A stretch of 64,000 nt of DNA, taken from the NCBI GenBank assembly GCA_947501695.1, contig CANMWO010000003.1, positions 521,001 to 585,000 on the forward strand. The letters are read 5' to 3'. Shown piece by piece: positions 1 through 64,000 of the stretch. The notes under the pieces are model-generated. The model searched no databases. It was not told the DNA's origin and worked only from the letters and a program-made list of their open reading frames with translations. The stretch is from an uncultured Sphingomonadaceae bacterium (GTDB lineage: Bacteria; Pseudomonadota; Alphaproteobacteria; Sphingomonadales; Sphingomonadaceae). The translations under genes were made by a program, and so were the position numbers. The stretch's first letter is position 1; each line of letters opens with the position of its first letter.

Positions 1-1170
1 AATTCCGATCATCTCCGCCGTCAGAACAGCACCTTCGTTCATCACTATCGAGCGTCTGATACGGTTCTGCAATTCGCGGACATTGCCTGGCCAGTCATAA
101 GCGGCCAATGCCAGTGCTGCGTCACCGTCCAAACTCTGAAAGGATTTGTCTTCTTCTTCCGAAAAGCGGCGCAAAAACTCATTGGCGATCAGGGAAATAT
201 CATGTCCACGATCACGAAGTGGAGGAATCTCAATAGGGATAACCGCCAACCGATAGAATAGATCTTCCCGAAACCGTCCTTCAGCTACTTCATGGGCCGG
301 GTCTCTATTTGTTGCACAAACCACGCGCACATCGACCTGTTCAGTGTTTGAACTGCCCACTCGCTGAATGGTTCCAGTTTGTAGAAACCGGAGTAATTTT
401 ACCTGGAGCTTAATGTCCATCTCGCAGATTTCGTCGAGAAACAGCGTCCCGCCGCTGGCTGCGAGAGCAGCCCCCACTCGATCCGAAGTGGCCCCGGTAA
501 AGGATCCTTTCATATGACCAAAAATTTCGGACTCAAGCAAATCTGCGGGAATTGCACCACAGTTTATCGCAACAAACGGACCTTTTGCGCGCTTACCCTG
601 CTTGTGCACCGCTTCTGCGGTAACTTCCTTGCCGGTCCCGCTTTCACCGGTAATGAAAATTGTCGCTTTGCTATCCGCAACATTTTCAATAGCTTTATAC
701 AGAGCTTGCATTTGCGGCGATTTTCCGATGAATCCATGAAAATTCGTTCGGTCCCGAAGATGTTTAACCGCCCGGACTTCCTGAACCAGTTCACTTTTTT
801 CACTCGCATTGCGAGCGGTTGTCATCAATCGTTCCGGGGCAATCGGCTTGACCAGAAAGTCGTATGCGCCAGCCTGCATCGCTTTGATCGCACGATTGAT
901 AGATCCATCGGCCGTTACCACAATCACAGAACTATTTTGTAGATAAGCACTATTCTGTTGTAAAAGGTCCAGACCATCAATGTCAGGCAATTGAAGATCG
1001 AGAAGGATAATAGAATAGGGCTTTTTGGCAGATTGCAGCAATTGCAAGGCCGTTGCGCCGTCATCTGCAATATCTACTTCAAAACCCTCATTCTTAAGCT
1101 GCTCAGAATAGTTGAACGCAAGACTGGCCATATCTTCCACAACCAGCGCATGATGAACGGATTTGGACAT
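1..1170 (-). CDS. sigma-54-dependent response regulator, NtrC family (3' end outside window)
   Basis: Reading the minus strand from the ATG at 1170 gives 390 codons with no stop, so the gene continues past the left edge. Residues 5-120 are a receiver domain with acidic pair E12/D13, phospho-acceptor D58, T86 and K108. Residues 145-390 are an AAA+ sigma-54 activator domain: Walker A GESGTGKE (175-182), the sigma-54 contact loop GSFTGA (222-227, usual GAFTGA), Walker B GGTLFLDEI with D246/E247, and a near C-terminal WPGNVRELQNR. The Fis-type DNA-binding helix must lie beyond the window. The ATG overlaps the stop of the H-NOX gene by one base (TAATG), so the two are translationally coupled. The role of such a protein is to activate RpoN-dependent promoters; four such promoters with shared upstream palindromes lie in this locus. 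By position and family it resembles PrsR, the regulator of PEP-CTERM/EPS genes, but that identity is inference. Confidence 0.93.
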   Translation of the reverse strand, partial: MSKSVHHALVVEDMASLAFNYSEQLKNEGFEVDIADDGATALQLLQSAKKPYSIILLDLQLPDIDGLDLLQQNSAYLQNSSVIVVTADGSINRAIKAMQAGAYDFLVKPIAPERLMTTARNASEKSELVQEVRAVKHLRDRTNFHGFIGKSPQMQALYKAIENVADSKATIFITGESGTGKEVTAEAVHKQGKRAKGPFVAINCGAIPADLLESEIFGHMKGSFTGATSDRVGAALAASGGTLFLDEICEMDIKLQVKLLRFLQTGTIQRVGSSNTEQVDVRVVCATNRDPAHEVAEGRFREDLFYRLAVIPIEIPPLRDRGHDISLIANEFLRRFSEEEDKSFQSLDGDAALALAAYDWPGNVRELQNRIRRSIVMNEGAVLTAEMIGI

Positions 1171-1718
1171 TATGCTGCCGCCGCACTCGGCGGTGCAATA
1201 ATGAACGATGCGCTGAAAGCGGGGGCGTCCCGTTCCCAGCTCACCTCGCGATTGTCGCCATAGTGGATCAAGCATTGTTCAATTAAACCAAAAGCAATTG
1301 CCGCCATTGGTCGATGGGACGAATAGCGCACGATCAATCTGTCACCTTTTTTTTCGGTGCTGACCTGCGGCGGTTGAGCATCTGGATATAGCGTGCATAC
1401 TTCGGTGTGAATATGTGGTCCGACATTGTCCAATAACTCCGACGCATTCTTGTAGCGTGACAGAATCTCGGGAAATAATATGATGAAGCGTGAGAATAGT
1501 GTTCGCCCAAATTGCCGGCTAAGTTCAGAAGCGTCAATCCCGCTGAGTTCGACTGCTGCCTCGATCATCTTGGCGGCATGGGCGGTGGGATAATTCCCTA
1601 CGCTCGTAAATGCACCATTATTGGGTAGATCCGCATTGACCAATACTTTGTCTGCGAATTCGGGCGAGACGGTCTCCTCCATAAACCGAACCAATTCTGT
1701 AAAAATCACGCCTTTCAT
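1170..1718 (-). CDS. H-NOX (heme NO/oxygen-binding) domain protein
   Basis: A 182-residue stand-alone protein of the length usual for bacterial H-NOX. The start MKGVIFTELVRFMEE is typical of the family. The proximal heme ligand is present as H104, seven residues before the YPDA motif (111-114), where the soluble guanylate cyclase beta-1 chain has H105. The heme-propionate motif YxSxR is intact (Y132, S134, R136). Known members sense NO (sometimes O2) in the cytoplasm and control a histidine kinase or a cyclic-di-GMP enzyme. Here the partner encoded by the overlapping downstream gene is a sigma-54 response regulator, and no kinase is immediately adjacent; a hybrid kinase lies 10 kb away. The last ~40 residues are less conserved and end in an Ala-rich tail. 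Heme binding is predicted from the three conserved positions; the ligand is not known. Confidence 0.88.
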   Translation of the reverse strand: MKGVIFTELVRFMEETVSPEFADKVLVNADLPNNGAFTSVGNYPTAHAAKMIEAAVELSGIDASELSRQFGRTLFSRFIILFPEILSRYKNASELLDNVGPHIHTEVCTLYPDAQPPQVSTEKKGDRLIVRYSSHRPMAAIAFGLIEQCLIHYGDNREVSWERDAPAFSASFIIAPPSAAAA

Positions 1719-1762
1719 AGAAATATCCTCTTTTTGATAGCAGCTACCATAGCTCTCGATAG

Positions 1763-1797
1763 TTGCATTTTGCTAATATTCCGTTTGCATTTTGCAA
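1763..1797. promoter_or_regulatory. paired upstream activator palindromes (region 1)
   Basis: Two copies of TTGCATTTTGC sit at 1763-1773 and 1785-1795, the second extended to TTTGCATTTTGCAA. Their centres are 22 bp apart (two helical turns), and the second is 85 bp upstream of the -12 element at 1875. The same palindrome family occurs in front of the other sigma-54 promoters of the locus. Likely binding sites of the response regulator encoded at 1-1170; inferred from position and repetition. Confidence 0.7.
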
Positions 1798-1861
1798 TTA
1801 ATGACAATTATTTATTGGATGAATTATTGTAACCCACTGATATAATAGAATATATTAATTC

Positions 1862-1877
1862 TGGCATATGATTTGCG
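1862..1877 (+). promoter_or_regulatory. sigma-54 (-24/-12) promoter of the export operon
   Basis: TGGCATATGATTTGCG has the invariant GG (1863-1864) and GC (1875-1876) separated by exactly 10 bp and matches the RpoN consensus TGGCAC-N5-TTGC at nearly every defined position. Transcription should begin near 1888, just ahead of the Wza-like gene at 1912. Confidence 0.78.
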
Positions 1878-1911
1878 AAGTTGGGGGAAACCCATTGTCA
1901 GGATTTTGAAG

Positions 1912-3120
1912 ATGAATTTGTTTACCCGCCTTATCACATCGCTATCCGTAGTTTCGCTGCTGAGCGCTTGCGCGGCAGGTCCTGCGCCAAGCAATTTGTC
2001 CGACAGTCGGTGGATGAATCAACAGCGTCAGCGCACGGCAGACTCAAGCGATCAAGGGCACAATTTTTCTTGCATTCAACCTAGTCGCCCAAAATTTCTT
2101 GAAGCCAGTAATTTTGTCGAACCGAACGATTTGCCCGGTGGAAGTAATATATTGTCTCCCGGAGATCGGGTTAGAGTAACTGTTGCTGGGGATGTCGACG
2201 TTCTAACAGGAATTTATGTTCTGACGGAAAATGGTTCCATTCAACTACCCCAAATCCCCCCGATTGCGATAGCGGGAAACAATGTTCTGGCAGCAGAACG
2301 TGCGATCAGATCGCATTTGTTATCCGCGGGATTTGTAAGGGACATAGGCAGCAATGTTGATGTTCGTTTGATCGAAAATTCGGGTGTCGCAATTTCAATA
2401 TCTGGAGCGGTATTTCAACCTGGTTCGGTGCGCGTTGGGGACCGCCGCACCGAAGACCGGGTAGGCCAAAAAGAAGGGCTGACCAGCGGGGATACCAATC
2501 CAGGTCGCACAGTATCGACGGCGCTACAGGTGGCGGGTGGGGTTCGTCCCGATGCCGCCGTCGATACTGTGTATTTGATTCGAGGAGGCAAGTGGACGCA
2601 GTTAAATTTGACGGGTAATTTCGACGGCTCCGATCATAGTAATCGCCCTGTAGTTGCGCTGGATCGTCTTATTGTTCCATCAAAGAAATGTTTTGATCCT
2701 TTGCTGGTTCGCCCTAGCGCCATCACCGCTCCAGGCATTCGCGTGTTCATGTCTAATCTGGCACGGTCAGCTAACAATAACGCCGGCGCAGCCATCGGCG
2801 AGAAAACCACCAGCCTGCCTTATGGAACACGTCTTTTGCAGGGTGCGATTGCGCTGAATTGCGTTGGCGGTTCTGCGATGAATGCTGGCCGCAAGGTTAT
2901 CTTGATTTCGCGTAATCCGATCAATGGTCAAAGTATTGTGACCGAACGCAAAGTTGAACGGCTTGTTCGCAGCGCGGATCGCGATGCCTATAATCCTTAC
3001 TTAATGCCAAATGACTCCCTCGCTTGCTATGACAGTGCCTTCATGAACTTTCGCGATGCTCTGAGCCTTGTTACCGATACGGCTACGCCGGCCCTTATCT
3101 TTGGGAATATCGGCAAATGA
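1912..3120 (+). CDS. polysaccharide export lipoprotein, Wza/GumB family
   Basis: 402 residues from the ATG at 1912, chosen because an AGGA lies 8 bases upstream and because it begins a clean lipoprotein signal peptide (lipobox LLSAC, then AAG). The first third contains the polysaccharide export domain (SPGDRVRVTVAGDVDVL followed by the IQLPQIPPIAIAG stretch), then SLBB-like beta-grasp segments (VAISISGAVFQPGSVRVGD; STALQVAGGVRPDAAVDTVYL). Family members form the outer-membrane pore for capsule or EPS. It heads the rightward export operon, its stop overlapping the next start by ATGA, and lies behind the sigma-54 promoter at 1862. The C-terminal ~130 residues are less typical. Confidence 0.85.
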   Translation: MNLFTRLITSLSVVSLLSACAAGPAPSNLSDSRWMNQQRQRTADSSDQGHNFSCIQPSRPKFLEASNFVEPNDLPGGSNILSPGDRVRVTVAGDVDVLTGIYVLTENGSIQLPQIPPIAIAGNNVLAAERAIRSHLLSAGFVRDIGSNVDVRLIENSGVAISISGAVFQPGSVRVGDRRTEDRVGQKEGLTSGDTNPGRTVSTALQVAGGVRPDAAVDTVYLIRGGKWTQLNLTGNFDGSDHSNRPVVALDRLIVPSKKCFDPLLVRPSAITAPGIRVFMSNLARSANNNAGAAIGEKTTSLPYGTRLLQGAIALNCVGGSAMNAGRKVILISRNPINGQSIVTERKVERLVRSADRDAYNPYLMPNDSLACYDSAFMNFRDALSLVTDTATPALIFGNIGK

Positions 3121-4529
3121 TCCATAGTCCAATATCAAAGAAAAGGCGTGTTGAACGCTTTTGGGATCTCGTTCGAGACGGATTGCATACCGAGGGGCGG
3201 TATACCCGATACCTCGCGTTATTGTCAGCCATTCTAGGTCTGATATGGCTGATCACTTTAGCATTTCTCGTTCTCATGCCCAATCGTTATGATAGCTCTT
3301 TCACACTGATTTTACCTGGTTCGGGTGTCGGGAGCAGCCTTAATCTAGAATCGATTGGACAAGCGACAACGGCAACCAATTCAGCGTTTAGTTCTTCATC
3401 GATCAGTCCAACTGAGAATTACAAACGATTGCTGATGGCCGATGTCACTCTGGCAAGAGCAGGCAAATTAGCCGGCGACGAAAATGAAAAGATGTCAGCT
3501 CCCCATGTGAAGCTGATCGATCAAACTAATTTGATAGAAGTCAGTATAACGGCTGACTCGCCTTCTCAAGCACAGAAAAAAGCGCAATCGTTGCGTGCAG
3601 CATTTCTGGATGGATTGGACCAGCTACGCCAAGATGAAGGCGAAAAGCGCGAAGAAGCCGAAAGCAAGCGTTTGGTTCAACTTGAAACCAAGGTCCGTGA
3701 AGCGCAACAAAAGTTGTTGGCCTTTCAAGGCGAAACCGGTCTTGTGTCATTGGAGCAGTTTAACAACCGGATATCTGCACTCGATTCACTCCAGGATCGC
3801 GAGCGGCAGGCCCGAACCGATACCAAGCGCGCATCGGCCACAGCGTCCCGAATTGCCAGCGCGCTCAACATATCGGTCGCCACCGCAAACAAAGCGTTCA
3901 CCCTAAAGGCTGATCCGGTTTTTCAATCTTTGCTCGCCCGCTATGCAACTGTGAATACTTCCGCTTCGGAGAAAAAGGCTACGCTTGGCCCTAATCACAG
4001 TCAGGTACAGCAGATCGATGCCGAGAATGAGCAGCTAAAAACCCAAATGCTTGCCCGCGGCAGCAAACTAACTGGCCTCAGCGGAGAAGTTCTGATGGGT
4101 TTTGCCGATCTATCAATGTCCAGCGAACGCGGTGCACTAGTTGGCGCCATGGTTGCTCGTGATTCAGAACGTCTCGGTGCCAGCGCCGGACTGGCAGACA
4201 TTCGTGCGCAAATATCAGAGCAAACAGCCAAGGCACCAAAGCTGGTCAACCAGGCGTCACAATTGGCGGATCTACAAAGGGACCTGCGCGTCTCAGAAGC
4301 CGTTTTCTCCTCAGCTCTTGCGAGAATTGATACCAACAAGGCAGATCCGTTCGCTTCTTATCCTCTGGTTCAAACACTGGAAGAGCCGAGCTTGCCAGAA
4401 GAACGCTCGTCGCCGTCCACTATTGTCGCTATAGCTGGAGCATTAGGGTCGTCCTTGGTGCTATTGATCGGATTTGGGTTATTGTGGTTCAGACAGTTAA
4501 TCATCCGCAAAGTTTTGCCGAACGCCTGA
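3117..4529 (+). CDS. chain-length / polysaccharide co-polymerase, Wzz/GumC family
   Basis: 470 residues starting in an ATGA overlap with the Wza-like gene. One membrane helix near residues 33-55, a long periplasmic part rich in predicted coiled coil (about 150-400, e.g. KRLVQLETKVREAQQKLL), and a second helix near 440-460 (IVAIAGALGSSLVLLIGFGLL) give the classic co-polymerase layout. The tail ends soon after the second helix, so there is no fused tyrosine kinase domain; a separate kinase is not seen in the window. Role: setting chain length and coupling polymerisation to export at the inner membrane. Confidence 0.82.
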   Translation: MIHSPISKKRRVERFWDLVRDGLHTEGRYTRYLALLSAILGLIWLITLAFLVLMPNRYDSSFTLILPGSGVGSSLNLESIGQATTATNSAFSSSSISPTENYKRLLMADVTLARAGKLAGDENEKMSAPHVKLIDQTNLIEVSITADSPSQAQKKAQSLRAAFLDGLDQLRQDEGEKREEAESKRLVQLETKVREAQQKLLAFQGETGLVSLEQFNNRISALDSLQDRERQARTDTKRASATASRIASALNISVATANKAFTLKADPVFQSLLARYATVNTSASEKKATLGPNHSQVQQIDAENEQLKTQMLARGSKLTGLSGEVLMGFADLSMSSERGALVGAMVARDSERLGASAGLADIRAQISEQTAKAPKLVNQASQLADLQRDLRVSEAVFSSALARIDTNKADPFASYPLVQTLEEPSLPEERSSPSTIVAIAGALGSSLVLLIGFGLLWFRQLIIRKVLPNA

Positions 4530-5767
4530 TATATTACTCCCTATTGAGCACATGGGCTTTGTGGTTGATCGGGGGTCTATATATTGCCGGACCGGTTATC
4601 GCCTGGATACTCGCACTTCATGTTGCCTGGCGGTATTATCTGGCTCCCGGCTTACCCGAACATCAGAAACCACATAAAGCTGGATTGGGCGTATGGGCCT
4701 GGATTGCCGGTATGGCTTTGTTGCTGGTCACATTGTGGGTCGGTCATATTAACTTTGACCTTGGTCTTGGCGCTACAATTAAATCGTCGATTGGATGGGC
4801 CAAAGGATGGGCGCTGCTCGCCATATTCATTATAGCGGGCGCTGCCCTCGATGTGCGCCCGGCTGTGATATATCGTGCGATATGCAAACTTGGTGCACAA
4901 ACATTGGTTCTGTTGCCGATCTTTCTGATAGCACCGTTTGTCGGCCTACCGGAGACACTCTATGTCTCTCCTTTGAAAATCGTAGGCGGTCCTGGACCGG
5001 AGTATTTTGCAACCACGCTTTACACGTTAGAACCCGGTGCTGGCATTCCACGCTGGCAATTCTTTGCACCATGGTCACCTGCCGCTGGCATGGTCGCATT
5101 GGTTTACATAATTTGTGCTATTGAAGAACAAGACCTGAAATGGAAGGTCATAGGAATTAGCGCCGGTTTAATAGTGGCGCTGCTCAGCCAGTCGCGATTG
5201 GCGCTGGTCGCAATTGCCGTCATTTGGCCAATGGCCTTTGCAATCTCGCGGATGAATAAACCCGTCATCTGGTTTCTGGCGGCACCGGTTCTACTTTTTA
5301 TCGGTTTCTTCTCTGTCAATATTGTTCAGACTGCCGGAGAAGTGCGATCAAATTTCGAAGGCGCGCGCGCAGATTCTACTCGGGTTCGAGCGACCTTAGG
5401 TCGCATCGCCGTTGACCGTTGGCAGGAGGAGGCCCCCTGGTTTGGTCACGGTATTGTCGAAAAAGGTCCCCACTTAGTAGAATATATGGTCATTGGCAGT
5501 CATCATAGCTGGTATGGATTGCTGTTTGTAAAAGGAATTATTGGTCTGTTGGCCTTGGCAATTCCGATGATGGTGAGTTTGTTCTTACTCGCAAAAAGAG
5601 CATATCGATACCCCGAAGCCCGTGTCGGCCTGTCCTTGCTGTTGTTGCTTTTTCTTTACAGCTTTGGAGAAAATCTAGAGATATTGGCCTATCTATATTG
5701 GCCGGCGCTCATCTTGATAGGAAATGGCCTGCGCCCTAGACTGACAGATGTTTCGGAAGCCGCGTGA
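4484..5767 (+). CDS. multi-spanning O-antigen polymerase/ligase-like protein (Wzy/WaaL type)
   Basis: 427 residues with about ten hydrophobic helices and a larger loop between residues 155 and 215. Near the C-terminus, GSHHSWYGLLFVKGIIGLL resembles the conserved HN..y...G..G stretch of the Wzy_C/ligase family. The GTG start at 4484 overlaps the preceding gene by 46 bp; it keeps the first helix intact, but a slightly later start is possible. As the only polymerase candidate in the locus it is the likely EPS polymerase. Its end overlaps the convergent glycosyltransferase gene by 32 bp. Confidence 0.7.
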   Translation: MVQTVNHPQSFAERLIYYSLLSTWALWLIGGLYIAGPVIAWILALHVAWRYYLAPGLPEHQKPHKAGLGVWAWIAGMALLLVTLWVGHINFDLGLGATIKSSIGWAKGWALLAIFIIAGAALDVRPAVIYRAICKLGAQTLVLLPIFLIAPFVGLPETLYVSPLKIVGGPGPEYFATTLYTLEPGAGIPRWQFFAPWSPAAGMVALVYIICAIEEQDLKWKVIGISAGLIVALLSQSRLALVAIAVIWPMAFAISRMNKPVIWFLAAPVLLFIGFFSVNIVQTAGEVRSNFEGARADSTRVRATLGRIAVDRWQEEAPWFGHGIVEKGPHLVEYMVIGSHHSWYGLLFVKGIIGLLALAIPMMVSLFLLAKRAYRYPEARVGLSLLLLLFLYSFGENLEILAYLYWPALILIGNGLRPRLTDVSEAA

Positions 5768-6770
5768 CGGCTCCAACTGGTGTCTGATGCAAAAAATTGA
5801 GCCAGTCCGATAACCGCTGATCCTCAAAAGTCATGGCCTGTTGCCGAGCCGAATGAGACATTTCGGTTAGCGGCAGCCGCCGAAGGTCGTTGAGCACCGA
5901 AACCAGACTATTCTGATCTCTGCAATCAACGACAACGCCAGAATTGAGGGCCTGTTCCGGCAGACCACCAACTGGTGCAACAATAATCGGACGTCCAGCC
6001 ATCTTTGCCTCTGCTGCAACTAAGCCAAAGCTTTCAAAATGCGACGGCACGGCCACGACATCGCAGCGGCTTAAAAAATAAGGTAGGGATTCTATTTCTC
6101 CGAAGAATCGAATATTTGGGCAACCATGAGCGAGTGCGCGGAGCGTTTCTTCCTGTTCCCCATAGCCACCAATATGAAGATATATATTGCTTGCATTATC
6201 AGTGCGTTTCACCGCCTCGATTAGCTCCGCAAATCCTTTGGCTTTCGTAAACCGGCCATAAGCACCTATTGTGAGCGACCTGTTTGCGGAAAAGCGAGGC
6301 AAGGCAATCTGTTCCAACCCCGTGAAATTGCTCCATGGATTAATCACATGAAAGGCACTCTCATTGACCTGCGTAACTTCACTGAGCCATTTTGCTTGCG
6401 CGTTGGAAACACAGATCACTTTGTCAAATAAAGCGACCGCGCATCGCAGCATAGCGCGAAAACGAGATTTAACAGGGACGTGCAAGGCTTCCCATTCGCG
6501 ATTATAACTATGTTCCATCCACACTATTTTAATATCGGGATTCCGGCTTCGCAAAGAAACAAGAAATGCGAGAACTTTCCAACTCGGTGGAAAATGGACG
6601 AGAATAATGTCGGTGTTCAATTTAGGTGCGATAGACCATTTTGGGTCAACCTCGACAATGGTCGATTCATATCGAGCGGTGAGATTTGGGTTTTGAAAAA
6701 GCTCAAGGTTTTTCGTCACGCCGCCAAGCGCAAAGTCATCAAGCAAATGGGTGATTTGAGTCCTTTTCAT
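5736..6770 (-). CDS. glycosyltransferase family 4
   Basis: 344 residues from the ATG at 6770 (AAGGAAAG just upstream; overlaps the previous stop by ATGA). The N-terminal Rossmann half starts ITHLLDDFALGGVTKNLELF. The C-terminal nucleotide-sugar half shows GAYGRFTKAKGFAELIEAV and the E-x7-E motif in PSHFESFGLVAAEAKMAG. Transfers a sugar from an activated donor onto the growing lipid-linked repeat unit at the cytoplasmic face; sugar specificity cannot be read. Last gene of the leftward flippase/glycosyltransferase operon. Confidence 0.85.
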   Translation of the reverse strand: MKRTQITHLLDDFALGGVTKNLELFQNPNLTARYESTIVEVDPKWSIAPKLNTDIILVHFPPSWKVLAFLVSLRSRNPDIKIVWMEHSYNREWEALHVPVKSRFRAMLRCAVALFDKVICVSNAQAKWLSEVTQVNESAFHVINPWSNFTGLEQIALPRFSANRSLTIGAYGRFTKAKGFAELIEAVKRTDNASNIYLHIGGYGEQEETLRALAHGCPNIRFFGEIESLPYFLSRCDVVAVPSHFESFGLVAAEAKMAGRPIIVAPVGGLPEQALNSGVVVDCRDQNSLVSVLNDLRRLPLTEMSHSARQQAMTFEDQRLSDWLNFLHQTPVGAVTRLPKHLSV

Positions 6771-7759
6771 ATTGCTTTCCTTTGCCCAGTCCACGAACCG
6801 GCAAATGCAGCAAACTGTGCCGGCTTCATGATGCGTGCGGCCAAACAAGCCAGATTGGTGATGATAGTTTTCCGAGGCTCCTCAAGTATCATTTTTGGAA
6901 ACGTGACCAAGGCCTGAAGCGAAAGGGAGAGCGCGAACGGCCCATCCCCCATGCTCGCAGCTCTGCGTGCGAGATAACGGAGCTGATAAGCTTTTGCCCT
7001 TGCCTTGTTCTTTTTGATAAAATCGGGCGCATAAAGAGCTGTTTTATCGATAGCTCGTTCCCAACTTTCAAATTGCCGCACGACGTTGGAAGACAAAGCG
7101 CCGGATACAATTCGATATTCCGTCAGCAAACCACCTATTCCTTCAAAATTTGCGGAAGCCGACAAGGCTAACCTCAACCAGCATTCAATATCTTCAGATT
7201 GCTTGAAATCCTCATCGAAATAGCATGTACGCTCCGGGAATCTGGGATGCTGGAAGGCGATCTTGTCTAGCGCTGACTTGCGAATTACTGGTGCCGATCC
7301 ATTGCCGACCGGATTGCGAGCAACAATGTCTGATGCGGAAATTTTTCCGAGCTTTGGTCGCATGGCAACCCGCAGGCGATTTCCATCCTCATCAATCAAG
7401 CGCGAACCAGAGAAGCTTACGTCCACATGGTAATTGCAGGTCAGGTGAATAGTGTGCAGCATGAGTTTACTCGGCAGCCAACGATCATCGCTGTCGAGAA
7501 ACGCAATAAGAGATCCTTTTGCTAGTCCGATGCCACGATTGCGCGCGCCCGATAATCCGCGATTGGCTTGATGCACAATCCTGATCCTCGGGTCGGTAAA
7601 TTCGGAGCAGATATCAATGCTGGCATCTGTTCCACCATCGTCAACAATGATGAGTTCAAAATTTTCATAAGTTTGATCGAGAACTGACTGGATGGCTTCA
7701 CGAACGTAGCGTTCAACATTGTAAACCGGCATTATGATCGAGACGAAAGGTTGTGTCAT
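6767..7759 (-). CDS. glycosyltransferase family 2
   Basis: 330 residues. The second of two close ATGs (7759 rather than 7765) is preferred because AAGG is then 8 bases away. A GT-A fold is evident from SIIMPVYNVERYVREAIQSV, IIVDDGGTD and the donor/metal motif FLDSDDRW. The acceptor half is about 150 residues. The C-terminal arrangement (LRYLARRAA followed by SLSLQALVTFP) is shared with the next GT2 gene, so the two are paralogues. Member of the EPS assembly operon. Confidence 0.88.
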   Translation of the reverse strand: MTQPFVSIIMPVYNVERYVREAIQSVLDQTYENFELIIVDDGGTDASIDICSEFTDPRIRIVHQANRGLSGARNRGIGLAKGSLIAFLDSDDRWLPSKLMLHTIHLTCNYHVDVSFSGSRLIDEDGNRLRVAMRPKLGKISASDIVARNPVGNGSAPVIRKSALDKIAFQHPRFPERTCYFDEDFKQSEDIECWLRLALSASANFEGIGGLLTEYRIVSGALSSNVVRQFESWERAIDKTALYAPDFIKKNKARAKAYQLRYLARRAASMGDGPFALSLSLQALVTFPKMILEEPRKTIITNLACLAARIMKPAQFAAFAGSWTGQRKAI

Positions 7760-7788
7760 TTTCATATCCTTTTAAGACTATTGTTTGT

Positions 7789-8709
7789 TTATGCGAAGAT
7801 GCGGATGCGCGTTTCACGCGGGAGAAACTGCGCAGCAATTGCACCGGTCAACGTCGCCAATCCGCGGTTTCTGCCGGAGAAAAAGGCGCGGATATTGAGG
7901 CGTAGGCCTCGCAGAGAGAAACCTAGAGCAGTATTGGCTCTCGCACCGGTTCTCAACGCTCGTCGCGCTAGGTAACGGCAATATTGTGCTTCTGCAGCGG
8001 ACCGGTCGAAATGGGTTTCGTAGGAGGAAGCAAGCAATCGCCAGCCAGCATACATTTTCTCTAGATTGGCCGATAGGCCATCACCGCTCATTCGATAGTC
8101 CACCAGATGGCAGTTGATACCGCGAATATTAAGGCCTTTGGCGCATGCACGAACCAGCCATTCCTGATCTTCGGCATAAGACATCCCTTCGCGAAATAGA
8201 CCAATTTTCTCCAGGCAATCGCTACGAAGGACAATGTTGGACGACGTGCATGTTGGATTTTCGGCAACAAGCTCTGCGACACTAAGGTTCATCGGCGGCA
8301 CGGTAGAAACGGCTCGCGATGCCTCAGGGAAATTTGATATAAATTCGACTTGGGCAAAACTGATCGCAATGTCAGGGAAACTGCGATGCCAAGACCAATG
8401 CCGCGCAAGTTTGTTGGGAAGCCAAAGGTCATCAGCATCCAAAAATGCGATGAGTTTGCCATGGGCGCAAGTGAGGCCGAAGTTCCGCGCAGCAGCAACG
8501 CCCATATTTTGTTGCGACTTCACTTTTATACGAGTGTCTTTTGACGCCATTGCCAGCGCCTTCCGCAAGCTGTTATCGGTCGAACCATCATCGACGATAA
8601 TGAGTTCAAAACTTTTTTCAGTTTGTTGCAGCACACTGGCGATCGTTGATTCCAAGGTCGAAGCCGCGTTGAATACGGGAATGATAACTGAGAATTTTAA
8701 ATTGGTCAT
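7789..8709 (-). CDS. glycosyltransferase family 2
   Basis: 306 residues from the ATG at 8709, which overlaps the flippase stop by ATGA with GGAGACAC upstream; longer open frames to 9153 are an overlap artefact. GT-A motifs: SVIIPVFNAASTLESTIASV, IIVDDGSTD and FLDADDLW. Similar overall to its downstream neighbour, suggesting a local duplication with diverged specificity. Part of the leftward EPS operon. Confidence 0.88.
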   Translation of the reverse strand: MTNLKFSVIIPVFNAASTLESTIASVLQQTEKSFELIIVDDGSTDNSLRKALAMASKDTRIKVKSQQNMGVAAARNFGLTCAHGKLIAFLDADDLWLPNKLARHWSWHRSFPDIAISFAQVEFISNFPEASRAVSTVPPMNLSVAELVAENPTCTSSNIVLRSDCLEKIGLFREGMSYAEDQEWLVRACAKGLNIRGINCHLVDYRMSGDGLSANLEKMYAGWRLLASSYETHFDRSAAEAQYCRYLARRALRTGARANTALGFSLRGLRLNIRAFFSGRNRGLATLTGAIAAQFLPRETRIRIFA

Positions 8710-9998
8710 ATGAGTGTCTCCTTCTTCGACGAAAAATTTATGGGCATTTGCTGATGAGCCTTCCGGTAGAAGGCGATGGATATCGGAATGAAGGTGATGG
8801 CCAGACCGAGCCCATATCCTATGGCTGCAGCATTGAGACTGATCCTTGCTCCTAGCGCTAAGCAGACGAGCGTCGTTCCGGTTGCCAACGCGACTATCGC
8901 AAGGTCCGCCGAGGTACGACCCGCTGCTCGCAACCAAGTTGTGTTCGCCGCAGCGCAGAAAATCGGGATGGCGGCGAGTGACAACAGGCTCACCAAAGGT
9001 GCCGCCTCGCTCCATTGTTGCCCAAAAACGAAAGGCACATAAATTGGTGCGAACAATGCTTGAGCAAGCGTCAATGGCAAGAAGATAGCTGCGCCCAATA
9101 GAAATGAACTGCGATAGCGTTGCAAACGCAGCATCCCGTTTTTGACACCGCACAGATGGGGAAACAAAATGGTTGAAAATGCTGTTACGATAGATGTCGT
9201 GATGCCGAGGCCAGCATTGAAGGCGAAGTAATAGATGCCGAGTGCCTTCACCCCCAATAGCGAACCGATAATCAATTTGTCGGCCTGCATCCGGACGGCC
9301 GTTAGCATCTCACTTCCAAGTACACTCAAGGAGAAGTTTACAAAGCGGTGTGCCGGAATCTTTCCTTCTGCCGCGTTATATTTCCACTTTTTGGCCTTGC
9401 GGACAGCAATCAACCAAATCGGAGCCGTGAGCAGCTTGGGTAATACAATTGCCCAGGCCGAGGGCCAAAGAACAACAAGAACCATGGTAAGAAGATGATC
9501 TGCAATTGTCTGCACGGCGCCTATTTTTGCCGTGACCGCCATTTGCCCGTCTCTCATTAGCAGAAACACCTGAACCAGACCGCCCGGCATAAAAAGAAAT
9601 ACGGCAGATAGAACAGCGAGCATGAATGCGGCGTCGGTTTGCCCGAATATGAAATGAAGCAGACCGGCAACGCACAATTGGATCAGGCCAACAAGCCCAC
9701 ACCATATCCAGAAAAGGCGATGTGCCGTATTCGCCGTCGCCGGCAAATCTGCTTTCGAAGCCATTATGATTTTTTGACCGATCCCGGCGTTTGCGAGGAC
9801 TCGAACCAGTTCAAACAGGCTAAGCGATAATGCCGCGATACCCATTAACTCCGGCGTGACGGCACGGGCAATTACAACGACAGCCACGATTCGGATCAGG
9901 CGTACGAGCATTTCGGCACTGCCATAAGCCGCCAGGGATGAAAGGAACCAAATACTGTCCTTTCCCAACCTTGTTTTCGCTTGATGCCAAATGGCCAT
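8706..9998 (-). CDS. polysaccharide flippase, Wzx / MATE-like
   Basis: 430 residues from the ATG at 9998 (GGAG six bases upstream; an ATG 12 bases earlier lacks a ribosome site). About twelve hydrophobic helices occur in the pattern of the WzxC-type polysaccharide transporters, starting LAAYGSAEMLVRLIRIVAVV and including the VNFSLSVLGSEMLTAVRMQ segment. Its role is to flip the undecaprenyl-linked repeat unit across the inner membrane. First gene of the operon transcribed from the sigma-54 promoter at 10031-10047. Confidence 0.82.
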   Translation of the reverse strand: MAIWHQAKTRLGKDSIWFLSSLAAYGSAEMLVRLIRIVAVVVIARAVTPELMGIAALSLSLFELVRVLANAGIGQKIIMASKADLPATANTAHRLFWIWCGLVGLIQLCVAGLLHFIFGQTDAAFMLAVLSAVFLFMPGGLVQVFLLMRDGQMAVTAKIGAVQTIADHLLTMVLVVLWPSAWAIVLPKLLTAPIWLIAVRKAKKWKYNAAEGKIPAHRFVNFSLSVLGSEMLTAVRMQADKLIIGSLLGVKALGIYYFAFNAGLGITTSIVTAFSTILFPHLCGVKNGMLRLQRYRSSFLLGAAIFLPLTLAQALFAPIYVPFVFGQQWSEAAPLVSLLSLAAIPIFCAAANTTWLRAAGRTSADLAIVALATGTTLVCLALGARISLNAAAIGYGLGLAITFIPISIAFYRKAHQQMPINFSSKKETLI

Positions 9999-10030
9999 GA
10001 TGATCTCCATAATCGAATATGGAAGTCACC

Positions 10031-10047
10031 TCTCAAGTCCCGTGCCA
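10031..10047 (-). promoter_or_regulatory. sigma-54 promoter of the flippase/glycosyltransferase operon
   Basis: On the minus strand the sequence is TGGCACGGGACTTGAGA. TGGCAC is a perfect -24 element, GG lies 10 bp from GA, and the -12 element TTGA deviates from TTGC at one base. The -12 position (10034) is 82 bp from the centre of the nearer upstream palindrome (10116), matching the other promoters of the locus. The flippase start at 9998 follows. Confidence 0.68.
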
Positions 10048-10109
10048 TTTATATAAAACATTGTAATATAAGGATAATTATTGAATCTATGGTTCGAACA
10101 CTCTCCATA

Positions 10110-10155
10110 TTTGCATATTGCGAACATATTTCAAAAAATCACTGCAAAATGCGAA
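10110..10155. promoter_or_regulatory. paired activator palindromes shared by divergent promoters
   Basis: TTTGCATATTGCGAA at 10110-10124 and CTGCAAAATGCGAA at 10142-10155 (inverted orientation). Centres are 33 bp apart, three helical turns. The left site is 82 bp from the leftward -12 element and the right site 83 bp from the rightward one, so one pair can serve both promoters. Confidence 0.72.
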
Positions 10156-10218
10156 TTCAGTCTATAAATTCTACATTGCATATTTTATTTTCTAATGATT
10201 TTAATAACTTAAGCTAAT

Positions 10219-10234
10219 TGGCATAGTTTCTGCA
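10219..10234 (+). promoter_or_regulatory. sigma-54 promoter of the sugar-transferase gene
   Basis: TGGCATAGTTTCTGCA: GG at 10220-10221 and GC at 10232-10233 with 10 bp between them. Expected transcript start near 10245, about 30 bases before the ATG at 10275. Confidence 0.75.
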
Positions 10235-10274
10235 AAATCCGTTTCCAATCAATTTGATAAAAAGGATTTTGAAA

Positions 10275-11714
10275 ATGCTTCATCAGAAACTTCTCGCGGA
10301 TAAGTCAAATGCAACAGAGTATAATACGCTAGATTTAAGGTCCCTTCTTTCGAGTTGGACGAAGTTCGATCGTTCCGAGCTTTTCGGTTTCAATTTGATC
10401 CGAGCAGATCGAGAATCTGCCGCCAGTGCAATCATGCAATCGGCCCGAAGCAATCAAAAAGTAACGGTGAACTTCATCAATGCACATTGTATCAATATAG
10501 CAGCAAAGGATTCCGTGTACCGCGAATGTCTAAAGGCAAGCAGCGCGCTTCTTCCGGATGGATCAGGCATGTCTATCGCCTCAAAATTAGCGAAAGCTCC
10601 GTTAGGAGAAAATTTGAACGGAACTGATCTGTTTCCCATTCTGTGCCAAAAGGCAGCAGAGGCGGGGAAATCTATATATCTGCATGGTGGTGAGCCAAAG
10701 GTAGCCGAGCAGGTCGCCAAAAACATGAAAAAGCAATATCCCGATTTGATGATCGCGGGAGTGAGCAATGGCTATGAGGACCATGCTGACACAGCTGCAA
10801 CAATTGCAAAAATCAATAGATCAAATGCCGACTTAGTTTTTGTTGGCTTGGGCGTTCCGATGCAGGAAAAGTGGATCGCCGAACATCGCTCATGGATCAA
10901 TGCCCCAGTCGTTCTGGGTGTTGGTGGGCTTTTTGACTATTATTCGGGTCGTATTCCAAGAGCACCACGACTGGTAAGAGCGGCAGGCATGGAGTGGGTT
11001 TGGAGATTGATGCAAGAACCCCAGCGGTTGGCCAACAGATATTTGGTGGGCAATATTAGTTTTCTTGCCAAAGCCGCAGTGAATGGATGGCATGCAAGAG
11101 GTCTGCACCAAAAAGTATTTGTAACCAACAAGCGTGTGTTAGACCTAACTTTAACATTGCTCGGGCTCATTTTGATTGGGCCGTTCTTTGCGGCTATTTC
11201 TCTGTTGATCCTCGCTGAAGATCGCGGCCCCGTCTTTTTCAAACAAGTTCGAATTGGAGAGAATGGGCAGCCTTTCAAAATGTGGAAATTCCGATCCATG
11301 GCAGTCGATGCCGAACAGCGATTGAAAAAGCTGATGGAGCAAAGCGATCGCGATGATGTGTGCTTCAAGATGAAAAATGATCCCCGTATCACCAAAATCG
11401 GCAAACTTATTCGCCGTTTTTCGATGGATGAATTACCTCAGCTCATAAACGTCTTGAAAGGAGATATGTCATTGGTCGGCCCACGCCCCGCGCTACCCAA
11501 AGAAGTCATGCAAAGACCAAATAAAAGTATGAATCGGCTCGCCGGAAAACCGGGACTGACCTGCACGTGGCAAGTTTCCGGTCGGGCAGAAATACCGTTT
11601 GAGGAGCAGGTCAAAATGGACGAGGAATATCTTAGTCATCAAAGCGTGCTGAAAGATATTTCGCTTCTCGTCTCCACCGTACCGGCCGTTCTAACGGGAC
11701 GCGGTGCCTATTGA
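10275..11714 (+). CDS. GT26 (WecG/TagA/CpsF) fused to undecaprenyl-phosphate sugar transferase
   Basis: 479 residues from the ATG at 10275, with AAAGGA eight bases upstream. Residues ~35-260 are a WecG/TagA-type glycosyltransferase (VNFINAHCINIAAKD; LLPDGSGM; FVGLGVPMQEKWI). Residues ~285-479 are a bacterial sugar-phosphate transferase of the WbaP/WcaJ type: one membrane helix (about 290-312), then VFFKQVRIGENGQPFKMWKF, the catalytic SMDELPQLINVLKGDMSLVG and GLTCTWQVSGR. The second half would load the first sugar phosphate onto undecaprenyl phosphate and the first half add the next sugar, so one polypeptide can start repeat-unit synthesis. It stands alone behind its own sigma-54 promoter. Confidence 0.88.
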   Translation: MLHQKLLADKSNATEYNTLDLRSLLSSWTKFDRSELFGFNLIRADRESAASAIMQSARSNQKVTVNFINAHCINIAAKDSVYRECLKASSALLPDGSGMSIASKLAKAPLGENLNGTDLFPILCQKAAEAGKSIYLHGGEPKVAEQVAKNMKKQYPDLMIAGVSNGYEDHADTAATIAKINRSNADLVFVGLGVPMQEKWIAEHRSWINAPVVLGVGGLFDYYSGRIPRAPRLVRAAGMEWVWRLMQEPQRLANRYLVGNISFLAKAAVNGWHARGLHQKVFVTNKRVLDLTLTLLGLILIGPFFAAISLLILAEDRGPVFFKQVRIGENGQPFKMWKFRSMAVDAEQRLKKLMEQSDRDDVCFKMKNDPRITKIGKLIRRFSMDELPQLINVLKGDMSLVGPRPALPKEVMQRPNKSMNRLAGKPGLTCTWQVSGRAEIPFEEQVKMDEEYLSHQSVLKDISLLVSTVPAVLTGRGAY

Positions 11715-11722
11715 AGGATGCT

Positions 11723-14335
11723 CTATACGCCGCAGGCTTTCTCAACTTCACTCAGCGTTTTGTTTGCGGAGTTTTTGAACCTATCAAGGGATTTCGGATC
11801 AGAGAGATCTGCGGCGTTCGCTTGATCCAATAAACCGTCAAATCCGAAAGTTTGTGCTACTCCTTTAACCCGATGACGGACTCCGGATAAAAGCTCATCG
11901 CTTTGATCGGTATATGCAGCTTCCATATGCGAAACCGAGACCGCCAAATCCTTTCGCAGTGTTTCTTTCAAAGCCTCTCGTCTGTCGGGCGTAAGGGTGG
12001 CTAAGACCGAGCGGAATTGATCAATATTAATAGCTGCAGGCATATCCGACTGAGAGGGGGAAATCTGCTCATCATCTTCAGCTTTGCTCAACGCGCTTCT
12101 TATCGCACTTGCCAATTCATGCTTGTCGATCGGCTTCGCCAAGCATTGGTCCATACCGATGGCCAGCAGACTTTCCCGTTCTGTTTCCATCGCATGCGCC
12201 GTAACACCAATGATCGGGATGTTAGACTTGACAGAACCCATTTTTCGGATGGCTTTCGTCGCTTCTTTGCCGTCCATCACGGGCATCGATACATCCATGA
12301 GGACCAAGTCAAACTCATGGTCTTCCAGCATATCTATCGCTACTTGACCATTTTCAGCTAATGCGTTGGTGCATCCGAAAAGATCAAGCATAGAAGCAAT
12401 GACGAACTGATTGGCCTCCACGTCTTCCGCTATCAGTATGTGGGGCTTCTCTCCGTCACGGTTTTTAATCAGCAACGGCGGCGCGCTGATCGTGTTGACT
12501 TCGATCGGAACAGTTGCTTCTTCCAATGGTATCTCGAACCAGAACATGCTGCCGCGAGCTTCTTTGCTGATTAGGCCGATATCGCCGCCCATCGCACTGA
12601 CCAATCGACGGCAGATCGCCAGACCCAAGCCAACGCCTTCTATTTCACTCCGCTCCACTTTCGGCGAGCGAGTGAAATTGGCGAATAGAGAGGATTGTAT
12701 GTCTTCTGGCACCCCCATACCATTATCCGCCACCTCAACACGCAAAAATCTCTTTTCGTCATGTTCACTCTGCAGAAGTGAAACTGATACTTTCCCGCTC
12801 GGACCCGGCGTGTATTTTATTGCATTGCTTACAAAATTGTTGAGCAACTGACGAAACCGCGTCGGATCAATGAACAGCGCAGTTGGCAGACTTGGATCAC
12901 GGTCTGTGTCTAATTCAATGCCTTTTGCCTTGGCCGCACCCGACCAGAAGTCCATTACGCCAGTGACCACCAGGTCCAGCACGGTAGGTGCTGGTTCCAA
13001 AGAAATAGCGCCTGCCTCTGCGCGAGCCAGATCGATAATGTCGTCGAGCAGAATTTTCAGCAACTCGCCACTTTGCATGGCCAAACGCAGCTGCTTTCTT
13101 TGTGGTTCACTGAGCTCGGTTTCCTCCATCAGCGATAGCATACCCAACACCCCGTTCATGGGTGTTCTGATGTCGTGGCTCATCATCGCTAAAAATTCCG
13201 ACTTAGCTCGATTAGCCCGCTCTGCTTCCATTTTTGAAGAGCGAAGTGCAGAACTCAGGGTTTCCAATTCATCGACGCGTTCGCCTAGTTGCGACCGTTG
13301 TTCTCTCAAGCGGCTTTCTATCTTTTTCAATTCGCTGATATCGGTATAAGTCCTCACCATACCGCCTTTATACGGAGCAACAGTTATCTGAATATGTTCC
13401 CCGTTGCTGCTACGCAAAAGATATTTATGCGGCTTTACGTTTCCAGCCCGGTCTCTTTCAATGTAGGATAATGCTTCGAGATTTTGCACCTGGAACTCTG
13501 ACTTCAACGCGTGATAATCTGAATATTCCATACCTTTGGAAAGGTTTTCATATTTGGTTCCGATCAATTCCTTCAGCTTGTCGTTCCAACTGACAAGTCG
13601 CAAATCGTCATCAAAAACGGCGACCCCTAATGGTACATTATTCAAAACAGCTTGGAGATAAACTGCATTTTGACGTTCACGTTCTGTTGCTTTGGCAAGC
13701 TGCTCACTGGTTCTGTTTAGTTGCTTGATTCGCCGTTCTGCAACCAATTGCAGTGCCTTTGCACGTCTACCAATTGCTCGAGTTTCTGTGATGTCTTGAA
13801 CGGTACCATATATGCCAATCACCTCTCCATCTGCATTCGCTTGTTTGGCCATGCTCCACTTGAACCACATTGTGTCGCTCGAGGGAGTCACCATCCGACA
13901 TTCATAGCTATGATCGGCGCCCGGAGGTGCAGTCAAAAACTCTAGCCGGAGCTTTGATACGCGGGCGCGGTCAAGAGGATGCACGGCCCGCCATGCCCGT
14001 TCTGCAATCGACTCTCCATCAGACTCTATGCCAAGCATTTCTCGGAAGAATGGAGAATAAGAAAGCCCTTTGTTTTTAGGCCAATGGAGCGTCGCGATAC
14101 GCCCGGTCTTCTCGGCTCGTATCAATTCCTGTGAGCTTATTTCCATTTTGTTGATTAGCTCTGCTTCGCGCTGTTGAAGCTCGACACTTCTAAGCGCAAC
14201 CAGTCGCGCTTTATCCTCTAGCAGAGTCTCTGCTTCCTGGCGGGCAGCTTCGGAACGAGCCAAGCGGCGTTGGAGAAAAGCAATTTTCTCCTGCTCATTC
14301 ATCCCGGCGCTAAGAGAAGTTGTTTCATTCGCCAT
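11723..14335 (-). CDS. hybrid sensor histidine kinase (PAS-PAS-HisKA-HATPase-REC-HPt)
   Basis: 870 residues from the ATG at 14335; the open frame extends 24 bases upstream only to a TTG. No membrane helix is visible, so the protein is cytoplasmic. In order: an N-terminal coiled coil (LARSEAARQEAETLLEDKA), a PAS domain (~75-190), a second PAS (~225-340, VPLGVAVFDDDLRLVSWND), HisKA with the phospho-histidine in MMSHDIRTPMNG, a HATPase domain (NNFVSNAIKYTP; GVGLGLAICRRLV), a receiver (LVLMDVSMPVMDG) and an HPt domain (GVRHRVKGVAQTFG, histidine present). Soluble orphan hybrid kinases with this kind of N-terminal coiled coil include H-NOX partners such as NahK/HnoS. It is convergent with the sugar-transferase gene, 8 bp apart. 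It is a candidate middle step between the H-NOX protein and the sigma-54 regulator; that link is inference. Confidence 0.9.
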   Translation of the reverse strand: MANETTSLSAGMNEQEKIAFLQRRLARSEAARQEAETLLEDKARLVALRSVELQQREAELINKMEISSQELIRAEKTGRIATLHWPKNKGLSYSPFFREMLGIESDGESIAERAWRAVHPLDRARVSKLRLEFLTAPPGADHSYECRMVTPSSDTMWFKWSMAKQANADGEVIGIYGTVQDITETRAIGRRAKALQLVAERRIKQLNRTSEQLAKATERERQNAVYLQAVLNNVPLGVAVFDDDLRLVSWNDKLKELIGTKYENLSKGMEYSDYHALKSEFQVQNLEALSYIERDRAGNVKPHKYLLRSSNGEHIQITVAPYKGGMVRTYTDISELKKIESRLREQRSQLGERVDELETLSSALRSSKMEAERANRAKSEFLAMMSHDIRTPMNGVLGMLSLMEETELSEPQRKQLRLAMQSGELLKILLDDIIDLARAEAGAISLEPAPTVLDLVVTGVMDFWSGAAKAKGIELDTDRDPSLPTALFIDPTRFRQLLNNFVSNAIKYTPGPSGKVSVSLLQSEHDEKRFLRVEVADNGMGVPEDIQSSLFANFTRSPKVERSEIEGVGLGLAICRRLVSAMGGDIGLISKEARGSMFWFEIPLEEATVPIEVNTISAPPLLIKNRDGEKPHILIAEDVEANQFVIASMLDLFGCTNALAENGQVAIDMLEDHEFDLVLMDVSMPVMDGKEATKAIRKMGSVKSNIPIIGVTAHAMETERESLLAIGMDQCLAKPIDKHELASAIRSALSKAEDDEQISPSQSDMPAAINIDQFRSVLATLTPDRREALKETLRKDLAVSVSHMEAAYTDQSDELLSGVRHRVKGVAQTFGFDGLLDQANAADLSDPKSLDRFKNSANKTLSEVEKACGV

Positions 14336-14634
14336 CGGTAAAGCTTGTCTCCATATCAAAAGCTGATTTACTGGATTTAGCAGATAAGGTCGACCATAAG
14401 ATTAATTCTGTATTTCGTTTACATTCACTGCCTACAATAATTCTTAGGACGAACGAATGTAGGCCAAATAGGCCAATCCGAAGCAACTCCATGCACTGAC
14501 ACCCCGCTCGTAGCATATGCCTGTGGTGGATCATGAAAAAGCTCATCAAAATAAGAGCTTAGGAACTGCGAAAATTAAATAAATCTCCGAAGAAATGCAT
14601 AAATATCGTTCTTTGCGAGAATATTTCCATCTGA

Positions 14635-14682
14635 TTTCGCATTTTGCAGTGATTTCTCCAAATTATTTTCGCAATATGCGAA
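14635..14682. promoter_or_regulatory. paired activator palindromes upstream of the PEP-CTERM gene
   Basis: TTTCGCATTTTGCAG (14635-14649) and TTCGCAATATGCGAA (14668-14682, nearly perfect dyad). Centres are 33 bp apart, the same spacing as at 10110-10155, and the second is 83 bp from the -12 element. The surrounding gap 14336-14793 otherwise holds AT-rich DNA and no gene I can support. Confidence 0.72.
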
Positions 14683-14744
14683 TTTTTCTTGAAATCAAGA
14701 TGATGGAAAACTTATTATCTTTATATTACAATAGATTATCGGAT

Positions 14745-14760
14745 TGGCATGGAAATTGAA
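14745..14760 (+). promoter_or_regulatory. sigma-54 promoter of the PEP-CTERM gene
   Basis: TGGCATGGAAATTGAA: GG at 14746-14747, 10 bp, then GA at 14758-14759 in place of GC. An ATG at 14749 lies inside this element, which argues that the gene really starts at the GTG 45 bases further on. Confidence 0.66.
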
Positions 14761-14793
14761 TATCGTCTTCGACCAAATGAAGGAGAATTCAAA

Positions 14794-15462
14794 GTGAAAA
14801 TCTATCTATTGGCAGCTGTCGCGACGGCTGCATTCACATCATCGGCAAGCGCTGCCACCTACATTCCGGTGGGGCCGCAGACCAACGTTGAAGTTGCGAC
14901 AGTTACGGGCGGTGGTTGGTCAGAGTGTTATTCGAGTACCTATGGTTCGACCGGACAATCGGTAGCCAGTATACTGAAAGGTTGTAACAACGGTGACAGT
15001 TTGATGTTGGCGGCCCGTGAGATCGGAAGTGATACTTTTTTGGTGCTTGCACAAGCGTTACGTGCTGATGTGTTGTTTGATACCGGCCGTAGCAATGTTA
15101 CGCACAATGCAAACGGAACGGAATGGTATTTTTCCGACAACTATTCCTGGGGCTTCGCACCTGGCGGGGAATCAGTAACTAGGAATAGTTGCGACACCAC
15201 CAATAGAGGAAGCGGCGACCGGCTATGCTGGCATACGCGTGCCGGCAATATCAATGGTGGTTGGCGGGCTGGTTCAAACACCGGCCTGAATAGCAGCGAT
15301 GCGTTTGAACGAGTCATCTATACAGCAAATGCATCTATTGGTGCTGTGCCAGAACCAGCAACATGGGCGTTCATGATCTTTGGCTTTGGTGCCATTGGCG
15401 GAGCGATGAGGTCAGATCGACACCGTCAGCGCAAAGCGATTGTGAAAACTAGCTACGCATAA
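14794..15462 (+). CDS. PEP-CTERM sorting-signal protein, secreted
   Basis: 222 residues from a GTG at 14794 with AAGGAGAA seven bases upstream. The signal peptide is short (KIYLLAAVATAAFTSSASA), so export by Sec is expected. The body has no family I recognise and is rich in Gly, Ser, Asn and Thr with four or more cysteines, suggesting an extracellular disulfide-stabilised domain. The tail VPEPATWAFMIFGFGAIGGA followed by basic residues is the PEP-CTERM anchor of the sphingomonad type, normally cut by an exosortase. No exosortase is visible in the window. Its promoter shares the sigma-54/palindrome arrangement of the EPS genes, so the protein is probably made together with the polysaccharide and retained in or on it. 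Confidence 0.85.
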   Translation: MKIYLLAAVATAAFTSSASAATYIPVGPQTNVEVATVTGGGWSECYSSTYGSTGQSVASILKGCNNGDSLMLAAREIGSDTFLVLAQALRADVLFDTGRSNVTHNANGTEWYFSDNYSWGFAPGGESVTRNSCDTTNRGSGDRLCWHTRAGNINGGWRAGSNTGLNSSDAFERVIYTANASIGAVPEPATWAFMIFGFGAIGGAMRSDRHRQRKAIVKTSYA

Positions 15463-15488
15463 CCCTTAGACTATGATTTTACCCAGAG

Positions 15489-15514
15489 GCCCTGTCAGAG
15501 AGTTCTGGCGGGGC
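15489..15514 (+). terminator. hairpin after the PEP-CTERM gene, probable terminator
   Basis: GCCCTGTCAGA and TCTGGCGGGGC can pair over 11 bp (two G-U) around a 4-base loop, 27 bases after the stop. The following sequence is only weakly T-rich, so termination is a guess. Confidence 0.4.
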
Positions 15515-15555
15515 ATTCTGTCGTTCTAATGACCGCTTTTGGGTGCGATTTGTAC

Positions 15556-15573
15556 TGGCGGTAGCATCCGCCA
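15556..15573. repeat. inverted repeat TGGCGG-N6-CCGCCA
   Basis: A perfect 6-bp dyad in the 250-bp gap between the convergent PEP-CTERM and glycosyltransferase genes. Function unknown; it may end transcription from either side. Confidence 0.35.
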
Positions 15574-15713
15574 AATGCGGCTTCAGCGGGTCGGATCCAC
15601 TATATGGTCTGTAAATTGTAAGGAAGGACCCGCAAAGGTTTCATGTGGTTAGAAACGCCGGTAAGACAGATATACAGCTAGAAATAGCCAAATAAAACAA
15701 TGGTCTATGACCT

Positions 15714-16958
15714 TTATTCGGTTAGACCTTCGATTTCCGAAAAATGCTCTTTAAGCTTTGCGACTTCGATCACAGCGTTATGTCTTTTCCCGGCTCTCAT
15801 TCTGGCCCTCTCACCCATTTGCCGGAGCGCGCTGTCGTCCAACTTCAAGAGCCGTTCCATAGCGTTTGCGAGGCCTTCTGCGTCGCTAGCAAAAACGAGG
15901 AACCCTTCGCTTTCGTCTCGCACGAGTTCCGGAATAGCAGCAATATAAGTCGAGATGATCGGGCGTCCGAGTGACATTGCCTCCATGACCACTACGGGCA
16001 ACCCTTCTGCGAAGCTCGGAAGGACGAACGCCTTGGATTGTGAGATAATTTCCCTAACTTCGGCGCCGCTTTTTGAGCCAACTAGCGCTATCGATTTCTG
16101 TAAACCACTTTGTGCTATCTCTTGTTCAATCTCCGGACGCATTTCGCCGTCACCCACCATGGTAAGTTCGAATGAGACACCTCTGTCAGCAAGGATTTTG
16201 CATGCGCGGATCAATATTATCTGACCTTTTTGTTCGGCGAACCGGCCGACCGATACGAATTTGGGTTCCTGTGGCGGTATTGAAGCGGCACTGTCGATGA
16301 AGCCACTGCCCAGCCCGCAATGAACGATCTTGATCTTTGCCCAATCCTGCTGGCGTGCAAACCGATAGATTTGGCTTCGGCAAAATGCGGAGATGGCTAC
16401 GACAAATTCGGCGCGCTTTACTTTTTCGCGGAGATTGAAACCTTTTACCCTGTCAAACTCTTCTGACCCGTGAATTGTGAAACTATAGGATATCTCCCCA
16501 AGCAGGCTGCACAACATTCCGACATCAGTAGAGTTTGTACCAAAATGGCAGTGAACATGGGGTACACTGTCTTCCTGCATCTTAATGAATAACAGGCATG
16601 CTTCGGCCAGATAGACCAGATGGAAAAGCATCGCACGGTCACTCGAGCGGCCCAATTTTAAAGCTAGTTGGAACGCCGAAAAGAGAGAAAAGGGACGGGT
16701 AACAAGAATCTTGATCAAGCTAATGGCAAGCGGCAGCACACCGCCCAACAATAAATAAGTCGTCTTGCTGTGTTCCGCTATATCATCTTCGTCTATGAGC
16801 TCCGCATCCCAACCGCGAACTGAAATCCGGGTAACGTCAAACCCCTGTCTTTCGAGTTCAACTATCTCGTTTCTGATAAAGGTGTGGCTTATCGTTGGAT
16901 ATTGATTGACCAGATATGCTATTTTGGTGCGGTCAGAAACTTGATCATTTGAACTCAT
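15714..16958 (-). CDS. glycosyltransferase family 4
   Basis: 414 residues from the ATG at 16958 (the frame extends only to a TTG at 16973). The N-terminal half begins KIAYLVNQYPTISHTFIRNE, typical of EPS and colanic-acid type GT4 enzymes. The C-terminal half shows SVGRFAEQKGQIILIRA and the E-x7-E motif in SFAEGLPVVVMEAMSLGRP. A cytoplasmic, membrane-associated sugar transferase for the same polysaccharide is likely. It lies downstream of a broken acetyltransferase gene on the same strand and has no recognisable sigma-54 promoter of its own. Confidence 0.85.
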   Translation of the reverse strand: MSSNDQVSDRTKIAYLVNQYPTISHTFIRNEIVELERQGFDVTRISVRGWDAELIDEDDIAEHSKTTYLLLGGVLPLAISLIKILVTRPFSLFSAFQLALKLGRSSDRAMLFHLVYLAEACLLFIKMQEDSVPHVHCHFGTNSTDVGMLCSLLGEISYSFTIHGSEEFDRVKGFNLREKVKRAEFVVAISAFCRSQIYRFARQQDWAKIKIVHCGLGSGFIDSAASIPPQEPKFVSVGRFAEQKGQIILIRACKILADRGVSFELTMVGDGEMRPEIEQEIAQSGLQKSIALVGSKSGAEVREIISQSKAFVLPSFAEGLPVVVMEAMSLGRPIISTYIAAIPELVRDESEGFLVFASDAEGLANAMERLLKLDDSALRQMGERARMRAGKRHNAVIEVAKLKEHFSEIEGLTE

Positions 16959-16993
16959 GGAGCAGGCTTTCAAAATTTTCGTTGATGCCGGCG

Positions 16994-17426
16994 CTATATA
17001 ATATTTGCCGGGTTCCCGACAGCGGTCTTCCCGTCAGGTATATCACAAAGCACCACTGCGGATGCGCCAATATTGCATGTCTCCGATACGTATATCGCCC
17101 AAAACCTGCGCATAGGCGCCTATCTCAACGCTATTGCCAATATTCGGAACGCCGCCACCTTCGACCCGGTTTCCTATGGTCACGCCTTGTCGCAGGCTAT
17201 AGCCTGATCCCAGGACAACTCCCGGATTGATGAAAATCCCTCCGAAATGCCAAATCCTTAAACCTGGTCCGACGCTGGCACCCACTTTTTCCAAATCCGA
17301 CCGCCTGTCGTTGTCGCGATTTCTGAAAGCCAATGGGTTAATCCTCGTTATTTGGTTGAACAGCTACCTATCCGACTATCATAAAGCCCGCGCTATACTA
17401 GACAACACCTTAACGAATTTAGACAC
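16994..17426 (-). pseudogene. serine-acetyltransferase-like (left-handed beta helix) gene, frameshifted
   Basis: Three frames must be joined to read a CysE/WcaB-type protein. A GTG at 17426 begins VSKFVKVLSSIARAL. A second frame gives LYDSRIGS. A third gives LFNQITRINPLAFRNR, then GPGLRIWHFGGIFINPG and hexapeptide repeats to GDIRIGD at about 17085. A last shift continues as CNIGASAVVLCDIPDG to TAVGNPANII and a stop at 16994. The longest open piece (17043-17333) therefore lacks both ends. Intact relatives O-acetylate sugars or serine. Either this is a decayed EPS acetyltransferase or the sequence carries several small indel errors. Confidence 0.75.
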
Positions 17427-17544
17427 TTAGCGTCAAAAAAGTTAACATGCGCGATGTTGGTAGGTTCAATGTCAGGCTTGAAAAAAATTTATATGGTTTC
17501 AGCAGTTTGCTGATGGCAAGCTAACGCGGGCACATCGTCTGCTC

Positions 17545-19023
17545 TCAGCTTTCCAGTTCTTCATCCAGCATCACAGTCTTGGGCTCAAGATAGGGCAGCA
17601 AGCCTTGTAGGCCTCCCTCTCGTCCTAAGCCGGATTGCTTGAAACCGCCAAAAGAAATCGCAAAGCTGGCCTTCATACCGTTCTGCCCAACGGTGCCTGT
17701 CCGCAAATGCCGTGCGACATCAAACGCCTTGGTGTTATCATTTGTGTAAACCGCTCCTGCCAGACCAAATGGGGAATCATTGGCGATTCGAATGGCATCC
17801 TCTTCACCATCACTTGGGATGACACATAGTACTGGGCCAAAGATTTCTTCCCTCGCAATCGCCATTTGATTATCTACATTTGCAAAGACTGTCGGCTCAA
17901 AATAAAAACCCGGTACCAAATGCGCTGGCCGTTTTCCGCCGGTTGCCAATTTGGCTCCTTCGGCAACGCCCGTTGCAATATAGCCTTCAATTTTCTCAAG
18001 CTGGGATTTCATTGTTATCGGACCGAGTTGAACATCCGGGTCATAGGGATTGCCAATTTTAACTGCTTCAATTGCTGAGACCAGGTGCTCTACAAATTCA
18101 TCATGTCGATCACGAGATACAATGATTCTTGTGAGCGCGGCGCAATTTTGACCATTGAGTACCGTTATCGCATCAGCCAGACTATCCGCTGCAGTTTTCA
18201 AATCATAGTCATCGAGGACGATAGCGGCAGATTTCCCGCCAAGTTCCAATGTTACCCGCGCAATGCGATTGGCACAGACAGATGCAATCCGTTTTCCTGT
18301 CGCGACGCTTCCTGTGAAACTGACTTTGTCGACCTTATTGTGTCGAACCAGATGATCAGACGCATCGCGATCAGCGACGACCAAATTGATTACCCCGTCC
18401 GGGATACCAGCTTCATTCGCGCATTCTGCAATCAGATAAGCCTCTATGGGTGTTTGCGGAGCAGGTTTCATGACCACGGTGCATCCCGCGACCAATGCCG
18501 GCCCAATTTTCGTCATCATGGATGCCAAAGGCGCGTTCCACGGTGCGATGGTGGCGACGACACCAACTGGCTCATGCACCAGCATATTGCCGCTGTTCTC
18601 AGGAGGATGTCTTTCGATAAACGGAAAGGATCCGGCCTGCTCTATCGACCGATCTACTGCCGTAACGGCATATTCCAAAGAACCTGCCGCCATAGAAGGT
18701 ATAACACCCGTTGTTTCTATCCAGGCAGTAGCAAAATCTTCCGAGCGGCTGCGTAAAATACTGGCAAAAATTTCCAGTTTTTCAGCGCGTTCAAGCGGTG
18801 TCATACGCGGCCAGGGACCGCTCTCAAAGGCTTGATGAGCGGCATTGACGGCACGATCGACATCTTCGATAGCGGCTTCTGCAACCTGACATATCGTCTC
18901 TTCGGTGAGCGGTGAGACCACATCCAAAAGGCGGCCGGTTGATGGATCGACCCATTTGCCAGCAATGTAGAATTTTCCGAAGTTGGAACGATCAATCGTG
19001 TGGGCTCGGGATGTGGAACTCAT
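17545..19023 (-). CDS. NAD(P)-dependent aldehyde dehydrogenase
   Basis: 492 residues, full length for the family, with AGGAAG upstream of the ATG. The motifs are VVATIAPWNAPLASM (cofactor), FTGSVATGKRI, the general-base glutamate in LELGGKSAAIVLDD, the nucleophilic cysteine in NGQNCAALTR and EEIFGPVLCV. It oxidises an aldehyde to an acid or acyl product in the cytoplasm. It is divergent from the IclR regulator across a 309-bp gap, so is probably controlled by it. One of three ALDHs in the catabolic cluster; substrate unknown. Confidence 0.9.
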   Translation of the reverse strand: MSSTSRAHTIDRSNFGKFYIAGKWVDPSTGRLLDVVSPLTEETICQVAEAAIEDVDRAVNAAHQAFESGPWPRMTPLERAEKLEIFASILRSRSEDFATAWIETTGVIPSMAAGSLEYAVTAVDRSIEQAGSFPFIERHPPENSGNMLVHEPVGVVATIAPWNAPLASMMTKIGPALVAGCTVVMKPAPQTPIEAYLIAECANEAGIPDGVINLVVADRDASDHLVRHNKVDKVSFTGSVATGKRIASVCANRIARVTLELGGKSAAIVLDDYDLKTAADSLADAITVLNGQNCAALTRIIVSRDRHDEFVEHLVSAIEAVKIGNPYDPDVQLGPITMKSQLEKIEGYIATGVAEGAKLATGGKRPAHLVPGFYFEPTVFANVDNQMAIAREEIFGPVLCVIPSDGEEDAIRIANDSPFGLAGAVYTNDNTKAFDVARHLRTGTVGQNGMKASFAISFGGFKQSGLGREGGLQGLLPYLEPKTVMLDEELES

Positions 19024-19044
19024 ATTTCTTCCTGTCAGTCGTTG

Positions 19045-19058
19045 GAAATCGGCATTTC
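19045..19058. promoter_or_regulatory. dyad GAAAT-CGGC-ATTTC, possible IclR operator
   Basis: A perfect 5-bp inverted repeat 22 bp upstream of the aldehyde dehydrogenase start, in the gap shared with the IclR gene (19024-19332). IclR proteins bind short AT-rich dyads of this kind. The rest of the gap shows no gene. Confidence 0.35.
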
Positions 19059-19332
19059 ATTGAAGCGTACCAAAATATAGCCATTTCCTATCATTGCTAT
19101 TCGTTCAGGACAGTTGAAATATTAGCTTCTGTTCGCACTCTGGATATTGCGAGCGCCAGTATAGCAGACATTACTCCATAATCTCGAAAGCTACCATGCG
19201 ATTGCGCGCATCGGATGGGCGACAATCGTTCTAGGCCCGGAGTCACAAAATGCAGCGGAAGCAGGATTTTGGTTGATAGTGTTTCGATATTAGGGCTAAT
19301 TGTCCGCTAGTCGGATAAACAAAGGGGTCAAC

Positions 19333-20124
19333 ATGGAGCGCGGAGTACCAATCAGGGCGATAACACGTGGGATTGCCGTTCTGTCGGCAGTAAGCCGGGA
19401 TGGTCCCATAACCATGATGAATATCTCCAAAAGCGCCAATGTTCCTTATCCCACGGCATGCCGTATAGTGCAGACATTCTTGCATGAAGGACTGATTGAA
19501 CGGGAACCTGCCCGCAAAAGATATCGTGTGACGTCTTTGGTCCAGACTTTGGCAACCGGATTTCAAACGGAAGATCAATTGGTCGCAGTTGCCAGACCGC
19601 ATCTGGAAGAACTTTGTAAAGAAGTGAGCTGGCCAATTTCGCTTGCTACCAGGGTAGGCACGCGCATGATGGTTCGTGATTCCACCCACAAGATGACATC
19701 ACTAACTTTTACAAATTACTATCCCGGCTATACTTTGCCGATCGCAGAATGTGCAACTGGCAAAGCCTATCTCGCCCATTGTTCCGACGAAGAACGACAA
19801 ACAATCTACGAAGCCTGGCAAGCCACAGACAACGAGGCATCAAGAATGGGATTGTTGATGCTGTCCGATGATGTCGTTCTCAATCAAATCAGGACAGAAG
19901 GCTACGCGATGCAGGCAAGAAATTTGTACAACGAAGAGCCAGGGAAAACCTCATCGCTGGCGGTTCCGGTCAATGACGCCAATGGAGATCTAATGGGCTC
20001 ACTGGCGATGATTTACTTTGCATCGGCACTGAAACCAGATCAGGCTGTTGCCGAGTTTTTGCCCAACATGCAAAAAGCAGCGGAGAATATTGCTCTTGGT
20101 ATGAAGGCAACGCAACTGGACTAG
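19333..20124 (+). CDS. IclR-family transcriptional regulator
   Basis: 263 residues from the ATG at 19333 (AAAGGGG five bases upstream). An N-terminal winged helix (about 5-65: RAITRGIAVLSAVSRDGPIT; SKSANVPYPTACRIVQTF) is followed by the IclR effector domain (~80-255), including LPIAECATGKAYLAH. Family members bind small organic acids and control degradative operons. It is the only dedicated regulator seen in the 35-kb cluster, so it is a good candidate for controlling the divergent aldehyde dehydrogenase and perhaps the leftward operon it meets head-on (4-bp overlap of ends). Confidence 0.87.
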   Translation: MERGVPIRAITRGIAVLSAVSRDGPITMMNISKSANVPYPTACRIVQTFLHEGLIEREPARKRYRVTSLVQTLATGFQTEDQLVAVARPHLEELCKEVSWPISLATRVGTRMMVRDSTHKMTSLTFTNYYPGYTLPIAECATGKAYLAHCSDEERQTIYEAWQATDNEASRMGLLMLSDDVVLNQIRTEGYAMQARNLYNEEPGKTSSLAVPVNDANGDLMGSLAMIYFASALKPDQAVAEFLPNMQKAAENIALGMKATQLD

Positions 20125-20753
20125 GAAGCGCTCAGGCTTTTGAAATAATCTTGCACCATGGTGAGGTCATTCAAATCTGCATATTTCTGTTCGAGGTCAA
20201 ACAGGTTCGCCGCTTGAACATCGGGATCGCGGTCGCCGCATGCTTCTGGCACAACGATTGGTCGGAAGCCATGTTGCAAAGCGTCTAGGGCAGAGGCACG
20301 CACACAACCAGAAGTTGAAAATCCTGCAAATATGCAAGAATCGACACGCAACATATTCAAGGTTGAAAGCAGACTGGTGCCGAAAAATGCACTTGGATAT
20401 TGTTTCGTAACGACAATGTCATCCTACTAAGGCCGTAACCGGTCATCGAAACCACCCAGTGGTTCCCCTTGCTGAAATAGCGACAACGCTCCCACCTTTT
20501 GATAAAAAAGCCCGCCATCGGTTCCATCGCGGGCATATTCTACTCTGGTAAAAATCAACGGCAACCCGGCTTTGCGAGTCATAGCAGCCAGCGAACTCAT
20601 TGCCTCCAATGCATCTTCTGAACCAACGTACAAAGGAGCATCTGGTTCGATATATGCTTTGGCAACATCGATCAGGATCACGGCCGGGCTTTGCCCGAAC
20701 CCTAGCTTTCTTCCGAAACCAGCTGCTTTATAGTTTTGATCTAAATCAGTCAT
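20121..20753 (-). pseudogene. isochorismatase-family amidohydrolase interrupted by two TAG codons
   Basis: Starting at the ATG at 20753 (overlapping the flavoprotein gene), the frame reads an isochorismatase / N-carbamoylsarcosine amidase-like protein for 108 codons to FDDRLRP, then TAG TAG, then continues in the same frame as DDIVVTKQYPSAFFGT through GFSTSGCVRASALDALQHGF to the stop at 20121. The family triad is all there: Asp in VILIDVAKAY, Lys in VVTK and nucleophile Cys in TSGCVRA, but the last two lie behind the stops. Total length 211 codons, normal for the family. No frame change is needed. Either two nonsense changes inactivated it or the stops are read through. Intact relatives hydrolyse amides or ureides; this is the last gene of the operon 26009-20121. 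Confidence 0.82.
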
Positions 20754-22158
20754 TGTTAATAACCATCGCGGCGGCATGTGTCCCAGCCAAGCGCCCGAGT
20801 GTTGTCGCTGTCATCAGGCCATTTCCAGCAATATATCCGTCCGCACCAGGTCCGGAAATACCCCTTGCTGCGCCACCGCCGGCATAGAGATTGGGGAATG
20901 CACCGCCACCTGTTTTCTTGACGCGAGCATCGTCATCCACTTCTAAGCCGCCTTGCGTGTGAAACAATGCTCCGGTCACGCGTACGGCGTAAAACGGCGC
21001 GGCTAATTTCTGTTTGCCAGCAAAACTTCTGCCAAATTTGTCAATTTCACCGCTGTCCACCAATTTCCAGCTATCTTCGACGCTTTTGGTCATTCCACCA
21101 GCATCGATGCCGGTTTTTCGAGCAAGCTCATCCAGGGATTGTGCAGTGATCAAGCATCCCGCTGCTTTTGCCTGTTGATAGTCGTCAAATTGTTCCATGA
21201 TCTGATGGCGCGTTTCATCGTAAATACTCCAGGCCACATGGCCTTCCTGTGCCAACACCTTCACAGCCTGCTCTGAATATCCCGCAGCTTCATTCGCGAA
21301 CCGTTCCCCCGACTTGTTCATCTGTATTCCGCCCTCGGCAATCAGTGGCCACAAGATCGGGATGCCATAGCCAGCTGCCAGCCCTGCGTGTCCCTGATAG
21401 GCGCCCAAGTCTGCCATGCTCGCCCCAAGTTCCTTGCCCCAAGCAATGGCATGCCCCTTGTTACCGGGATGACCATGGAAAGTCGCATGTTCCAATTCAG
21501 GGATAAGCTCGGACACCATTTTTTGATTGCCCGCAAAACCACAACAAGCGAGGATCAATGCCCCGCAGCCAATTTTGTCTTGCCCACCACCGGGTCGGGT
21601 CGCGCCAATAGCGATCACCCGCTCTTCGGCATTGACATAAAGTTGATCCACCGTCGCATCGGTCAATATGTCTACGCCCGCCGTTTCGCAGGCATTGGCT
21701 AGAGCGCCCATTAACTCGTTACCAGATCGCGTTGGCATACCGTGCATCCGAAGCGCACTGTGCCCGGGATAGGTAAAACCTTCAACCAAGCTCAATTCGA
21801 TAGCATGATCTTCCATCAACCAGTCGATTGTGTGAGCTGATTCCCGCGCCAGCCGAGTGACGAGTGATTGATCGACTTTGCCCTTGGTTTTGGCGATAAT
21901 GTCATTGGCAAAAACCTCTGGGCTATCTTCAACGCCTTTCGCGATCTGGACTTTACTACCCGCAGCCGGTATCAATCCGGTTGACATAGATGTTGTGCCA
22001 AGCGGTTGCCTGTCTCTTTCGATGACCAGCACATCTGTGCCAGCATCGCGCGCAGCTAGTGCAGCACAAAGACCGGTTCCACCGCCGCCAACGATGACCA
22101 CTGGAATATCCATGATGGTTTCAACACTTTCGGCCCGAATGATTTCAATTTTGCTCAT
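20746..22158 (-). CDS. FAD-dependent oxidoreductase, fumarate-reductase / KstD-like
   Basis: 470 residues. An N-terminal FAD-binding Rossmann fold (PVVIVGGGGTGLCAALAARD, then VIERD) and C-terminal LYAGGGAARGISGPGADGY and GRLAGTHAAAM are typical of the flavoprotein family that holds fumarate reductase, urocanate reductase and 3-ketosteroid dehydrogenases. It has no signal peptide or heme domain, so it is cytoplasmic. It probably introduces or reduces an alpha-beta double bond in an oxo compound. Translationally coupled (ATGA) to the alcohol dehydrogenase gene upstream and overlapping the isochorismatase-like gene downstream. Confidence 0.85.
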   Translation of the reverse strand: MSKIEIIRAESVETIMDIPVVIVGGGGTGLCAALAARDAGTDVLVIERDRQPLGTTSMSTGLIPAAGSKVQIAKGVEDSPEVFANDIIAKTKGKVDQSLVTRLARESAHTIDWLMEDHAIELSLVEGFTYPGHSALRMHGMPTRSGNELMGALANACETAGVDILTDATVDQLYVNAEERVIAIGATRPGGGQDKIGCGALILACCGFAGNQKMVSELIPELEHATFHGHPGNKGHAIAWGKELGASMADLGAYQGHAGLAAGYGIPILWPLIAEGGIQMNKSGERFANEAAGYSEQAVKVLAQEGHVAWSIYDETRHQIMEQFDDYQQAKAAGCLITAQSLDELARKTGIDAGGMTKSVEDSWKLVDSGEIDKFGRSFAGKQKLAAPFYAVRVTGALFHTQGGLEVDDDARVKKTGGGAFPNLYAGGGAARGISGPGADGYIAGNGLMTATTLGRLAGTHAAAMVINND

Positions 22159-23261
22159 GCAATTTCGCTTTCAAATGTCAGAACTGGCTTGATGGCCGCG
22201 CCGCTCCGCTGGGCTTCAAATGCCTTGGCTATATCGGCAAAGGGAAATTGCGTGATCAATTCATCATAGGGCATCTGACCGTTTCTATGTTGCTCCATCA
22301 TCCAAGGGATAAAATCGTCCGGAATGCTATCCCCCTCGATAATTCCGGTCATCGTCGTAGTCATAAAAGACAGACCGCCAGGATGTGTTACCGGGTCTTC
22401 AAAACCGCCCGGGAGGGTCAACACGCCTAAATTCCCTCCGGGATGGAGGCAGGAAATGGCAGCTTCAAATGTCGTTTGGATTCCCGCGCTATCTAGAGCA
22501 TAAGAAACACCGCCATCAGACGCTTTCAACACTTGTTCAACAAAATTAGGAGCGTCCCCCGGGAGCAAAACATGCGCGCCAAACTTTTTGGCAAGCTCCA
22601 TGCGACCGATTTGCAAATCACTGGCGATGATCGGCGCGCAACCAACAATTTTTGCAGCCATGATTGCTGCCAATCCAACCGCTCCGCATCCGATCACCAG
22701 AATCGGCCGTCCCGCTTCGGCTTTGAAATTGTTGATGATGGCCCCAGCGCCGGTCTGGATTCCACAACCAAGCGGTGCGGCGGTAACAAAATTCATATCA
22801 TCGGGAATGAGCACCGCATTTCGCTCAGTCACCAATGCATGGGTGGCGAAGCTGCTCTGTTGAAAAAATGCTCCGCCGATTTCAGTCCCATCAGGGCGCC
22901 ACATCGCTGGCCGGTCGCGTTGTCCTTCAATATTCAATGCGATATTGTCAAAGCAATAGGCTGGATGTTCGTCAGAGCAATTCCGGCATTTTCCACAATA
23001 TCCAAATGTAGCGACAACACGGTCGCCAGGTTTGAATTTTGTAACCTGATCGCCTACGGCAACAACCACTCCGGCGCCTTCATGACCGAAAACACGCGGT
23101 GTTTCAGACCATTCAGAAATCCCCAAATCAGTGTGACATATGGCCGCCGCCTTGACCTCTATTACCATCTCTTCGGGCAGAGGATTATCGAGAAAAAGTG
23201 TTTCTATGGCAGGCGGAGCACCCTGTCCCGTACATACAGCTGCCTGAATTTCTCTAGGCAC
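22155..23261 (-). CDS. zinc-dependent alcohol dehydrogenase (benzyl/aryl-alcohol type)
   Basis: 368 residues from a GTG at 23261, which overlaps the preceding stop by 8 bases; a TTG at 23285 would add eight residues. Catalytic zinc ligands are visible in AAICHTDLG (Cys) and GHEGAGVV (His-Glu). The structural zinc cluster CGKCRNCSDEHPAYC is complete, and the NAD fold starts VIGCGAVGLAAIMAAKI. The family interconverts primary alcohols and aldehydes with NAD. It sits between an isocitrate-lyase-like gene and a flavoprotein gene in a tightly coupled operon. Confidence 0.87.
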   Translation of the reverse strand: MPREIQAAVCTGQGAPPAIETLFLDNPLPEEMVIEVKAAAICHTDLGISEWSETPRVFGHEGAGVVVAVGDQVTKFKPGDRVVATFGYCGKCRNCSDEHPAYCFDNIALNIEGQRDRPAMWRPDGTEIGGAFFQQSSFATHALVTERNAVLIPDDMNFVTAAPLGCGIQTGAGAIINNFKAEAGRPILVIGCGAVGLAAIMAAKIVGCAPIIASDLQIGRMELAKKFGAHVLLPGDAPNFVEQVLKASDGGVSYALDSAGIQTTFEAAISCLHPGGNLGVLTLPGGFEDPVTHPGGLSFMTTTMTGIIEGDSIPDDFIPWMMEQHRNGQMPYDELITQFPFADIAKAFEAQRSGAAIKPVLTFESEIA

Positions 23262-24114
23262 TGCCGTGCCGTTCTTGCAGTGCAACTACGTCATCTATTC
23301 CCAGCAATCGCGACATTTCATTAAAATCAAAATGGCCAACGCCGGCGGCATTGGCGTCACCAGCTTTCAGGCCCGCGTAAAAGTTGCGCGCGGCTTGGGC
23401 TGCAGCGAGCGGCGCCCCGGCGGGATAAATGACCAGCTTTGCGCCCAGTTTCTGATATTCGGAGGGCGCAAGTACCGGCGTAAATCCGCCATGTGCAGCA
23501 TTAACCATCAGAGGTTTGTTAGTTTCGCTAGCTGCCCTTGCAATCTCGTCCGTGTTCTGCGGAGCTTCCAGAAATAATATATCCGCTCCATTGTCGGCAT
23601 AGCGATTCAGTCTCGCAATGGCAGCGTCCAATCCTTCGGTACGGCGGGCATCGGTCCGCGCGATAAATAACAGGTCACCTTCGCCTCTTGCTTCGGTGGC
23701 AACATGAAGGCGCCGGACCATCTCGTCAGCAGGAACCGAGACCGCTTTGCCAACATGTCCGCATATTTTCGGAAAGCCCTGATCCTCTATCTGCATCGCT
23801 GCGATGCCCGCCTCTTGATAGCCCTTCACCGCATGGGCAAGATTGGCGAGACTGCCAAAACCGGTATCGGCATCCGCAATGACCGGGGCTTTACTTTTAG
23901 CGGTGAAACCGCTGAAAATTCTCAGAAAATCACTATATCCGGCGACGCCAACATCCGGCTCACCCATAGCTGACGCGATGCCCCAGTACCCGGAAGCATA
24001 GTGGGCATCGAAACCGATATCATTGGCCATGAGCAAGCTCATATGATCATAAATACCGGGCGCCGCGATGATATGATCGTCTTTCAGCTTCGCTCGCAAT
24101 TCAGTTCCGCTCAT
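23254..24114 (-). CDS. isocitrate lyase / PEP mutase superfamily C-C lyase
   Basis: 286 residues, starting in an ATGA overlap with the synthetase gene. A TIM-barrel of the PrpB / 2,3-dimethylmalate lyase kind: APGIYDHMSLLMAND near the start, metal-binding DADTGFG, then IEDQGFPKICGH, which carries the catalytic cysteine of true lyases (family form K-K/R-C-G-H), and FIARTDARR. Such enzymes split 2-hydroxy-dicarboxylates into pyruvate, glyoxylate or succinate plus a short acid. The neighbouring PrpE-like gene suggests that propionate (or a related short acid) is one of the products; this is inference. Confidence 0.87.
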   Translation of the reverse strand: MSGTELRAKLKDDHIIAAPGIYDHMSLLMANDIGFDAHYASGYWGIASAMGEPDVGVAGYSDFLRIFSGFTAKSKAPVIADADTGFGSLANLAHAVKGYQEAGIAAMQIEDQGFPKICGHVGKAVSVPADEMVRRLHVATEARGEGDLLFIARTDARRTEGLDAAIARLNRYADNGADILFLEAPQNTDEIARAASETNKPLMVNAAHGGFTPVLAPSEYQKLGAKLVIYPAGAPLAAAQAARNFYAGLKAGDANAAGVGHFDFNEMSRLLGIDDVVALQERHGSA

Positions 24115-26009
24115 ACCGATTCAGCTTTTTGTTCAAACAATTGAAAAAATTCGTCCAACACTGCCCGGTCTTCGATAGTAGCGGGTACTGTTGGTACATC
24201 GCCGTCGGCAATTTGACGGATATTGCGACGCAGAATCTTTCCCGATCGAGTCTTCGGCAACTTGCTGACCACATAAACACGTTTGAAGGCGGCTACCGGT
24301 CCTATTTCACGCCGCACATCTGCTATCAGTTCTTCGGCTATCTGGCTATTTTCCGTTCCTGCTTTCAGGACAACGAAACCGGCTGGAACCTGTCCTTTGA
24401 GGTCATCGTGAATACCAACGGCAGCGCATTCTGCCACAGACGCATTGGTTGCCAACACTTCTTCAATCGCGGATGATGATAGCCGGTGCCCGGCCACGTT
24501 GATAACGTCATCAATGCGGGTCATCACAAAAACAAATCCGTCTTCATCGATAAAGCCAGCATCCCCCGATAGATAATAGCCATCATAGCGTTCCAGATAG
24601 GCTTCAAAATAGCGTTCTTCGGCATTCCACAATGTTGGCGCTGCGCCCGGCGGCAACGGCAGTTTTGCGACAATCGCTCCCGTTTCATTTGGCGCGACCG
24701 CATTGCCGTCTTCATCCAGACATTCAATTTGCCATCCTGGCATCGGTATGCTGGTGGAACCGGCCTTGATTGGTAGTTGCTCGACTCCCAAAGGATTTCC
24801 GCAAATCGCCCAACCCGTTTCGGTTTGCCACCAATGGTCGACAACCGGTTTGTTCAATAGTCTTTCGGTCCATTTCAAAGTGCTGGGATCGGTGCGTTCG
24901 CCAGCGAGGTAAACCGCCTGTAAGCTGGATAGATCACGTCCCTCCACAAGCGCACCTTCCGGATCGACCTGCTTGATTGCACGGATAGCTGTCGGGGCGG
25001 TGAAGAAGCTGCGCACCTTATGTTTGGCCATAATTTGCCAGAATATTCCGGCATCCGGTGTGCCGATCGGTTTGCCCTCAAACACGACCGTGGTATTGCG
25101 ATTGAGAAGCGGACCATAAACGATATAACTATGGCCAACGACCCAACCAACGTCGCTGGCAGCCCAATAAGTTTCCCCGGGAGGACAATTGTAAAGCCCT
25201 TCCATCGTCCAAGCGAGCGCTGCCAGATAACCACCAGTATCGCGGACAATGCCTTTGGGCTGGCCAGTCGTTCCGGAGGTGTAAAGAATATATAGCGGAT
25301 CGGTTGCGGCTACCGGAATGCAATCAACCAATGACGCGGCGGCCAGTTCACTGCACCAGTCAAGCGTATGCTCTGCGGTCAAGTCGGCCGGTCCCTGATC
25401 GCGCTGCCAATAGAGTGTGGCATCCACCACATGGCTGGCAATCGCATAGGCCTCTTCCAGAATCGGCTGATAGGGCAGTATCTTCGCCCCCTCAATTCCA
25501 CAGGAAGCGGCTAGCACAAGTTTCGGCGTTGCGTCGTCGATCCGCACCGCCAATTCTCTTGCGGCAAAGCCTCCAAAGACAACTGAATGTATCGCGCCGA
25601 TCCGAGCGCAAGCCAGCATGGCTATCACCGCTTCCGGCGAGTTTGGCATGTAGATCAAGACGCGGTCACCCTTACCCAAACCGCGTTTCCGCATCGCTCC
25701 ACCAAGCCGCGCAGTTGCTTCCTGCAATTCGCTAAAGCTTAATTGGCGAGATGTTTCTGTCACCGGACTCTCAAAAATAATCGCAACTTCATCGCCAAAA
25801 CCGGCTTCAACATGGCGGTCGACGCAATTGTAACAGGCGTTTAACTCGCCGCCGCCAAACCAGCGTGGAATCGGACCTTCGCCAGGCCCGACAACCGTAT
25901 CCCATTTGCGGTCCCAGTCGAGTTTTTCCGCAACTTCACCCCAGAACTGCTCCGGGTCCTCCAAAGAAAATCGGCTGAGCTCACCATAATTATCGAATTC
26001 GGTTTTCAT
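24111..26009 (-). CDS. AMP-forming acyl-CoA synthetase, propionyl-CoA synthetase (PrpE)-like
   Basis: 632 residues with GGGAGAG upstream of the start. An N-terminal acetyl-CoA-synthetase cap (residues ~5-60), the AMP-binding signature LYILYTSGTTGQPKGIVRD, the adenylate motif DHWWQTETGWAICG, and the C-terminal domain with the acyl-lysine loop PKTRSGKILRR. Overall organisation is that of PrpE/ACSS3, which activate propionate and other short acids with ATP and CoA in the cytoplasm. First gene of the leftward operon and divergent from the small-protein / methyltransferase pair 142 bp away. Confidence 0.88.
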   Translation of the reverse strand: MKTEFDNYGELSRFSLEDPEQFWGEVAEKLDWDRKWDTVVGPGEGPIPRWFGGGELNACYNCVDRHVEAGFGDEVAIIFESPVTETSRQLSFSELQEATARLGGAMRKRGLGKGDRVLIYMPNSPEAVIAMLACARIGAIHSVVFGGFAARELAVRIDDATPKLVLAASCGIEGAKILPYQPILEEAYAIASHVVDATLYWQRDQGPADLTAEHTLDWCSELAAASLVDCIPVAATDPLYILYTSGTTGQPKGIVRDTGGYLAALAWTMEGLYNCPPGETYWAASDVGWVVGHSYIVYGPLLNRNTTVVFEGKPIGTPDAGIFWQIMAKHKVRSFFTAPTAIRAIKQVDPEGALVEGRDLSSLQAVYLAGERTDPSTLKWTERLLNKPVVDHWWQTETGWAICGNPLGVEQLPIKAGSTSIPMPGWQIECLDEDGNAVAPNETGAIVAKLPLPPGAAPTLWNAEERYFEAYLERYDGYYLSGDAGFIDEDGFVFVMTRIDDVINVAGHRLSSSAIEEVLATNASVAECAAVGIHDDLKGQVPAGFVVLKAGTENSQIAEELIADVRREIGPVAAFKRVYVVSKLPKTRSGKILRRNIRQIADGDVPTVPATIEDRAVLDEFFQLFEQKAESV

Positions 26010-26151
26010 AAACTCTCCCTTGCCGATTTTCCGGGATAAGTTACTTTATCTATGATTCCTATCCATTGCGCGGATATATTAGTCGTCTGCTTTGAGACGC
26101 AGCGCTTTGAAGGCCATAAGAGGATGAAAATCAGTATTAAGGTGACAGAAC

Positions 26152-26490
26152 ATGAATGACGAGTCGCAAAAATTTGAAGTGCCAGTCGAACTAGGCGACG
26201 AAATTGGCGGAAATGGGCGCGTTTATTTTGAGAATGTTGTCATCGACAATGTGCTGGATGCATTGCTCGAACTGTCGGCAACGGTCTGGACGCATCACGA
26301 CCGGGTGATTGTGCTTGAAAAAATACTGGCGGCCAAAGGCATTGATGTGAGCGAAGAAATTGAAGGCCATCTGCCAGATGACGCGGAAATCGAAGCGCGG
26401 GCGGCCGAACGCGACGAATTTGTGAACCGTATTTTCGGTTCTTTCCTGCGCCGTCCGACCCACAACCTCGCCGACAAAGCCGACGTATAA
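26152..26490 (+). CDS. small protein of unknown function, partner of the adjacent methyltransferase
   Basis: 112 residues, acidic and predicted mostly helical, with no domain I recognise. The core VIDNVLDALLELSATVW, then DRVIVLEKILAAKGIDVSEE and a PDDAEIEAR stretch, lines up with the 92-residue protein at 39339-39617 (shared IDN/VDN, DR-x2-VLE, LA-x2-GID, PD). Both lie directly beside homologous methyltransferase genes, here 8 bp upstream. The arrangement suggests a helper subunit or substrate carrier for the methyltransferase; nothing in the sequence proves it. Confidence 0.75.
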   Translation: MNDESQKFEVPVELGDEIGGNGRVYFENVVIDNVLDALLELSATVWTHHDRVIVLEKILAAKGIDVSEEIEGHLPDDAEIEARAAERDEFVNRIFGSFLRRPTHNLADKADV

Positions 26491-26498
26491 AGGAAATT

Positions 26499-27596
26499 AT
26501 GAACATGGATCGCGGAAATATAGGCGTACTGCCCCGTCCCACAAAATTGGCGGATGAAAGCTATCTGGAATTTGTGACTTCGTTTCGCAAATTCGCCATT
26601 CAAAAGGGCTTCCCTGTTATGTCTGCCAATGGTGAGGTGGCACTGAGCAAGGCCATCGACAAAGGTGAAGTAAAAACACCGGAAGATGGCGAGGAACTCG
26701 CACTTGATGAGATCAAGAAGGTGTTTTCCAGTGTGCCTTTCACACCAACATGGCAGCGCTTTGTTCGGTCTCAACAGGAGATGATGTGGCGCGGTACACG
26801 GCAGAGTTTTCTGCGCAATTCTGATCAGGTTATGGCCGATATGGAGGCCGCTGAGGCGTCTCATCCCGCCAATATCCACTATGATCCCTCCTTCGAGCCG
26901 CCGAAATATACCCGTTGTGAAATCCACTGTCAGCCGGGCGGTTACACCGATGACCCCTTGGGTGGACTGGTTTTCCACTATGGCACGAAAATCTTCTACG
27001 AAGGTTTTAACGACCAGGATGAAATGCATATCGAAATGGCCGGCAAAGCAACGCCGCCTGCTGATGGCAAGATTACCAAAATTCTCGATATAGGCTGCAG
27101 CATTGGTCAGTGTACAACTGCGCTGAAGAATCTACATCCTGAAGCGGAAATCTGGGGGCTGGATGTTGGCCTTCCGCTGATCCGCTATGCGCATATGCGG
27201 GCTGTACGACATGGCAAGGACGTGCATTTTAAACAGGCGCTCGCCGAAGACAGCGGTTTTGAAGACAATGAATTCGACATGGTGTTTGCCTATATCCTAT
27301 TTCACGAAGTACCTGTGAAGAAGATGAAGGAAATTGTCGCCGAGATGTTCCGTGTGTTGCGCCCCGGCGGAACATTCACAATCTATGAGTTCCCAAATAA
27401 CGACAAAGGCCAAGTGCCTGCCGGCTATCGTTTCATGATCGACAATGACAGCCGTGATAACTGTGAGCCTTATTCTCCCGCTTTTGTCGCCAGCGATTTT
27501 AAGGGCATATTGGAAGCGACAGGCTTCGCTGTAGAACCGGGTCCCGCAGTGTCCAACGATTTCCTGCAATCTTTGGTAGCAACCAAACCGGCCTAA
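26499..27596 (+). CDS. class I SAM-dependent methyltransferase (copy 1)
   Basis: 365 residues; AAAGGA lies just upstream, and the ATG at 26505 is an alternative start. An N-terminal helical domain (~1-185) with no known fold contains DPSFEPPKYTRCEIHCQPGG. The Rossmann methyltransferase domain follows: motif I ILDIGCSIGQCTTALK, acidic motif WGLDVG, QALAEDSGFEDNEFDMVF and FRVLRPGGTFTIYEF. It is homologous over both domains to the protein at 38296-39342 and, like it, sits next to a small-protein gene. Substrate unknown; the extra N-terminal domain probably makes the substrate pocket. Confidence 0.85.
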   Translation: MNMDRGNIGVLPRPTKLADESYLEFVTSFRKFAIQKGFPVMSANGEVALSKAIDKGEVKTPEDGEELALDEIKKVFSSVPFTPTWQRFVRSQQEMMWRGTRQSFLRNSDQVMADMEAAEASHPANIHYDPSFEPPKYTRCEIHCQPGGYTDDPLGGLVFHYGTKIFYEGFNDQDEMHIEMAGKATPPADGKITKILDIGCSIGQCTTALKNLHPEAEIWGLDVGLPLIRYAHMRAVRHGKDVHFKQALAEDSGFEDNEFDMVFAYILFHEVPVKKMKEIVAEMFRVLRPGGTFTIYEFPNNDKGQVPAGYRFMIDNDSRDNCEPYSPAFVASDFKGILEATGFAVEPGPAVSNDFLQSLVATKPA

Positions 27597-27597
27597 G

Positions 27598-28767
27598 TTA
27601 TTTTATCAAAGGGACCGTTGCCGGATCATAATCGAAGATACCCAATGAATCTTCGTTTTTCATCGGTGTATCTCTGAAAGAATAGGGATCGATTGCTTGC
27701 AGGCGTTCGCCACCAAGGTTGGATTCTGATTGCAGCAAGGATGCACGCTCAATCCGGGTATCGGCATAAATTTTGAGCGCCTCACCCGGATCATCTGCAG
27801 CGGCAAAAGCGCGCCCCAGGATCACGCCATCTTCGATCGCACTTGAAGCTCCCTGACCCATGTAAGGCAACATCGGATGTGCAGCATCGCCCAGCAATGC
27901 CGTGCGGCCGCTAATCCAATTGTCCAAAGGTTTGCGAACAAACAAGCCCCAGCGATATAGTTCGTCGTCTGGCATCGCCTCCAACAACTCCACTACATAG
28001 TCGGCCCAGCCTTCATAATGTACCGCCAATTCGCTTTTCGGCGCCTTCGCATTCCAGCTTTCCTCGACCCAATTGTCGACTTTTGTCAGCGCAACTATGT
28101 TCACCAAATCGGTGCCGCGAACCGGGTAGCTAACGATATTGCGGCCGGTACCGAGGTGGTTGATATTGAGGCGTTCAATCGATTGAGGACCTAATTTTTC
28201 GGCAGGTACCAGCGCGCGCCAGGCAACGTGGCCGCTAAACTCAGGTGGGTCACTATCGAACAAGGTATCACGAACGATGGATCGCAAACCATCTGCTGCT
28301 ATAGCGACATCAACATCTTCAGTGCTCCCATCCTCGAAGGAAAGCGTGACACCATCTTCACGGCTTTCGATTGCTTGCAACGACTTAGTCATCGCACAGT
28401 TTTCAAGACCAAAACCGTTAATCAGCATGTTCAACAGGTCTGCGCGGTGCAATTGGTAATAGGCTGCGTGATAAGTTTCGCGGCAATTGCGGCGATCAAA
28501 TGATTTGAGCAATTCGCCGGTCTCACCATGATAGAGCCGCTGTTCAAGTGGTTCATTAGCAAGTGGGTTCAAAATATCTTTAAACCCAAGTGATTCCAAT
28601 CCCAACGTAGCGTTGGGAGACATGGAAATTCCCGCTCCCACTTCTCCAAATTCCGGCGCACGCTCATAGATACGCGGTGAAAACCCTGCTTTCTTCAATG
28701 CAATGCCTGCTGCAAGTCCGCCAATACCACCACCGACAATTGCTATATTCAGGGTCTTATCGATCAC
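27598..28767 (-). CDS. class A flavin monooxygenase (salicylate / 6-hydroxynicotinate hydroxylase-like)
   Basis: 389 residues. FAD motifs in order: IAIVGGGIGGLAAGIALKKA (GxGxxG), IAADGLRSIVR (DG motif) and LLGDAAHPMLPYMGQGAS (GD motif). The family hydroxylates (often decarboxylatively) aromatic or N-heteroaromatic acids with NAD(P)H and O2. Overlaps the flavin oxidase gene by ATGA, making a two-gene leftward operon that faces the methyltransferase gene end to end. The pairing with an oxidase suggests successive oxidation steps; the actual ring or substrate cannot be told. Confidence 0.87.
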   Translation of the reverse strand: MIDKTLNIAIVGGGIGGLAAGIALKKAGFSPRIYERAPEFGEVGAGISMSPNATLGLESLGFKDILNPLANEPLEQRLYHGETGELLKSFDRRNCRETYHAAYYQLHRADLLNMLINGFGLENCAMTKSLQAIESREDGVTLSFEDGSTEDVDVAIAADGLRSIVRDTLFDSDPPEFSGHVAWRALVPAEKLGPQSIERLNINHLGTGRNIVSYPVRGTDLVNIVALTKVDNWVEESWNAKAPKSELAVHYEGWADYVVELLEAMPDDELYRWGLFVRKPLDNWISGRTALLGDAAHPMLPYMGQGASSAIEDGVILGRAFAAADDPGEALKIYADTRIERASLLQSESNLGGERLQAIDPYSFRDTPMKNEDSLGIFDYDPATVPLIK

Positions 28768-30350
28768 AGGCCCAATGCTCCTGGGTTAATAATGTTATCA
28801 GGGTCTAGCCTCTTTTTTAAATCGCGGAGCAAGGCTCCCGGCCCATCCCCCCGATTCTGCATGTAAGGATAGAGCCGCCCAATTTGAAAATGTGTGCCGC
28901 CATGCTGATGAACCAGTTCGTTGAAAGCCTCGACAAACGCGATCACCAATTTGCGTGCTTCCGGATTGTCAGGAAATTCCGACATACTGCCTTCCAGATA
29001 TTCCGGTGTTTTTCGATTGTGATATTCGTTCAATGTGTCGGGCCAATAAAACACCGGCTCATAAAGTAACCCGATACCGGCCACGCCTGCAAAAAATTCG
29101 GCAACCGTAACTTCAACCTCCAGCATTTTGTCAGCAAAACGCGCTTTCAAATCTACATATTCACGGTGAAAGTTAGACAATGCGGATGGAGGAAACAGAC
29201 CGTGGATCGGTAACATCCGGCGGCCATCGGGGTGAGTTACTGGAAGAACTGGAAACGGATCTGCCCGCGTCATAAGTGGTACTGTATTGACGATCTCCGC
29301 ACCCGATGTATCAAATCCGCGAATGGCATTGATCCGACTTCGCAGATCGGCCTTGTCGCGACCCTCAACGACAAAATGCACCGTATATTTTGCTTTGTGG
29401 AGAAATCGCCGCCCGCCTAAAGCAATGCGCAACATTCGGGCAATGGCAGATAAAGGGTTCCCTGCCGCTTTTCCTATCCGCCACATCGCCTTTGCGTCTT
29501 CGATCAAATTGGCAGGACCTGCATTTTGCCGAGCCACATCGCCATCCATTGCGATCATTTCTGAGGACAGCCGCCGCGAGAAAAGTTCTGAAAAATGTTT
29601 GGTCATGGCATCGAAATCATCATAGGCGAATGATAGGCCCGTGACATGTGCGGGACGGGGCTCAATCTCCAATGTTACCGACGTTTTGATGCCAAGCGCA
29701 CCCGCATCATTGGCAAAGATACCAGTCAAGTCTGGTCCGAAATTGCGGTTGAACGGACCGGTGTTGGTAGTGCCATCGGAGCCGCTATTGATGACTTCTC
29801 CGGTTCCGACGACGACTTCAAAACTCTTCACCGCATTGGCGGATGCACCGGTTGTTCCCGAACCAAATGTCACTGTACCCTGGCTCATCGATCCGCCGAC
29901 CGTTGCTGTATTTCCAGACATGGGCCCCCAGAAGCGAGCCCGCCGATCATGTTTCACGAGCGCCGCGTCGAGCGCCGCCCAAGTGCAGCCGGCCTCGACA
30001 GTGACATGCCCATCCTCCACCGAAACTTCACGTACATTAGCCAGATTCGAGAAATCCAGCATGACTGATTTGTCACCAATTGGTTGGAAAGCATTAGTAT
30101 AGGACATTCCGCCGCCGCGCATGAATATTGCAATGTCAGAGATGTGGCACAGCTTCACGATATCCACGACAGCTTTTGTGTCAGACGGACTCGCCACAGC
30201 TATCGGTAAATCACCTTCAAAAAAAAGATCCTGAGAGAAGTATTGCAGATCAGCTTCATCGGTGTGAACCGCATCTTTCCCGCATATCGCAACCAGCTGG
30301 TCCAGCATGTCTGTATTCTGACTTATATCCATGGTGGATTGAGGTTCCAT
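28764..30350 (-). CDS. FAD-linked oxidase, VAO / GlcD family
   Basis: 528 residues. The N-terminal PCMH-type FAD domain (about 40-235) shows IAIFMRGGGMSYTNAF, GPMSGNTATVGGSMSQG and DAGALGIKTSVTLEIEPRP. The C-terminal FAD-oxidase domain ends RLDPDNIINPGALGL, the usual close of the glycolate oxidase / 4-cresol hydroxylase group. Such enzymes oxidise 2-hydroxy acids or phenolic side chains. It is the first gene of the leftward pair with the flavin monooxygenase. The start at 30350 has no clear ribosome site; an ATG six codons later is possible. Confidence 0.82.
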   Translation of the reverse strand: MEPQSTMDISQNTDMLDQLVAICGKDAVHTDEADLQYFSQDLFFEGDLPIAVASPSDTKAVVDIVKLCHISDIAIFMRGGGMSYTNAFQPIGDKSVMLDFSNLANVREVSVEDGHVTVEAGCTWAALDAALVKHDRRARFWGPMSGNTATVGGSMSQGTVTFGSGTTGASANAVKSFEVVVGTGEVINSGSDGTTNTGPFNRNFGPDLTGIFANDAGALGIKTSVTLEIEPRPAHVTGLSFAYDDFDAMTKHFSELFSRRLSSEMIAMDGDVARQNAGPANLIEDAKAMWRIGKAAGNPLSAIARMLRIALGGRRFLHKAKYTVHFVVEGRDKADLRSRINAIRGFDTSGAEIVNTVPLMTRADPFPVLPVTHPDGRRMLPIHGLFPPSALSNFHREYVDLKARFADKMLEVEVTVAEFFAGVAGIGLLYEPVFYWPDTLNEYHNRKTPEYLEGSMSEFPDNPEARKLVIAFVEAFNELVHQHGGTHFQIGRLYPYMQNRGDGPGALLRDLKKRLDPDNIINPGALGL

Positions 30351-30468
30351 ATCAATTGGTTGATCCAGCGAAGACTGCTTTCCAATAGCACAAAAGTTTG
30401 TATCCGGCTGACGGTTAAAAACGCTTCTTGTAATGTGCCGACTGCTAACGGATCATAAGCTAGAGACC

Positions 30469-31845
30469 ATGAGCGCAATAATAACTTCTGACGACCATGG
30501 GCGAGAGCTACTTGCGACTTCGGAAAATGATCAGGTCTATGCGCCCTTGCGTTGCTGGCTAGTTGTTGCGGCACTCTCCTTCGCAAGCATTGTGAGCTAT
30601 ATTGATCGACAAGTGATCAATCTGCTGGTTGATCCCATTAAGGCTGATCTCGGCCTAACAGACGTTCAAATCAGCCTGCTACAGGGATTTTCTTTTGCAC
30701 TGCTCTACGCTGCGCTGGCCATCCCGCTGGCCTGGGTAGCCGACCGAAAAAATCGCAAATATGTGATCTTGGGCGGCCTGATCGTCTGGACTGCAGCAAC
30801 TTTGGGGAGCGGTATGGCAATGGGTTTTGTCGCCCTGTTTGTCGCCCGGATGATGGTCGGCGTCGGAGAAGCGACATTGGCTCCGGCCGGATTTTCGATG
30901 TTAAGTGATTATTTTCCCAACGAAAAACTGCCAGCCGCGATTAGCGTGTTCACTGGTACAGGATTTCTCGGTTCAGGTTTGGCATTGCTTATCGGTGGGT
31001 ATTTATATGCACAGCTTGAAGCGATCGGTCCAACGACTCTTTCCTTTGGAACATTCCAACCATGGCAGCTCACCTTTTTTGCAGTGGCATTGTTGAGTAT
31101 CCCGGTTTTTATCTGCCTGCTTTTTGTTCGCGAACCAGCGCGGAAGGATGGCAATGTAGTTCTTGCGGCAAAAGACGCCCCACCCGCGCTTGAGGTTCTC
31201 ACCTTTGTTAAAACAAACGCTGCTGTGTTTTTCCCCCTATTTATTGGATTTTCCTGCTTCGCTGCCGCGCAGTTTGGGATAGGAGCCTGGGCACCGAGCT
31301 ACTTCATTCGAGTCCATGAATGGACCCAGTTGGAGGTCGGACAGTATTTTGGACCTGTCGTTATGTTTGCAGGTGTTGCGGGTGTTGTTTCCGGAGGCTT
31401 TATGGCGGAACGGATGCTATCGAACGGCATTAAGGATGCCACTTTGCGCTTGCCCTTGATAGCGGTTCTTTGCGCGCTACCAGTTGCGATCGCGTTCCCC
31501 TTGGTTGCATCGCCCTGGATAGCTTTGCTACTTTTGGCGATGGTATTATTTTTCGGCACGGTTCCCTTTGGCGCGGGCGTTTCAACGTTTCCGCTCATAA
31601 CGCCCAATCGAATGCGTGCGCAGGTTGTCGCAATGTATCTGCTGGTTGCCAATTTACTCGGCTACTCAGCCGGGCCGCTTCTCATTGCCTGGATGACCGA
31701 CAATATCTTTGGTTCGCCAGAAGCAATCAACATGTCGCTAGCAATTGCGCCGCCTGCAACCATGTCAGTCGGACTATGTCTGATTTTGCTAGCACTCAAA
31801 CCCTATCGCAATATGATATCGAATAACGAAGCGGAGTCCTTTTAG
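30469..31845 (+). CDS. MFS transporter (spinster / ACS-like)
   Basis: 458 residues from the ATG at 30469, chosen over an ATG at 30433 because it has the better spacing and leaves a normal N-terminus. Twelve hydrophobic helices; the conserved helix 1 start SIVSYIDRQVINLLVDPIKA and the loop motif ALAIPLAWVADRKNRKY are typical of MFS families moving aromatic or organic acids. First gene of the rightward operon 30469-41757, so it probably imports the compound that the operon breaks down. Confidence 0.83.
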   Translation: MSAIITSDDHGRELLATSENDQVYAPLRCWLVVAALSFASIVSYIDRQVINLLVDPIKADLGLTDVQISLLQGFSFALLYAALAIPLAWVADRKNRKYVILGGLIVWTAATLGSGMAMGFVALFVARMMVGVGEATLAPAGFSMLSDYFPNEKLPAAISVFTGTGFLGSGLALLIGGYLYAQLEAIGPTTLSFGTFQPWQLTFFAVALLSIPVFICLLFVREPARKDGNVVLAAKDAPPALEVLTFVKTNAAVFFPLFIGFSCFAAAQFGIGAWAPSYFIRVHEWTQLEVGQYFGPVVMFAGVAGVVSGGFMAERMLSNGIKDATLRLPLIAVLCALPVAIAFPLVASPWIALLLLAMVLFFGTVPFGAGVSTFPLITPNRMRAQVVAMYLLVANLLGYSAGPLLIAWMTDNIFGSPEAINMSLAIAPPATMSVGLCLILLALKPYRNMISNNEAESF

Positions 31846-33323
31846 TGGCATTGATCGATCTTGCCCCCGCGACACAATCCTTCATCGGAAAGGATCAGAA
31901 GATCCTGATTGGTGACCGCTGGCGTGATGCAGGCAATGCTGCACTGATTGATGTGATCAATCCGGCCGATGGCAAAAGGATTTCGGGAATTGGCGATGCC
32001 AGCGGCGAGGATGTCGACAATGCCGTTGCTGCCGCGCGCGAGGCATTTGAAAACGGACCATGGCCTGAGATGAAGCCAGGCGAGCGTTCCCGGTTAATTT
32101 ATCAAATTGCTGACAAGATGGAGGCGCATGCCGAGGAGCTGGCGCAGTTGGAAACGTTGGACAATGGCAAACCGATTAATTTTGCGCACGGAGACGTTGC
32201 CGCCTCTATTGGCGCAATGCGTTATTACGCCGGGTGGGCCGACAAAATCCAAGGTAGTACGCATACTATCAACCTACCGGGCGACCACCATGTCTATACA
32301 ATCAAGGAACCGGTCGGTGTTGTCGCATTGATCGTGCCTTGGAATTATCCGCTAGTCATGGCGGCGATGAAGCTCGGTCCTGCACTGGCTGCGGGTTGCA
32401 CCGCGATCTTGAAGCCGGCCGAAGACACCTCTCTATCTGCTCTGCGGCTTGGCCAATTGATGCTGGAAGCAGGATTGCCTGTGGGTGTTTTGAACATCGT
32501 CACGGGCTATGGACATAGTGTCGGCTCGGCTCTGATCAATCACCCCTGTGTCGATAAGATTGCCTTCACGGGATCAACCGCGACTGGTAAAGTCATCGCT
32601 CACGCAGCCGCCGAAGGTTTGAAGAAAGTTAGCCTTGAGCTGGGCGGTAAGTCACCCAACATCATTATGCCAGACGCCGACCTGGACAAGGCCGTTCCTG
32701 CATCCGCGATGGGTATTTTCTTCAACAGCGGCCAGACCTGTACAGCATCATCGCGGCTTTATGTTCACGAAGATATCAAAGATGAAGTCATCCAGGGCAT
32801 TGCCGAAGTTGGAAAATCATTGAAAATCGCTCCCGGCCTTGATGACGAGAGCATGATGGGGCCGTTGGTTTCCAAGAAGCAGTTCGAGCGAGTCACAAGC
32901 TATATTGAGCAGGGCCAAAAGGAAGGTGCTGAAATTGCATCAGGTGGTGTCCGGCATGGGGATGAAGGATATTTCCTGGAACCCACAATTATCGATCAAA
33001 CCAATAATGATATGACCGTGGTCAAAGAAGAAATTTTCGGACCTGTATTGGTAACGCAAAGCTTCAAGACCGAGGAAGAGGCTCTCACATTGGCAAATGA
33101 CACAGAATATGGACTGGCTGGTGCTGTTTGGACCCGGGACATTTCAACCGGTCACCGGATGGCTGGCAAGATCAAGGCAGGCATATTGGGTATCAACACA
33201 GTTATGGGTGCCGATTGGGATGTATCGCTCGGCGGCCATAAACAATCGGGTATTGGTCGCGAAAATGGGCGTGAGGGTTTAGAACTCTACCTCAACACCA
33301 AATCTGTGTTCACGGCGTTATGA
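31845..33323 (+). CDS. NAD(P)-dependent aldehyde dehydrogenase
   Basis: 492 residues from a GTG that overlaps the transporter stop (TAGTG), with GGAG eight bases upstream. Family motifs are complete: VVALIVPWNYPLVMAAMKLG, FTGSTATGKV, LELGGKSPNIIM (base Glu), SGQTCTASSR (nucleophile Cys) and EEIFGPVLV. More similar to betaine/phenylacetaldehyde-type ALDHs and to the ALDH at 50796 than to the one at 17545 in these motif regions. It oxidises an aldehyde intermediate of the pathway. Confidence 0.9.
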   Translation: MALIDLAPATQSFIGKDQKILIGDRWRDAGNAALIDVINPADGKRISGIGDASGEDVDNAVAAAREAFENGPWPEMKPGERSRLIYQIADKMEAHAEELAQLETLDNGKPINFAHGDVAASIGAMRYYAGWADKIQGSTHTINLPGDHHVYTIKEPVGVVALIVPWNYPLVMAAMKLGPALAAGCTAILKPAEDTSLSALRLGQLMLEAGLPVGVLNIVTGYGHSVGSALINHPCVDKIAFTGSTATGKVIAHAAAEGLKKVSLELGGKSPNIIMPDADLDKAVPASAMGIFFNSGQTCTASSRLYVHEDIKDEVIQGIAEVGKSLKIAPGLDDESMMGPLVSKKQFERVTSYIEQGQKEGAEIASGGVRHGDEGYFLEPTIIDQTNNDMTVVKEEIFGPVLVTQSFKTEEEALTLANDTEYGLAGAVWTRDISTGHRMAGKIKAGILGINTVMGADWDVSLGGHKQSGIGRENGREGLELYLNTKSVFTAL

Positions 33324-34126
33324 CCCACGCTACCGAAATCCAAAAGATTGATGTCGGTGATGCCAAAATCCATGTGGAGATTACCGGCGAAGGTCCCGAT
33401 CTGTTTCTGGTTGCTGGCCTCGGCGGACGCGGCGCATTCTGGAGCAAACAGGTACAGGGTTTCGCAGAACATTTTCGTGTGATCACATTTGATCATCGAG
33501 GTTGCGGCGACAGCAGCCCCGATAAGGTCGTTTACGGCGCCGAGCATATGGCCGAAGATGTTCTCGCGCTGATGGATGCCATGGGGATCGAACAGATAAA
33601 TTTGATCGGCCATTCCACTGGCGGGGCAATTGGACAGCATATTGCTCTGGATCATCCGGAGCGGCTGTCGAAGCTCGTTCTGTCTTGCAGCTGGGCCGGA
33701 CCTGACGAATATCTGACACAATTGTTTCGCACGCGGCGCGAGATATTGATCAGCTGCGGCCCACTCGCCTATCTAACCATGGGTACCTATCTTGCGATGC
33801 CAAGCTCCATTTTGCAGCCACAGATGACCTCGGCGCGAGCGTTCATGGAGGAACGACTAGCAGCCTTCCCGGGGTTGGAAGTCGAGCTATCGCGGATCAA
33901 CGCCGTATACACACATGACCTTCGCAGCCGGTTGCATCACATCAAAATCCCAACATTATGCATCGGTTCGGCAGATGATCAAATCACGCCGCCGGGCTTT
34001 ACCGAGGAAATGGGCGAATTGATTGAAGGAGCGGAAATCCATTTGCTGGATCGCGGTGGTCACTTCTGTCCGATCGCTGCGACGGAGCCCTATAACGCCC
34101 GGGTATTGATGTTTTTGAAGGATTAG
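33320..34126 (+). CDS. alpha/beta hydrolase (enol-lactonase / RutD / NicD type)
   Basis: 268 residues in an ATGA overlap with the aldehyde dehydrogenase gene; no signal peptide. Oxyanion region LVAGLGGRGAFWSKQV, FDHRGCGDS, nucleophile elbow LIGHSTGGAIGQH, acid in SADDQITPP and histidine in LDRGGHFCPIAA. It belongs to the group of 3-oxoadipate enol-lactonases, aminoacrylate hydrolase RutD and N-formylmaleamate deformylase NicD; the sequence does not say which reaction applies. Cytoplasmic step of the pathway. Confidence 0.84.
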   Translation: MTHATEIQKIDVGDAKIHVEITGEGPDLFLVAGLGGRGAFWSKQVQGFAEHFRVITFDHRGCGDSSPDKVVYGAEHMAEDVLALMDAMGIEQINLIGHSTGGAIGQHIALDHPERLSKLVLSCSWAGPDEYLTQLFRTRREILISCGPLAYLTMGTYLAMPSSILQPQMTSARAFMEERLAAFPGLEVELSRINAVYTHDLRSRLHHIKIPTLCIGSADDQITPPGFTEEMGELIEGAEIHLLDRGGHFCPIAATEPYNARVLMFLKD

Positions 34127-34135
34127 GAGGCCGGT

Positions 34136-34636
34136 ATGGCGGATGAAATCACCAAAGGAAAATCGGTCATCGTCGGCCCGGATGAAGGTCGCTCGCTTTG
34201 GCAGCCTATGCCATCCCGGGGGTATGTCGATGTCAATTTAACGCCTGATAACATGCCGTATGATACGTTTTCCAGCGGGGTTCAGGTGATGCCGCCAGGA
34301 TGCATGGTGCGAGAACATGGCCACAAACAAAATCACGAACTGGTATTCGTCTATGAGGGTAGCGGAGAAGTCGACATTGATGGCGAGGTTACAAAATTCA
34401 CGCCCGGCACCACAATATTGTTCGCTCGCAATTGCACTCACTGGATAAAAAATACCGGTAAAACAGACCTGAAAATGTTTTGGGTGTTCTTTCCTCCGGG
34501 ACTGGAAGACTGGTTCTACGCCATTGGCAAAGACAGAAAACCGGGTGACCCCATGCCCGAGCCCTTTGACCGACCGGACAGTGTGCAGGAAGTCATGGAC
34601 AAGATGCGCTTTCTTCCGCCTAGGAATGCTGATTGA
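34136..34636 (+). CDS. single-domain cupin protein
   Basis: 166 residues with a strong AGGAGG six bases before the start. Cupin motif 1 is complete: H-x-H-x4-E-x6-G in REHGHKQNHELVFVYEG. Motif 2 ends ARNCTHWIKN with the third histidine. All metal ligands are therefore present, so a metal-dependent dioxygenase or isomerase is plausible; a sugar or acid binding role cannot be excluded. Its stop overlaps the next start by one base (TGATG). Confidence 0.8.
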   Translation: MADEITKGKSVIVGPDEGRSLWQPMPSRGYVDVNLTPDNMPYDTFSSGVQVMPPGCMVREHGHKQNHELVFVYEGSGEVDIDGEVTKFTPGTTILFARNCTHWIKNTGKTDLKMFWVFFPPGLEDWFYAIGKDRKPGDPMPEPFDRPDSVQEVMDKMRFLPPRNAD

Positions 34637-35619
34637 TGCGGATCATCACCCAATCTCAAGTCGAACGGCTACTACCTGTTGATGCGTGTGTTGACGTGAT
34701 GCGCGATGCAATGATGGCGACGTCCCGGCGTGATGTCACATTGCCGATCAGGCAGTTTATGCCCGTCCCGAAAGCTCCGGGCAAACTCGCGCTCATGCCT
34801 GGAACGCTTGGTGACCCGGCCTGTTTTGGTATAAAATTGGTTTGTAAATATGATCGCCCACATGGAGATCCGCTGGGCACCCATGTCGGCATGGTGATGC
34901 TCTTCGATAGCGAGAAAGGCATCCCGCTTGCGATGATCGAGGGGAGTTCTCTAACGGCCATTCGGACATCAGCCGCCAGCGCGTTAGCGACTGATATACT
35001 GGCGCGCGAAGACAGCACTCGGTTAGCAATTATCGGCAATGGCGAGCAAGCAATGCGCCATGTTCACGCTATGCGGGCTGTGCGTAACATTGATCACATA
35101 ACTGTCTGGGGCAGGGATGCAGATCGGGCTGGCGAATTTGCGAAAGCTGTGGTCGACAAAACAGACATCACCACTGAAGCTGCTGATAGCGCTACTGCCG
35201 CTGTCGCAGAGGCAGATATCATCTGCACCACCACATCAGCGAAGCAGCCGATTCTGTCCGGTGCTGACCTGAAAGCGGGGCAACATATAAATCTGGTCGG
35301 TTCCGCCATTCCAACCACTGCAGAGGTTGATGATGAAGCCGTTCTGAAATCGCGTTTCTATGTCGACTACCGCGATGCTGCGATGGCGGCCGCCGGCGAA
35401 CTATTGGGCGCGATTGAACGCGGCATTGTTACCGAAAGCCACATCGTCGGAGAAATTGGCGATGTGATTGACGGCAATGCACCCGCAAGGGGCAGCGATG
35501 ACGAGATAACATGCTACAAATCGCTTGGTGTATCGTCGCAGGATCTGGCAGCAGCTCACGCCGCATGGGCGAAGGCCGAAGCGGAAAATGGAGGGATGAC
35601 CGTTGATCTACTCACGTAA
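34636..35619 (+). CDS. ornithine cyclodeaminase / mu-crystallin family protein
   Basis: 327 residues. N-terminal dimer/substrate domain, then the NAD-binding fold LAIIGNGEQAMRHVHAM and HITVWGRDADRA. ALMPGTLGDP, then FGIKLVCKYD (substrate lysine region) and the TSAASALATDILAR helix fit the family. Members are ornithine cyclodeaminase, ketimine reductases and alanine or lysine dehydrogenases, i.e. they act on amino acids or cyclic imines with NAD(P). Its place within the operon hints that the substrate contains nitrogen, but some members have lost amine chemistry. Confidence 0.83.
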   Translation: MRIITQSQVERLLPVDACVDVMRDAMMATSRRDVTLPIRQFMPVPKAPGKLALMPGTLGDPACFGIKLVCKYDRPHGDPLGTHVGMVMLFDSEKGIPLAMIEGSSLTAIRTSAASALATDILAREDSTRLAIIGNGEQAMRHVHAMRAVRNIDHITVWGRDADRAGEFAKAVVDKTDITTEAADSATAAVAEADIICTTTSAKQPILSGADLKAGQHINLVGSAIPTTAEVDDEAVLKSRFYVDYRDAAMAAAGELLGAIERGIVTESHIVGEIGDVIDGNAPARGSDDEITCYKSLGVSSQDLAAAHAAWAKAEAENGGMTVDLLT

Positions 35620-36895
35620 AATAGCCGCATTGATTGTGCCGTTCGCTCTGGTGCTGGGCGGCTGCTCGCAAAAACCAGGGCCAAAAACCGCCAGTGACGC
35701 GGGCGTTATTAGCAATGCCGAGGCCGAGGCGGTGTATCTAAAACGCTATGAAGCGCAGCAAAACGCAGCCATCGCAGGCGGCGGATTACCTGCTTATGAT
35801 CCGCTCGCCAAAGTCGGTGGAGCTGCGAAAGACAATCTGCAAATTGCTACCAAAACGCGCATTGACGTTGATGCGCTGGAAGCGGGCAAGCAATTTGCAG
35901 CAGTGCGCAACAGCTCGGCCTTCATCGTCTACCATGACGGTAAAATCGCCAGTGAAGCCTATCTTGGCCCGGCGAGCAAAGAGGGTGCGGACTATCTGGT
36001 CAATGCAAAATCGCTGGCCAAACCGATCAGCGCGATCATGGTCGGTCGGGCTATACAGCAAGGTTATATCAAGTCGCTGGATCAGCCAGCGGCAGATTTC
36101 CTGACCGAATGGAAGGGTGATCCCAAAAGATCGAAAATTCTGATCCGTCATTTGCTCGATATGCGAACCGGATTAGCGCCGCAAGCGCAGGGAAAGGGAC
36201 CGGAAGATCCAATGAACCGCGCATATCTGCACCCGCGTCACGATGAGGAGATCATCAAAAATTATCCGCTCATGAATGAACCTGGCAGCCGCTATGAATA
36301 TGCCAATGCCAATAGTGAACTAGTCGCCCCTGTTATTGAACGCGCAACAGGGCGGAAATATCATGATTATCTGACCGAGCAACTGCTCTTGCCCATGGGT
36401 GCAAGGGGCGGCACGATCTGGATGAACCGCAAAGGTGGCACACCGCATTCGGGATGCTGTGTACAGCTTCCTGCGCGCACGTATTTGCAATTTGGGATAT
36501 TGCTGCTGAATGATGGCGTGGTCGGCGGTAAACGCCTGCTGCCCGAGGGCTATGTTGCCAAGATGCGCACGGCCACGAAAGAAAACCCTCATGCCGGATT
36601 GGGAGTTTGGATTGCCGGTCCATATGTAAAGGGCCGCGGGCCTCTGAACCCTTCCGTAGACGTCGGAAAAACGCTGCATAGCGAACCTTATGCCGACAAG
36701 GGGCTGTTCCTGTTTGATGGCAATGGCAGCCAAGTGGTCTATATCGTGCCTTCCCAAAATTTGGTCATTGTGCGGACAGGCGGGCGTCCGCCCAAGGACA
36801 AGCCATGGGATAATAGTTACATTCCGAACTTAATTATAAATGCGATCGAGCGAGGTCCGGACGACACAGTACCGGTCCCGCAAAAGAGGGATTAG
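35603..36895 (+). CDS. serine hydrolase, class C beta-lactamase family, predicted lipoprotein
   Basis: 430 residues from a TTG at 35603 with GGAGG eight bases upstream; it overlaps the preceding gene by 17 bp. The lipoprotein signal peptide ends LVLGGC, so the protein is probably anchored facing the periplasm. Active-site motifs: SLAK (S-x-x-K) in NAKSLAKPISAIMVG, YAN (Y-x-N) in RYEYANANSELVAPV, and the C-terminal VYIVPSQNLVIVRTGG. The closest known group is the esterase / 6-aminohexanoate-dimer hydrolase (NylB) branch, so ester or amide cleavage outside the cytoplasm is likely. Paralogue of the protein at 40555-41757. Confidence 0.82.
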   Translation: MIYSRKIAALIVPFALVLGGCSQKPGPKTASDAGVISNAEAEAVYLKRYEAQQNAAIAGGGLPAYDPLAKVGGAAKDNLQIATKTRIDVDALEAGKQFAAVRNSSAFIVYHDGKIASEAYLGPASKEGADYLVNAKSLAKPISAIMVGRAIQQGYIKSLDQPAADFLTEWKGDPKRSKILIRHLLDMRTGLAPQAQGKGPEDPMNRAYLHPRHDEEIIKNYPLMNEPGSRYEYANANSELVAPVIERATGRKYHDYLTEQLLLPMGARGGTIWMNRKGGTPHSGCCVQLPARTYLQFGILLLNDGVVGGKRLLPEGYVAKMRTATKENPHAGLGVWIAGPYVKGRGPLNPSVDVGKTLHSEPYADKGLFLFDGNGSQVVYIVPSQNLVIVRTGGRPPKDKPWDNSYIPNLIINAIERGPDDTVPVPQKRD

Positions 36896-36901
36896 CCGTT
36901 T

Positions 36902-38299
36902 ATGGCAACGACAATAGATGCGGCAACTGTAAAGGCCAGTGGCACTTTACCGGCCTCGTTAAAGCTTGGTTGGGGATCAGGCGCTTTTGGCATTTCCATG
37001 TTGATGAACGGGATTTCTGGATTAATTCTCCTATTTTGCGTTGGCATATTGAAAATCGAACCAGCGCTGGCCGGAACAATCATCTTTCTTGCAAAGATTT
37101 TCGATGTTTTTACCGACCCGATTGTTGGTGTTTGGAGCGACAGACACAATTCACCGCGCGGACGCAGAAGGCCCTTTCTACTATGGGGTTCGCTCCTTGC
37201 GGCCGCCAGCTTCGCGATGATCTTCACGACACCAATTTTCGACAATCAATGGATTACAGCGATGTACGTTTTCGTCGCGCTTTGTATCTATGCATTTGGG
37301 TATACGCTTTACAATATTCCCTACATGTCAATGCCAGCAGAAATGACCGATAACTATCATGAGCGGTCTTCAATTCACGCCTACCGGATTGTGTTTATCT
37401 CTTTGGGTGGCCTAGTCGCTGGAGCTGGTGTCAAACTGGCGCTTGAACGACTGGGCAAAACCGAACCAAGCAGTTTTGCGCTAGTTGGCGTCGTTTGCGC
37501 GATCCTGATCTTAATCAGCACTCTTGTTGCCTATTTCTCAACTGCCAAAGCACGGTTCACGGAATCGGGCAATACGACCGAGAAAAGCAGTATAGCGCAA
37601 ATGGTTGAGGAATTTAACGCTGTCAGGGGGAATAAAAACTTCCTCCGATTGATCGGCGTTAAGTTTGCGCAGTTAATGGGCGTGCAAACCACGCTTGCCG
37701 CGTTTGCCTTCTTTGTGGTCCAATATATGGAACAGAGTTTTGATGTCTTCGCGCTTTTCGGATTGGTGGTCACCGCCGTGTCGATCGCCTTTGCACCGAT
37801 TCTCGTCAAACTTTCCAAGAAAGTGGGCAAGAGGAACGCTTACTATTTCGCGGCTGCCATCAATATTGTCTATTCTCTGAGTTGGTCTTTAGCCTCTGCT
37901 GGTGAACCGGCATGGGCGATTGCCTTGCGCGGGGTGTTTGTTGGTATTGCCGTTACCGGAAATGTCGTGATGGCCATGTCAATGCTAACAGACATCATCA
38001 ATCACGACTCCATCAAAACAGGTATTCGGCGCGAAGGAGCCTTCACATCCGTCTATAGCTTTGTTGAAAAGCTGACGGGAGCGATTGGTGTTCTGGTCGT
38101 CGGATCGGCAATGTCACTGGCAGGCTTTAACCTTAGCCTTGACTACGACGTACCACAGGGCGGAAATATCGACATTGCTCTTTTATTCTCAGTTAGCTGG
38201 TTACCCGCTGTTTTTGGCCTGATCGCGATTTGGTTGTTATCAGGCTATAAACTGACCGAAGAAGAAATCGAACGCGCAGAACAGGAAGCGAAAAAATGA
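36902..38299 (+). CDS. MFS transporter, GPH (glycoside-pentoside-hexuronide:cation) family
   Basis: 465 residues, twelve predicted helices. Family features: LGWGSGAFGISMLMNGISGL at the start, the FDVFTDPIVGVWSDR loop, PRGRRRPFLLWG, and LYNIPYMSMPAEMTDNYHER. GPH members symport sugars or glycosides with H+ or Na+, but sphingomonads carry many in clusters for other compounds. It follows the lipoprotein hydrolase by 6 bp and overlaps the methyltransferase start, so it probably takes up the product released in the periplasm. Confidence 0.85.
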   Translation: MATTIDAATVKASGTLPASLKLGWGSGAFGISMLMNGISGLILLFCVGILKIEPALAGTIIFLAKIFDVFTDPIVGVWSDRHNSPRGRRRPFLLWGSLLAAASFAMIFTTPIFDNQWITAMYVFVALCIYAFGYTLYNIPYMSMPAEMTDNYHERSSIHAYRIVFISLGGLVAGAGVKLALERLGKTEPSSFALVGVVCAILILISTLVAYFSTAKARFTESGNTTEKSSIAQMVEEFNAVRGNKNFLRLIGVKFAQLMGVQTTLAAFAFFVVQYMEQSFDVFALFGLVVTAVSIAFAPILVKLSKKVGKRNAYYFAAAINIVYSLSWSLASAGEPAWAIALRGVFVGIAVTGNVVMAMSMLTDIINHDSIKTGIRREGAFTSVYSFVEKLTGAIGVLVVGSAMSLAGFNLSLDYDVPQGGNIDIALLFSVSWLPAVFGLIAIWLLSGYKLTEEEIERAEQEAKK

Positions 38300-39342
38300 C
38301 CACCGAATATCAAAACCCAAAACTACGCCAACGCGGCCGCGCATCGGTTGATTTTCTAGCTCAAATGGCCTTGGCTTCTGCTCCTGTAAGGGAACGTGTG
38401 AACAAGGACATGGAAATTGCGCAGCTTTCGGACGACAACCTACCCGATGAACTGGACGCGCGATACGATGCGATCGATAGCGCATTGTCCGGTTCCAACG
38501 CCTATGCAACCCAGCGGTTGATGGGCGATTGGCATGGGCGCGCACATGGGAAAATCGCGATAGAGGCTTTTGAGGAAATCCAACCGGATTTACAGCCGCT
38601 CATAGACGCCGCTTCCGAAGGTTCAGCCAGTCTGACACTTGATCCGGAACTTGAACCGCCTGCCTATTGGACGGGCGTTCATTTTCATCGCACTGCTGGC
38701 GGCTGGGATGGACATAAGCATATGGGCTATGTTCATGGAGAAATCATTCACAAGAAGATGGTCGCACGTTTTTTCCCCGGCGGGATTTTTGCACAGCGGC
38801 AGGCCATTGCGGAAATGGCGCCCAAGGATAGCTATGCTCGTATATTGGATATGGGCTGCTCCAGTGGCCATTTCACGACCGCCTTGGAGAACACCTATCC
38901 TGACGCACAAATTACCGGCGTCGATTTTTCTGCTCGTATGCTTGAGCACGCCTATCGCACCGCCAATGCGAATGGTTGGAACTGGGACTTGTATCAGCGC
39001 GCTGCGGAAGATACCGGCTTTGAAGATAGCAGCTTTGATCTGGTTGCGTCCTATATCATTCTCCATGAGATGCCTGCAGCGGCCATCAGGGAAGCCTTTG
39101 CAGAAGCGTTTCGCGTTCTTGAACCCGGTGGTGATATGATCATGTCCGATGTTACGCGTTATGCTGATCTGGACAAATTGAGTGAGTGGAAAGCGGATCG
39201 CGGCGCCAAATTTGGTGGTGAACCACATTGGCGGGAATCAGCCGGTCTGGACTTGGCGCAAGTTGCGGCAGAGGCAGGCTTCGTCGATGTAGAAGCAACT
39301 GGTATCTATCCGCATGTCGTAAAAGGGCGCAAACCGGAATGA
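38296..39342 (+). CDS. class I SAM-dependent methyltransferase (copy 2)
   Basis: 348 residues in an ATGA overlap with the transporter gene. The helical N-terminal domain contains DPELEPPAYWTGVHFHRTAG, alignable with the same region of copy 1 (26499-27596). The methyltransferase domain has motif I ILDMGCSSGHFTTALENTYP, ITGVDFSARML, AAEDTGFEDSSFDLV, SYIILHEMP and FRVLEPGGDMIMSD. Identity with copy 1 is moderate, so the two have probably diverged in substrate. It overlaps the small-protein gene by ATGA. Confidence 0.85.
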   Translation: MTTEYQNPKLRQRGRASVDFLAQMALASAPVRERVNKDMEIAQLSDDNLPDELDARYDAIDSALSGSNAYATQRLMGDWHGRAHGKIAIEAFEEIQPDLQPLIDAASEGSASLTLDPELEPPAYWTGVHFHRTAGGWDGHKHMGYVHGEIIHKKMVARFFPGGIFAQRQAIAEMAPKDSYARILDMGCSSGHFTTALENTYPDAQITGVDFSARMLEHAYRTANANGWNWDLYQRAAEDTGFEDSSFDLVASYIILHEMPAAAIREAFAEAFRVLEPGGDMIMSDVTRYADLDKLSEWKADRGAKFGGEPHWRESAGLDLAQVAAEAGFVDVEATGIYPHVVKGRKPE

Positions 39343-39617
39343 ACAACGATCCAACCGACTATAATTTCCCTAAAGGCGAATTGCTTCGGCCTGAACAGGT
39401 CGATAATCTAGGCCGTGCAATACTCAGCCTGACCCGCGAGATATGCGTGTTAACTGACCGCCAAATGGTTTTGGAACAAGCGCTGGCTGATCAGGGTATT
39501 GATATTCGCGAAACGGTCGACAGTTTCCAACCTGACGAAGCGATGCAAAAGCGGTTGGATATGGCGACGCAGAATATTATCAATAGTATTGTCAGCGAAA
39601 TATCAGGGTCAGAGTGA
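39339..39617 (+). CDS. small protein of unknown function, methyltransferase partner (copy 2)
   Basis: 92 residues from an ATG overlapping the methyltransferase stop; a longer upstream frame is an overlap artefact. Core RPEQVDNLGRAILSLT, DRQMVLEQALADQGIDIRET and FQPDEAMQKR match the small protein at 26152-26490. Predicted all-helical and acidic, no signal peptide. Tight coupling to the methyltransferase gene, conserved in both copies although the gene order is reversed, supports a physical partnership. Confidence 0.78.
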   Translation: MNNDPTDYNFPKGELLRPEQVDNLGRAILSLTREICVLTDRQMVLEQALADQGIDIRETVDSFQPDEAMQKRLDMATQNIINSIVSEISGSE

Positions 39618-39624
39618 AGCAGCT

Positions 39625-40551
39625 TTGAGAGCCTTTGTTTTCTTTGCGTTCCTGTTGCTATCTGGATGCTCGGTTGGCGGTGATGCGCGACTAGCGGGAA
39701 CAGCACAGAACTCTGTCGAAGTCTCCAGAGTTATCAAATCCACCCTCAAAACGCCCGCCGGCCATAGCTATAGCAGCGAAATTTTCTATCCGGACAAGCC
39801 CGGCAAATATCCTTTGATCATTTTCTCGCATGGAAACTTTGGCAGCCCCGACCGCTATCACAAGCTGCTGAAACCCATCGCGGCATCTGGATACATCATA
39901 GTTGCTCCCATTCACCTAGACGCGGAGGTTCTGGCACTTGATCCTAAGCCTAAGCCAGATCGAATATGGCAATCTCGCAATGATGAAATTGCGCATTTAG
40001 GAAACGTTCCAACCCAATTGTCTGCTCAACTAACATCAATAGGCATTGATATAGATCGTGAGAATATGGCGGTCATGGGCCACAGCTATGGTGCGCTGAT
40101 CGCACAACTTGCAGCAGGTGCCATTGCCCGCGATCCGGATGGTGTGAAACCCAATCGCAAACTAGCCGGCATTGACGCGCTTGTGGCTTATTCACCGCCA
40201 GGCCCATTGCCCAAGACCATTGATGCAAAGGGCTGGTCCAGCATTGATGTACCCAATCTGACAGTTACTGGTACCGCTGATATTCTGCCTGGTTTCATTG
40301 ACGATTGGCGACTGCACAAGGCAGGTTATGATGCAACGCCGAAAGGCGCGCGTTGGCTTTGGGTAGGAAAAGATGTTGATCACTATTTCGGCGGCTCTTT
40401 CGGACGCGAGAAACTAGTTGATCCCAAAATTCAGGACCTATTCGATCATGCATTGGGTGCCACGATCCAGTTTCTTGATTGGACATTGAAAAATAAAAAA
40501 AATTCCAATCCATTGGTGGTCAGCACCGATATCGAATTTAGGAAAGACTAG
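39625..40551 (+). CDS. alpha/beta hydrolase, chlorophyllase/dienelactone-hydrolase-like, predicted lipoprotein
   Basis: 308 residues from a TTG at 39625, chosen because it starts a lipoprotein signal (FFAFLLLSGC); the frame runs upstream without another good start. The catalytic part shows LIIFSHGNFGSPDRYHKLL (oxyanion region), the nucleophile elbow VMGHSYGALIAQLAAG, VTGTADILPG (acid) and KDVDHYFGG (His). It should act in the periplasm on esters. It lies 7 bp after the small-protein gene and 3 bp before the next lipoprotein hydrolase. Confidence 0.75.
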   Translation: MRAFVFFAFLLLSGCSVGGDARLAGTAQNSVEVSRVIKSTLKTPAGHSYSSEIFYPDKPGKYPLIIFSHGNFGSPDRYHKLLKPIAASGYIIVAPIHLDAEVLALDPKPKPDRIWQSRNDEIAHLGNVPTQLSAQLTSIGIDIDRENMAVMGHSYGALIAQLAAGAIARDPDGVKPNRKLAGIDALVAYSPPGPLPKTIDAKGWSSIDVPNLTVTGTADILPGFIDDWRLHKAGYDATPKGARWLWVGKDVDHYFGGSFGREKLVDPKIQDLFDHALGATIQFLDWTLKNKKNSNPLVVSTDIEFRKD

Positions 40552-40554
40552 CTC

Positions 40555-41757
40555 ATGAAAATCACACGCACATTGACTTTGATAGGCAGTTTACTTGCCA
40601 TGCTGACAGCTTGTACGACTGCTTCACCGTCAGGTTCGGTAGTCCCAGAACGCGATATAAAGGCGGCAGCTGCAAAATTCAGGAACGCAACTATATTGGA
40701 TATCGATCTCTTTCAGCCAATCACCACTATAGGTGAAAGATGTGAACCCAGACCTCTCGCCAGCCGAACTGTTTCGAAAGAGAAATTGTCCAAAGCCCTC
40801 GCTGAAGCACAGTCCTATTCGGTGGCTCAAAAAGGTGTCGGACTTATCGTGGTGCATGATGGAGAGATAATCCACGAAAGCTATATCGATGGAGTTACCG
40901 CGAAAACTCCAACCGACAGCTTTTCGATGCATAAGTCGCTGCTGGCGTTGATATTGGGTGTAGCCATTGATGAGAAAATCATCGGCTCACTCAATGATCC
41001 TGTCGAAAAATATATTGACGAATGGAAGAACGATCCGCGCGGTAAAATCACGATCAAGCAGCTACTGAATATGGAAAGTGGGTTGCAGCTCTACAGCTTC
41101 ACCGATCCCGACGGCAAATCAATGGCGCTGTTGTTGTCGGCGGATATTAATGCAGTTGCAATGGAACACCCACTTTTTGATCGGCCCGGTGCCGAATTTC
41201 GATATAATAACGTCAACAGCCAGATACTTGGGATAGTCCTTGAGCGGGCTTTGAAGCGCAAGGGTAGTGGTAGCTATGCTGACTATCTCGAGCAGAAACT
41301 ATGGTGCGCCGTTGGTAATGACACGGCCAAGCTCTGGCTCGATCGCGAAGGTGGCACGCCGCATTACTATTCTGGTCTGTTCACCAATCCTCACAATTGG
41401 GCCAGGATCGGAGAACTTGTTCGCAACGGGGGACAAGCCGATGGCCAGCAGATTCTGTCAACGAAGTGGCTAAGGAAAATGCGCCAAGCTGCTCCCACCA
41501 ATCCGAACTATGGTCTTCATATCTGGATCGGTTCGCCCCATGTGGATAAACGGCGTTACAGCAAACAGAACCCGCTAAGTGTGATACATAGCGAGGCCTA
41601 TCGTGCCAAAGATGTAGTTTTTTTTGACGGTTTCGGCGGTCAGCGAGTTTATATTATCCCTTCGCAGAAAATCACCATCGTTCGCACTGGCCAGGTTAAC
41701 ATGGCCTATGATGATTCCACAATCGTCAATCTGGTGCTGGATGGACTAGTCGATTAG
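40555..41757 (+). CDS. serine hydrolase, class C beta-lactamase family, predicted lipoprotein
   Basis: 400 residues. Lipoprotein signal ends LAMLTAC. Active-site motifs SMHK (S-x-x-K) in SFSMHKSLLALILGV and YNN (Y-x-N) in FRYNNVNSQILG; C-terminal VYIIPSQKITIVRTG. Closely related to the protein at 35603-36895 in the motif regions and in GGTPH, LNDPVEKYIDEWKNDPRGKI and the tail, so the two are duplicates. Function as for that copy: periplasmic ester or amide hydrolysis. Last gene of the rightward operon. Confidence 0.82.
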   Translation: MKITRTLTLIGSLLAMLTACTTASPSGSVVPERDIKAAAAKFRNATILDIDLFQPITTIGERCEPRPLASRTVSKEKLSKALAEAQSYSVAQKGVGLIVVHDGEIIHESYIDGVTAKTPTDSFSMHKSLLALILGVAIDEKIIGSLNDPVEKYIDEWKNDPRGKITIKQLLNMESGLQLYSFTDPDGKSMALLLSADINAVAMEHPLFDRPGAEFRYNNVNSQILGIVLERALKRKGSGSYADYLEQKLWCAVGNDTAKLWLDREGGTPHYYSGLFTNPHNWARIGELVRNGGQADGQQILSTKWLRKMRQAAPTNPNYGLHIWIGSPHVDKRRYSKQNPLSVIHSEAYRAKDVVFFDGFGGQRVYIIPSQKITIVRTGQVNMAYDDSTIVNLVLDGLVD

Positions 41758-41763
41758 TCAGCC

Positions 41764-42450
41764 TTATTTCTGATTAAACATCGCATCAAATGTTTCGTCT
41801 GTTGGATTCCCAACTTTCAAATCTTCAGCCATCACCGCGAGACCACGTTGCACAGTCGGGCGCTTGCTGATTTCGGTAAACCAGCGCTGAACATTGGGAA
41901 ATCCGGTAACATCAATGTCATGCAGTTTTTGCTGCTTTGCCGTCATCCATGGAAATGTCGACATATCAGCGAGAGAATAATCACTCCCCGCCAGATATTC
42001 TGTTTCACCCAACCGCTTGTTGATTACCCCATAGAGACGTTTTGTCTCGCCACAATAACGATCAATACCGTGCTGGACATGCTCTTTGGCATAACCATTG
42101 AAATAACCGCATTGCCCGAACATCGGTCCTATGCTGGCATTTTGAAAGAATAACCACTGGGTAACCGTTGATTGTTCAACCGGGGTAGCAGGCCAGAACT
42201 GACGGGTTTTCTGCGCTAGATAGAGTAAGATCGCACCCGATTCAAAAACCGCATGAGGCTTACCATCGGGACCGTCATGGTCAACAATGGCGGGAACCCG
42301 ATTGTTGGGACTGATGGCGAGAAATTCTGGTACAAGTTGCTCGCCTTTCAGAATGTTGATCGACTTGATTTGATAGTCGAGACCAAATTCTTCCAGCGCG
42401 ATTGAAATTTTGTGTCCATTGGGCGTGGGCCAATAGTAAAAATCGATCAT
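41764..42450 (-). CDS. glutathione S-transferase, YfcG/YghU (nu-class) type
   Basis: 228 residues from the ATG at 42450, overlapping the upstream stop. The thioredoxin-fold half has YYWPTPNGHKISIALEEFGL and ISPNNRVPAIVDHD, then FESGAILLYLAQKT; the helical half includes WLFFQNASIGPMFGQ. This is close to E. coli YfcG, a disulfide-bond oxidoreductase with a Thr/Asn rather than Tyr/Cys active site (TPNG here). It may detoxify, or reduce a pathway intermediate. Convergent with the serine hydrolase, 6 bp apart. Confidence 0.86.
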   Translation of the reverse strand: MIDFYYWPTPNGHKISIALEEFGLDYQIKSINILKGEQLVPEFLAISPNNRVPAIVDHDGPDGKPHAVFESGAILLYLAQKTRQFWPATPVEQSTVTQWLFFQNASIGPMFGQCGYFNGYAKEHVQHGIDRYCGETKRLYGVINKRLGETEYLAGSDYSLADMSTFPWMTAKQQKLHDIDVTGFPNVQRWFTEISKRPTVQRGLAVMAEDLKVGNPTDETFDAMFNQK

Positions 42451-43181
42451 AGTCCGTTTTCCTGTTGAAGTGAGAGCACATCGCGCACCGCCTTCTGGCA
42501 TCTTTCGGCGCTTGTATCGCCAGTGAAGTCGACATTATAATGGGTTTTTACAGAGGTCCGTTCAATCGCCGCATCAAACCAGTCCGACAATGCCGGGCGA
42601 CCATCACGCCAACGAAAATCTGGATAAAGGGGGTCTTTCGCTTCGTAAAATTCTGCTCGAAAACCAAGATAGCTGATAGCGTGCAGCAGTGATGCATGAC
42701 CAACGTCGAAATCATCCCAGCCAGCTGCCTGACCTTCCAACCGATCCAGTGCGCGAATGTATTTGGGCCAAAGAGACTCAAACACCCGCATGTTCCATTG
42801 CTCAGGTTCCTGCCATTGCTCGGCTACCATCTGCACCGTGGTTTCGAAAATTGTATCACCCAGCGCCAAACGCGTGATTGCATCCCAGCGCTGTTGACCG
42901 GAAACTGGGTACATATTTCGCGCCTTGCTATTGGCATCAAAATATTCGCAAACCGCCTGACTGCCGAAAATCACCTGCCCTGTGTCCGTTGCCAAAGTTG
43001 GCACCTTATTGAGAGGGTTGAGCGCCGAGATATCGTAAGCGTCGCCCTGATCTTCGCCATCCAAATTTTTAAACGGGAAGGTCGCGATAAAATCTATATC
43101 ATCCCAAAGTCCGCACTCATGCGCTGTAACCAATATCTTGTGAATGAACGAATGAAACGGTGAATAAAATAGCTTCATCAT
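42447..43181 (-). CDS. glutathione S-transferase-like protein
   Basis: 244 residues from an ATG-ATG start at 43181. The N-terminal thioredoxin fold reads KLFYSPFHSFIHKILVTAHE, NPLNKVPTLATDTGQVIFGS and AVCEYFDA; the helical half has WDDFDVGHASLLHAISYLGF. Overlaps the next GST gene by ATGA. Sphingomonads use such GSTs for ether cleavage, isomerisation and dehalogenation; nothing here picks one. Confidence 0.84.
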   Translation of the reverse strand: MMKLFYSPFHSFIHKILVTAHECGLWDDIDFIATFPFKNLDGEDQGDAYDISALNPLNKVPTLATDTGQVIFGSQAVCEYFDANSKARNMYPVSGQQRWDAITRLALGDTIFETTVQMVAEQWQEPEQWNMRVFESLWPKYIRALDRLEGQAAGWDDFDVGHASLLHAISYLGFRAEFYEAKDPLYPDFRWRDGRPALSDWFDAAIERTSVKTHYNVDFTGDTSAERCQKAVRDVLSLQQENGL

Positions 43182-43194
43182 GAGCCTTTCTCTA

Positions 43195-44019
43195 TTACTT
43201 TAGATATTCTGCTGCGCCGATACGATCGGGCTGTTTGGTTAGTCCTTCCACATCAGGTTTGGCTCTCAAATCTGTAAGCGTGCTATCCAGCGCTGACCCG
43301 ACTGCCGCCATCACCGTTCCGGGAAACAGGGCAACGCTGTAGCCGATATCTTCCAACGCCTGCGCTGCTGTTACCTCGTCATCAGAGCGCAGGAGATTGT
43401 GGAGCAGTGGAACCCGGTCCCCAAGCTGTTTCACCAATTCCTCCATAAGCGTGCGCTGGGTCAGCGATTCCACAAAGATCATATCGGCGCCTGCTTCGAT
43501 GTAAGCATGCGCGCGCTCCATTGCGCTTTCAAAATTTTCGGTCGTCATCGCATCGCAGCGCGCGCTGAGGACGATATCCTGATTTTCCAATGCATCGCGG
43601 GCGGCTTTGATCTTGTCCACCATTGCATCGATTGAAATTAACGGGCGAGACAGCGGCGCATCTGCGGGTTTCACCTCCTGCTGATCCTCCATCTGGATAG
43701 CCGCCGCTCCGGCGCGTTCGAACAGCTTGATACTACGTGCGACGTTATAACTGTTGCCAAAGGCTTGATCGGCATCAACGAAAACTGGAATCGCGATACG
43801 CTCTGTAATGCGTGACACAATCTCGGCGGTTTCGGTTGCAGATAATAGGCCGATGTCGGGCCTTGCAAGATGCGTTGCTGCCAGTGCCGAACCGGATGCA
43901 AAGATCGCCTCAAAACCGGCTTCCTGCGCGCGATATGCGCTAAGCGCATCATAGATGCCCGGTGCAACGACTATTTCTCGCTGCTTTAGGCGCTGGCGAA
44001 GCTGTGCAGCCAAAATCAT
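43195..44019 (-). CDS. isocitrate lyase / PEP mutase superfamily protein without the lyase cysteine
   Basis: 274 residues. TIM-barrel features APGIYDALSAYRAQEAGF, DADQAFG and MEDQ are present, but where lyases have K-K/R-C-G-H this protein reads QQEVKPADAPLSRP, so the catalytic cysteine loop is missing. SARCDAM replaces the usual ARTDA. This points to an oxaloacetate-decarboxylase-like or other non-lyase member. It is between a phytanoyl-CoA-dioxygenase-like gene (4 bp) and the GST pair in a leftward operon. Confidence 0.8.
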   Translation of the reverse strand: MILAAQLRQRLKQREIVVAPGIYDALSAYRAQEAGFEAIFASGSALAATHLARPDIGLLSATETAEIVSRITERIAIPVFVDADQAFGNSYNVARSIKLFERAGAAAIQMEDQQEVKPADAPLSRPLISIDAMVDKIKAARDALENQDIVLSARCDAMTTENFESAMERAHAYIEAGADMIFVESLTQRTLMEELVKQLGDRVPLLHNLLRSDDEVTAAQALEDIGYSVALFPGTVMAAVGSALDSTLTDLRAKPDVEGLTKQPDRIGAAEYLK

Positions 44020-44023
44020 AGCG

Positions 44024-44986
44024 TCAGCTCACCGGCGCGGTAGCTTTGTTGCTTAATTCGCCTTTGTCTTCCTTCTGCTTCATCGTTTTGAACGTGTCAT
44101 ATTCATTGACTCCCCCCATGTCGCGCTTTGGCCAGCTTGTAGCGAAGCCGTTTGGATAAGCACTGTCACCGTCCGAGCGACCATCTTCCGACCAGAGAAG
44201 AGGAAAAAGTGGACCTTCCGGCCTTTCGTCATCGAGCATTTCGTCAAAACTGACCCCAGCGATATTGAGGCAATCGGGGCGAGGTGCCCACTGAATATCA
44301 TCGCCAAACACTCGCTGTGAAACTGCGACGCGCCAGTCGTCGGTAGGGTTACCGGCGGAATAATGCAGCACCCAGGGGTTCACTACCAGCATGTCGCCCG
44401 GTTCCATGTCCCAGGTCAGAAAACGCAAGCCTTCTTCGCCGCGACGGCTTTCGATGTCGGGATGCGGTACCCGATCATCAGGCTTGATCATCTTTCGGGC
44501 ATTGGGGCTAAACAGCCAATAGGGCACATCATCATGATGTGTCCCGGCCAAGACCTCTAGGCTATTTGCCTTTACAATCGGTGTCAGCGGGATCCATAAA
44601 GATGGCACCATCTTGCCTTTGACTGGAAAGGCCATCCGGTCGCAATGCCATAGTGTCGCATCGTCAGACTGAGGCGGTTTGGCAAAGAATTCGTCGAAGA
44701 AAAAACGGATCTCTTTTGACTGCATTACTTTCCCAGCGACTTCAGCCAGTGGCGATTCAAACACAAACTTGCGATATTCCTCGATACAGCGCGCCATGTA
44801 TCGGCCAGGGATGGTGGGTAGCAGACCAACATCTTTTTTGTCGATTATGACCTCACGCGCGATTGGCTCCAGAAGGTCAATCCAGTCACGATCAAAAACA
44901 CTGCGCAGGCACACCGCGCCGTCGCGGACATAGTCATCTATGTCTTGTTGGGTCACTTGGCGAAGAGGGCGTTTGTTCAAAGCCAT
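44024..44986 (-). CDS. phytanoyl-CoA dioxygenase (PhyH)-family Fe(II)/2-oxoglutarate oxygenase
   Basis: 320 residues. The iron-binding triad is visible: HxD in LWHCDRMAF, the distal His in NPWVLHYSAG, and the 2-oxoglutarate arginine ten residues on in WRVAVSQR. The double-stranded beta-helix core spans about 100-230. Family members hydroxylate unactivated carbons of lipids, terpenoids or antibiotics. First gene of the operon running to 41764 and divergent from the flavin monooxygenase gene at 45183 across 196 bp. Confidence 0.86.
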   Translation of the reverse strand: MALNKRPLRQVTQQDIDDYVRDGAVCLRSVFDRDWIDLLEPIAREVIIDKKDVGLLPTIPGRYMARCIEEYRKFVFESPLAEVAGKVMQSKEIRFFFDEFFAKPPQSDDATLWHCDRMAFPVKGKMVPSLWIPLTPIVKANSLEVLAGTHHDDVPYWLFSPNARKMIKPDDRVPHPDIESRRGEEGLRFLTWDMEPGDMLVVNPWVLHYSAGNPTDDWRVAVSQRVFGDDIQWAPRPDCLNIAGVSFDEMLDDERPEGPLFPLLWSEDGRSDGDSAYPNGFATSWPKRDMGGVNEYDTFKTMKQKEDKGELSNKATAPVS

Positions 44987-45182
44987 AATCTAAATTCCCA
45001 TTACTATTGCCCTTCCGATTACATTCTAAGTTTAACTAAAATAGCAACCGGCGCACTAATATCCACCGGACGGATAGTTTTAGCAATGTCGTTATCGCAG
45101 GGCGGTCAGTGCGGCAAAGTTTTTGCCAATCAACACATCGGTATCACTATGGCGTAATTCCAAGAATGGTTGGAGAAGCAAT

Positions 45183-46388
45183 ATGCAACATCTGAAGACA
45201 CAGATAGTAATTGCGGGCGCAGGCCCGGTCGGCAGCGTTGCGGCCTATTATTTGGCCAACAAAGGAATTGATGTCATTTTACTGGAATCAGGCGCCGATT
45301 GTGCTCTTGATCTTCGCGCGTCAACATTTCATCCGCCAACTCTGGAAATGCTCGACAAATTTGGCATTACCAAAAAGCTGATCGAAAAAGGTTTAAAAGC
45401 TCCAGAATATCATTTCCGGGAACGCGAATCTGGCCAAGTGATAGATTTTGATATGTCGGAAATATCGGATCACACAAAATTTCCGTTCCGGATTCAGTGC
45501 GAACAATATCATCTATCGCGCATGCTTTCCGAAGGTGTTCAAAACTTGCAAGGCACACAGGTTCGGTTCGACCACCGGGTAGTTGGCTTCCATCAGGACC
45601 AAACGGGTGTAGATGTCTATGCCGAAACCCCGCATGAAATAGTCCAAATCCGGGCTGATTATTTAATCGGTGCCGATGGATCAAACAGCATCATTCGCAA
45701 ATGGCTCGATACTGATTTTGATGGATTCACCTATCCCGAAAAATTCCTCTGCTTTACTACTGAGGTACCGTTAGAGGAAAAATTGCCAAATTTATGCCAT
45801 GTCAACTATGTTTCTGATCCTGAAGAATGGATGGTGCTGTTGAAAGTACCTTCGCTTTGGCGCGTATTGGTTCCGGCAAAAGAGGACCAACCGGACGAGC
45901 AATTGCTTACAGACGAAAAGAAAAATGATGTTTTCGACCGGTTGCTTGGTGACGGTGAATCCGTAGAAACCGCACACCGTACTATTTACCGAGTCCATCA
46001 AAGAGTAGCCAAGAAATTTGTTCATGATCGGGTTTCAATCATAGGGGATGCCGCACATCTCAACAATCCAATCGGCGGTTTTGGTATGAACAGCGGTATT
46101 CATGATGCGTTTAATCTATGCGAGAAGTTTGATCGTATTTATAACGCCAGCGCAGATGCTGACGAAGCGCTAGGCACTTTTCAACGCCAACGGCATACAA
46201 CAACGCATGATTTTATTCAGGCGCAAACGATCCGAAATATGGAATATCTATCAGATGGCGAGAGCGGAGAGCATGGCCGACGAAAGGCCGAGATGCAGCG
46301 TATCCATGACGATCCGGATGCGCGGTTGAACTTTCTATTGCGGCAGTCGATGATTGAGAGTCTGGAACAAGAGAAGCTGGTCGCCTGA
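45183..46388 (+). CDS. class A flavin monooxygenase (PHBH fold)
   Basis: 401 residues from the ATG at 45183 with GGAG seven bases upstream. FAD motifs: IVIAGAGPVGSVAAYYLANK, IGADGSNSIIRKWL and VSIIGDAAHLNNPIGGFGMN. Compared with the family's longer phenol hydroxylases it lacks the C-terminal thioredoxin-like domain. Only distantly similar to the monooxygenase at 27598. It heads a rightward operon with the AMDase-like and deacetylase genes. Confidence 0.87.
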   Translation: MQHLKTQIVIAGAGPVGSVAAYYLANKGIDVILLESGADCALDLRASTFHPPTLEMLDKFGITKKLIEKGLKAPEYHFRERESGQVIDFDMSEISDHTKFPFRIQCEQYHLSRMLSEGVQNLQGTQVRFDHRVVGFHQDQTGVDVYAETPHEIVQIRADYLIGADGSNSIIRKWLDTDFDGFTYPEKFLCFTTEVPLEEKLPNLCHVNYVSDPEEWMVLLKVPSLWRVLVPAKEDQPDEQLLTDEKKNDVFDRLLGDGESVETAHRTIYRVHQRVAKKFVHDRVSIIGDAAHLNNPIGGFGMNSGIHDAFNLCEKFDRIYNASADADEALGTFQRQRHTTTHDFIQAQTIRNMEYLSDGESGEHGRRKAEMQRIHDDPDARLNFLLRQSMIESLEQEKLVA

Positions 46389-47155
46389 TGCCTCTTCGGC
46401 CACGTCCAAATCCCGATGCCTTGGGGCACAGAAAATTGTTTGGTGTGCTTGGGCCATCGACTAACACCGTTGTTCAACCCGACTTTGACGATCTGCGAGT
46501 ACGCGGCGTCACCAATCATTACAGCAGGATTGTGGTTGAGGACGCGCAAGCCATTTCCGATGAAACATTCATGGCGGGCACTCTGGAAATTTCGCGAAAC
46601 ACACTGGATGCGGTGCGAGGGGTTTTAACCTGCAATCCCGACTATCTGGTCATGGGTATGTCGGCAGTGACTTTTTATGGCGGCGCGGAAGGCGCGCAAA
46701 AATGGCGTGAGAATATCGAAAATGAGGCTGGACTGAAGCTGTGTACGGGTTCTCAATCATTGATTGAGGCCTTTAATGCTTATGGCAGAATCAAGAAAAT
46801 TATTGTCCTGTCGCCTTATTATCCATCCGCCAACGCTCATGTCTCGCAATTTATGTCCGATCATGGAATAGAGGTTGTTCGGGACACTTGCCTGCGGTGT
46901 CCCAGTTGGACATCCATCGCACAAGTGTCGACATCAACCTTACGGGATGAATTAAGAAAACTGGACGGCGACGATGTCGATGCATTGGTACAGGTCGGCA
47001 CAAACCTCTCTATGATCCGGCTGGCCGCTGCCGCCGAAATGTATCTCGGCAAACCGGTTATTGCGATAAACACCGCAACCTATTGGAACGCGCTGCGACA
47101 GAATGGAGTTACCGATCAGATATCCGGCTTTGGCCGCTTAATGGAAGAATTTTAG
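46388..47155 (+). CDS. Asp/Glu racemase superfamily, arylmalonate decarboxylase / maleate isomerase-like
   Basis: 255 residues, start overlapping the monooxygenase stop by one base (TGATG). It aligns with Bordetella arylmalonate decarboxylase along its length: MGMSAVTFYGGAEG for MGTSLSFYRGAAF, IIVLSPYYPSAN, and ALVQVGTNLSM where the decarboxylase has LLSCGG, then KPVIAINTATYWNALRQNG. The catalytic cysteine position is valine here, and the first-site position is not cysteine either. It may therefore be an atypical decarboxylase/isomerase or may use another residue. Confidence 0.8.
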   Translation: MPLRPRPNPDALGHRKLFGVLGPSTNTVVQPDFDDLRVRGVTNHYSRIVVEDAQAISDETFMAGTLEISRNTLDAVRGVLTCNPDYLVMGMSAVTFYGGAEGAQKWRENIENEAGLKLCTGSQSLIEAFNAYGRIKKIIVLSPYYPSANAHVSQFMSDHGIEVVRDTCLRCPSWTSIAQVSTSTLRDELRKLDGDDVDALVQVGTNLSMIRLAAAAEMYLGKPVIAINTATYWNALRQNGVTDQISGFGRLMEEF

Positions 47156-47164
47156 GAACCAACA

Positions 47165-48082
47165 ATGCTTGAATATGATTACGTCCCCCTGCCCAAGCGC
47201 AATCCCATTCAATGGCCCGGCGGCGAAGGGCTAGCGATCATATTTACCTTCAATCTAGAAACCTGGGATTTGACCAAAGATACCGACAAGCCCTACTATG
47301 CGGGTGGACCGGCAATCCTACCCGATGTTCTACCCGGCAACACACCTGATTTTCCAAACTTTAGCTGGCGGGAATATGGACAGCGCGTTGGCATTTGGCG
47401 CCTGCTGGATCTTTTTGATGAAATGGGAACAAGCGCGAGTTGTACAACCAACGCGGTGACCTTTGAACGGCGTAGCGAAATGACATCCGCTACCTTGGAT
47501 CGCGGCTGGGAACTTTTGGCACATAATTTCGAGCAAGGCGAATTGCTGACAAATTTCGCGCATGATGAAGCTGCCGAGCGAGATATCATCATGCGGTCTA
47601 TTGACATGTACGAGAAACATGTCGGGAAGCGCCCGGTCGGATGGCTATCGTCTTCATTACGCGGTACTCTAAATACGCCGGGGATTTTGGCTGAACAGGG
47701 TTTCAAATTCTACTGCGACATTATGAATGATGATCAACCCTTCATGATCCGAACGCAAAATGGACCGATTGTTGGCCTTCCCTATTCCAACGTCATTAAC
47801 GATTTCACCATGGTGACGCGTCATTGCCTTACCACAAATCAGTTTCGTGATCAGCTGATCGAAGAATTTGATGCACTATATGAAGACGGCAAAAAAACTG
47901 CCCGCATCATGAATATCGGATTGCATCCCCATGTTTCGGGTCGTGCGCACCGGATACGCGCTCTTCGCGAATTTATTGCCCATGCCCAGTCGAAAACAGG
48001 TGTGTGGTGGCCCAAGCGCGAAGAGATAGCTGACTGGTACAGTGAAAATCACGAAAGCCATTTCCCAGACCAACTTGGGTGA
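47165..48082 (+). CDS. polysaccharide deacetylase-family (CE4/NodB) protein, PuuE-like
   Basis: 305 residues, no signal peptide. NodB-type barrel: start AIIFTFNLETWDL, MGTSASCTTNAVTFERR, WELLAHNFEQGEL, VGWLSSSLRGTLNTP and FKFYCDIMNDDQP. In the usual zinc site D-D ... H-x3-H, the first position is Glu (NLETW) and the second His appears lost (H-N-F-E-Q). It resembles cytoplasmic allantoinase/amidase-like CE4 proteins rather than cell-wall deacetylases, so hydrolysis of a small amide is likelier than sugar deacetylation; uncertain. Confidence 0.78.
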   Translation: MLEYDYVPLPKRNPIQWPGGEGLAIIFTFNLETWDLTKDTDKPYYAGGPAILPDVLPGNTPDFPNFSWREYGQRVGIWRLLDLFDEMGTSASCTTNAVTFERRSEMTSATLDRGWELLAHNFEQGELLTNFAHDEAAERDIIMRSIDMYEKHVGKRPVGWLSSSLRGTLNTPGILAEQGFKFYCDIMNDDQPFMIRTQNGPIVGLPYSNVINDFTMVTRHCLTTNQFRDQLIEEFDALYEDGKKTARIMNIGLHPHVSGRAHRIRALREFIAHAQSKTGVWWPKREEIADWYSENHESHFPDQLG

Positions 48083-48247
48083 CGTCCAACGCTAGGTTTT
48101 GCCAAATTAGCTACAAAAAATTATCCAACAGTCGGGTATTTTCCACAACCTCTCAACCAGTTTGACGATTCCAGCTATGCAAACACAGCGTTAGGGGCAT
48201 GGCAAACACTTGCCTCCACATAAAAATGCGACGCTAGGGAGTGTAAA

Positions 48248-50677
48248 ATGACAAACTATTTGAACAAGACCAGTGGATTGGCAATTTCAGTTGCGATGGT
48301 GGCGATGATTCCATCAGTAGCTAAGGCGCAAAGTGACGATTCTGTCGATGCAGATGAGAATGTCATCGTTGTTACAGCGCGTGGTATCGAAGAAAATCTT
48401 CAAAATGTTCCGCTCGCAATAACCGCTTTTGATGAAGATGCCCTCGATCGACAGGCTATCCAAGAGCTTGATGACGTCGCTCGTTTTACGCCTGGCTTCA
48501 GTTTTGAAGACTTTTCCGGTGGCTTCGCTCAGCCTGTTATTCGTGGCCAAGCGCAAACTCGCGTTACCGCTCTGGAAACCAACGTTTCAACCTTTCTTGA
48601 TGGTGTTTATATCCCGCGTTCATGGGCAGTTGACCTTGGCACGACAAATCTAGAACGCATCGAAATCGTTAAGGGCCCGCAAAGTGCACGTTATGGTAGA
48701 AACGCTTTTGCTGGTGCCATTAATTATCTTCCAAAAAAGGCAAAAATTACCGGTGAAATATCTGGTGAAGTTGAAGGTTCAGTCGGTATCGATGACCGTT
48801 ATGACATTGGCGCGTTTCTCAATTTCTCCGTAAATGACTATTTCGCTATTGCCGGTTCGATAAACCATTCGACCTATGATGGGTCTTGGGAAAACAGTCA
48901 TCCCTTTGCCAATACCGATATTGCTGGTCCAAGCACGCGCGGCAACTTAGGTGGTTGGAAAAACACTTCGGTGTCTGTTTCCGCAGTGGCACAGCTGTCT
49001 GATGGCATCAAAATAGAAGCGTCCTACAACTATTTCGATGTAAAAAACGAAGCGCGCGCATCGCGCTATATCGCTGACAGCGTTGGCGGTATTTTGGATC
49101 CAAGCGCGGTTTCAGCGACTAACACCGGCCTGGTCGGAATCACCAATTGCGGTTCGCTTCGCTTTGGAGCCTTTAGTCCGTTGATCTGTGGCGAACTACC
49201 TGGGCCGGGAGACACGGCCATTGTTGATCCGCGGAGTTTCGGTTCACAAGCACAGACAGGGATTTTCCGTGCCGCTATCGAAGCGGAGATTACCGACAGC
49301 CTGACATTTGGCTATGTATTCGGCAACGTTAATGGTGATGTTAATATCGGCACTAGCGGCGAACCAGATCCTATTAACTGCGGAACTCTGGTTGGCCCTG
49401 CTGGCGGTTTCGCTCCATTATGTAATTTCCAGCAAACGCCCGTTGGTGACATTGATTACGATAGTCATGAAGTGCGCTTAGCTTTTGACAATAACGGTTC
49501 TATCCGCGCCGTCATCGGTGGATTTTATTCCGATGGCGTAGATAATAATCAGTTTAGTAGTATCAATATTGCACCGATTACTGATCCGAATAACATTGTA
49601 CCATTTAATGGCACTCCTGTTCCGAACTTCAATTTCAATCCTGGTCCCTTCAATATCCTTTTGACCAACGCCCAGACAACAACAGAAGTAACTTCCATAT
49701 TTGGTGAAGCGCAATGGACTTCTGGTAGCGGTGCGACAAGAATTGGTTTGGAAGGACGTTATTCCGAAACCGAAATTACTGCCGCTGATCTTCGGCGGAC
49801 CTTGACGCGTTCAGACACTTTCAAATTTTTCACGCCAAGAATTACCGCTGAACATGATTTGAATGATGAAATATTGGTCTTTGCATCTGCAGCACGCGGC
49901 GCAAAAGCTGGTGGCTTCAATTTGACTGGATCGACCGTCGACCGCCAAACATTTGATCCGGAATTTAACTGGACCTATGAGCTTGGTATAAAAAGTACAC
50001 TGGTCGACGGCCGGCTGGTTCTTAACGGATCGATCTTCTATACAGATTGGTCAGATATTCAGGTCAATGCGGCAGATGAAGATCCAGCCAATCCCCTTAA
50101 CCCGAACGTACCTAGCATTACTCAAAACCTGGGCGATGCAACAGTGTTCGGTATCGAACTGGCGACACGTTTTCAGGCTACTGACAATCTGAGCTTCGAT
50201 GCAACCTTCTCTCATACCGAAGCCGAGTACAGCAACTCTACTATCGACAGTCGTTTCAGCCGAGGATCGACAGGACCGTTTGGAACCGTGCCTTGCGACA
50301 ATATCGTTTGTAATACCGACGGCAATATTGGCGGCAATGAAGTTGAAAGAACGCCAGCAACTCAAGTATCCGCTGGTATCCAATGGGATGCGGAATTTGG
50401 AGATGATAACAGCTATTTCATCCGGACAGATGCAAGTTGGCAGAGCAGTTTCTTTGCTGACAGCGCTAACTTGGGTATCATCCCAAGTCGCTTCCTCTTG
50501 AATGCCGCAGCCGGTGTTAAAGTGGGTCCAGTAAGCGTTAGGGTTTGGGCCCGCAACCTGCTCGACAAGAAATATCTATCCAACGCCTTTGTCGTATTGC
50601 TGCCATTTGGCAACACCTATGGCGAGTTTTTCGGAGAACGTCGTTCTGTTGGCCTGACCGGTAAGATAGAGTTCTAA
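48248..50677 (+). CDS. TonB-dependent outer-membrane receptor
   Basis: 809 residues. Signal peptide ends PSVAKAQ, followed by a TonB box (NVIVVTARGIEE). The plug domain has VPLAITAFDEDALDRQAIQE, PVIRGQAQTR and ERIEIVKGPQSARYGRNAFA. The barrel runs from about 170 to the end, closing with RSVGLTGKIEF and the terminal Phe needed for assembly. Of the type sphingomonads place in degradative clusters for uptake of large or scarce substrates. A 165-bp promoter region precedes it and a hairpin terminator follows. Confidence 0.92.
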   Translation: MTNYLNKTSGLAISVAMVAMIPSVAKAQSDDSVDADENVIVVTARGIEENLQNVPLAITAFDEDALDRQAIQELDDVARFTPGFSFEDFSGGFAQPVIRGQAQTRVTALETNVSTFLDGVYIPRSWAVDLGTTNLERIEIVKGPQSARYGRNAFAGAINYLPKKAKITGEISGEVEGSVGIDDRYDIGAFLNFSVNDYFAIAGSINHSTYDGSWENSHPFANTDIAGPSTRGNLGGWKNTSVSVSAVAQLSDGIKIEASYNYFDVKNEARASRYIADSVGGILDPSAVSATNTGLVGITNCGSLRFGAFSPLICGELPGPGDTAIVDPRSFGSQAQTGIFRAAIEAEITDSLTFGYVFGNVNGDVNIGTSGEPDPINCGTLVGPAGGFAPLCNFQQTPVGDIDYDSHEVRLAFDNNGSIRAVIGGFYSDGVDNNQFSSINIAPITDPNNIVPFNGTPVPNFNFNPGPFNILLTNAQTTTEVTSIFGEAQWTSGSGATRIGLEGRYSETEITAADLRRTLTRSDTFKFFTPRITAEHDLNDEILVFASAARGAKAGGFNLTGSTVDRQTFDPEFNWTYELGIKSTLVDGRLVLNGSIFYTDWSDIQVNAADEDPANPLNPNVPSITQNLGDATVFGIELATRFQATDNLSFDATFSHTEAEYSNSTIDSRFSRGSTGPFGTVPCDNIVCNTDGNIGGNEVERTPATQVSAGIQWDAEFGDDNSYFIRTDASWQSSFFADSANLGIIPSRFLLNAAAGVKVGPVSVRVWARNLLDKKYLSNAFVVLLPFGNTYGEFFGERRSVGLTGKIEF

Positions 50678-50704
50678 GGCAAAGGTAATATCGTTCGTCA
50701 CGAT

Positions 50705-50750
50705 AAAAGCGGCGCGTCCCCCATTAGGATGTGCCGCTTTTTCATTTTAC
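50705..50750 (+). terminator. rho-independent terminator after the TonB receptor gene
   Basis: AAAAGCGGCGC pairs with GTGCCGCTTTTT (50731-50742) around a 15-base loop and is followed by TTCATTTT. The A-rich left arm would let it work for the convergent aldehyde dehydrogenase gene as well. Confidence 0.85.
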
Positions 50751-50795
50751 GGAATTTCTTGTACAAAAAGTAGCGATCAATCGCCAATCAGCTGA

Positions 50796-52310
50796 TCAGA
50801 TGATTGCGCATACAGTCTTTAGTTCGAGATAGCTTTCAAGAGCGGCCTGCCCGCTATCCCTGCCCCAGCCTGATTGCTTCATTCCGCCAATCGGTAGCGA
50901 AGCATCATACATGGCATGGCCATTTATCCATACTGTCCCGGCCTTCAATCGATTGGCCATCCTGATCCCGTTGGATAATCCTTCGGTCCAGACACCTGCA
51001 GCCAAAGCATAATCACTGTCATTAGCCGCCGTTACAACCTCATCGACCTCATCAAATGGTGTCACGACCACAACTGGTCCAAATATTTCTTCGCGTACAA
51101 TCGGCATATCAGGTGTCACATCGGTGATGACCGTTGGCGCGACGAAGCTCGAGTTCGGCCCACCAGCTTCTCCACCGGTGATGACAGTCGCACCACTGGA
51201 TTTTCCGTCTGCGATGTAGTTTGCGACTTTCGCACTATGCTCTCGGGAGACCAAAGGCCCCATTTGCGTCTCGGGATTAAGGCCGTGACCCAATTTTATT
51301 TGCTGACCAATTTCGGCCACGCCTTCAATAACCTTATCCTTGATAGAGCTGTGACAATAGAGACGAGAACCGGCGATACAAACCTGACCACCGTTGAAAA
51401 ATATCGCATTTGCAGCACCCTGAATTGCTGCATCAACATCAGCATCCGGCAAGATGATAACCGGTGATTTTCCGCCAAGTTCCAGCGTGATCTTTTTCAA
51501 ATTGCCTTGCGCCGCATTCATGATCGCGCGACCGGTCTGTGTCGAACCGGTAAAAGTGATCTTATCGACGCCTAAGTGTCCCGCCAGAGCAGCGCCTGCT
51601 TCATCGCCATAGCCGGTGATGAGATTCATAACCCCATCGGGCAATCCAGCCTGCTGCATTAACTCAACCAAGCGGACAGCAGTCAGTGATGTATTTTCTG
51701 CAGGTTTCAGGACCATCGTGCAACCTGCCGCCAACGCTGGCGCTATTTTCATTGCGGTCAGAACAAGCGGTGAATTCCATGGAACAATGGCTCCAACGAC
51801 TCCAACTGGTTCCTTTTGAGTATAAGCGAAAACCTCTTTTCCTTCAGGTTGGTAGTTAATGGAAGTTGGAATTGTTGCGCCTTCAATTTTCGTCGCAAGA
51901 CCGGCGAAATACCGAAACTGGGCCGCAGCGCCAGGAATCTCCGCCCATCGACCGACATAGAGTGCCTTACCTTGGTCCATAGTTTCCAGTTCAGCCAACT
52001 CGTCAATATGGGCGTCGATTTGATCTGCAATTTTCCAGAGTATACGACTCCGCTCCATCGGCGTCATGGCGGGCCAAGAACCCGTTTCGAACGCAGTTCG
52101 CGCAGCCGTAACTGCTTTGTTTACATCCCCAGCACCTGCTCGCTGCAAATTTCCGATCACGTCCCCCGTGGCAGGATCCAGAGTCTCGAAGGTTTCGCCG
52201 CTTTCGCAATCTGACCAGTTGCCACTAACAAACAGTTGATATGTTTTTCGATCAAGAAATTGTTGCGCAGGAGTGCCCAAATTGACGGGAGACAGATCAA
52301 TATTTTGCAT
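50796..52310 (-). CDS. NAD(P)-dependent aldehyde dehydrogenase
   Basis: 504 residues, full length. Motifs: VVGAIVPWNSPLVLTAMKI, FTGSTQTGRAI, LELGGKSPVIILPDADV, GGQVCIAGSR (nucleophile Cys) and EEIFGPVVVVTPFD. Phenylacetaldehyde / betaine-aldehyde type by overall pattern. Stands alone, convergent with the TonB receptor gene and last gene of the catabolic cluster before the tRNA. Confidence 0.9.
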   Translation of the reverse strand: MQNIDLSPVNLGTPAQQFLDRKTYQLFVSGNWSDCESGETFETLDPATGDVIGNLQRAGAGDVNKAVTAARTAFETGSWPAMTPMERSRILWKIADQIDAHIDELAELETMDQGKALYVGRWAEIPGAAAQFRYFAGLATKIEGATIPTSINYQPEGKEVFAYTQKEPVGVVGAIVPWNSPLVLTAMKIAPALAAGCTMVLKPAENTSLTAVRLVELMQQAGLPDGVMNLITGYGDEAGAALAGHLGVDKITFTGSTQTGRAIMNAAQGNLKKITLELGGKSPVIILPDADVDAAIQGAANAIFFNGGQVCIAGSRLYCHSSIKDKVIEGVAEIGQQIKLGHGLNPETQMGPLVSREHSAKVANYIADGKSSGATVITGGEAGGPNSSFVAPTVITDVTPDMPIVREEIFGPVVVVTPFDEVDEVVTAANDSDYALAAGVWTEGLSNGIRMANRLKAGTVWINGHAMYDASLPIGGMKQSGWGRDSGQAALESYLELKTVCAII

Positions 52311-52509
52311 ATTAGTTCCTTAAAATCACTCAATTCTCAAAAAGCATAACTTACGTAATTCGCTTCAGCTTAATGAATTACAATGGCTCCGGGACAAAGT
52401 GTTGTATGCAAAAACTTTTGTCCAACTGATGGACAGCTCAGCGGTTTAGCGCTGCCTTTTGTCGTTTGATGGGGTTGTCGACCAGATTAAAGGCAAATTG
52501 GGAAAATAT

Positions 52510-52598
52510 TGGTGCGGTCGAGAAGACTCGAACTTCCACGGGGTATTAACCCCACAGCGACCTCAACGCTGCGCGTCTACCAATTCCGCCACGACCGC
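52510..52598 (-). tRNA. tRNA-Leu (anticodon GAG)
   Basis: Minus strand, 86 bases plus an encoded CCA. The acceptor arms GCGGTCG and CGACCGC pair; the D arm, the anticodon arm CAGCG-TTGAGGT-CGCTG (GAG, reads CUC/CUU), the long class II variable arm with a GGGGT/ACCCC stem, and the T arm with GTTCGAGTC all fold. Discriminator A. Confidence 0.96.
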
Positions 52599-52848
52599 AC
52601 TGTCATTCGAACCGGGCCATAAACCCTTGGTAGGCGCGTGCCTGTAGCAAAGGGTGGATAGGCCCGCAACAGATATTGTTGCCGTGGATGTGCCAGCTGT
52701 ACAGCTTTGACGCGGCACCCAAAAATTGTCCCCTTCTCATACAGTTTTACTCGGTTCGTCCGTTTTATAGGGGAAGAGGACGAAAAATGGGCGCGTTAAC
52801 CTTTTATTTACCTTGCCAGCGGGCGGTTTTGCGGGCTTTCTTAAGCTT

Positions 52849-53127
52849 ATGCGCAATATCTTGTTTCCTTTGACAATGATGGTCTTGATGCTGGCTGGTA
52901 CTCCCGTCGCCGCACAACAGTCATCGCAAACGGTTGCGCGAGCGCAGGTCACGGCCTCGGCGCGAATCATTAGCGGAGAATCGATACGCTTTGACGGGTC
53001 AACAGCGAAGGCTGCAACAAAACAGGGACCAAACGGGAAAATCGGCCTTATTATTTCAATGGCCCGCACACGTGGAGAAGTAGTTTTCGATGGCCAGCCG
53101 CATGTCTGGGTGACCGAGTTCCACTAA
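52849..53127 (+). CDS. small secreted protein of unknown function
   Basis: 92 residues from the ATG at 52849. A signal peptide (NILFPLTMMVLMLAGTPVAA) precedes about 68 residues with ARAQVTASARIISGESIRFD, a pattern seen in short periplasmic alphaproteobacterial proteins of unknown role. The ribosome site is weak. Convergent with the zinc-ribbon gene, 32 bp apart. Confidence 0.6.
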   Translation: MRNILFPLTMMVLMLAGTPVAAQQSSQTVARAQVTASARIISGESIRFDGSTAKAATKQGPNGKIGLIISMARTRGEVVFDGQPHVWVTEFH

Positions 53128-53159
53128 TGCTGAACGATTTGGCTGGTCCAGCTAAATAG

Positions 53160-53948
53160 CTATTCGCGCGTTACATCCGCCCAGCCAACTTCCAGCTGAC
53201 TGGCAGAGCGTGGCACGTCTAGCTTGGCTTCATTGAAATTGACTTTTGCTCCCGGAGCAAGTGATTTGGCCGGTGCCTTCATTTTCCAACTATAGACAAT
53301 TCGGCCGCTGGCATCGCGCAGGATGACCAGCATGGGCGGTACTGATTGTTCGGTATCGGATGGATTGATGATCGTTCCACTGGCAGCGAAATATTCCGTA
53401 CCATCTTGAAGCGTCCGGCGATCCTGTTTCTTGCTGAGCTCGATCAGTAATGGTGTATCGTCCACTGTGGCCATTTGATAGTTTTCAAACCAGTTTTTGG
53501 GACCAAATGCGTAAAGCAAGCCGCCGCCGATGATGACGACACTTGCAAAAGCTATGGCTGCTATAGTCCATAGTTTTGCCGGATTGCGGCGGGGTTTGAA
53601 TGGTGGTTCGTGCGCAAAGCTACTGGTTTCCGACACAAAAGGCGGTGTCACGGGCGCTGTCGGCGGCGCAGTGGGCGCTGCGGATGATACGGTCGCGGTT
53701 TCCGTCTGCCCGGATTGGTTGGCCGGTGCTGGTTCGGCGGCCGGTCCAGAGACAGGATCAGCAAGCGGCGCTGCTCCTGGCAATGGTTGTTTGGTTGGCG
53801 GCGGCGTTTTAACTGGTTCTGGTGGCGGTGCAGCTTCTTGGAACCAATTATGACGGCATGACGCGCAGCGTACCGACCGGCCGGTTGGGCCAATCGCACT
53901 GTCGGGCACGAGATAACGTGTCTTGCAAGCCGGGCAATTCAATATCAT
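53160..53948 (-). CDS. MJ0042-type zinc-ribbon membrane protein
   Basis: 262 residues. The N-terminal zinc ribbon [20 protein letters not shown] / [11 protein letters not shown] has two CxxC pairs. A Pro/Ala-rich linker (~45-120) follows, then one membrane helix (about 128-150, [20 protein letters not shown]) and a DUF3426-like periplasmic domain ([28 protein letters not shown]). Divergent from ftsE, an arrangement I regard as common in sphingomonads. Function unknown; the ribbon suggests nucleic-acid or protein contact in the cytoplasm. Confidence 0.82.
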
Positions 53949-54149
53949 GACGTCCCTCTAAACACGGCAATCCATAAAACTGCAAGTCTGCGCTGCATGC
54001 TTTTGAGGCAAGTGCCTTTTTTTCCGCGTCTTAAGGCCGGTTTGATCGGCTCCGCAGCACGCAGCAGTTGATTTCAGGGGAGGTAACGTCCTATTGAAGC
54101 GAGGAAATATGCAGCGTTCCAATCCGACCAAATGATTTGAAAAACCCCG

Positions 54150-54860
54150 ATGAATGAAATTGTTCAATTTGAAAATGTTGGCTTGCGCTATGGGGCAGGC
54201 GTGGAAACGCTGTCGGACCTTAGTTTCACCCTTTATCCGGGCAGTTTTTACTTCCTGACTGGCGCTTCTGGTGCGGGCAAAACGTCGCTCCTCAAACTGC
54301 TCTATCTCGCACAGCGACCGAGCCGTGGTCTGATCAGGCTTTTCGGTGAAGATGCAGTGACGATGTCGCGAGAACGGCTACCGGGGTTCCGGCGGCGCAT
54401 TGGCGTGGTGTTTCAGGACTTCCGGCTGGTACCTCATCTGTCCGCTTTTGATAATATTGCCCTGCCGCTGCGGGTTTCCGGCGTGAAAGAAAAGGATCTC
54501 ACGACGCCCGTCGCTGAAATGCTCGATTGGGTCGGTCTTGGTGACCGCGCAGAGGCTCGTCCAGCAACTTTGTCGGGTGGAGAGCAACAACGGGTTGCGA
54601 TCGCCCGGGCGGTAATTGGCCGGCCCGAAATATTGGTGGCGGATGAGCCGACCGGCAATGTCGATCCGGAAATGGCCGTGCGCCTGCTGCAACTTTTTGA
54701 AGCGCTCAACACATTGGGCACAACTATCGTGGTCGCCACCCATGATATTCACCTGCTCAGCAAAGTACCGGGCGCCCAAATGATGAAACTGGAAAAAGGC
54801 GGGCTTTCCGATCCGACCGGTTCCTTGCGTAATCCGCCCTTGCCGCGTGACAGAGCCTAA
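54150..54860 (+). CDS. ftsE: cell-division ABC transporter ATP-binding protein FtsE
   Basis: 236 residues. Walker A LTGASGAGKTSLLKLL, Q loop VVFQDFRLVPHLSAFDNIA, signature TLSGGEQQRVAIARAV, Walker B ILVADEPTGNVDPE and H loop VVATHDIHLL. With FtsX it forms the inner-membrane complex that switches on septal murein hydrolases. ftsX begins 11 bp after its stop. Confidence 0.95.
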   Translation: MNEIVQFENVGLRYGAGVETLSDLSFTLYPGSFYFLTGASGAGKTSLLKLLYLAQRPSRGLIRLFGEDAVTMSRERLPGFRRRIGVVFQDFRLVPHLSAFDNIALPLRVSGVKEKDLTTPVAEMLDWVGLGDRAEARPATLSGGEQQRVAIARAVIGRPEILVADEPTGNVDPEMAVRLLQLFEALNTLGTTIVVATHDIHLLSKVPGAQMMKLEKGGLSDPTGSLRNPPLPRDRA

Positions 54861-54871
54861 GTAGCGGCCTG

Positions 54872-55798
54872 ATGCTCAGCCTTTTCGTCATTCCCGGCCA
54901 TGACCGCCGCCTGATCCCCGAAGGGCGATTGTCCGGGCCCATGCCTTGGGTCATTGCAATCATGATCTTTCTGATGGTGCTTGCGACGGCAACCGGCCTG
55001 GCCTTTGCCGAAGCAGGACGAAATGTTTCAGACCAGCTTTCCAGCCGTGCAACGGTTCAGATTATCCAAGCCAATCCGGATATTAAAGCGCAGCAAGCCA
55101 ATGATGCAGCGGCCCGACTGCGTGGCATGGCGCTGATCGAGGAAGTCCGCGTCTTGCCATCCGAAGAAATTGAAGAATTGATCGCGCCATGGCTCGGTCA
55201 GACCGCTGAAATGCAAAACAATAGCGAAGCTGATAGCTTGCTGGACGATATTCCGCTGCCCGCGCTGATCGATTTGAAATTGATACGTCCCGCCGGCAAA
55301 AAAGAGCTGGAACAGCTGCGAGCGGCGATCAAGCCTTTGGCCGAAGGCGCTCGTGTCGAACCCAGTAGTGGCTTGATCGCTCCGGTGATTTCGCTGGTTC
55401 AATCGCTCCAATGGATTGCTTTTGGTCTGGTGGCCTTGCTCGCTATGGCAACGGCGGCAGCCGTGATTATTTCCGCCCGGGCGGCGCTCAACACGCATAA
55501 AGAAACCATTGGCGTGATTCACCTGCTCGGGGGTACTGACCGACAGATTAGCCGTTTGTTTCAACGGCGCATCGCGCTTGATGCGCTGCTCGGCGGGCTA
55601 TTGGGGTTGATCTGCGGTACGGCGATCATCCTGTTGTTGGGCATGCAGCTGTCGGCGCTTGGCTCCGGGCTGGTGCAATCGCTAGGGCTATCCTGGTATA
55701 GCTGGTTGATTATCGGAGCGGTTCCGATATTGGGAATGACCCTGGCCATGGTGACTGCGCGGATGACGGTCATGGGCGCGCTAAGAAAAATACTGTAG
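54872..55798 (+). CDS. ftsX: cell-division protein FtsX
   Basis: 308 residues. One membrane helix near the start (~30-50), a large extracytoplasmic loop (~55-175) that contacts the hydrolase activator, and three further helices (about 185-300), the FtsX/MacB topology. RVLPSEEIEELIAPWLGQ and GVIHLLGGTDRQISRLFQRR are typical of alphaproteobacterial FtsX. Partner of FtsE, same operon. Confidence 0.92.
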   Translation: MLSLFVIPGHDRRLIPEGRLSGPMPWVIAIMIFLMVLATATGLAFAEAGRNVSDQLSSRATVQIIQANPDIKAQQANDAAARLRGMALIEEVRVLPSEEIEELIAPWLGQTAEMQNNSEADSLLDDIPLPALIDLKLIRPAGKKELEQLRAAIKPLAEGARVEPSSGLIAPVISLVQSLQWIAFGLVALLAMATAAAVIISARAALNTHKETIGVIHLLGGTDRQISRLFQRRIALDALLGGLLGLICGTAIILLLGMQLSALGSGLVQSLGLSWYSWLIIGAVPILGMTLAMVTARMTVMGALRKIL

Positions 55799-55807
55799 TC
55801 CCATCAT

Positions 55808-56341
55808 ATGATCCTTCGTTTCTTCTGTTTTTTACTGCTTTTCTGGATGATCGGTTTCGTCTGGTTTGCTGTGGATTTGCCGCGCCCTGCCGGGGATGAC
55901 GTAAGCACGGATTCGATAGTCGTGCTGACCGGCGGCCCCAAGCGGATTGAACATGCCTTGCAGATGCTGGAAGCGAAAAAATCCGGGCATTTGTTGATAT
56001 CAGGTGTAGACCGTGATGTGAAACCGCGGGAATTGGCGGTTGAATATGATCGTCCGGACGATTTGTTCGATTGTTGTATAGATTTAGGATTCCAGGCTGT
56101 GGATACGCGGTCCAATGCGCTGGAAACAGCGCGCTGGACGGCTCGACGCGAAGACACGTCGTTGCGGCTGGTGACATCGGATTGGCATATGCGCCGTGCA
56201 AAGTTGGAGCTGGAGCGTGCTGTGCCTACGGATATCAAGATCATCGCCGACGCGGTTCCCAGCGCGCCTTCGCTTGGTACCTTGTTCAAGGAATATAATA
56301 AATATCTGATGCGGCGTCTTGCGGCTTTGGCGGGGGTTTAG
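55808..56341 (+). CDS. YdcF/ElyC-like DUF218 membrane protein
   Basis: 177 residues. One N-terminal membrane helix, then the DUF218 core: SIVVLTGGPKRIEHALQML, GHLLISGVDRDVK, DTRSNALETARW and LVTSDWHMRRAKLELER. Family members (ElyC, SanA, YdcF) affect envelope and lipid-carrier metabolism. Ten bases after ftsX and two before the acyltransferase gene, so part of the ftsEX operon. Confidence 0.85.
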   Translation: MILRFFCFLLLFWMIGFVWFAVDLPRPAGDDVSTDSIVVLTGGPKRIEHALQMLEAKKSGHLLISGVDRDVKPRELAVEYDRPDDLFDCCIDLGFQAVDTRSNALETARWTARREDTSLRLVTSDWHMRRAKLELERAVPTDIKIIADAVPSAPSLGTLFKEYNKYLMRRLAALAGV

Positions 56342-56343
56342 GA

Positions 56344-57033
56344 ATGCTAGCAAAAATCCGGTCGATCTTGTTCATCCCGCTATTTTATGGCGGATCAACG
56401 CCTATCATCATCATGTCGTTTATCGTTGCAGTATTTTCGGAATCCGGAACCCACTATATGGCTCAGGTCTGGAGCCGTTATCATTATTTCTGCGCGCGTT
56501 TCATTCTCGGTATCAAGGCCGAGATAAAGGGCGAAATCCGCAACGAACCGCTGCTTTATGTCTTCAAACATGAAAGCATGTTCGAGACGATTGACCTGCT
56601 GCGGATTTTCGACAAGCCGGTGGTAATTGCCAAGAAAGAGCTCCTTGTCATTCCGCTCTGGGGCTGGATCGCCAAAAAACATGGGCTTTTGGGTATCGAT
56701 CGCAATGGTGGCGGCGCAGCCATGCGCCTGATTATCAAGCAAGCCAGAAAGGCGGTTGCCGAAGGTCGCCCGATCGTCATTTTCGCCGAAGGCAGCCGTG
56801 CTCATCATGGCGAGCGACCAGAACTACAAACCGGTTTTGCCGGTATTTATAAGCTTATGGGGCTGCCATTGGTACCCGTTGCGCTAAACAGCGGCATCGT
56901 CTCACCGCGCGACACGTTTGTGCAAAAAAGCGGCGTGATCACCTATGCGGTGCAAGACGAGATCGAACCAGGCCTCGACCGCGACGATATTCGCGACCGA
57001 GTACATGCCGCGATTAATGTGCTGAACGATTAG
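56344..57033 (+). CDS. plsC: 1-acyl-sn-glycerol-3-phosphate acyltransferase
   Basis: 229 residues. A membrane helix near 10-30, catalytic H-x4-E in VFKHESMFETIDLL (the alphaproteobacterial variant of H-x4-D), GLLGIDRNGGGAAMR, and FAEGSR in place of FPEGTR. Makes phosphatidic acid from lysophosphatidic acid at the inner membrane. Two bases after the ydcF-like gene. Confidence 0.9.
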   Translation: MLAKIRSILFIPLFYGGSTPIIIMSFIVAVFSESGTHYMAQVWSRYHYFCARFILGIKAEIKGEIRNEPLLYVFKHESMFETIDLLRIFDKPVVIAKKELLVIPLWGWIAKKHGLLGIDRNGGGAAMRLIIKQARKAVAEGRPIVIFAEGSRAHHGERPELQTGFAGIYKLMGLPLVPVALNSGIVSPRDTFVQKSGVITYAVQDEIEPGLDRDDIRDRVHAAINVLND

Positions 57034-57110
57034 TAGCGGCTTCTTTTTGGTAGCGCTTGTTGCACTGCAATGCCTGTTGCGAGGTTATGAAAAGCTAAAA
57101 GGAAAGTCCG

Positions 57111-58448
57111 ATGAGGAAGAGAATAATTGCAGCGATAGTTGCAGGAACAATTCTGGTTGGTGGCGGAGCCGTGGCCTATGTTGCTTCACCAACAATCCAC
57201 GCTGGACAGGCCGGCGAAACGCCGGAACTTGGGCGACTTGGCCAATATAGCATCGGGGTGCACGTTAAAAGCTTTGCTCTGGAAGACCGCACCAAAATTA
57301 CAACTTGGGGTGCGCTTTCAGGCAACCTGACCGATGCGAACCGGGAACTGTCTGTTCGATTTTGGTACCCTGCCAAAGCCGGTGAAGGTGAAACAGCCAA
57401 ATATACACATATCATGCGGCCACCGGGTAAAGACCCCGTCACAATTTCCACACAAGGCGTGGCGGTACCTGATGCTGAAACAGTTATCGATCAGAAATAT
57501 CCACTGGTTCTGATGTCCCACGGTTTTGGTGGATGGGATACGCAGTTCAGCAATCTGGCCGAACAGATTGCTTCGCATGGCTATATTGTCGCTTCGATCA
57601 ATCATGCCGATATGCCTATTGATGGCGTCACGTCGTTTTTCTTGTCCTTTGGCAATGTTCTGGTGGACCGCACTTTGGATCAGCGCCAGATTCTCACTCA
57701 GATATTGGAGGATGCACAATCTGGATCGCAAGCTTATGCTGCGCAAATTGATTCCGACAATGTGGGACTGATTGGCTATTCTATGGGCGGATATGGGGCC
57801 ATTGCTTCTGCAGGCGCGTTCTATGATTTTGCAAATGATCCGATGTCTAACATCCCCGAAACGGCCAGAACAGCGATGGAAGATGCTGCTCAAAAACCAC
57901 TGCCGATTAAATCGTTGGTCACATTCGCTCCTTGGGGCGGGCAACCTGATAGTCGAGCATGGACCGCAGATAGCATAAGTAAGATTGATAAACCTGTCCT
58001 GATCATTGCAGGAAATCAGGATGACGTGGTGAACTATGAAGAGGGCGTGAAGTGGCTGTTCGAGAATATGACGGGATCAGATCGCTATATGTTGGTCTAT
58101 CGTGAAGCCCGGCATAACATTGTCGGAAATGAATTTGATATAGATACGGATGGCGACTTCACGACAGCAGAGTTTCTTAAAGAGCCAGTGTGGCGAAGCG
58201 ACCGGTTAAACGCCATAAACCAGCATTTTGTGACGGCATTTCTGGATATGACTTTGAAAGGTGATGCATCCAAAGCAGATTATTTAGACGTGCCGACAGT
58301 GAATTCCAATGACAGCAAGTGGCCAATTGGTTTTGGTGAGCAGCTAAATGGAAAAATGGCTGATTCCGAACAGTCGGATCATTGGAAGGGTTTTCAGCGC
58401 CGCTGGGCTGTTGGTCTCGAAATGCATCGAATGGAGAAAAAGCAATAA
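57111..58448 (+). CDS. secreted alpha/beta hydrolase, PAF-acetylhydrolase / dienelactone hydrolase-like
   Basis: 445 residues with AAGGAAAG upstream. A signal anchor or signal peptide (IIAAIVAGTILVGGGAVAYV) starts the protein. Catalytic parts: LVLMSHGFGGWDTQFSNLA, nucleophile elbow LIGYSMGGYGAIA, VLIIAGNQDDVVNYEEG (acid) and YREARHNIVGNEFD (His). A large insert of ~90 residues between strands is probably the lid. Substrate unknown; an extracytoplasmic esterase is likely. It lies between two core-gene groups and shows no link to them. Confidence 0.82.
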   Translation: MRKRIIAAIVAGTILVGGGAVAYVASPTIHAGQAGETPELGRLGQYSIGVHVKSFALEDRTKITTWGALSGNLTDANRELSVRFWYPAKAGEGETAKYTHIMRPPGKDPVTISTQGVAVPDAETVIDQKYPLVLMSHGFGGWDTQFSNLAEQIASHGYIVASINHADMPIDGVTSFFLSFGNVLVDRTLDQRQILTQILEDAQSGSQAYAAQIDSDNVGLIGYSMGGYGAIASAGAFYDFANDPMSNIPETARTAMEDAAQKPLPIKSLVTFAPWGGQPDSRAWTADSISKIDKPVLIIAGNQDDVVNYEEGVKWLFENMTGSDRYMLVYREARHNIVGNEFDIDTDGDFTTAEFLKEPVWRSDRLNAINQHFVTAFLDMTLKGDASKADYLDVPTVNSNDSKWPIGFGEQLNGKMADSEQSDHWKGFQRRWAVGLEMHRMEKKQ

Positions 58449-58532
58449 GGGAGCTTGCGGCCCAAAGGACAGATCTTTGACAGATTAGTAATTGGCGGGT
58501 TCCATCAAGTCGGCCAGCAGCATGTCCCGCTC

Positions 58533-59441
58533 CTATTCATGACTCCGGCCAAAATCAGGTGCAGCGTCATCTTGGCCCTCTTCGATAATGCGCCGCCGGA
58601 TGGCGCGGGTTTTGGTGAATAGGTCGAATAGCTCGTCGCCCTTGTCCCAGCGGATTGCGCGTTGCAATGCCGTCAGGTCTTCTGAGAAACGCTGGAGCAT
58701 TTCCAGCACTGCGTCCTTGTTCGACATGAACACATCCCGCCACATCGTGGGGTCGGAAGCGGCAATACGGGTGAAGTCGCGAAAACCGCCGGCAGAATAT
58801 TTGATCACTTCGCTGCGGGTGACATCTTCTAGGTCCGACGCCGTACCAACAATTGTATAGGCGATAAGATGCGGCAAGTGGCTGGTTACGGCGAGCACCA
58901 GATCATGATGTTTGGCATCCATAATCTCAATATTCGCGCCAAGCTTTTCCCAAAAGGCGCGGACACGCTCTACATCGCCTTCCTGTGCGTCATCCGGTGG
59001 CGTCAATATACACCAGCGGTCGTTGAATAGAGTCGCAAAACCGGAATCCGGTCCACTATGTTCGGTGCCGGCAACAGGATGGGCTGGGATAATCCGTGCG
59101 CCGGGCAGGGCAGTCTGCAGCGAGGCAATCACATTGCCCTTGGATGATCCCACGTCGCTTATTACGGCGTCTTCCGGCAGGTCTTCCGCCATGTCCGTGG
59201 CAATTGCAGCCATGGCGCCAACTGGCACACAGAGCAGGACCAGATCGGTATCGATGACGGCCGCGCCGACGCTGTCGGCAACGTCGTCACAAAAACCCAA
59301 TTCCTGTACACGTGCACTGACAACCGGGTCTGCGTCATAGCCGGTGATACGGACCGATGGCATATTGGCTTTGACGCCATGGGCGATGGAGGACCCGATC
59401 AGGCCGAGGCCGATAATCGTAATATTCGCAAAAGGCAGCAT
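58533..59441 (-). CDS. tyrA: prephenate (arogenate) dehydrogenase
   Basis: 302 residues. NAD fold ITIIGLGLIGSSIAHGVKA, then DVGSSKGNVI, PAHPVAGTEHSGPDSGFATL (substrate loop) and a helical dimer domain with SHLPHLIAYTIVG and GFRDFTRIAASDPTMWRD. It produces the tyrosine precursor 4-hydroxyphenylpyruvate or tyrosine itself. Its start overlaps the hisC stop by one base, a coupling common in alphaproteobacteria. Confidence 0.93.
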   Translation of the reverse strand: MLPFANITIIGLGLIGSSIAHGVKANMPSVRITGYDADPVVSARVQELGFCDDVADSVGAAVIDTDLVLLCVPVGAMAAIATDMAEDLPEDAVISDVGSSKGNVIASLQTALPGARIIPAHPVAGTEHSGPDSGFATLFNDRWCILTPPDDAQEGDVERVRAFWEKLGANIEIMDAKHHDLVLAVTSHLPHLIAYTIVGTASDLEDVTRSEVIKYSAGGFRDFTRIAASDPTMWRDVFMSNKDAVLEMLQRFSEDLTALQRAIRWDKGDELFDLFTKTRAIRRRIIEEGQDDAAPDFGRSHE

Positions 59442-60547
59442 CAGTCAGCCGCTTCCAATATAGCGCGCAGCGCATCCATCAAGCCACGATTTTCTTCTTC
59501 GGTGCCGATGGTGATACGCAGCCCGTTGACGAGACCCTGACCAGGCAGCCAGCGCACGATATAGCCACGATCTATCAAGGCATTGTTCGCTGCCTCTGCA
59601 GAAAGCTTGCCTTCAAACAGGACCAGCAGAAAGTTGGTGTGGGAGGGGATGACGCGAAGGCCCTGATTGCCGAGTGCATCGATTTCGCCTGTCATCCAGT
59701 CGCGCCATGTGCGATTATGATCACGGCTGTTTTTCACAAAATCATCATCGGCCAATGCTGCCAGCGCTGCTTCTTGACCTGCCGTAGTGACATTAAACGG
59801 CTGCCGGATACGGTTCATCGCATCAATTATCGCAGCGGAGGCATAGCCCCAGCCAATGCGTTCAGCGGCGAGCCCGTGGATTTTGGAAAAGGTTCGGGTG
59901 ATGAGGACATTGGATGCCGTTTTGGCTAGCTCCAGCGCGCCATCATCTTCGTCTGCTTCGAGATATTCGGCATAAGCACCATCCAGCACCAGCAGAACGT
60001 TGCTAGGCAGCGCGTCATGCAGGCGTTTTACGTCTGCCGCGCCGGTCAACGTGCCGGTCGGATTATTTGGGTTTGCCAGATAGATCAGCTTGGTGTTGTC
60101 GGTGACCTTGGCAACTATTGCATCGACATCCGTGCCATAATCCCGGTCGTCGGCGACCACCGGTGTGCCGCCATAGCGCTTGGCGGCAATTTCATAGACC
60201 GCGAAACCATAGCGGACATAGATGACTTCATCGTCCGGCCCGGTAAAGGCATTGGCGACCAATTGCAGCACGTCATCGGAACCAGTGCCGCAGATAATCC
60301 GCGCAGGATCCAGGCCATATTTGGCTCCAATGGCTGCGCGCAAACTATTGGAACCGCCATCGGGATAGCGATCCACACTGGCTGCGGCGGCTTTCATTGC
60401 ATCGGTCGCGTCCGGGCTGCAGCCCAGTGGATTTTCATTGGCCGACAATTTGATCAGCTTTTTGCCATCATCACTGCCCGCTTTGCCGGGAACATAAGCG
60501 GCTATGTCCATGATCCAGTCTTTTGGCTGTGGCGTTTGATTTCCCAT
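59441..60547 (-). CDS. hisC: histidinol-phosphate / aromatic aminotransferase
   Basis: 368 residues. PLP enzyme of fold type I: LSANENPLGCSP, CGTGSDDVLQLVANAF, YLANPNNPTGT, LDGAYAEYL, the PLP lysine in TRTFSKIHGLAAERIGWGY, and a C-terminal arginine in GLRITIGTEEEN. It transaminates histidinol phosphate and, given its coupling to tyrA, probably also the aromatic keto acids. Divergent from metX. Confidence 0.92.
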   Translation of the reverse strand: MGNQTPQPKDWIMDIAAYVPGKAGSDDGKKLIKLSANENPLGCSPDATDAMKAAAASVDRYPDGGSNSLRAAIGAKYGLDPARIICGTGSDDVLQLVANAFTGPDDEVIYVRYGFAVYEIAAKRYGGTPVVADDRDYGTDVDAIVAKVTDNTKLIYLANPNNPTGTLTGAADVKRLHDALPSNVLLVLDGAYAEYLEADEDDGALELAKTASNVLITRTFSKIHGLAAERIGWGYASAAIIDAMNRIRQPFNVTTAGQEAALAALADDDFVKNSRDHNRTWRDWMTGEIDALGNQGLRVIPSHTNFLLVLFEGKLSAEAANNALIDRGYIVRWLPGQGLVNGLRITIGTEEENRGLMDALRAILEAAD

Positions 60548-60660
60548 AGGAGACTCTCAATGCTTGTATCTGAATATGCTGCCGGACTAGCTGCCACAGC
60601 TTGTCAGTCAACCGCAATATCGTTTGACCGGCGGTGAATCCCCCCTTAGCCACTGAATTT

Positions 60661-61785
60661 ATGAGTGAAGATGAGCGTTTTGGGCTGGATAAAAGGGTCC
60701 GTTTGTTGGGGCCGTTGCCCTTGGATAGCGGTAGTGCGCTAGCGCCGGTAGAGCTCGGCTATGAGACATATGGCACGCTCAATGCCGATGCGAGCAATGC
60801 GATCCTGATTTGCCATGCGCTAACAGGCGATCAATATGTTGCTTCGACCCATCCGGTCACGGGCAAGGATGGTTGGTGGACGCGCATGGTCGGTCCGGGC
60901 AAGCCTGTTGATACCGATCGGCATTTCATCATCTGTGTCAATGTGATTGGTAGTTGCATGGGCTCTTCCGGCCCGGCGACCATTAATCCAGCCACCGAGC
61001 AACCCTGGGGGATGGAATTTCCGGTGCTGACCATCGCAGATATGGTGCGGGCGCAAGCGCTGCTGTTGGACCATCTCGGCATAGAATGCCTTCATGCCGT
61101 CATCGGCGGGTCGATGGGTGGAATGCAAGCTATAAACTGGACCACGCTCTATCCCGAGCGGGTGAAATCAGCCGTTGTTATCGCATCTGCGGCACGCCAC
61201 TCGGCGCAGAATATTGCGTTTCACGAAGTTGGGCGTCAGGCAATCATGGCCGATCCGCGCTGGCGCGGCGGCGCCTATTATGCCGACGATGACCCGCCCA
61301 GTTCCGGGCTAGCAGTCGCGCGCATGGCGGCACACATAACTTATTTATCGGAAGCTGGCCTGACTGAGAAATTCGGTCGGCGCTTGCAGGACAGGGAGTC
61401 GAAAACTTTCGGTTTTGATGCTGATTTTCAAGTGGAAAGCTATTTGCGGCATCAGGGGATCAGCTTTGTCGACCGTTTTGACGCGAACAGCTATCTCTAT
61501 ATTACCCGGGCGATGGACTATTTCGATCTGGCCGAGGCCTATGGCGGCACTTTGGCCCATGCGTTCAAAGGATCGAAGACACGCTTTTGCCTGATCAGCT
61601 TTGATACAGACTGGCTTTATCCCACGAGTGAATCAAGGACCATCGTTCATGCCCTCAATGCGGCTGGTGCAGCGGCAAGCTTTGTGGAACTGTCGAGTGC
61701 CTTCGGCCATGACAGCTTCCTGCTCAAAAACCCCGAGATGAACCGGATTGTCGATGGGTTTTTGAAGGCAGGAGAAAACACATGA
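60661..61785 (+). CDS. metX: homoserine O-acetyl/succinyltransferase MetX
   Basis: 374 residues from the ATG at 60661; a GTG at 60634 could add nine. Alpha/beta-hydrolase fold with [31 protein letters not shown], nucleophile elbow [15 protein letters not shown], acid in [11 protein letters not shown] and FGHDSFLL (His). It acylates homoserine in methionine synthesis. Its stop overlaps metW by ATGA, the standard alphaproteobacterial pair. Confidence 0.94.
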
Positions 61786-62372
61786 GCAAACTCCGTCCTG
61801 ACCTTCAGATTATCGCAGACAATATCAGTCCCAAGGCTCGCGTCCTTGATATTGGTTGTGGAGACGGCGCTTTGATGGCGGCCTTGCGCGACCAAAAACA
61901 GGTTGATGCACGCGGGCTTGAGATTGAGCCAGCCAATGTTGCCAGCGCTGTGAGCAAGGGGTTGTCGGTCGTGCAGGGTGATGCGGATACTGACCTGTCT
62001 GCCTATCCCGATGGCAGTTTCGACTATGCAATCCTCAGTCAGACCTTGCAGACCACCCATCGTCCGGATGTGATTATCGATGAATTGCTGCGCATCGGCA
62101 AACAGGCCTTTGTCAGCTTCCCTAATTTTGCTCATTGGCGCGTGCGTATGTCACTGTTATTTGGCGGCCGCATGCCGGTAACACGGCTGTTGCCACAGAC
62201 ATGGTATGACACGCCCAATATCCACCATGTCACGATCGATGATTTTCGGGCGTTGGTGCGGGATGGTAGTTTGGAGCAAGAGGGGCAATGGTTTCTCAGC
62301 GGCGACAAACAGACGGGCAAGGCAATGGCGAATCTATTCGCCGAGCATGCGGTATTTTTATTAAGGCGGTGA
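61782..62372 (+). CDS. metW: methionine biosynthesis protein MetW
   Basis: 196 residues. Methyltransferase-like fold: [53 protein letters not shown] and [20 protein letters not shown], the last being diagnostic of MetW. Works with MetX, probably as a stabilising partner. Convergent with the peptidase gene, 5 bp apart. Confidence 0.94.
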
Positions 62373-62377
62373 CTGAT

Positions 62378-64000
62378 TCAAGCTGGATTATGCTTGTCCA
62401 GAAACTTTTCCAGCTGATTTAGCCAATCTTTGCGATTTTCGACGTCCTTTAAACCATGACCTTCTTCTTCATAGGTAACAAAGACTGCATCCGCATCGCT
62501 ATTTTCCAACTTGTCCTTGTATAATGTAAACTGGCTGTAGGGCACTCTACTGTCCTTCTTGCCATGGACCAGCAGAACGGGTCGTTTCAACCGATCCACC
62601 ATCCTCACTGGAGAAACATCATCCAAGTCGAAGTTGTCCTCTCCTTCGACAGTTTTTCTCCATTTCTTGCTGTAACGGCTTTTAAAAAATTGGCGGTCAA
62701 AGCGCAGCTGCTTGTTAAAATCCGTAACGCCCGCGAATGATGCTGCGCAGCGATAACGCTCTGGATTGCGGGTAACACCCCACAGAGCAGCATATCCGCC
62801 ATAGGATGAACCCACGATACAAACGCGTTGGGAATCCACAATGCCCCGTTTGACCAGCCAGTCCATGCCGTCATCTAAATCATCCTGCATTGACCGACCC
62901 ATCTGTCCTTCGCCCAGCTTGTAGAAACTCTCTCCATAGCTACCAGATCCGCGGAAATTCGGTTGTAAGACCGCATATCCGCGGTTGGCAAGAAACTGCA
63001 CTTCCATATTAAAATCCAACGTGTCACGCACGCCATAAGGCCCACCGTGCGGCATAATCACCAAAGGCAATTTCGCCGCTTTCTGGCCTTTGGGAATCGT
63101 CACATAGGCTGGAATCGGGGTACCATCGCGAGCGGTGTACGTCTCATAACTTGTTTCCGCCATCAACGCCGGATCGATCCGATCATTGACACCAGCAAAT
63201 CGGTCCATCTTTTTGGCTTTTGGTTCATAAAGATAATAGCTGCCCGGGTCTTGAGGCGAAGTTGAAAAAATGATCATTTTGCTTTTGTCGCGCGAAGCAG
63301 ACGAAATCCAGACCTCTTGCCCTGGTAAAGAACGATCGAGCCTTTTTTGCTGCTGGACAAAATAATCATCGAACCATTGAATTCTGTCGCGAGAATCCGT
63401 GTAGTAGGCAGCCTGTAGTGCAGATCCGTCGTCGGTAAGCGAAAACCGGGTTACGTCATTCTTCTCATGGTCAAAGACTTTCTCGCCGATTTCCCGCGTC
63501 AGGAGATTGAATTTATACAAACCAAAACGGCCTGTTTTTTCGTTGGAGAGCACATAGCCATCGTTAGAACCGGCGACGATGCTGAATGCATCCAAAAGCG
63601 TTTCCTGGCCATTTTCGACAATGTCTTTGTCTTTTACCTTGTCGATGCGTTCGAATGCCTGATCAGCGCTTGGTCTGTAGAATATAAGGGTAGAGTTGGT
63701 CCGATAGCTTAGCCCCATCCGAACAACGCCTTCATTATCGGCAAACCAATCCCAAATTTTGCGCTGATCTTTCACCACTTGTTCGGCTTCGTTGGTGGCT
63801 AAGTCGATCCTATATACAGAAGGATATTTGTAGATGGATTCCCTTGTTTCGAGCAGAATGAAGCGTCCGTCTTGGTCCAAATGCAGAATATTATCTCCAT
63901 CCGGCGCACCTTTTTCCAAGCCGATAAATCGTGAACTCTGGCTGTTGGTGTCAATTAGATACATTTCTATCTGTCGAAATTCGTTGCCCAAATGACCGCG
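62378..64000 (-). CDS. S9 family prolyl-oligopeptidase-like peptidase (5' end outside window)
   Basis: 540 codons open to the right edge with no stop, so the start lies beyond 64000 and a TTG at 63991 is internal. The visible part begins inside the beta-propeller domain. The catalytic domain (last ~260 residues) shows LPLVIMPHGGPYGVRDTLDF, nucleophile IVGSSYGGYAALWGV, acid in LVHGKKDSRVP and His in EEEGHGLKD. Cleaves peptides or dipeptides; any signal peptide would be in the missing part. Confidence 0.9.
   Translation of the reverse strand, partial: RGHLGNEFRQIEMYLIDTNSQSSRFIGLEKGAPDGDNILHLDQDGRFILLETRESIYKYPSVYRIDLATNEAEQVVKDQRKIWDWFADNEGVVRMGLSYRTNSTLIFYRPSADQAFERIDKVKDKDIVENGQETLLDAFSIVAGSNDGYVLSNEKTGRFGLYKFNLLTREIGEKVFDHEKNDVTRFSLTDDGSALQAAYYTDSRDRIQWFDDYFVQQQKRLDRSLPGQEVWISSASRDKSKMIIFSTSPQDPGSYYLYEPKAKKMDRFAGVNDRIDPALMAETSYETYTARDGTPIPAYVTIPKGQKAAKLPLVIMPHGGPYGVRDTLDFNMEVQFLANRGYAVLQPNFRGSGSYGESFYKLGEGQMGRSMQDDLDDGMDWLVKRGIVDSQRVCIVGSSYGGYAALWGVTRNPERYRCAASFAGVTDFNKQLRFDRQFFKSRYSKKWRKTVEGEDNFDLDDVSPVRMVDRLKRPVLLVHGKKDSRVPYSQFTLYKDKLENSDADAVFVTYEEEGHGLKDVENRKDWLNQLEKFLDKHNPA

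Follow-up and report, generated by a model that had tools for sequence, protein, structure and literature searches.

Paired LuxO-type boxes at four sigma-54 promoters of a sphingomonad exopolysaccharide locus and their probable LuxO/SypG-like activator

Polysaccharide loci under sigma-54 control raise the question of which enhancer-binding protein activates them, and on what signal. We addressed this for a stretch of 64,000 nucleotides from an uncultured Sphingomonadaceae bacterium (the window), in which four sigma-54 promoters are spread over an exopolysaccharide locus with a PEP-CTERM gene, and asked whether they form one regulon, which activator reads them and whether this kind of control is already known.

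Promoters and boxes of the locus

The polysaccharide genes proper begin with three on the plus strand: a Wza-like export protein (Poly_export, 1912-3120), an EpsF/Wzc-like chain-length determinant-like protein (3117-4529; its NCBIfam match is far under the cut-off and Pfam gives none) and a Wzy/O-antigen-ligase-like polymerase (4484-5767). The minus strand then encodes a group 1 glycosyltransferase (5736-6848, start approximate), two family 2 glycosyltransferases (6767-7765 and 7789-9153) and a flippase (Polysacc_synt_3, 8706-10010). The listed start of the 7789-9153 frame overlaps the flippase, and the true start is probably nearer 8700. Further right on the plus strand lie the initiating transferase, a WecG/TagA glycosyltransferase fused to a Bac_transf polyprenyl glycosylphosphotransferase (10275-11714), and a PEPxxWA-CTERM protein (14794-15462).

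An earlier note on this DNA had proposed four -24/-12 elements, and all were found: TGGCATATGATTTGCG at 1862-1877 (plus strand) before the export operon, TGGCACGGGACTTGAG at 10032-10047 (minus) before the flippase and glycosyltransferase genes, TGGCATAGTTTCTGCA at 10219-10234 (plus) before the initiating transferase gene, and TGGCATGGAAATTGAA at 14745-14760 (plus) before the PEP-CTERM gene. Each carries GG and GC/GA at fixed spacing, and the genome encodes both an enhancer-binding protein and RpoN, with rpoN about 6 kb left of the window. Upstream of these elements lie six copies of the palindrome TTYGCANNNTGCRAA, which match 10 to 12 of its 12 specified positions. The export promoter has a far copy at 1762-1776 (GTTGCATTTTGCTAA) and a near copy at 1784-1798 (TTTGCATTTTGCAAT), and the PEP-CTERM promoter likewise at 14636-14650 (TTCGCATTTTGCAGT) and 14668-14682 (TTCGCAATATGCGAA). 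Between the flippase and the initiating transferase, the boxes at 10110-10124 (TTTGCATATTGCGAA) and 10141-10155 (ACTGCAAAATGCGAA) are common to two divergent promoters. The proposal of paired palindromes of one family, a pair to each promoter, thus needs two refinements: the palindromes are there but their central three bases vary, giving the consensus TTYGCA-NNN-TGCRAA, and every promoter has two boxes but one pair is shared. Two of the window boxes are perfect matches to the pattern.

The geometry is regular. From the end of the near box to the T of TGG there are 63 bp at the export promoter (box 1784), 62 bp at the flippase promoter (box 10110), 63 bp at the initiating-transferase promoter (box 10141) and 62 bp at the PEP-CTERM promoter (box 14668), and the second box stands further out by 22, 31, 31 and 32 bp respectively, that is, by about two helical turns for 22 bp and about three for 31-32 bp. 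The box centres, previously put at 22, 33 and 33 bp apart, are 22, 31 and 32 bp apart.

Chance and conservation

The window was compared with 300 exact dinucleotide shuffles of its 500-bp blocks, and an approximate shuffle gave the same result. Single palindromes matching at least 10 of 12 positions are not enriched, with 17 in the window versus 18.4 +/- 4.1 in exact and 18.5 +/- 4.1 in approximate shuffles. At one mismatch or fewer the window has 5 versus 1.66 expected, a count that 4 of 100 shuffles reach. Genome-wide, 692 palindromes have at most two mismatches and the reversed pattern, which is not a composition-matched control, gives 324. The composite of two boxes and a sigma-54 site behaves differently, with four in the window, whereas the 300 shuffled windows average 0.0033 and never exceed 1. 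Written as TGCCA-N50..80-GCANNNTGC-N5..35-GCANNNTGC with zero mismatches, it occurs in the 3,598,743-bp genome only at the four window places, and its reverse nowhere; a single box with TGGCA occurs at 32 places, four of them the window's, versus 5 for the control. The regularity claimed in the earlier note is thus beyond chance for the composite and not for single palindromes, and the random genome-wide scatter that it had named as contrary evidence is what single palindromes show and the arrangement does not.

Across the genus the composite pattern gives 67 matches in 32 genomes versus 1 for the reversed control. Cassettes contain or adjoin 17 of these, 10 lie elsewhere in the six genomes that encode the regulator, and 40 lie in the 26 that do not. 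We treated the matches away from cassettes as background because GCANNNTGC probably suits coding sequence and the reversed control is not matched for composition. Given 40 matches in 26 regulator-less genomes, a lone match elsewhere in the genus therefore means little.

The regulator at the left edge of the window (1-1170) has orthologues in 5 of the 31 other genomes of the genus, at 56-58% identity, and all five carry a cassette whose 11 genes keep the order of the window: regulator, H-NOX, Wza, Wzc-like protein, Wzy, three glycosyltransferases, flippase, initiating transferase and hybrid kinase. H-NOX, regulator and Wzy co-occur in the same 6 of 32 genomes, which are related to each other, and each of the six has one copy of H-NOX. 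As the earlier note had expected of orthologous genes, boxed sigma-54 promoters recur upstream of them in these five genomes, and each of the two divergent intergenic regions holds boxes together with sigma-54 sites. In every one of the five, a boxed sigma-54 promoter with the near box at 62-63 bp stands on either side of the H-NOX/Wza region. At the flippase promoters the strongest box stands at 86 bp, not 62 (5/5). The initiating-transferase promoters have lower-scoring boxes at 85 bp (5/5) and 66 bp (4/5), the second boxes being weaker, and a -24/-12 element that matches only 9-10 of 12 positions. In the cassettes of the five relatives, neither tblastn nor the PEPxxWA pattern found a PEP-CTERM gene; this gene and its promoter were observed in the window's genome alone. 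In another genus of the family (L210) the H-NOX/Wza arrangement is present, with H-NOX behind a boxed sigma-54 promoter. Magnetospirillum sp. SS-4 (L021) shows a similar gene order with no H-NOX match.

A wider survey took in 79 named loci that encode relatives of the regulator; these loci are not independent (several are from Hellea, and L093 and L094 belong to one species). The arrangement of a sigma-54 element with two boxes spaced by 18-24 bp was found 20 times, in 17 of the 79 loci, versus none in 20 approximately and 10 exactly shuffled locus sets. The gaps are 39 bp (2 cases), 50-51 bp (6), 61-62 bp (7), 65, 71 and 75 bp, and 84 bp (2), so that three values, spaced by about one helical turn, account for 15 of the 20.

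A regulator outside the LuxO and SypG clades

The gene at 1-1170 (minus strand) encodes a sigma-54 response regulator with REC, AAA+ and Fis-type HTH domains. In full it has 464 aa, the C-terminal part lying left of the window (L013:11776-13170, C3:520776-522170). It scores 531.5 bits against the LuxO model NF041946, under the cut-off of 800, and its best PDB relative is LuxO (5ep0). Its recognition helix, SPSTLYRK, has the form SPSTxYRK shared with LuxO (SPST[IL]YRK) and the Vibrio syp-type proteins (SPST[VL]YRK). Its AAA+ loop reads GSFTGA versus GAFTGA, which we count against the explanation preferred below. A tree of 57 sequences groups the regulator with its five genus orthologues and L210 (100/99), and it falls outside two other clades supported at 100/100 each, that of LuxO and that of the syp type; the latter is represented by Vibrio regulators (L088, L089, L093, L094) taken as syp-like from their gene order. 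The tree resolves its deep forks only in part and so does not fix how the LuxO, syp and alphaproteobacterial groups branch from one another. Because it scores below the LuxO cut-off and falls outside both clades, the regulator is, as far as its sequence tells, LuxO/SypG-like and a member of neither group.

The earlier note took both motif and geometry to be undescribed, and comparison with LuxO supports neither view. The palindrome is the known LuxO upstream activating sequence, given as TTGCAWWWTGCAA (PMC10162802), and ChIP-seq sites at Vibrio cholerae qrr1-4 are reported to have the UAS-LuxO form (PMC10328515). The near boxes of the window differ from the LuxO 13-mer at 0 (1784), 1 (10110), 2 (10141) and 2 (14668) positions. 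Among 398 genomes of the phylum, eight encode a protein over the LuxO cut-off, and seven of these eight loci have a Qrr match (Rfam). At their qrr1 promoters (L183-L188 and L190) the near box stands 62, 62, 61, 62, 60, 60 and 62 bp from TGG, versus 62-63 bp in the window. Three of the seven also have a weaker far box (8-10 of 12) at 91-93 bp, 30-31 bp beyond the near one. The eighth locus, L189, has a box, with no Qrr match and no strong sigma-54 element beside it. A similar distance with another motif was reported by Haft et al. 2006, whose activator motif at PEP-CTERM genes stands on average 62.8 nt (S.D. 10.6) from the sigma-54 site (PMC1569441).

The likeness to Vibrio LuxO/qrr thus extends from domain layout, GFIG in the REC-AAA+ linker and the helix SPSTxYRK to the box TTGCAWWWTGCAA and its distance from TGG. 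Unlike the Vibrio system, the one in the window is predicted to drive exopolysaccharide and PEP-CTERM genes, and an H-NOX gene lies in the regulator's operon. With SypG/ScvE of the Vibrio syp type it shares a LuxO-like sigma-54 regulator whose gene lies within its own predicted target, a polysaccharide locus, and a hybrid kinase that carries an Hpt domain (Hpt-like here). An NO/H-NOX input, described for Vibrio SypG with SypF and HnoX-HahK, is here only probable (PMC12369376, PMC10162802, PMC8941931). The differences are a separate clade, different gene content, LuxO-like boxes as against a published SypG UAS of TTCTCANNNTGMDWN (PMC10162802), and an H-NOX gene that is operonic with the regulator here and with the kinase in the Vibrio syp system. 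Syp-like loci have been reported in two alphaproteobacterial genera (PMC8941931). The LuxO/SypG kind of enhancer control is therefore known already; what is new here is the lineage and the operon partner, H-NOX.

The idea of one sigma-54 regulon under one activator is well supported by the unique composite, its geometry and its conservation. That this activator is most probably the protein encoded at 1-1170, as also proposed before, is borne out by the helix SPSTLYRK, the LuxO-type boxes and the co-occurrence of the gene with the cassette, which together strongly support the prediction that this regulator reads the boxes.

Signal input, alternatives and wider loci

Two genes absent from the earlier note bear on the signal. 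H-NOX, a haem-NO-binding protein, is encoded in the regulator's operon (1170-1718, minus strand; PF07700, 99.4 bits, gathering score 25.5). Its IHTEVCTLYPD contains the His that we take to be the haem ligand, and we read its YSSHR as the YxSxR motif of H-NOX proteins. A tripartite hybrid histidine kinase (11723-14359, minus strand) has the layout PAS-PAS-HisKA-HATPase-REC followed by an Hpt-like end, which gives no Pfam Hpt match and reads HRVKG here, the conserved form being HxVKG/HxLRG. The H-NOX/regulator operon of the window has boxes 43 bp upstream of H-NOX. A sigma-54 site on this side was considered and rejected, the matches being weak (8 or 9 of 12) and at other gaps. In the relatives this operon stands behind a boxed promoter and positive autoregulation is therefore predicted; in the window, where the boxes have no good sigma-54 site, the feedback may therefore be lost or negative.

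We consider the following explanation probable as a whole. The phosphorylated regulator would bind, in helical register, to the pairs of LuxO-type boxes that stand 62-63 bp before the -24/-12 elements, and loop to RpoN-polymerase, which its AAA+ domain would open. Export and polymerisation, glycosyltransferases and flippase, the initiating transferase and the PEP-CTERM protein would thereby be switched on jointly. The phosphate would most likely come from the 11723-14359 kinase, His-Asp-His, via its REC and Hpt-like domains to the REC aspartate of the regulator, a passage that is possible because the kinase has HisKA, REC and a conserved Hpt-like end. H-NOX would most likely gate this kinase on NO or another haem ligand; we infer both the partner and the sign. 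In Vibrio fischeri, NO-sensing HnoX is reported to inhibit HahK, which feeds SypF and SypG and so syp polysaccharide (PMC12369376), and by analogy NO would lower exopolysaccharide here. On its best reading the system would be an alphaproteobacterial counterpart of Vibrio H-NOX/SypF/SypG exopolysaccharide control, which suggests that exopolysaccharide production is under gas-signal control.

Other explanations have to be weighed against this one. If the palindromes were accidental, AT-rich inverted repeats, or were bound by some unrelated factor, their shuffle-like frequency when counted singly would fit, but the composite is unique in the genome, its spacing recurs in five related genomes and at LuxO/qrr1, and 20 arrangements in 17 of 79 loci stand against none in the shuffled sets, so that we regard this as extremely improbable. 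It is very unlikely, if less so, that the four promoters are the PEP-CTERM regulon of PrsK/PrsR described by Haft et al., the link that the earlier note had drawn. A PEP-CTERM gene does have a sigma-54 promoter with a motif about 63 nt upstream, close to the published 62.8 nt (PMC1569441), RpoN dependence of a PEP-CTERM gene has been shown in Aquincola (PMC9850573), and the genome encodes a PrsR. That true PrsR, however, lies on another contig (C1:777436-778770, 669 bits) and has a different recognition helix, SRPTLYDL, whereas the window regulator reaches 410.8 bits against the PrsR model TIGR02915 (cut-off 502.6) as against 531.5 for LuxO, and its identity as PrsR was rejected. Activator family and DNA motif differ as well, Haft motif 1 being given as 17 nt ending in TTTACA (PMC1569441), and three of the four boxed promoters, which serve polysaccharide genes, accompany the LuxO-like regulator from genome to genome. 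Still less likely than PrsR control is a true LuxO quorum-sensing circuit with Qrr small RNAs. LuxO is the closest characterised family, with the same box and the same geometry; against it stand a score far under 800, the regulator's place in the tree, which is not in the LuxO clade, the lack of a Qrr match in the regions scanned (the window and L013), and boxed promoters that serve protein-coding polysaccharide genes.

A different doubt concerns the input only. The regulator may control the promoters while H-NOX serves O2 or redox sensing, works with another partner such as a cyclic-di-GMP enzyme, or is a mere passenger of the cassette. H-NOX proteins have several partner types (PMC8738867), the kinase gene lies 10 kb from H-NOX, and 77 of the 79 named loci have no H-NOX match within the covered, often short flanks. 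Yet H-NOX sits in the regulator's operon, in exactly the same 6 of 32 genomes and in one copy each, and in the relatives it stands itself behind boxed promoters. We therefore find it unlikely, though to be taken seriously, that H-NOX is not the input.

With H-NOX as the probable gate of the kinase, the locus offers a concrete, testable regulon outside Vibrio, with four promoters, one regulator, one kinase and one gas-sensor-type protein, and corrects a tempting misassignment to PrsK/PrsR. It carries a well-studied DNA code over to alphaproteobacteria that the PEPxxWA-CTERM signal marks as probably sphingomonad-like, and shows that box, spacing and helix allow this code to be read across classes. 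If NO does gate the system, control of biofilm matrix by NO via a LuxO-type regulator would not be confined to vibrios. Among the titles and abstract openings covered, with subscription journals mostly outside that scope, no report of H-NOX with a LuxO/SypG-like regulator in sphingomonads was recognised. More tentatively, and with rather more doubt than confidence, we suggest that the LuxO code of box, helix and 62-bp spacing may be an old means of polysaccharide control that is widespread in Alphaproteobacteria, with H-NOX as both input and target, that the vibrio LuxO-Qrr circuit may be a later re-use of it, and that the cassette seen here may be a transferable, gas-gated exopolysaccharide module with feedback on its own sensor.

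Proteins downstream of boxed promoters in the wider loci were compared with Pfam. Four of the ten gave no match; those named are H-NOX (L023), an outer-membrane efflux protein, UDP-glucose/GDP-mannose dehydrogenase, GlcNAc 2-epimerase, a glycosyltransferase and an RTX-repeat protein. In two distant loci, L023 and L029, H-NOX near such a regulator lies behind a boxed sigma-54 promoter.

Boxed promoters at other loci

Sigma-54 promoters preceded by paired boxes are also found in loci around relatives of the regulator. In Vibrio penaeicida (locus L093), a sigma-54 site at position 12630 on the forward strand lies upstream of a glycosyltransferase gene. Its boxes, TTAGCATTTTGAGAA / TTTTCAAAATGCTAA, are at a distance of 84 bp and are similar to the published SypG site (PMC10162802). 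In five further loci (L017, L019, L020, L029, L054), all from Hellea/Robiginitomaculum-type genomes, a boxed promoter with a 50-bp gap recurs upstream of a gene for a small protein of 225-237 aa, which begins like a signal peptide and carries the motif Y[VI]GPQSVxPG. The L029 protein, the only one searched against Pfam, had no match.

Composition and genomic site of the cassette

Downstream of the regulator, the exopolysaccharide cassettes of genus members G018 and G030 contain an additional divergent pair of boxed sigma-54 promoters, whose right-hand gene, read by eye, is PAP2 phosphatase-like and possibly serves lipid-carrier recycling. Cassette neighbours differ, which would fit movement of the cassette from one site to another: in the window's own locus, a tRNA gene (L013, 11513-11599) follows the stop codon of the regulator gene at a distance of ~180 bp on its downstream side, whereas a gene that resembles topA by eye adjoins the cassette in G030 and G018. 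Within the window, WecG/TagA-type glycosyltransferase and Bac_transf glycosylphosphotransferase domains are fused in a single protein (10275-11714).

Sigma-54 contact loop and rpoN

The sigma-54 contact loop of the regulator P0001 (residues ~222-228) aligns as GSFTGA, as in the three aligned clade members, whereas the aligned LuxO, syp-type and other relatives have GAFTGA. Near the sigma-54 regulon, ~6 kb left of the window, lies rpoN (G000 contig C3, 513649-515109; L013 4619-6142; TIGR02395, 435 bits).
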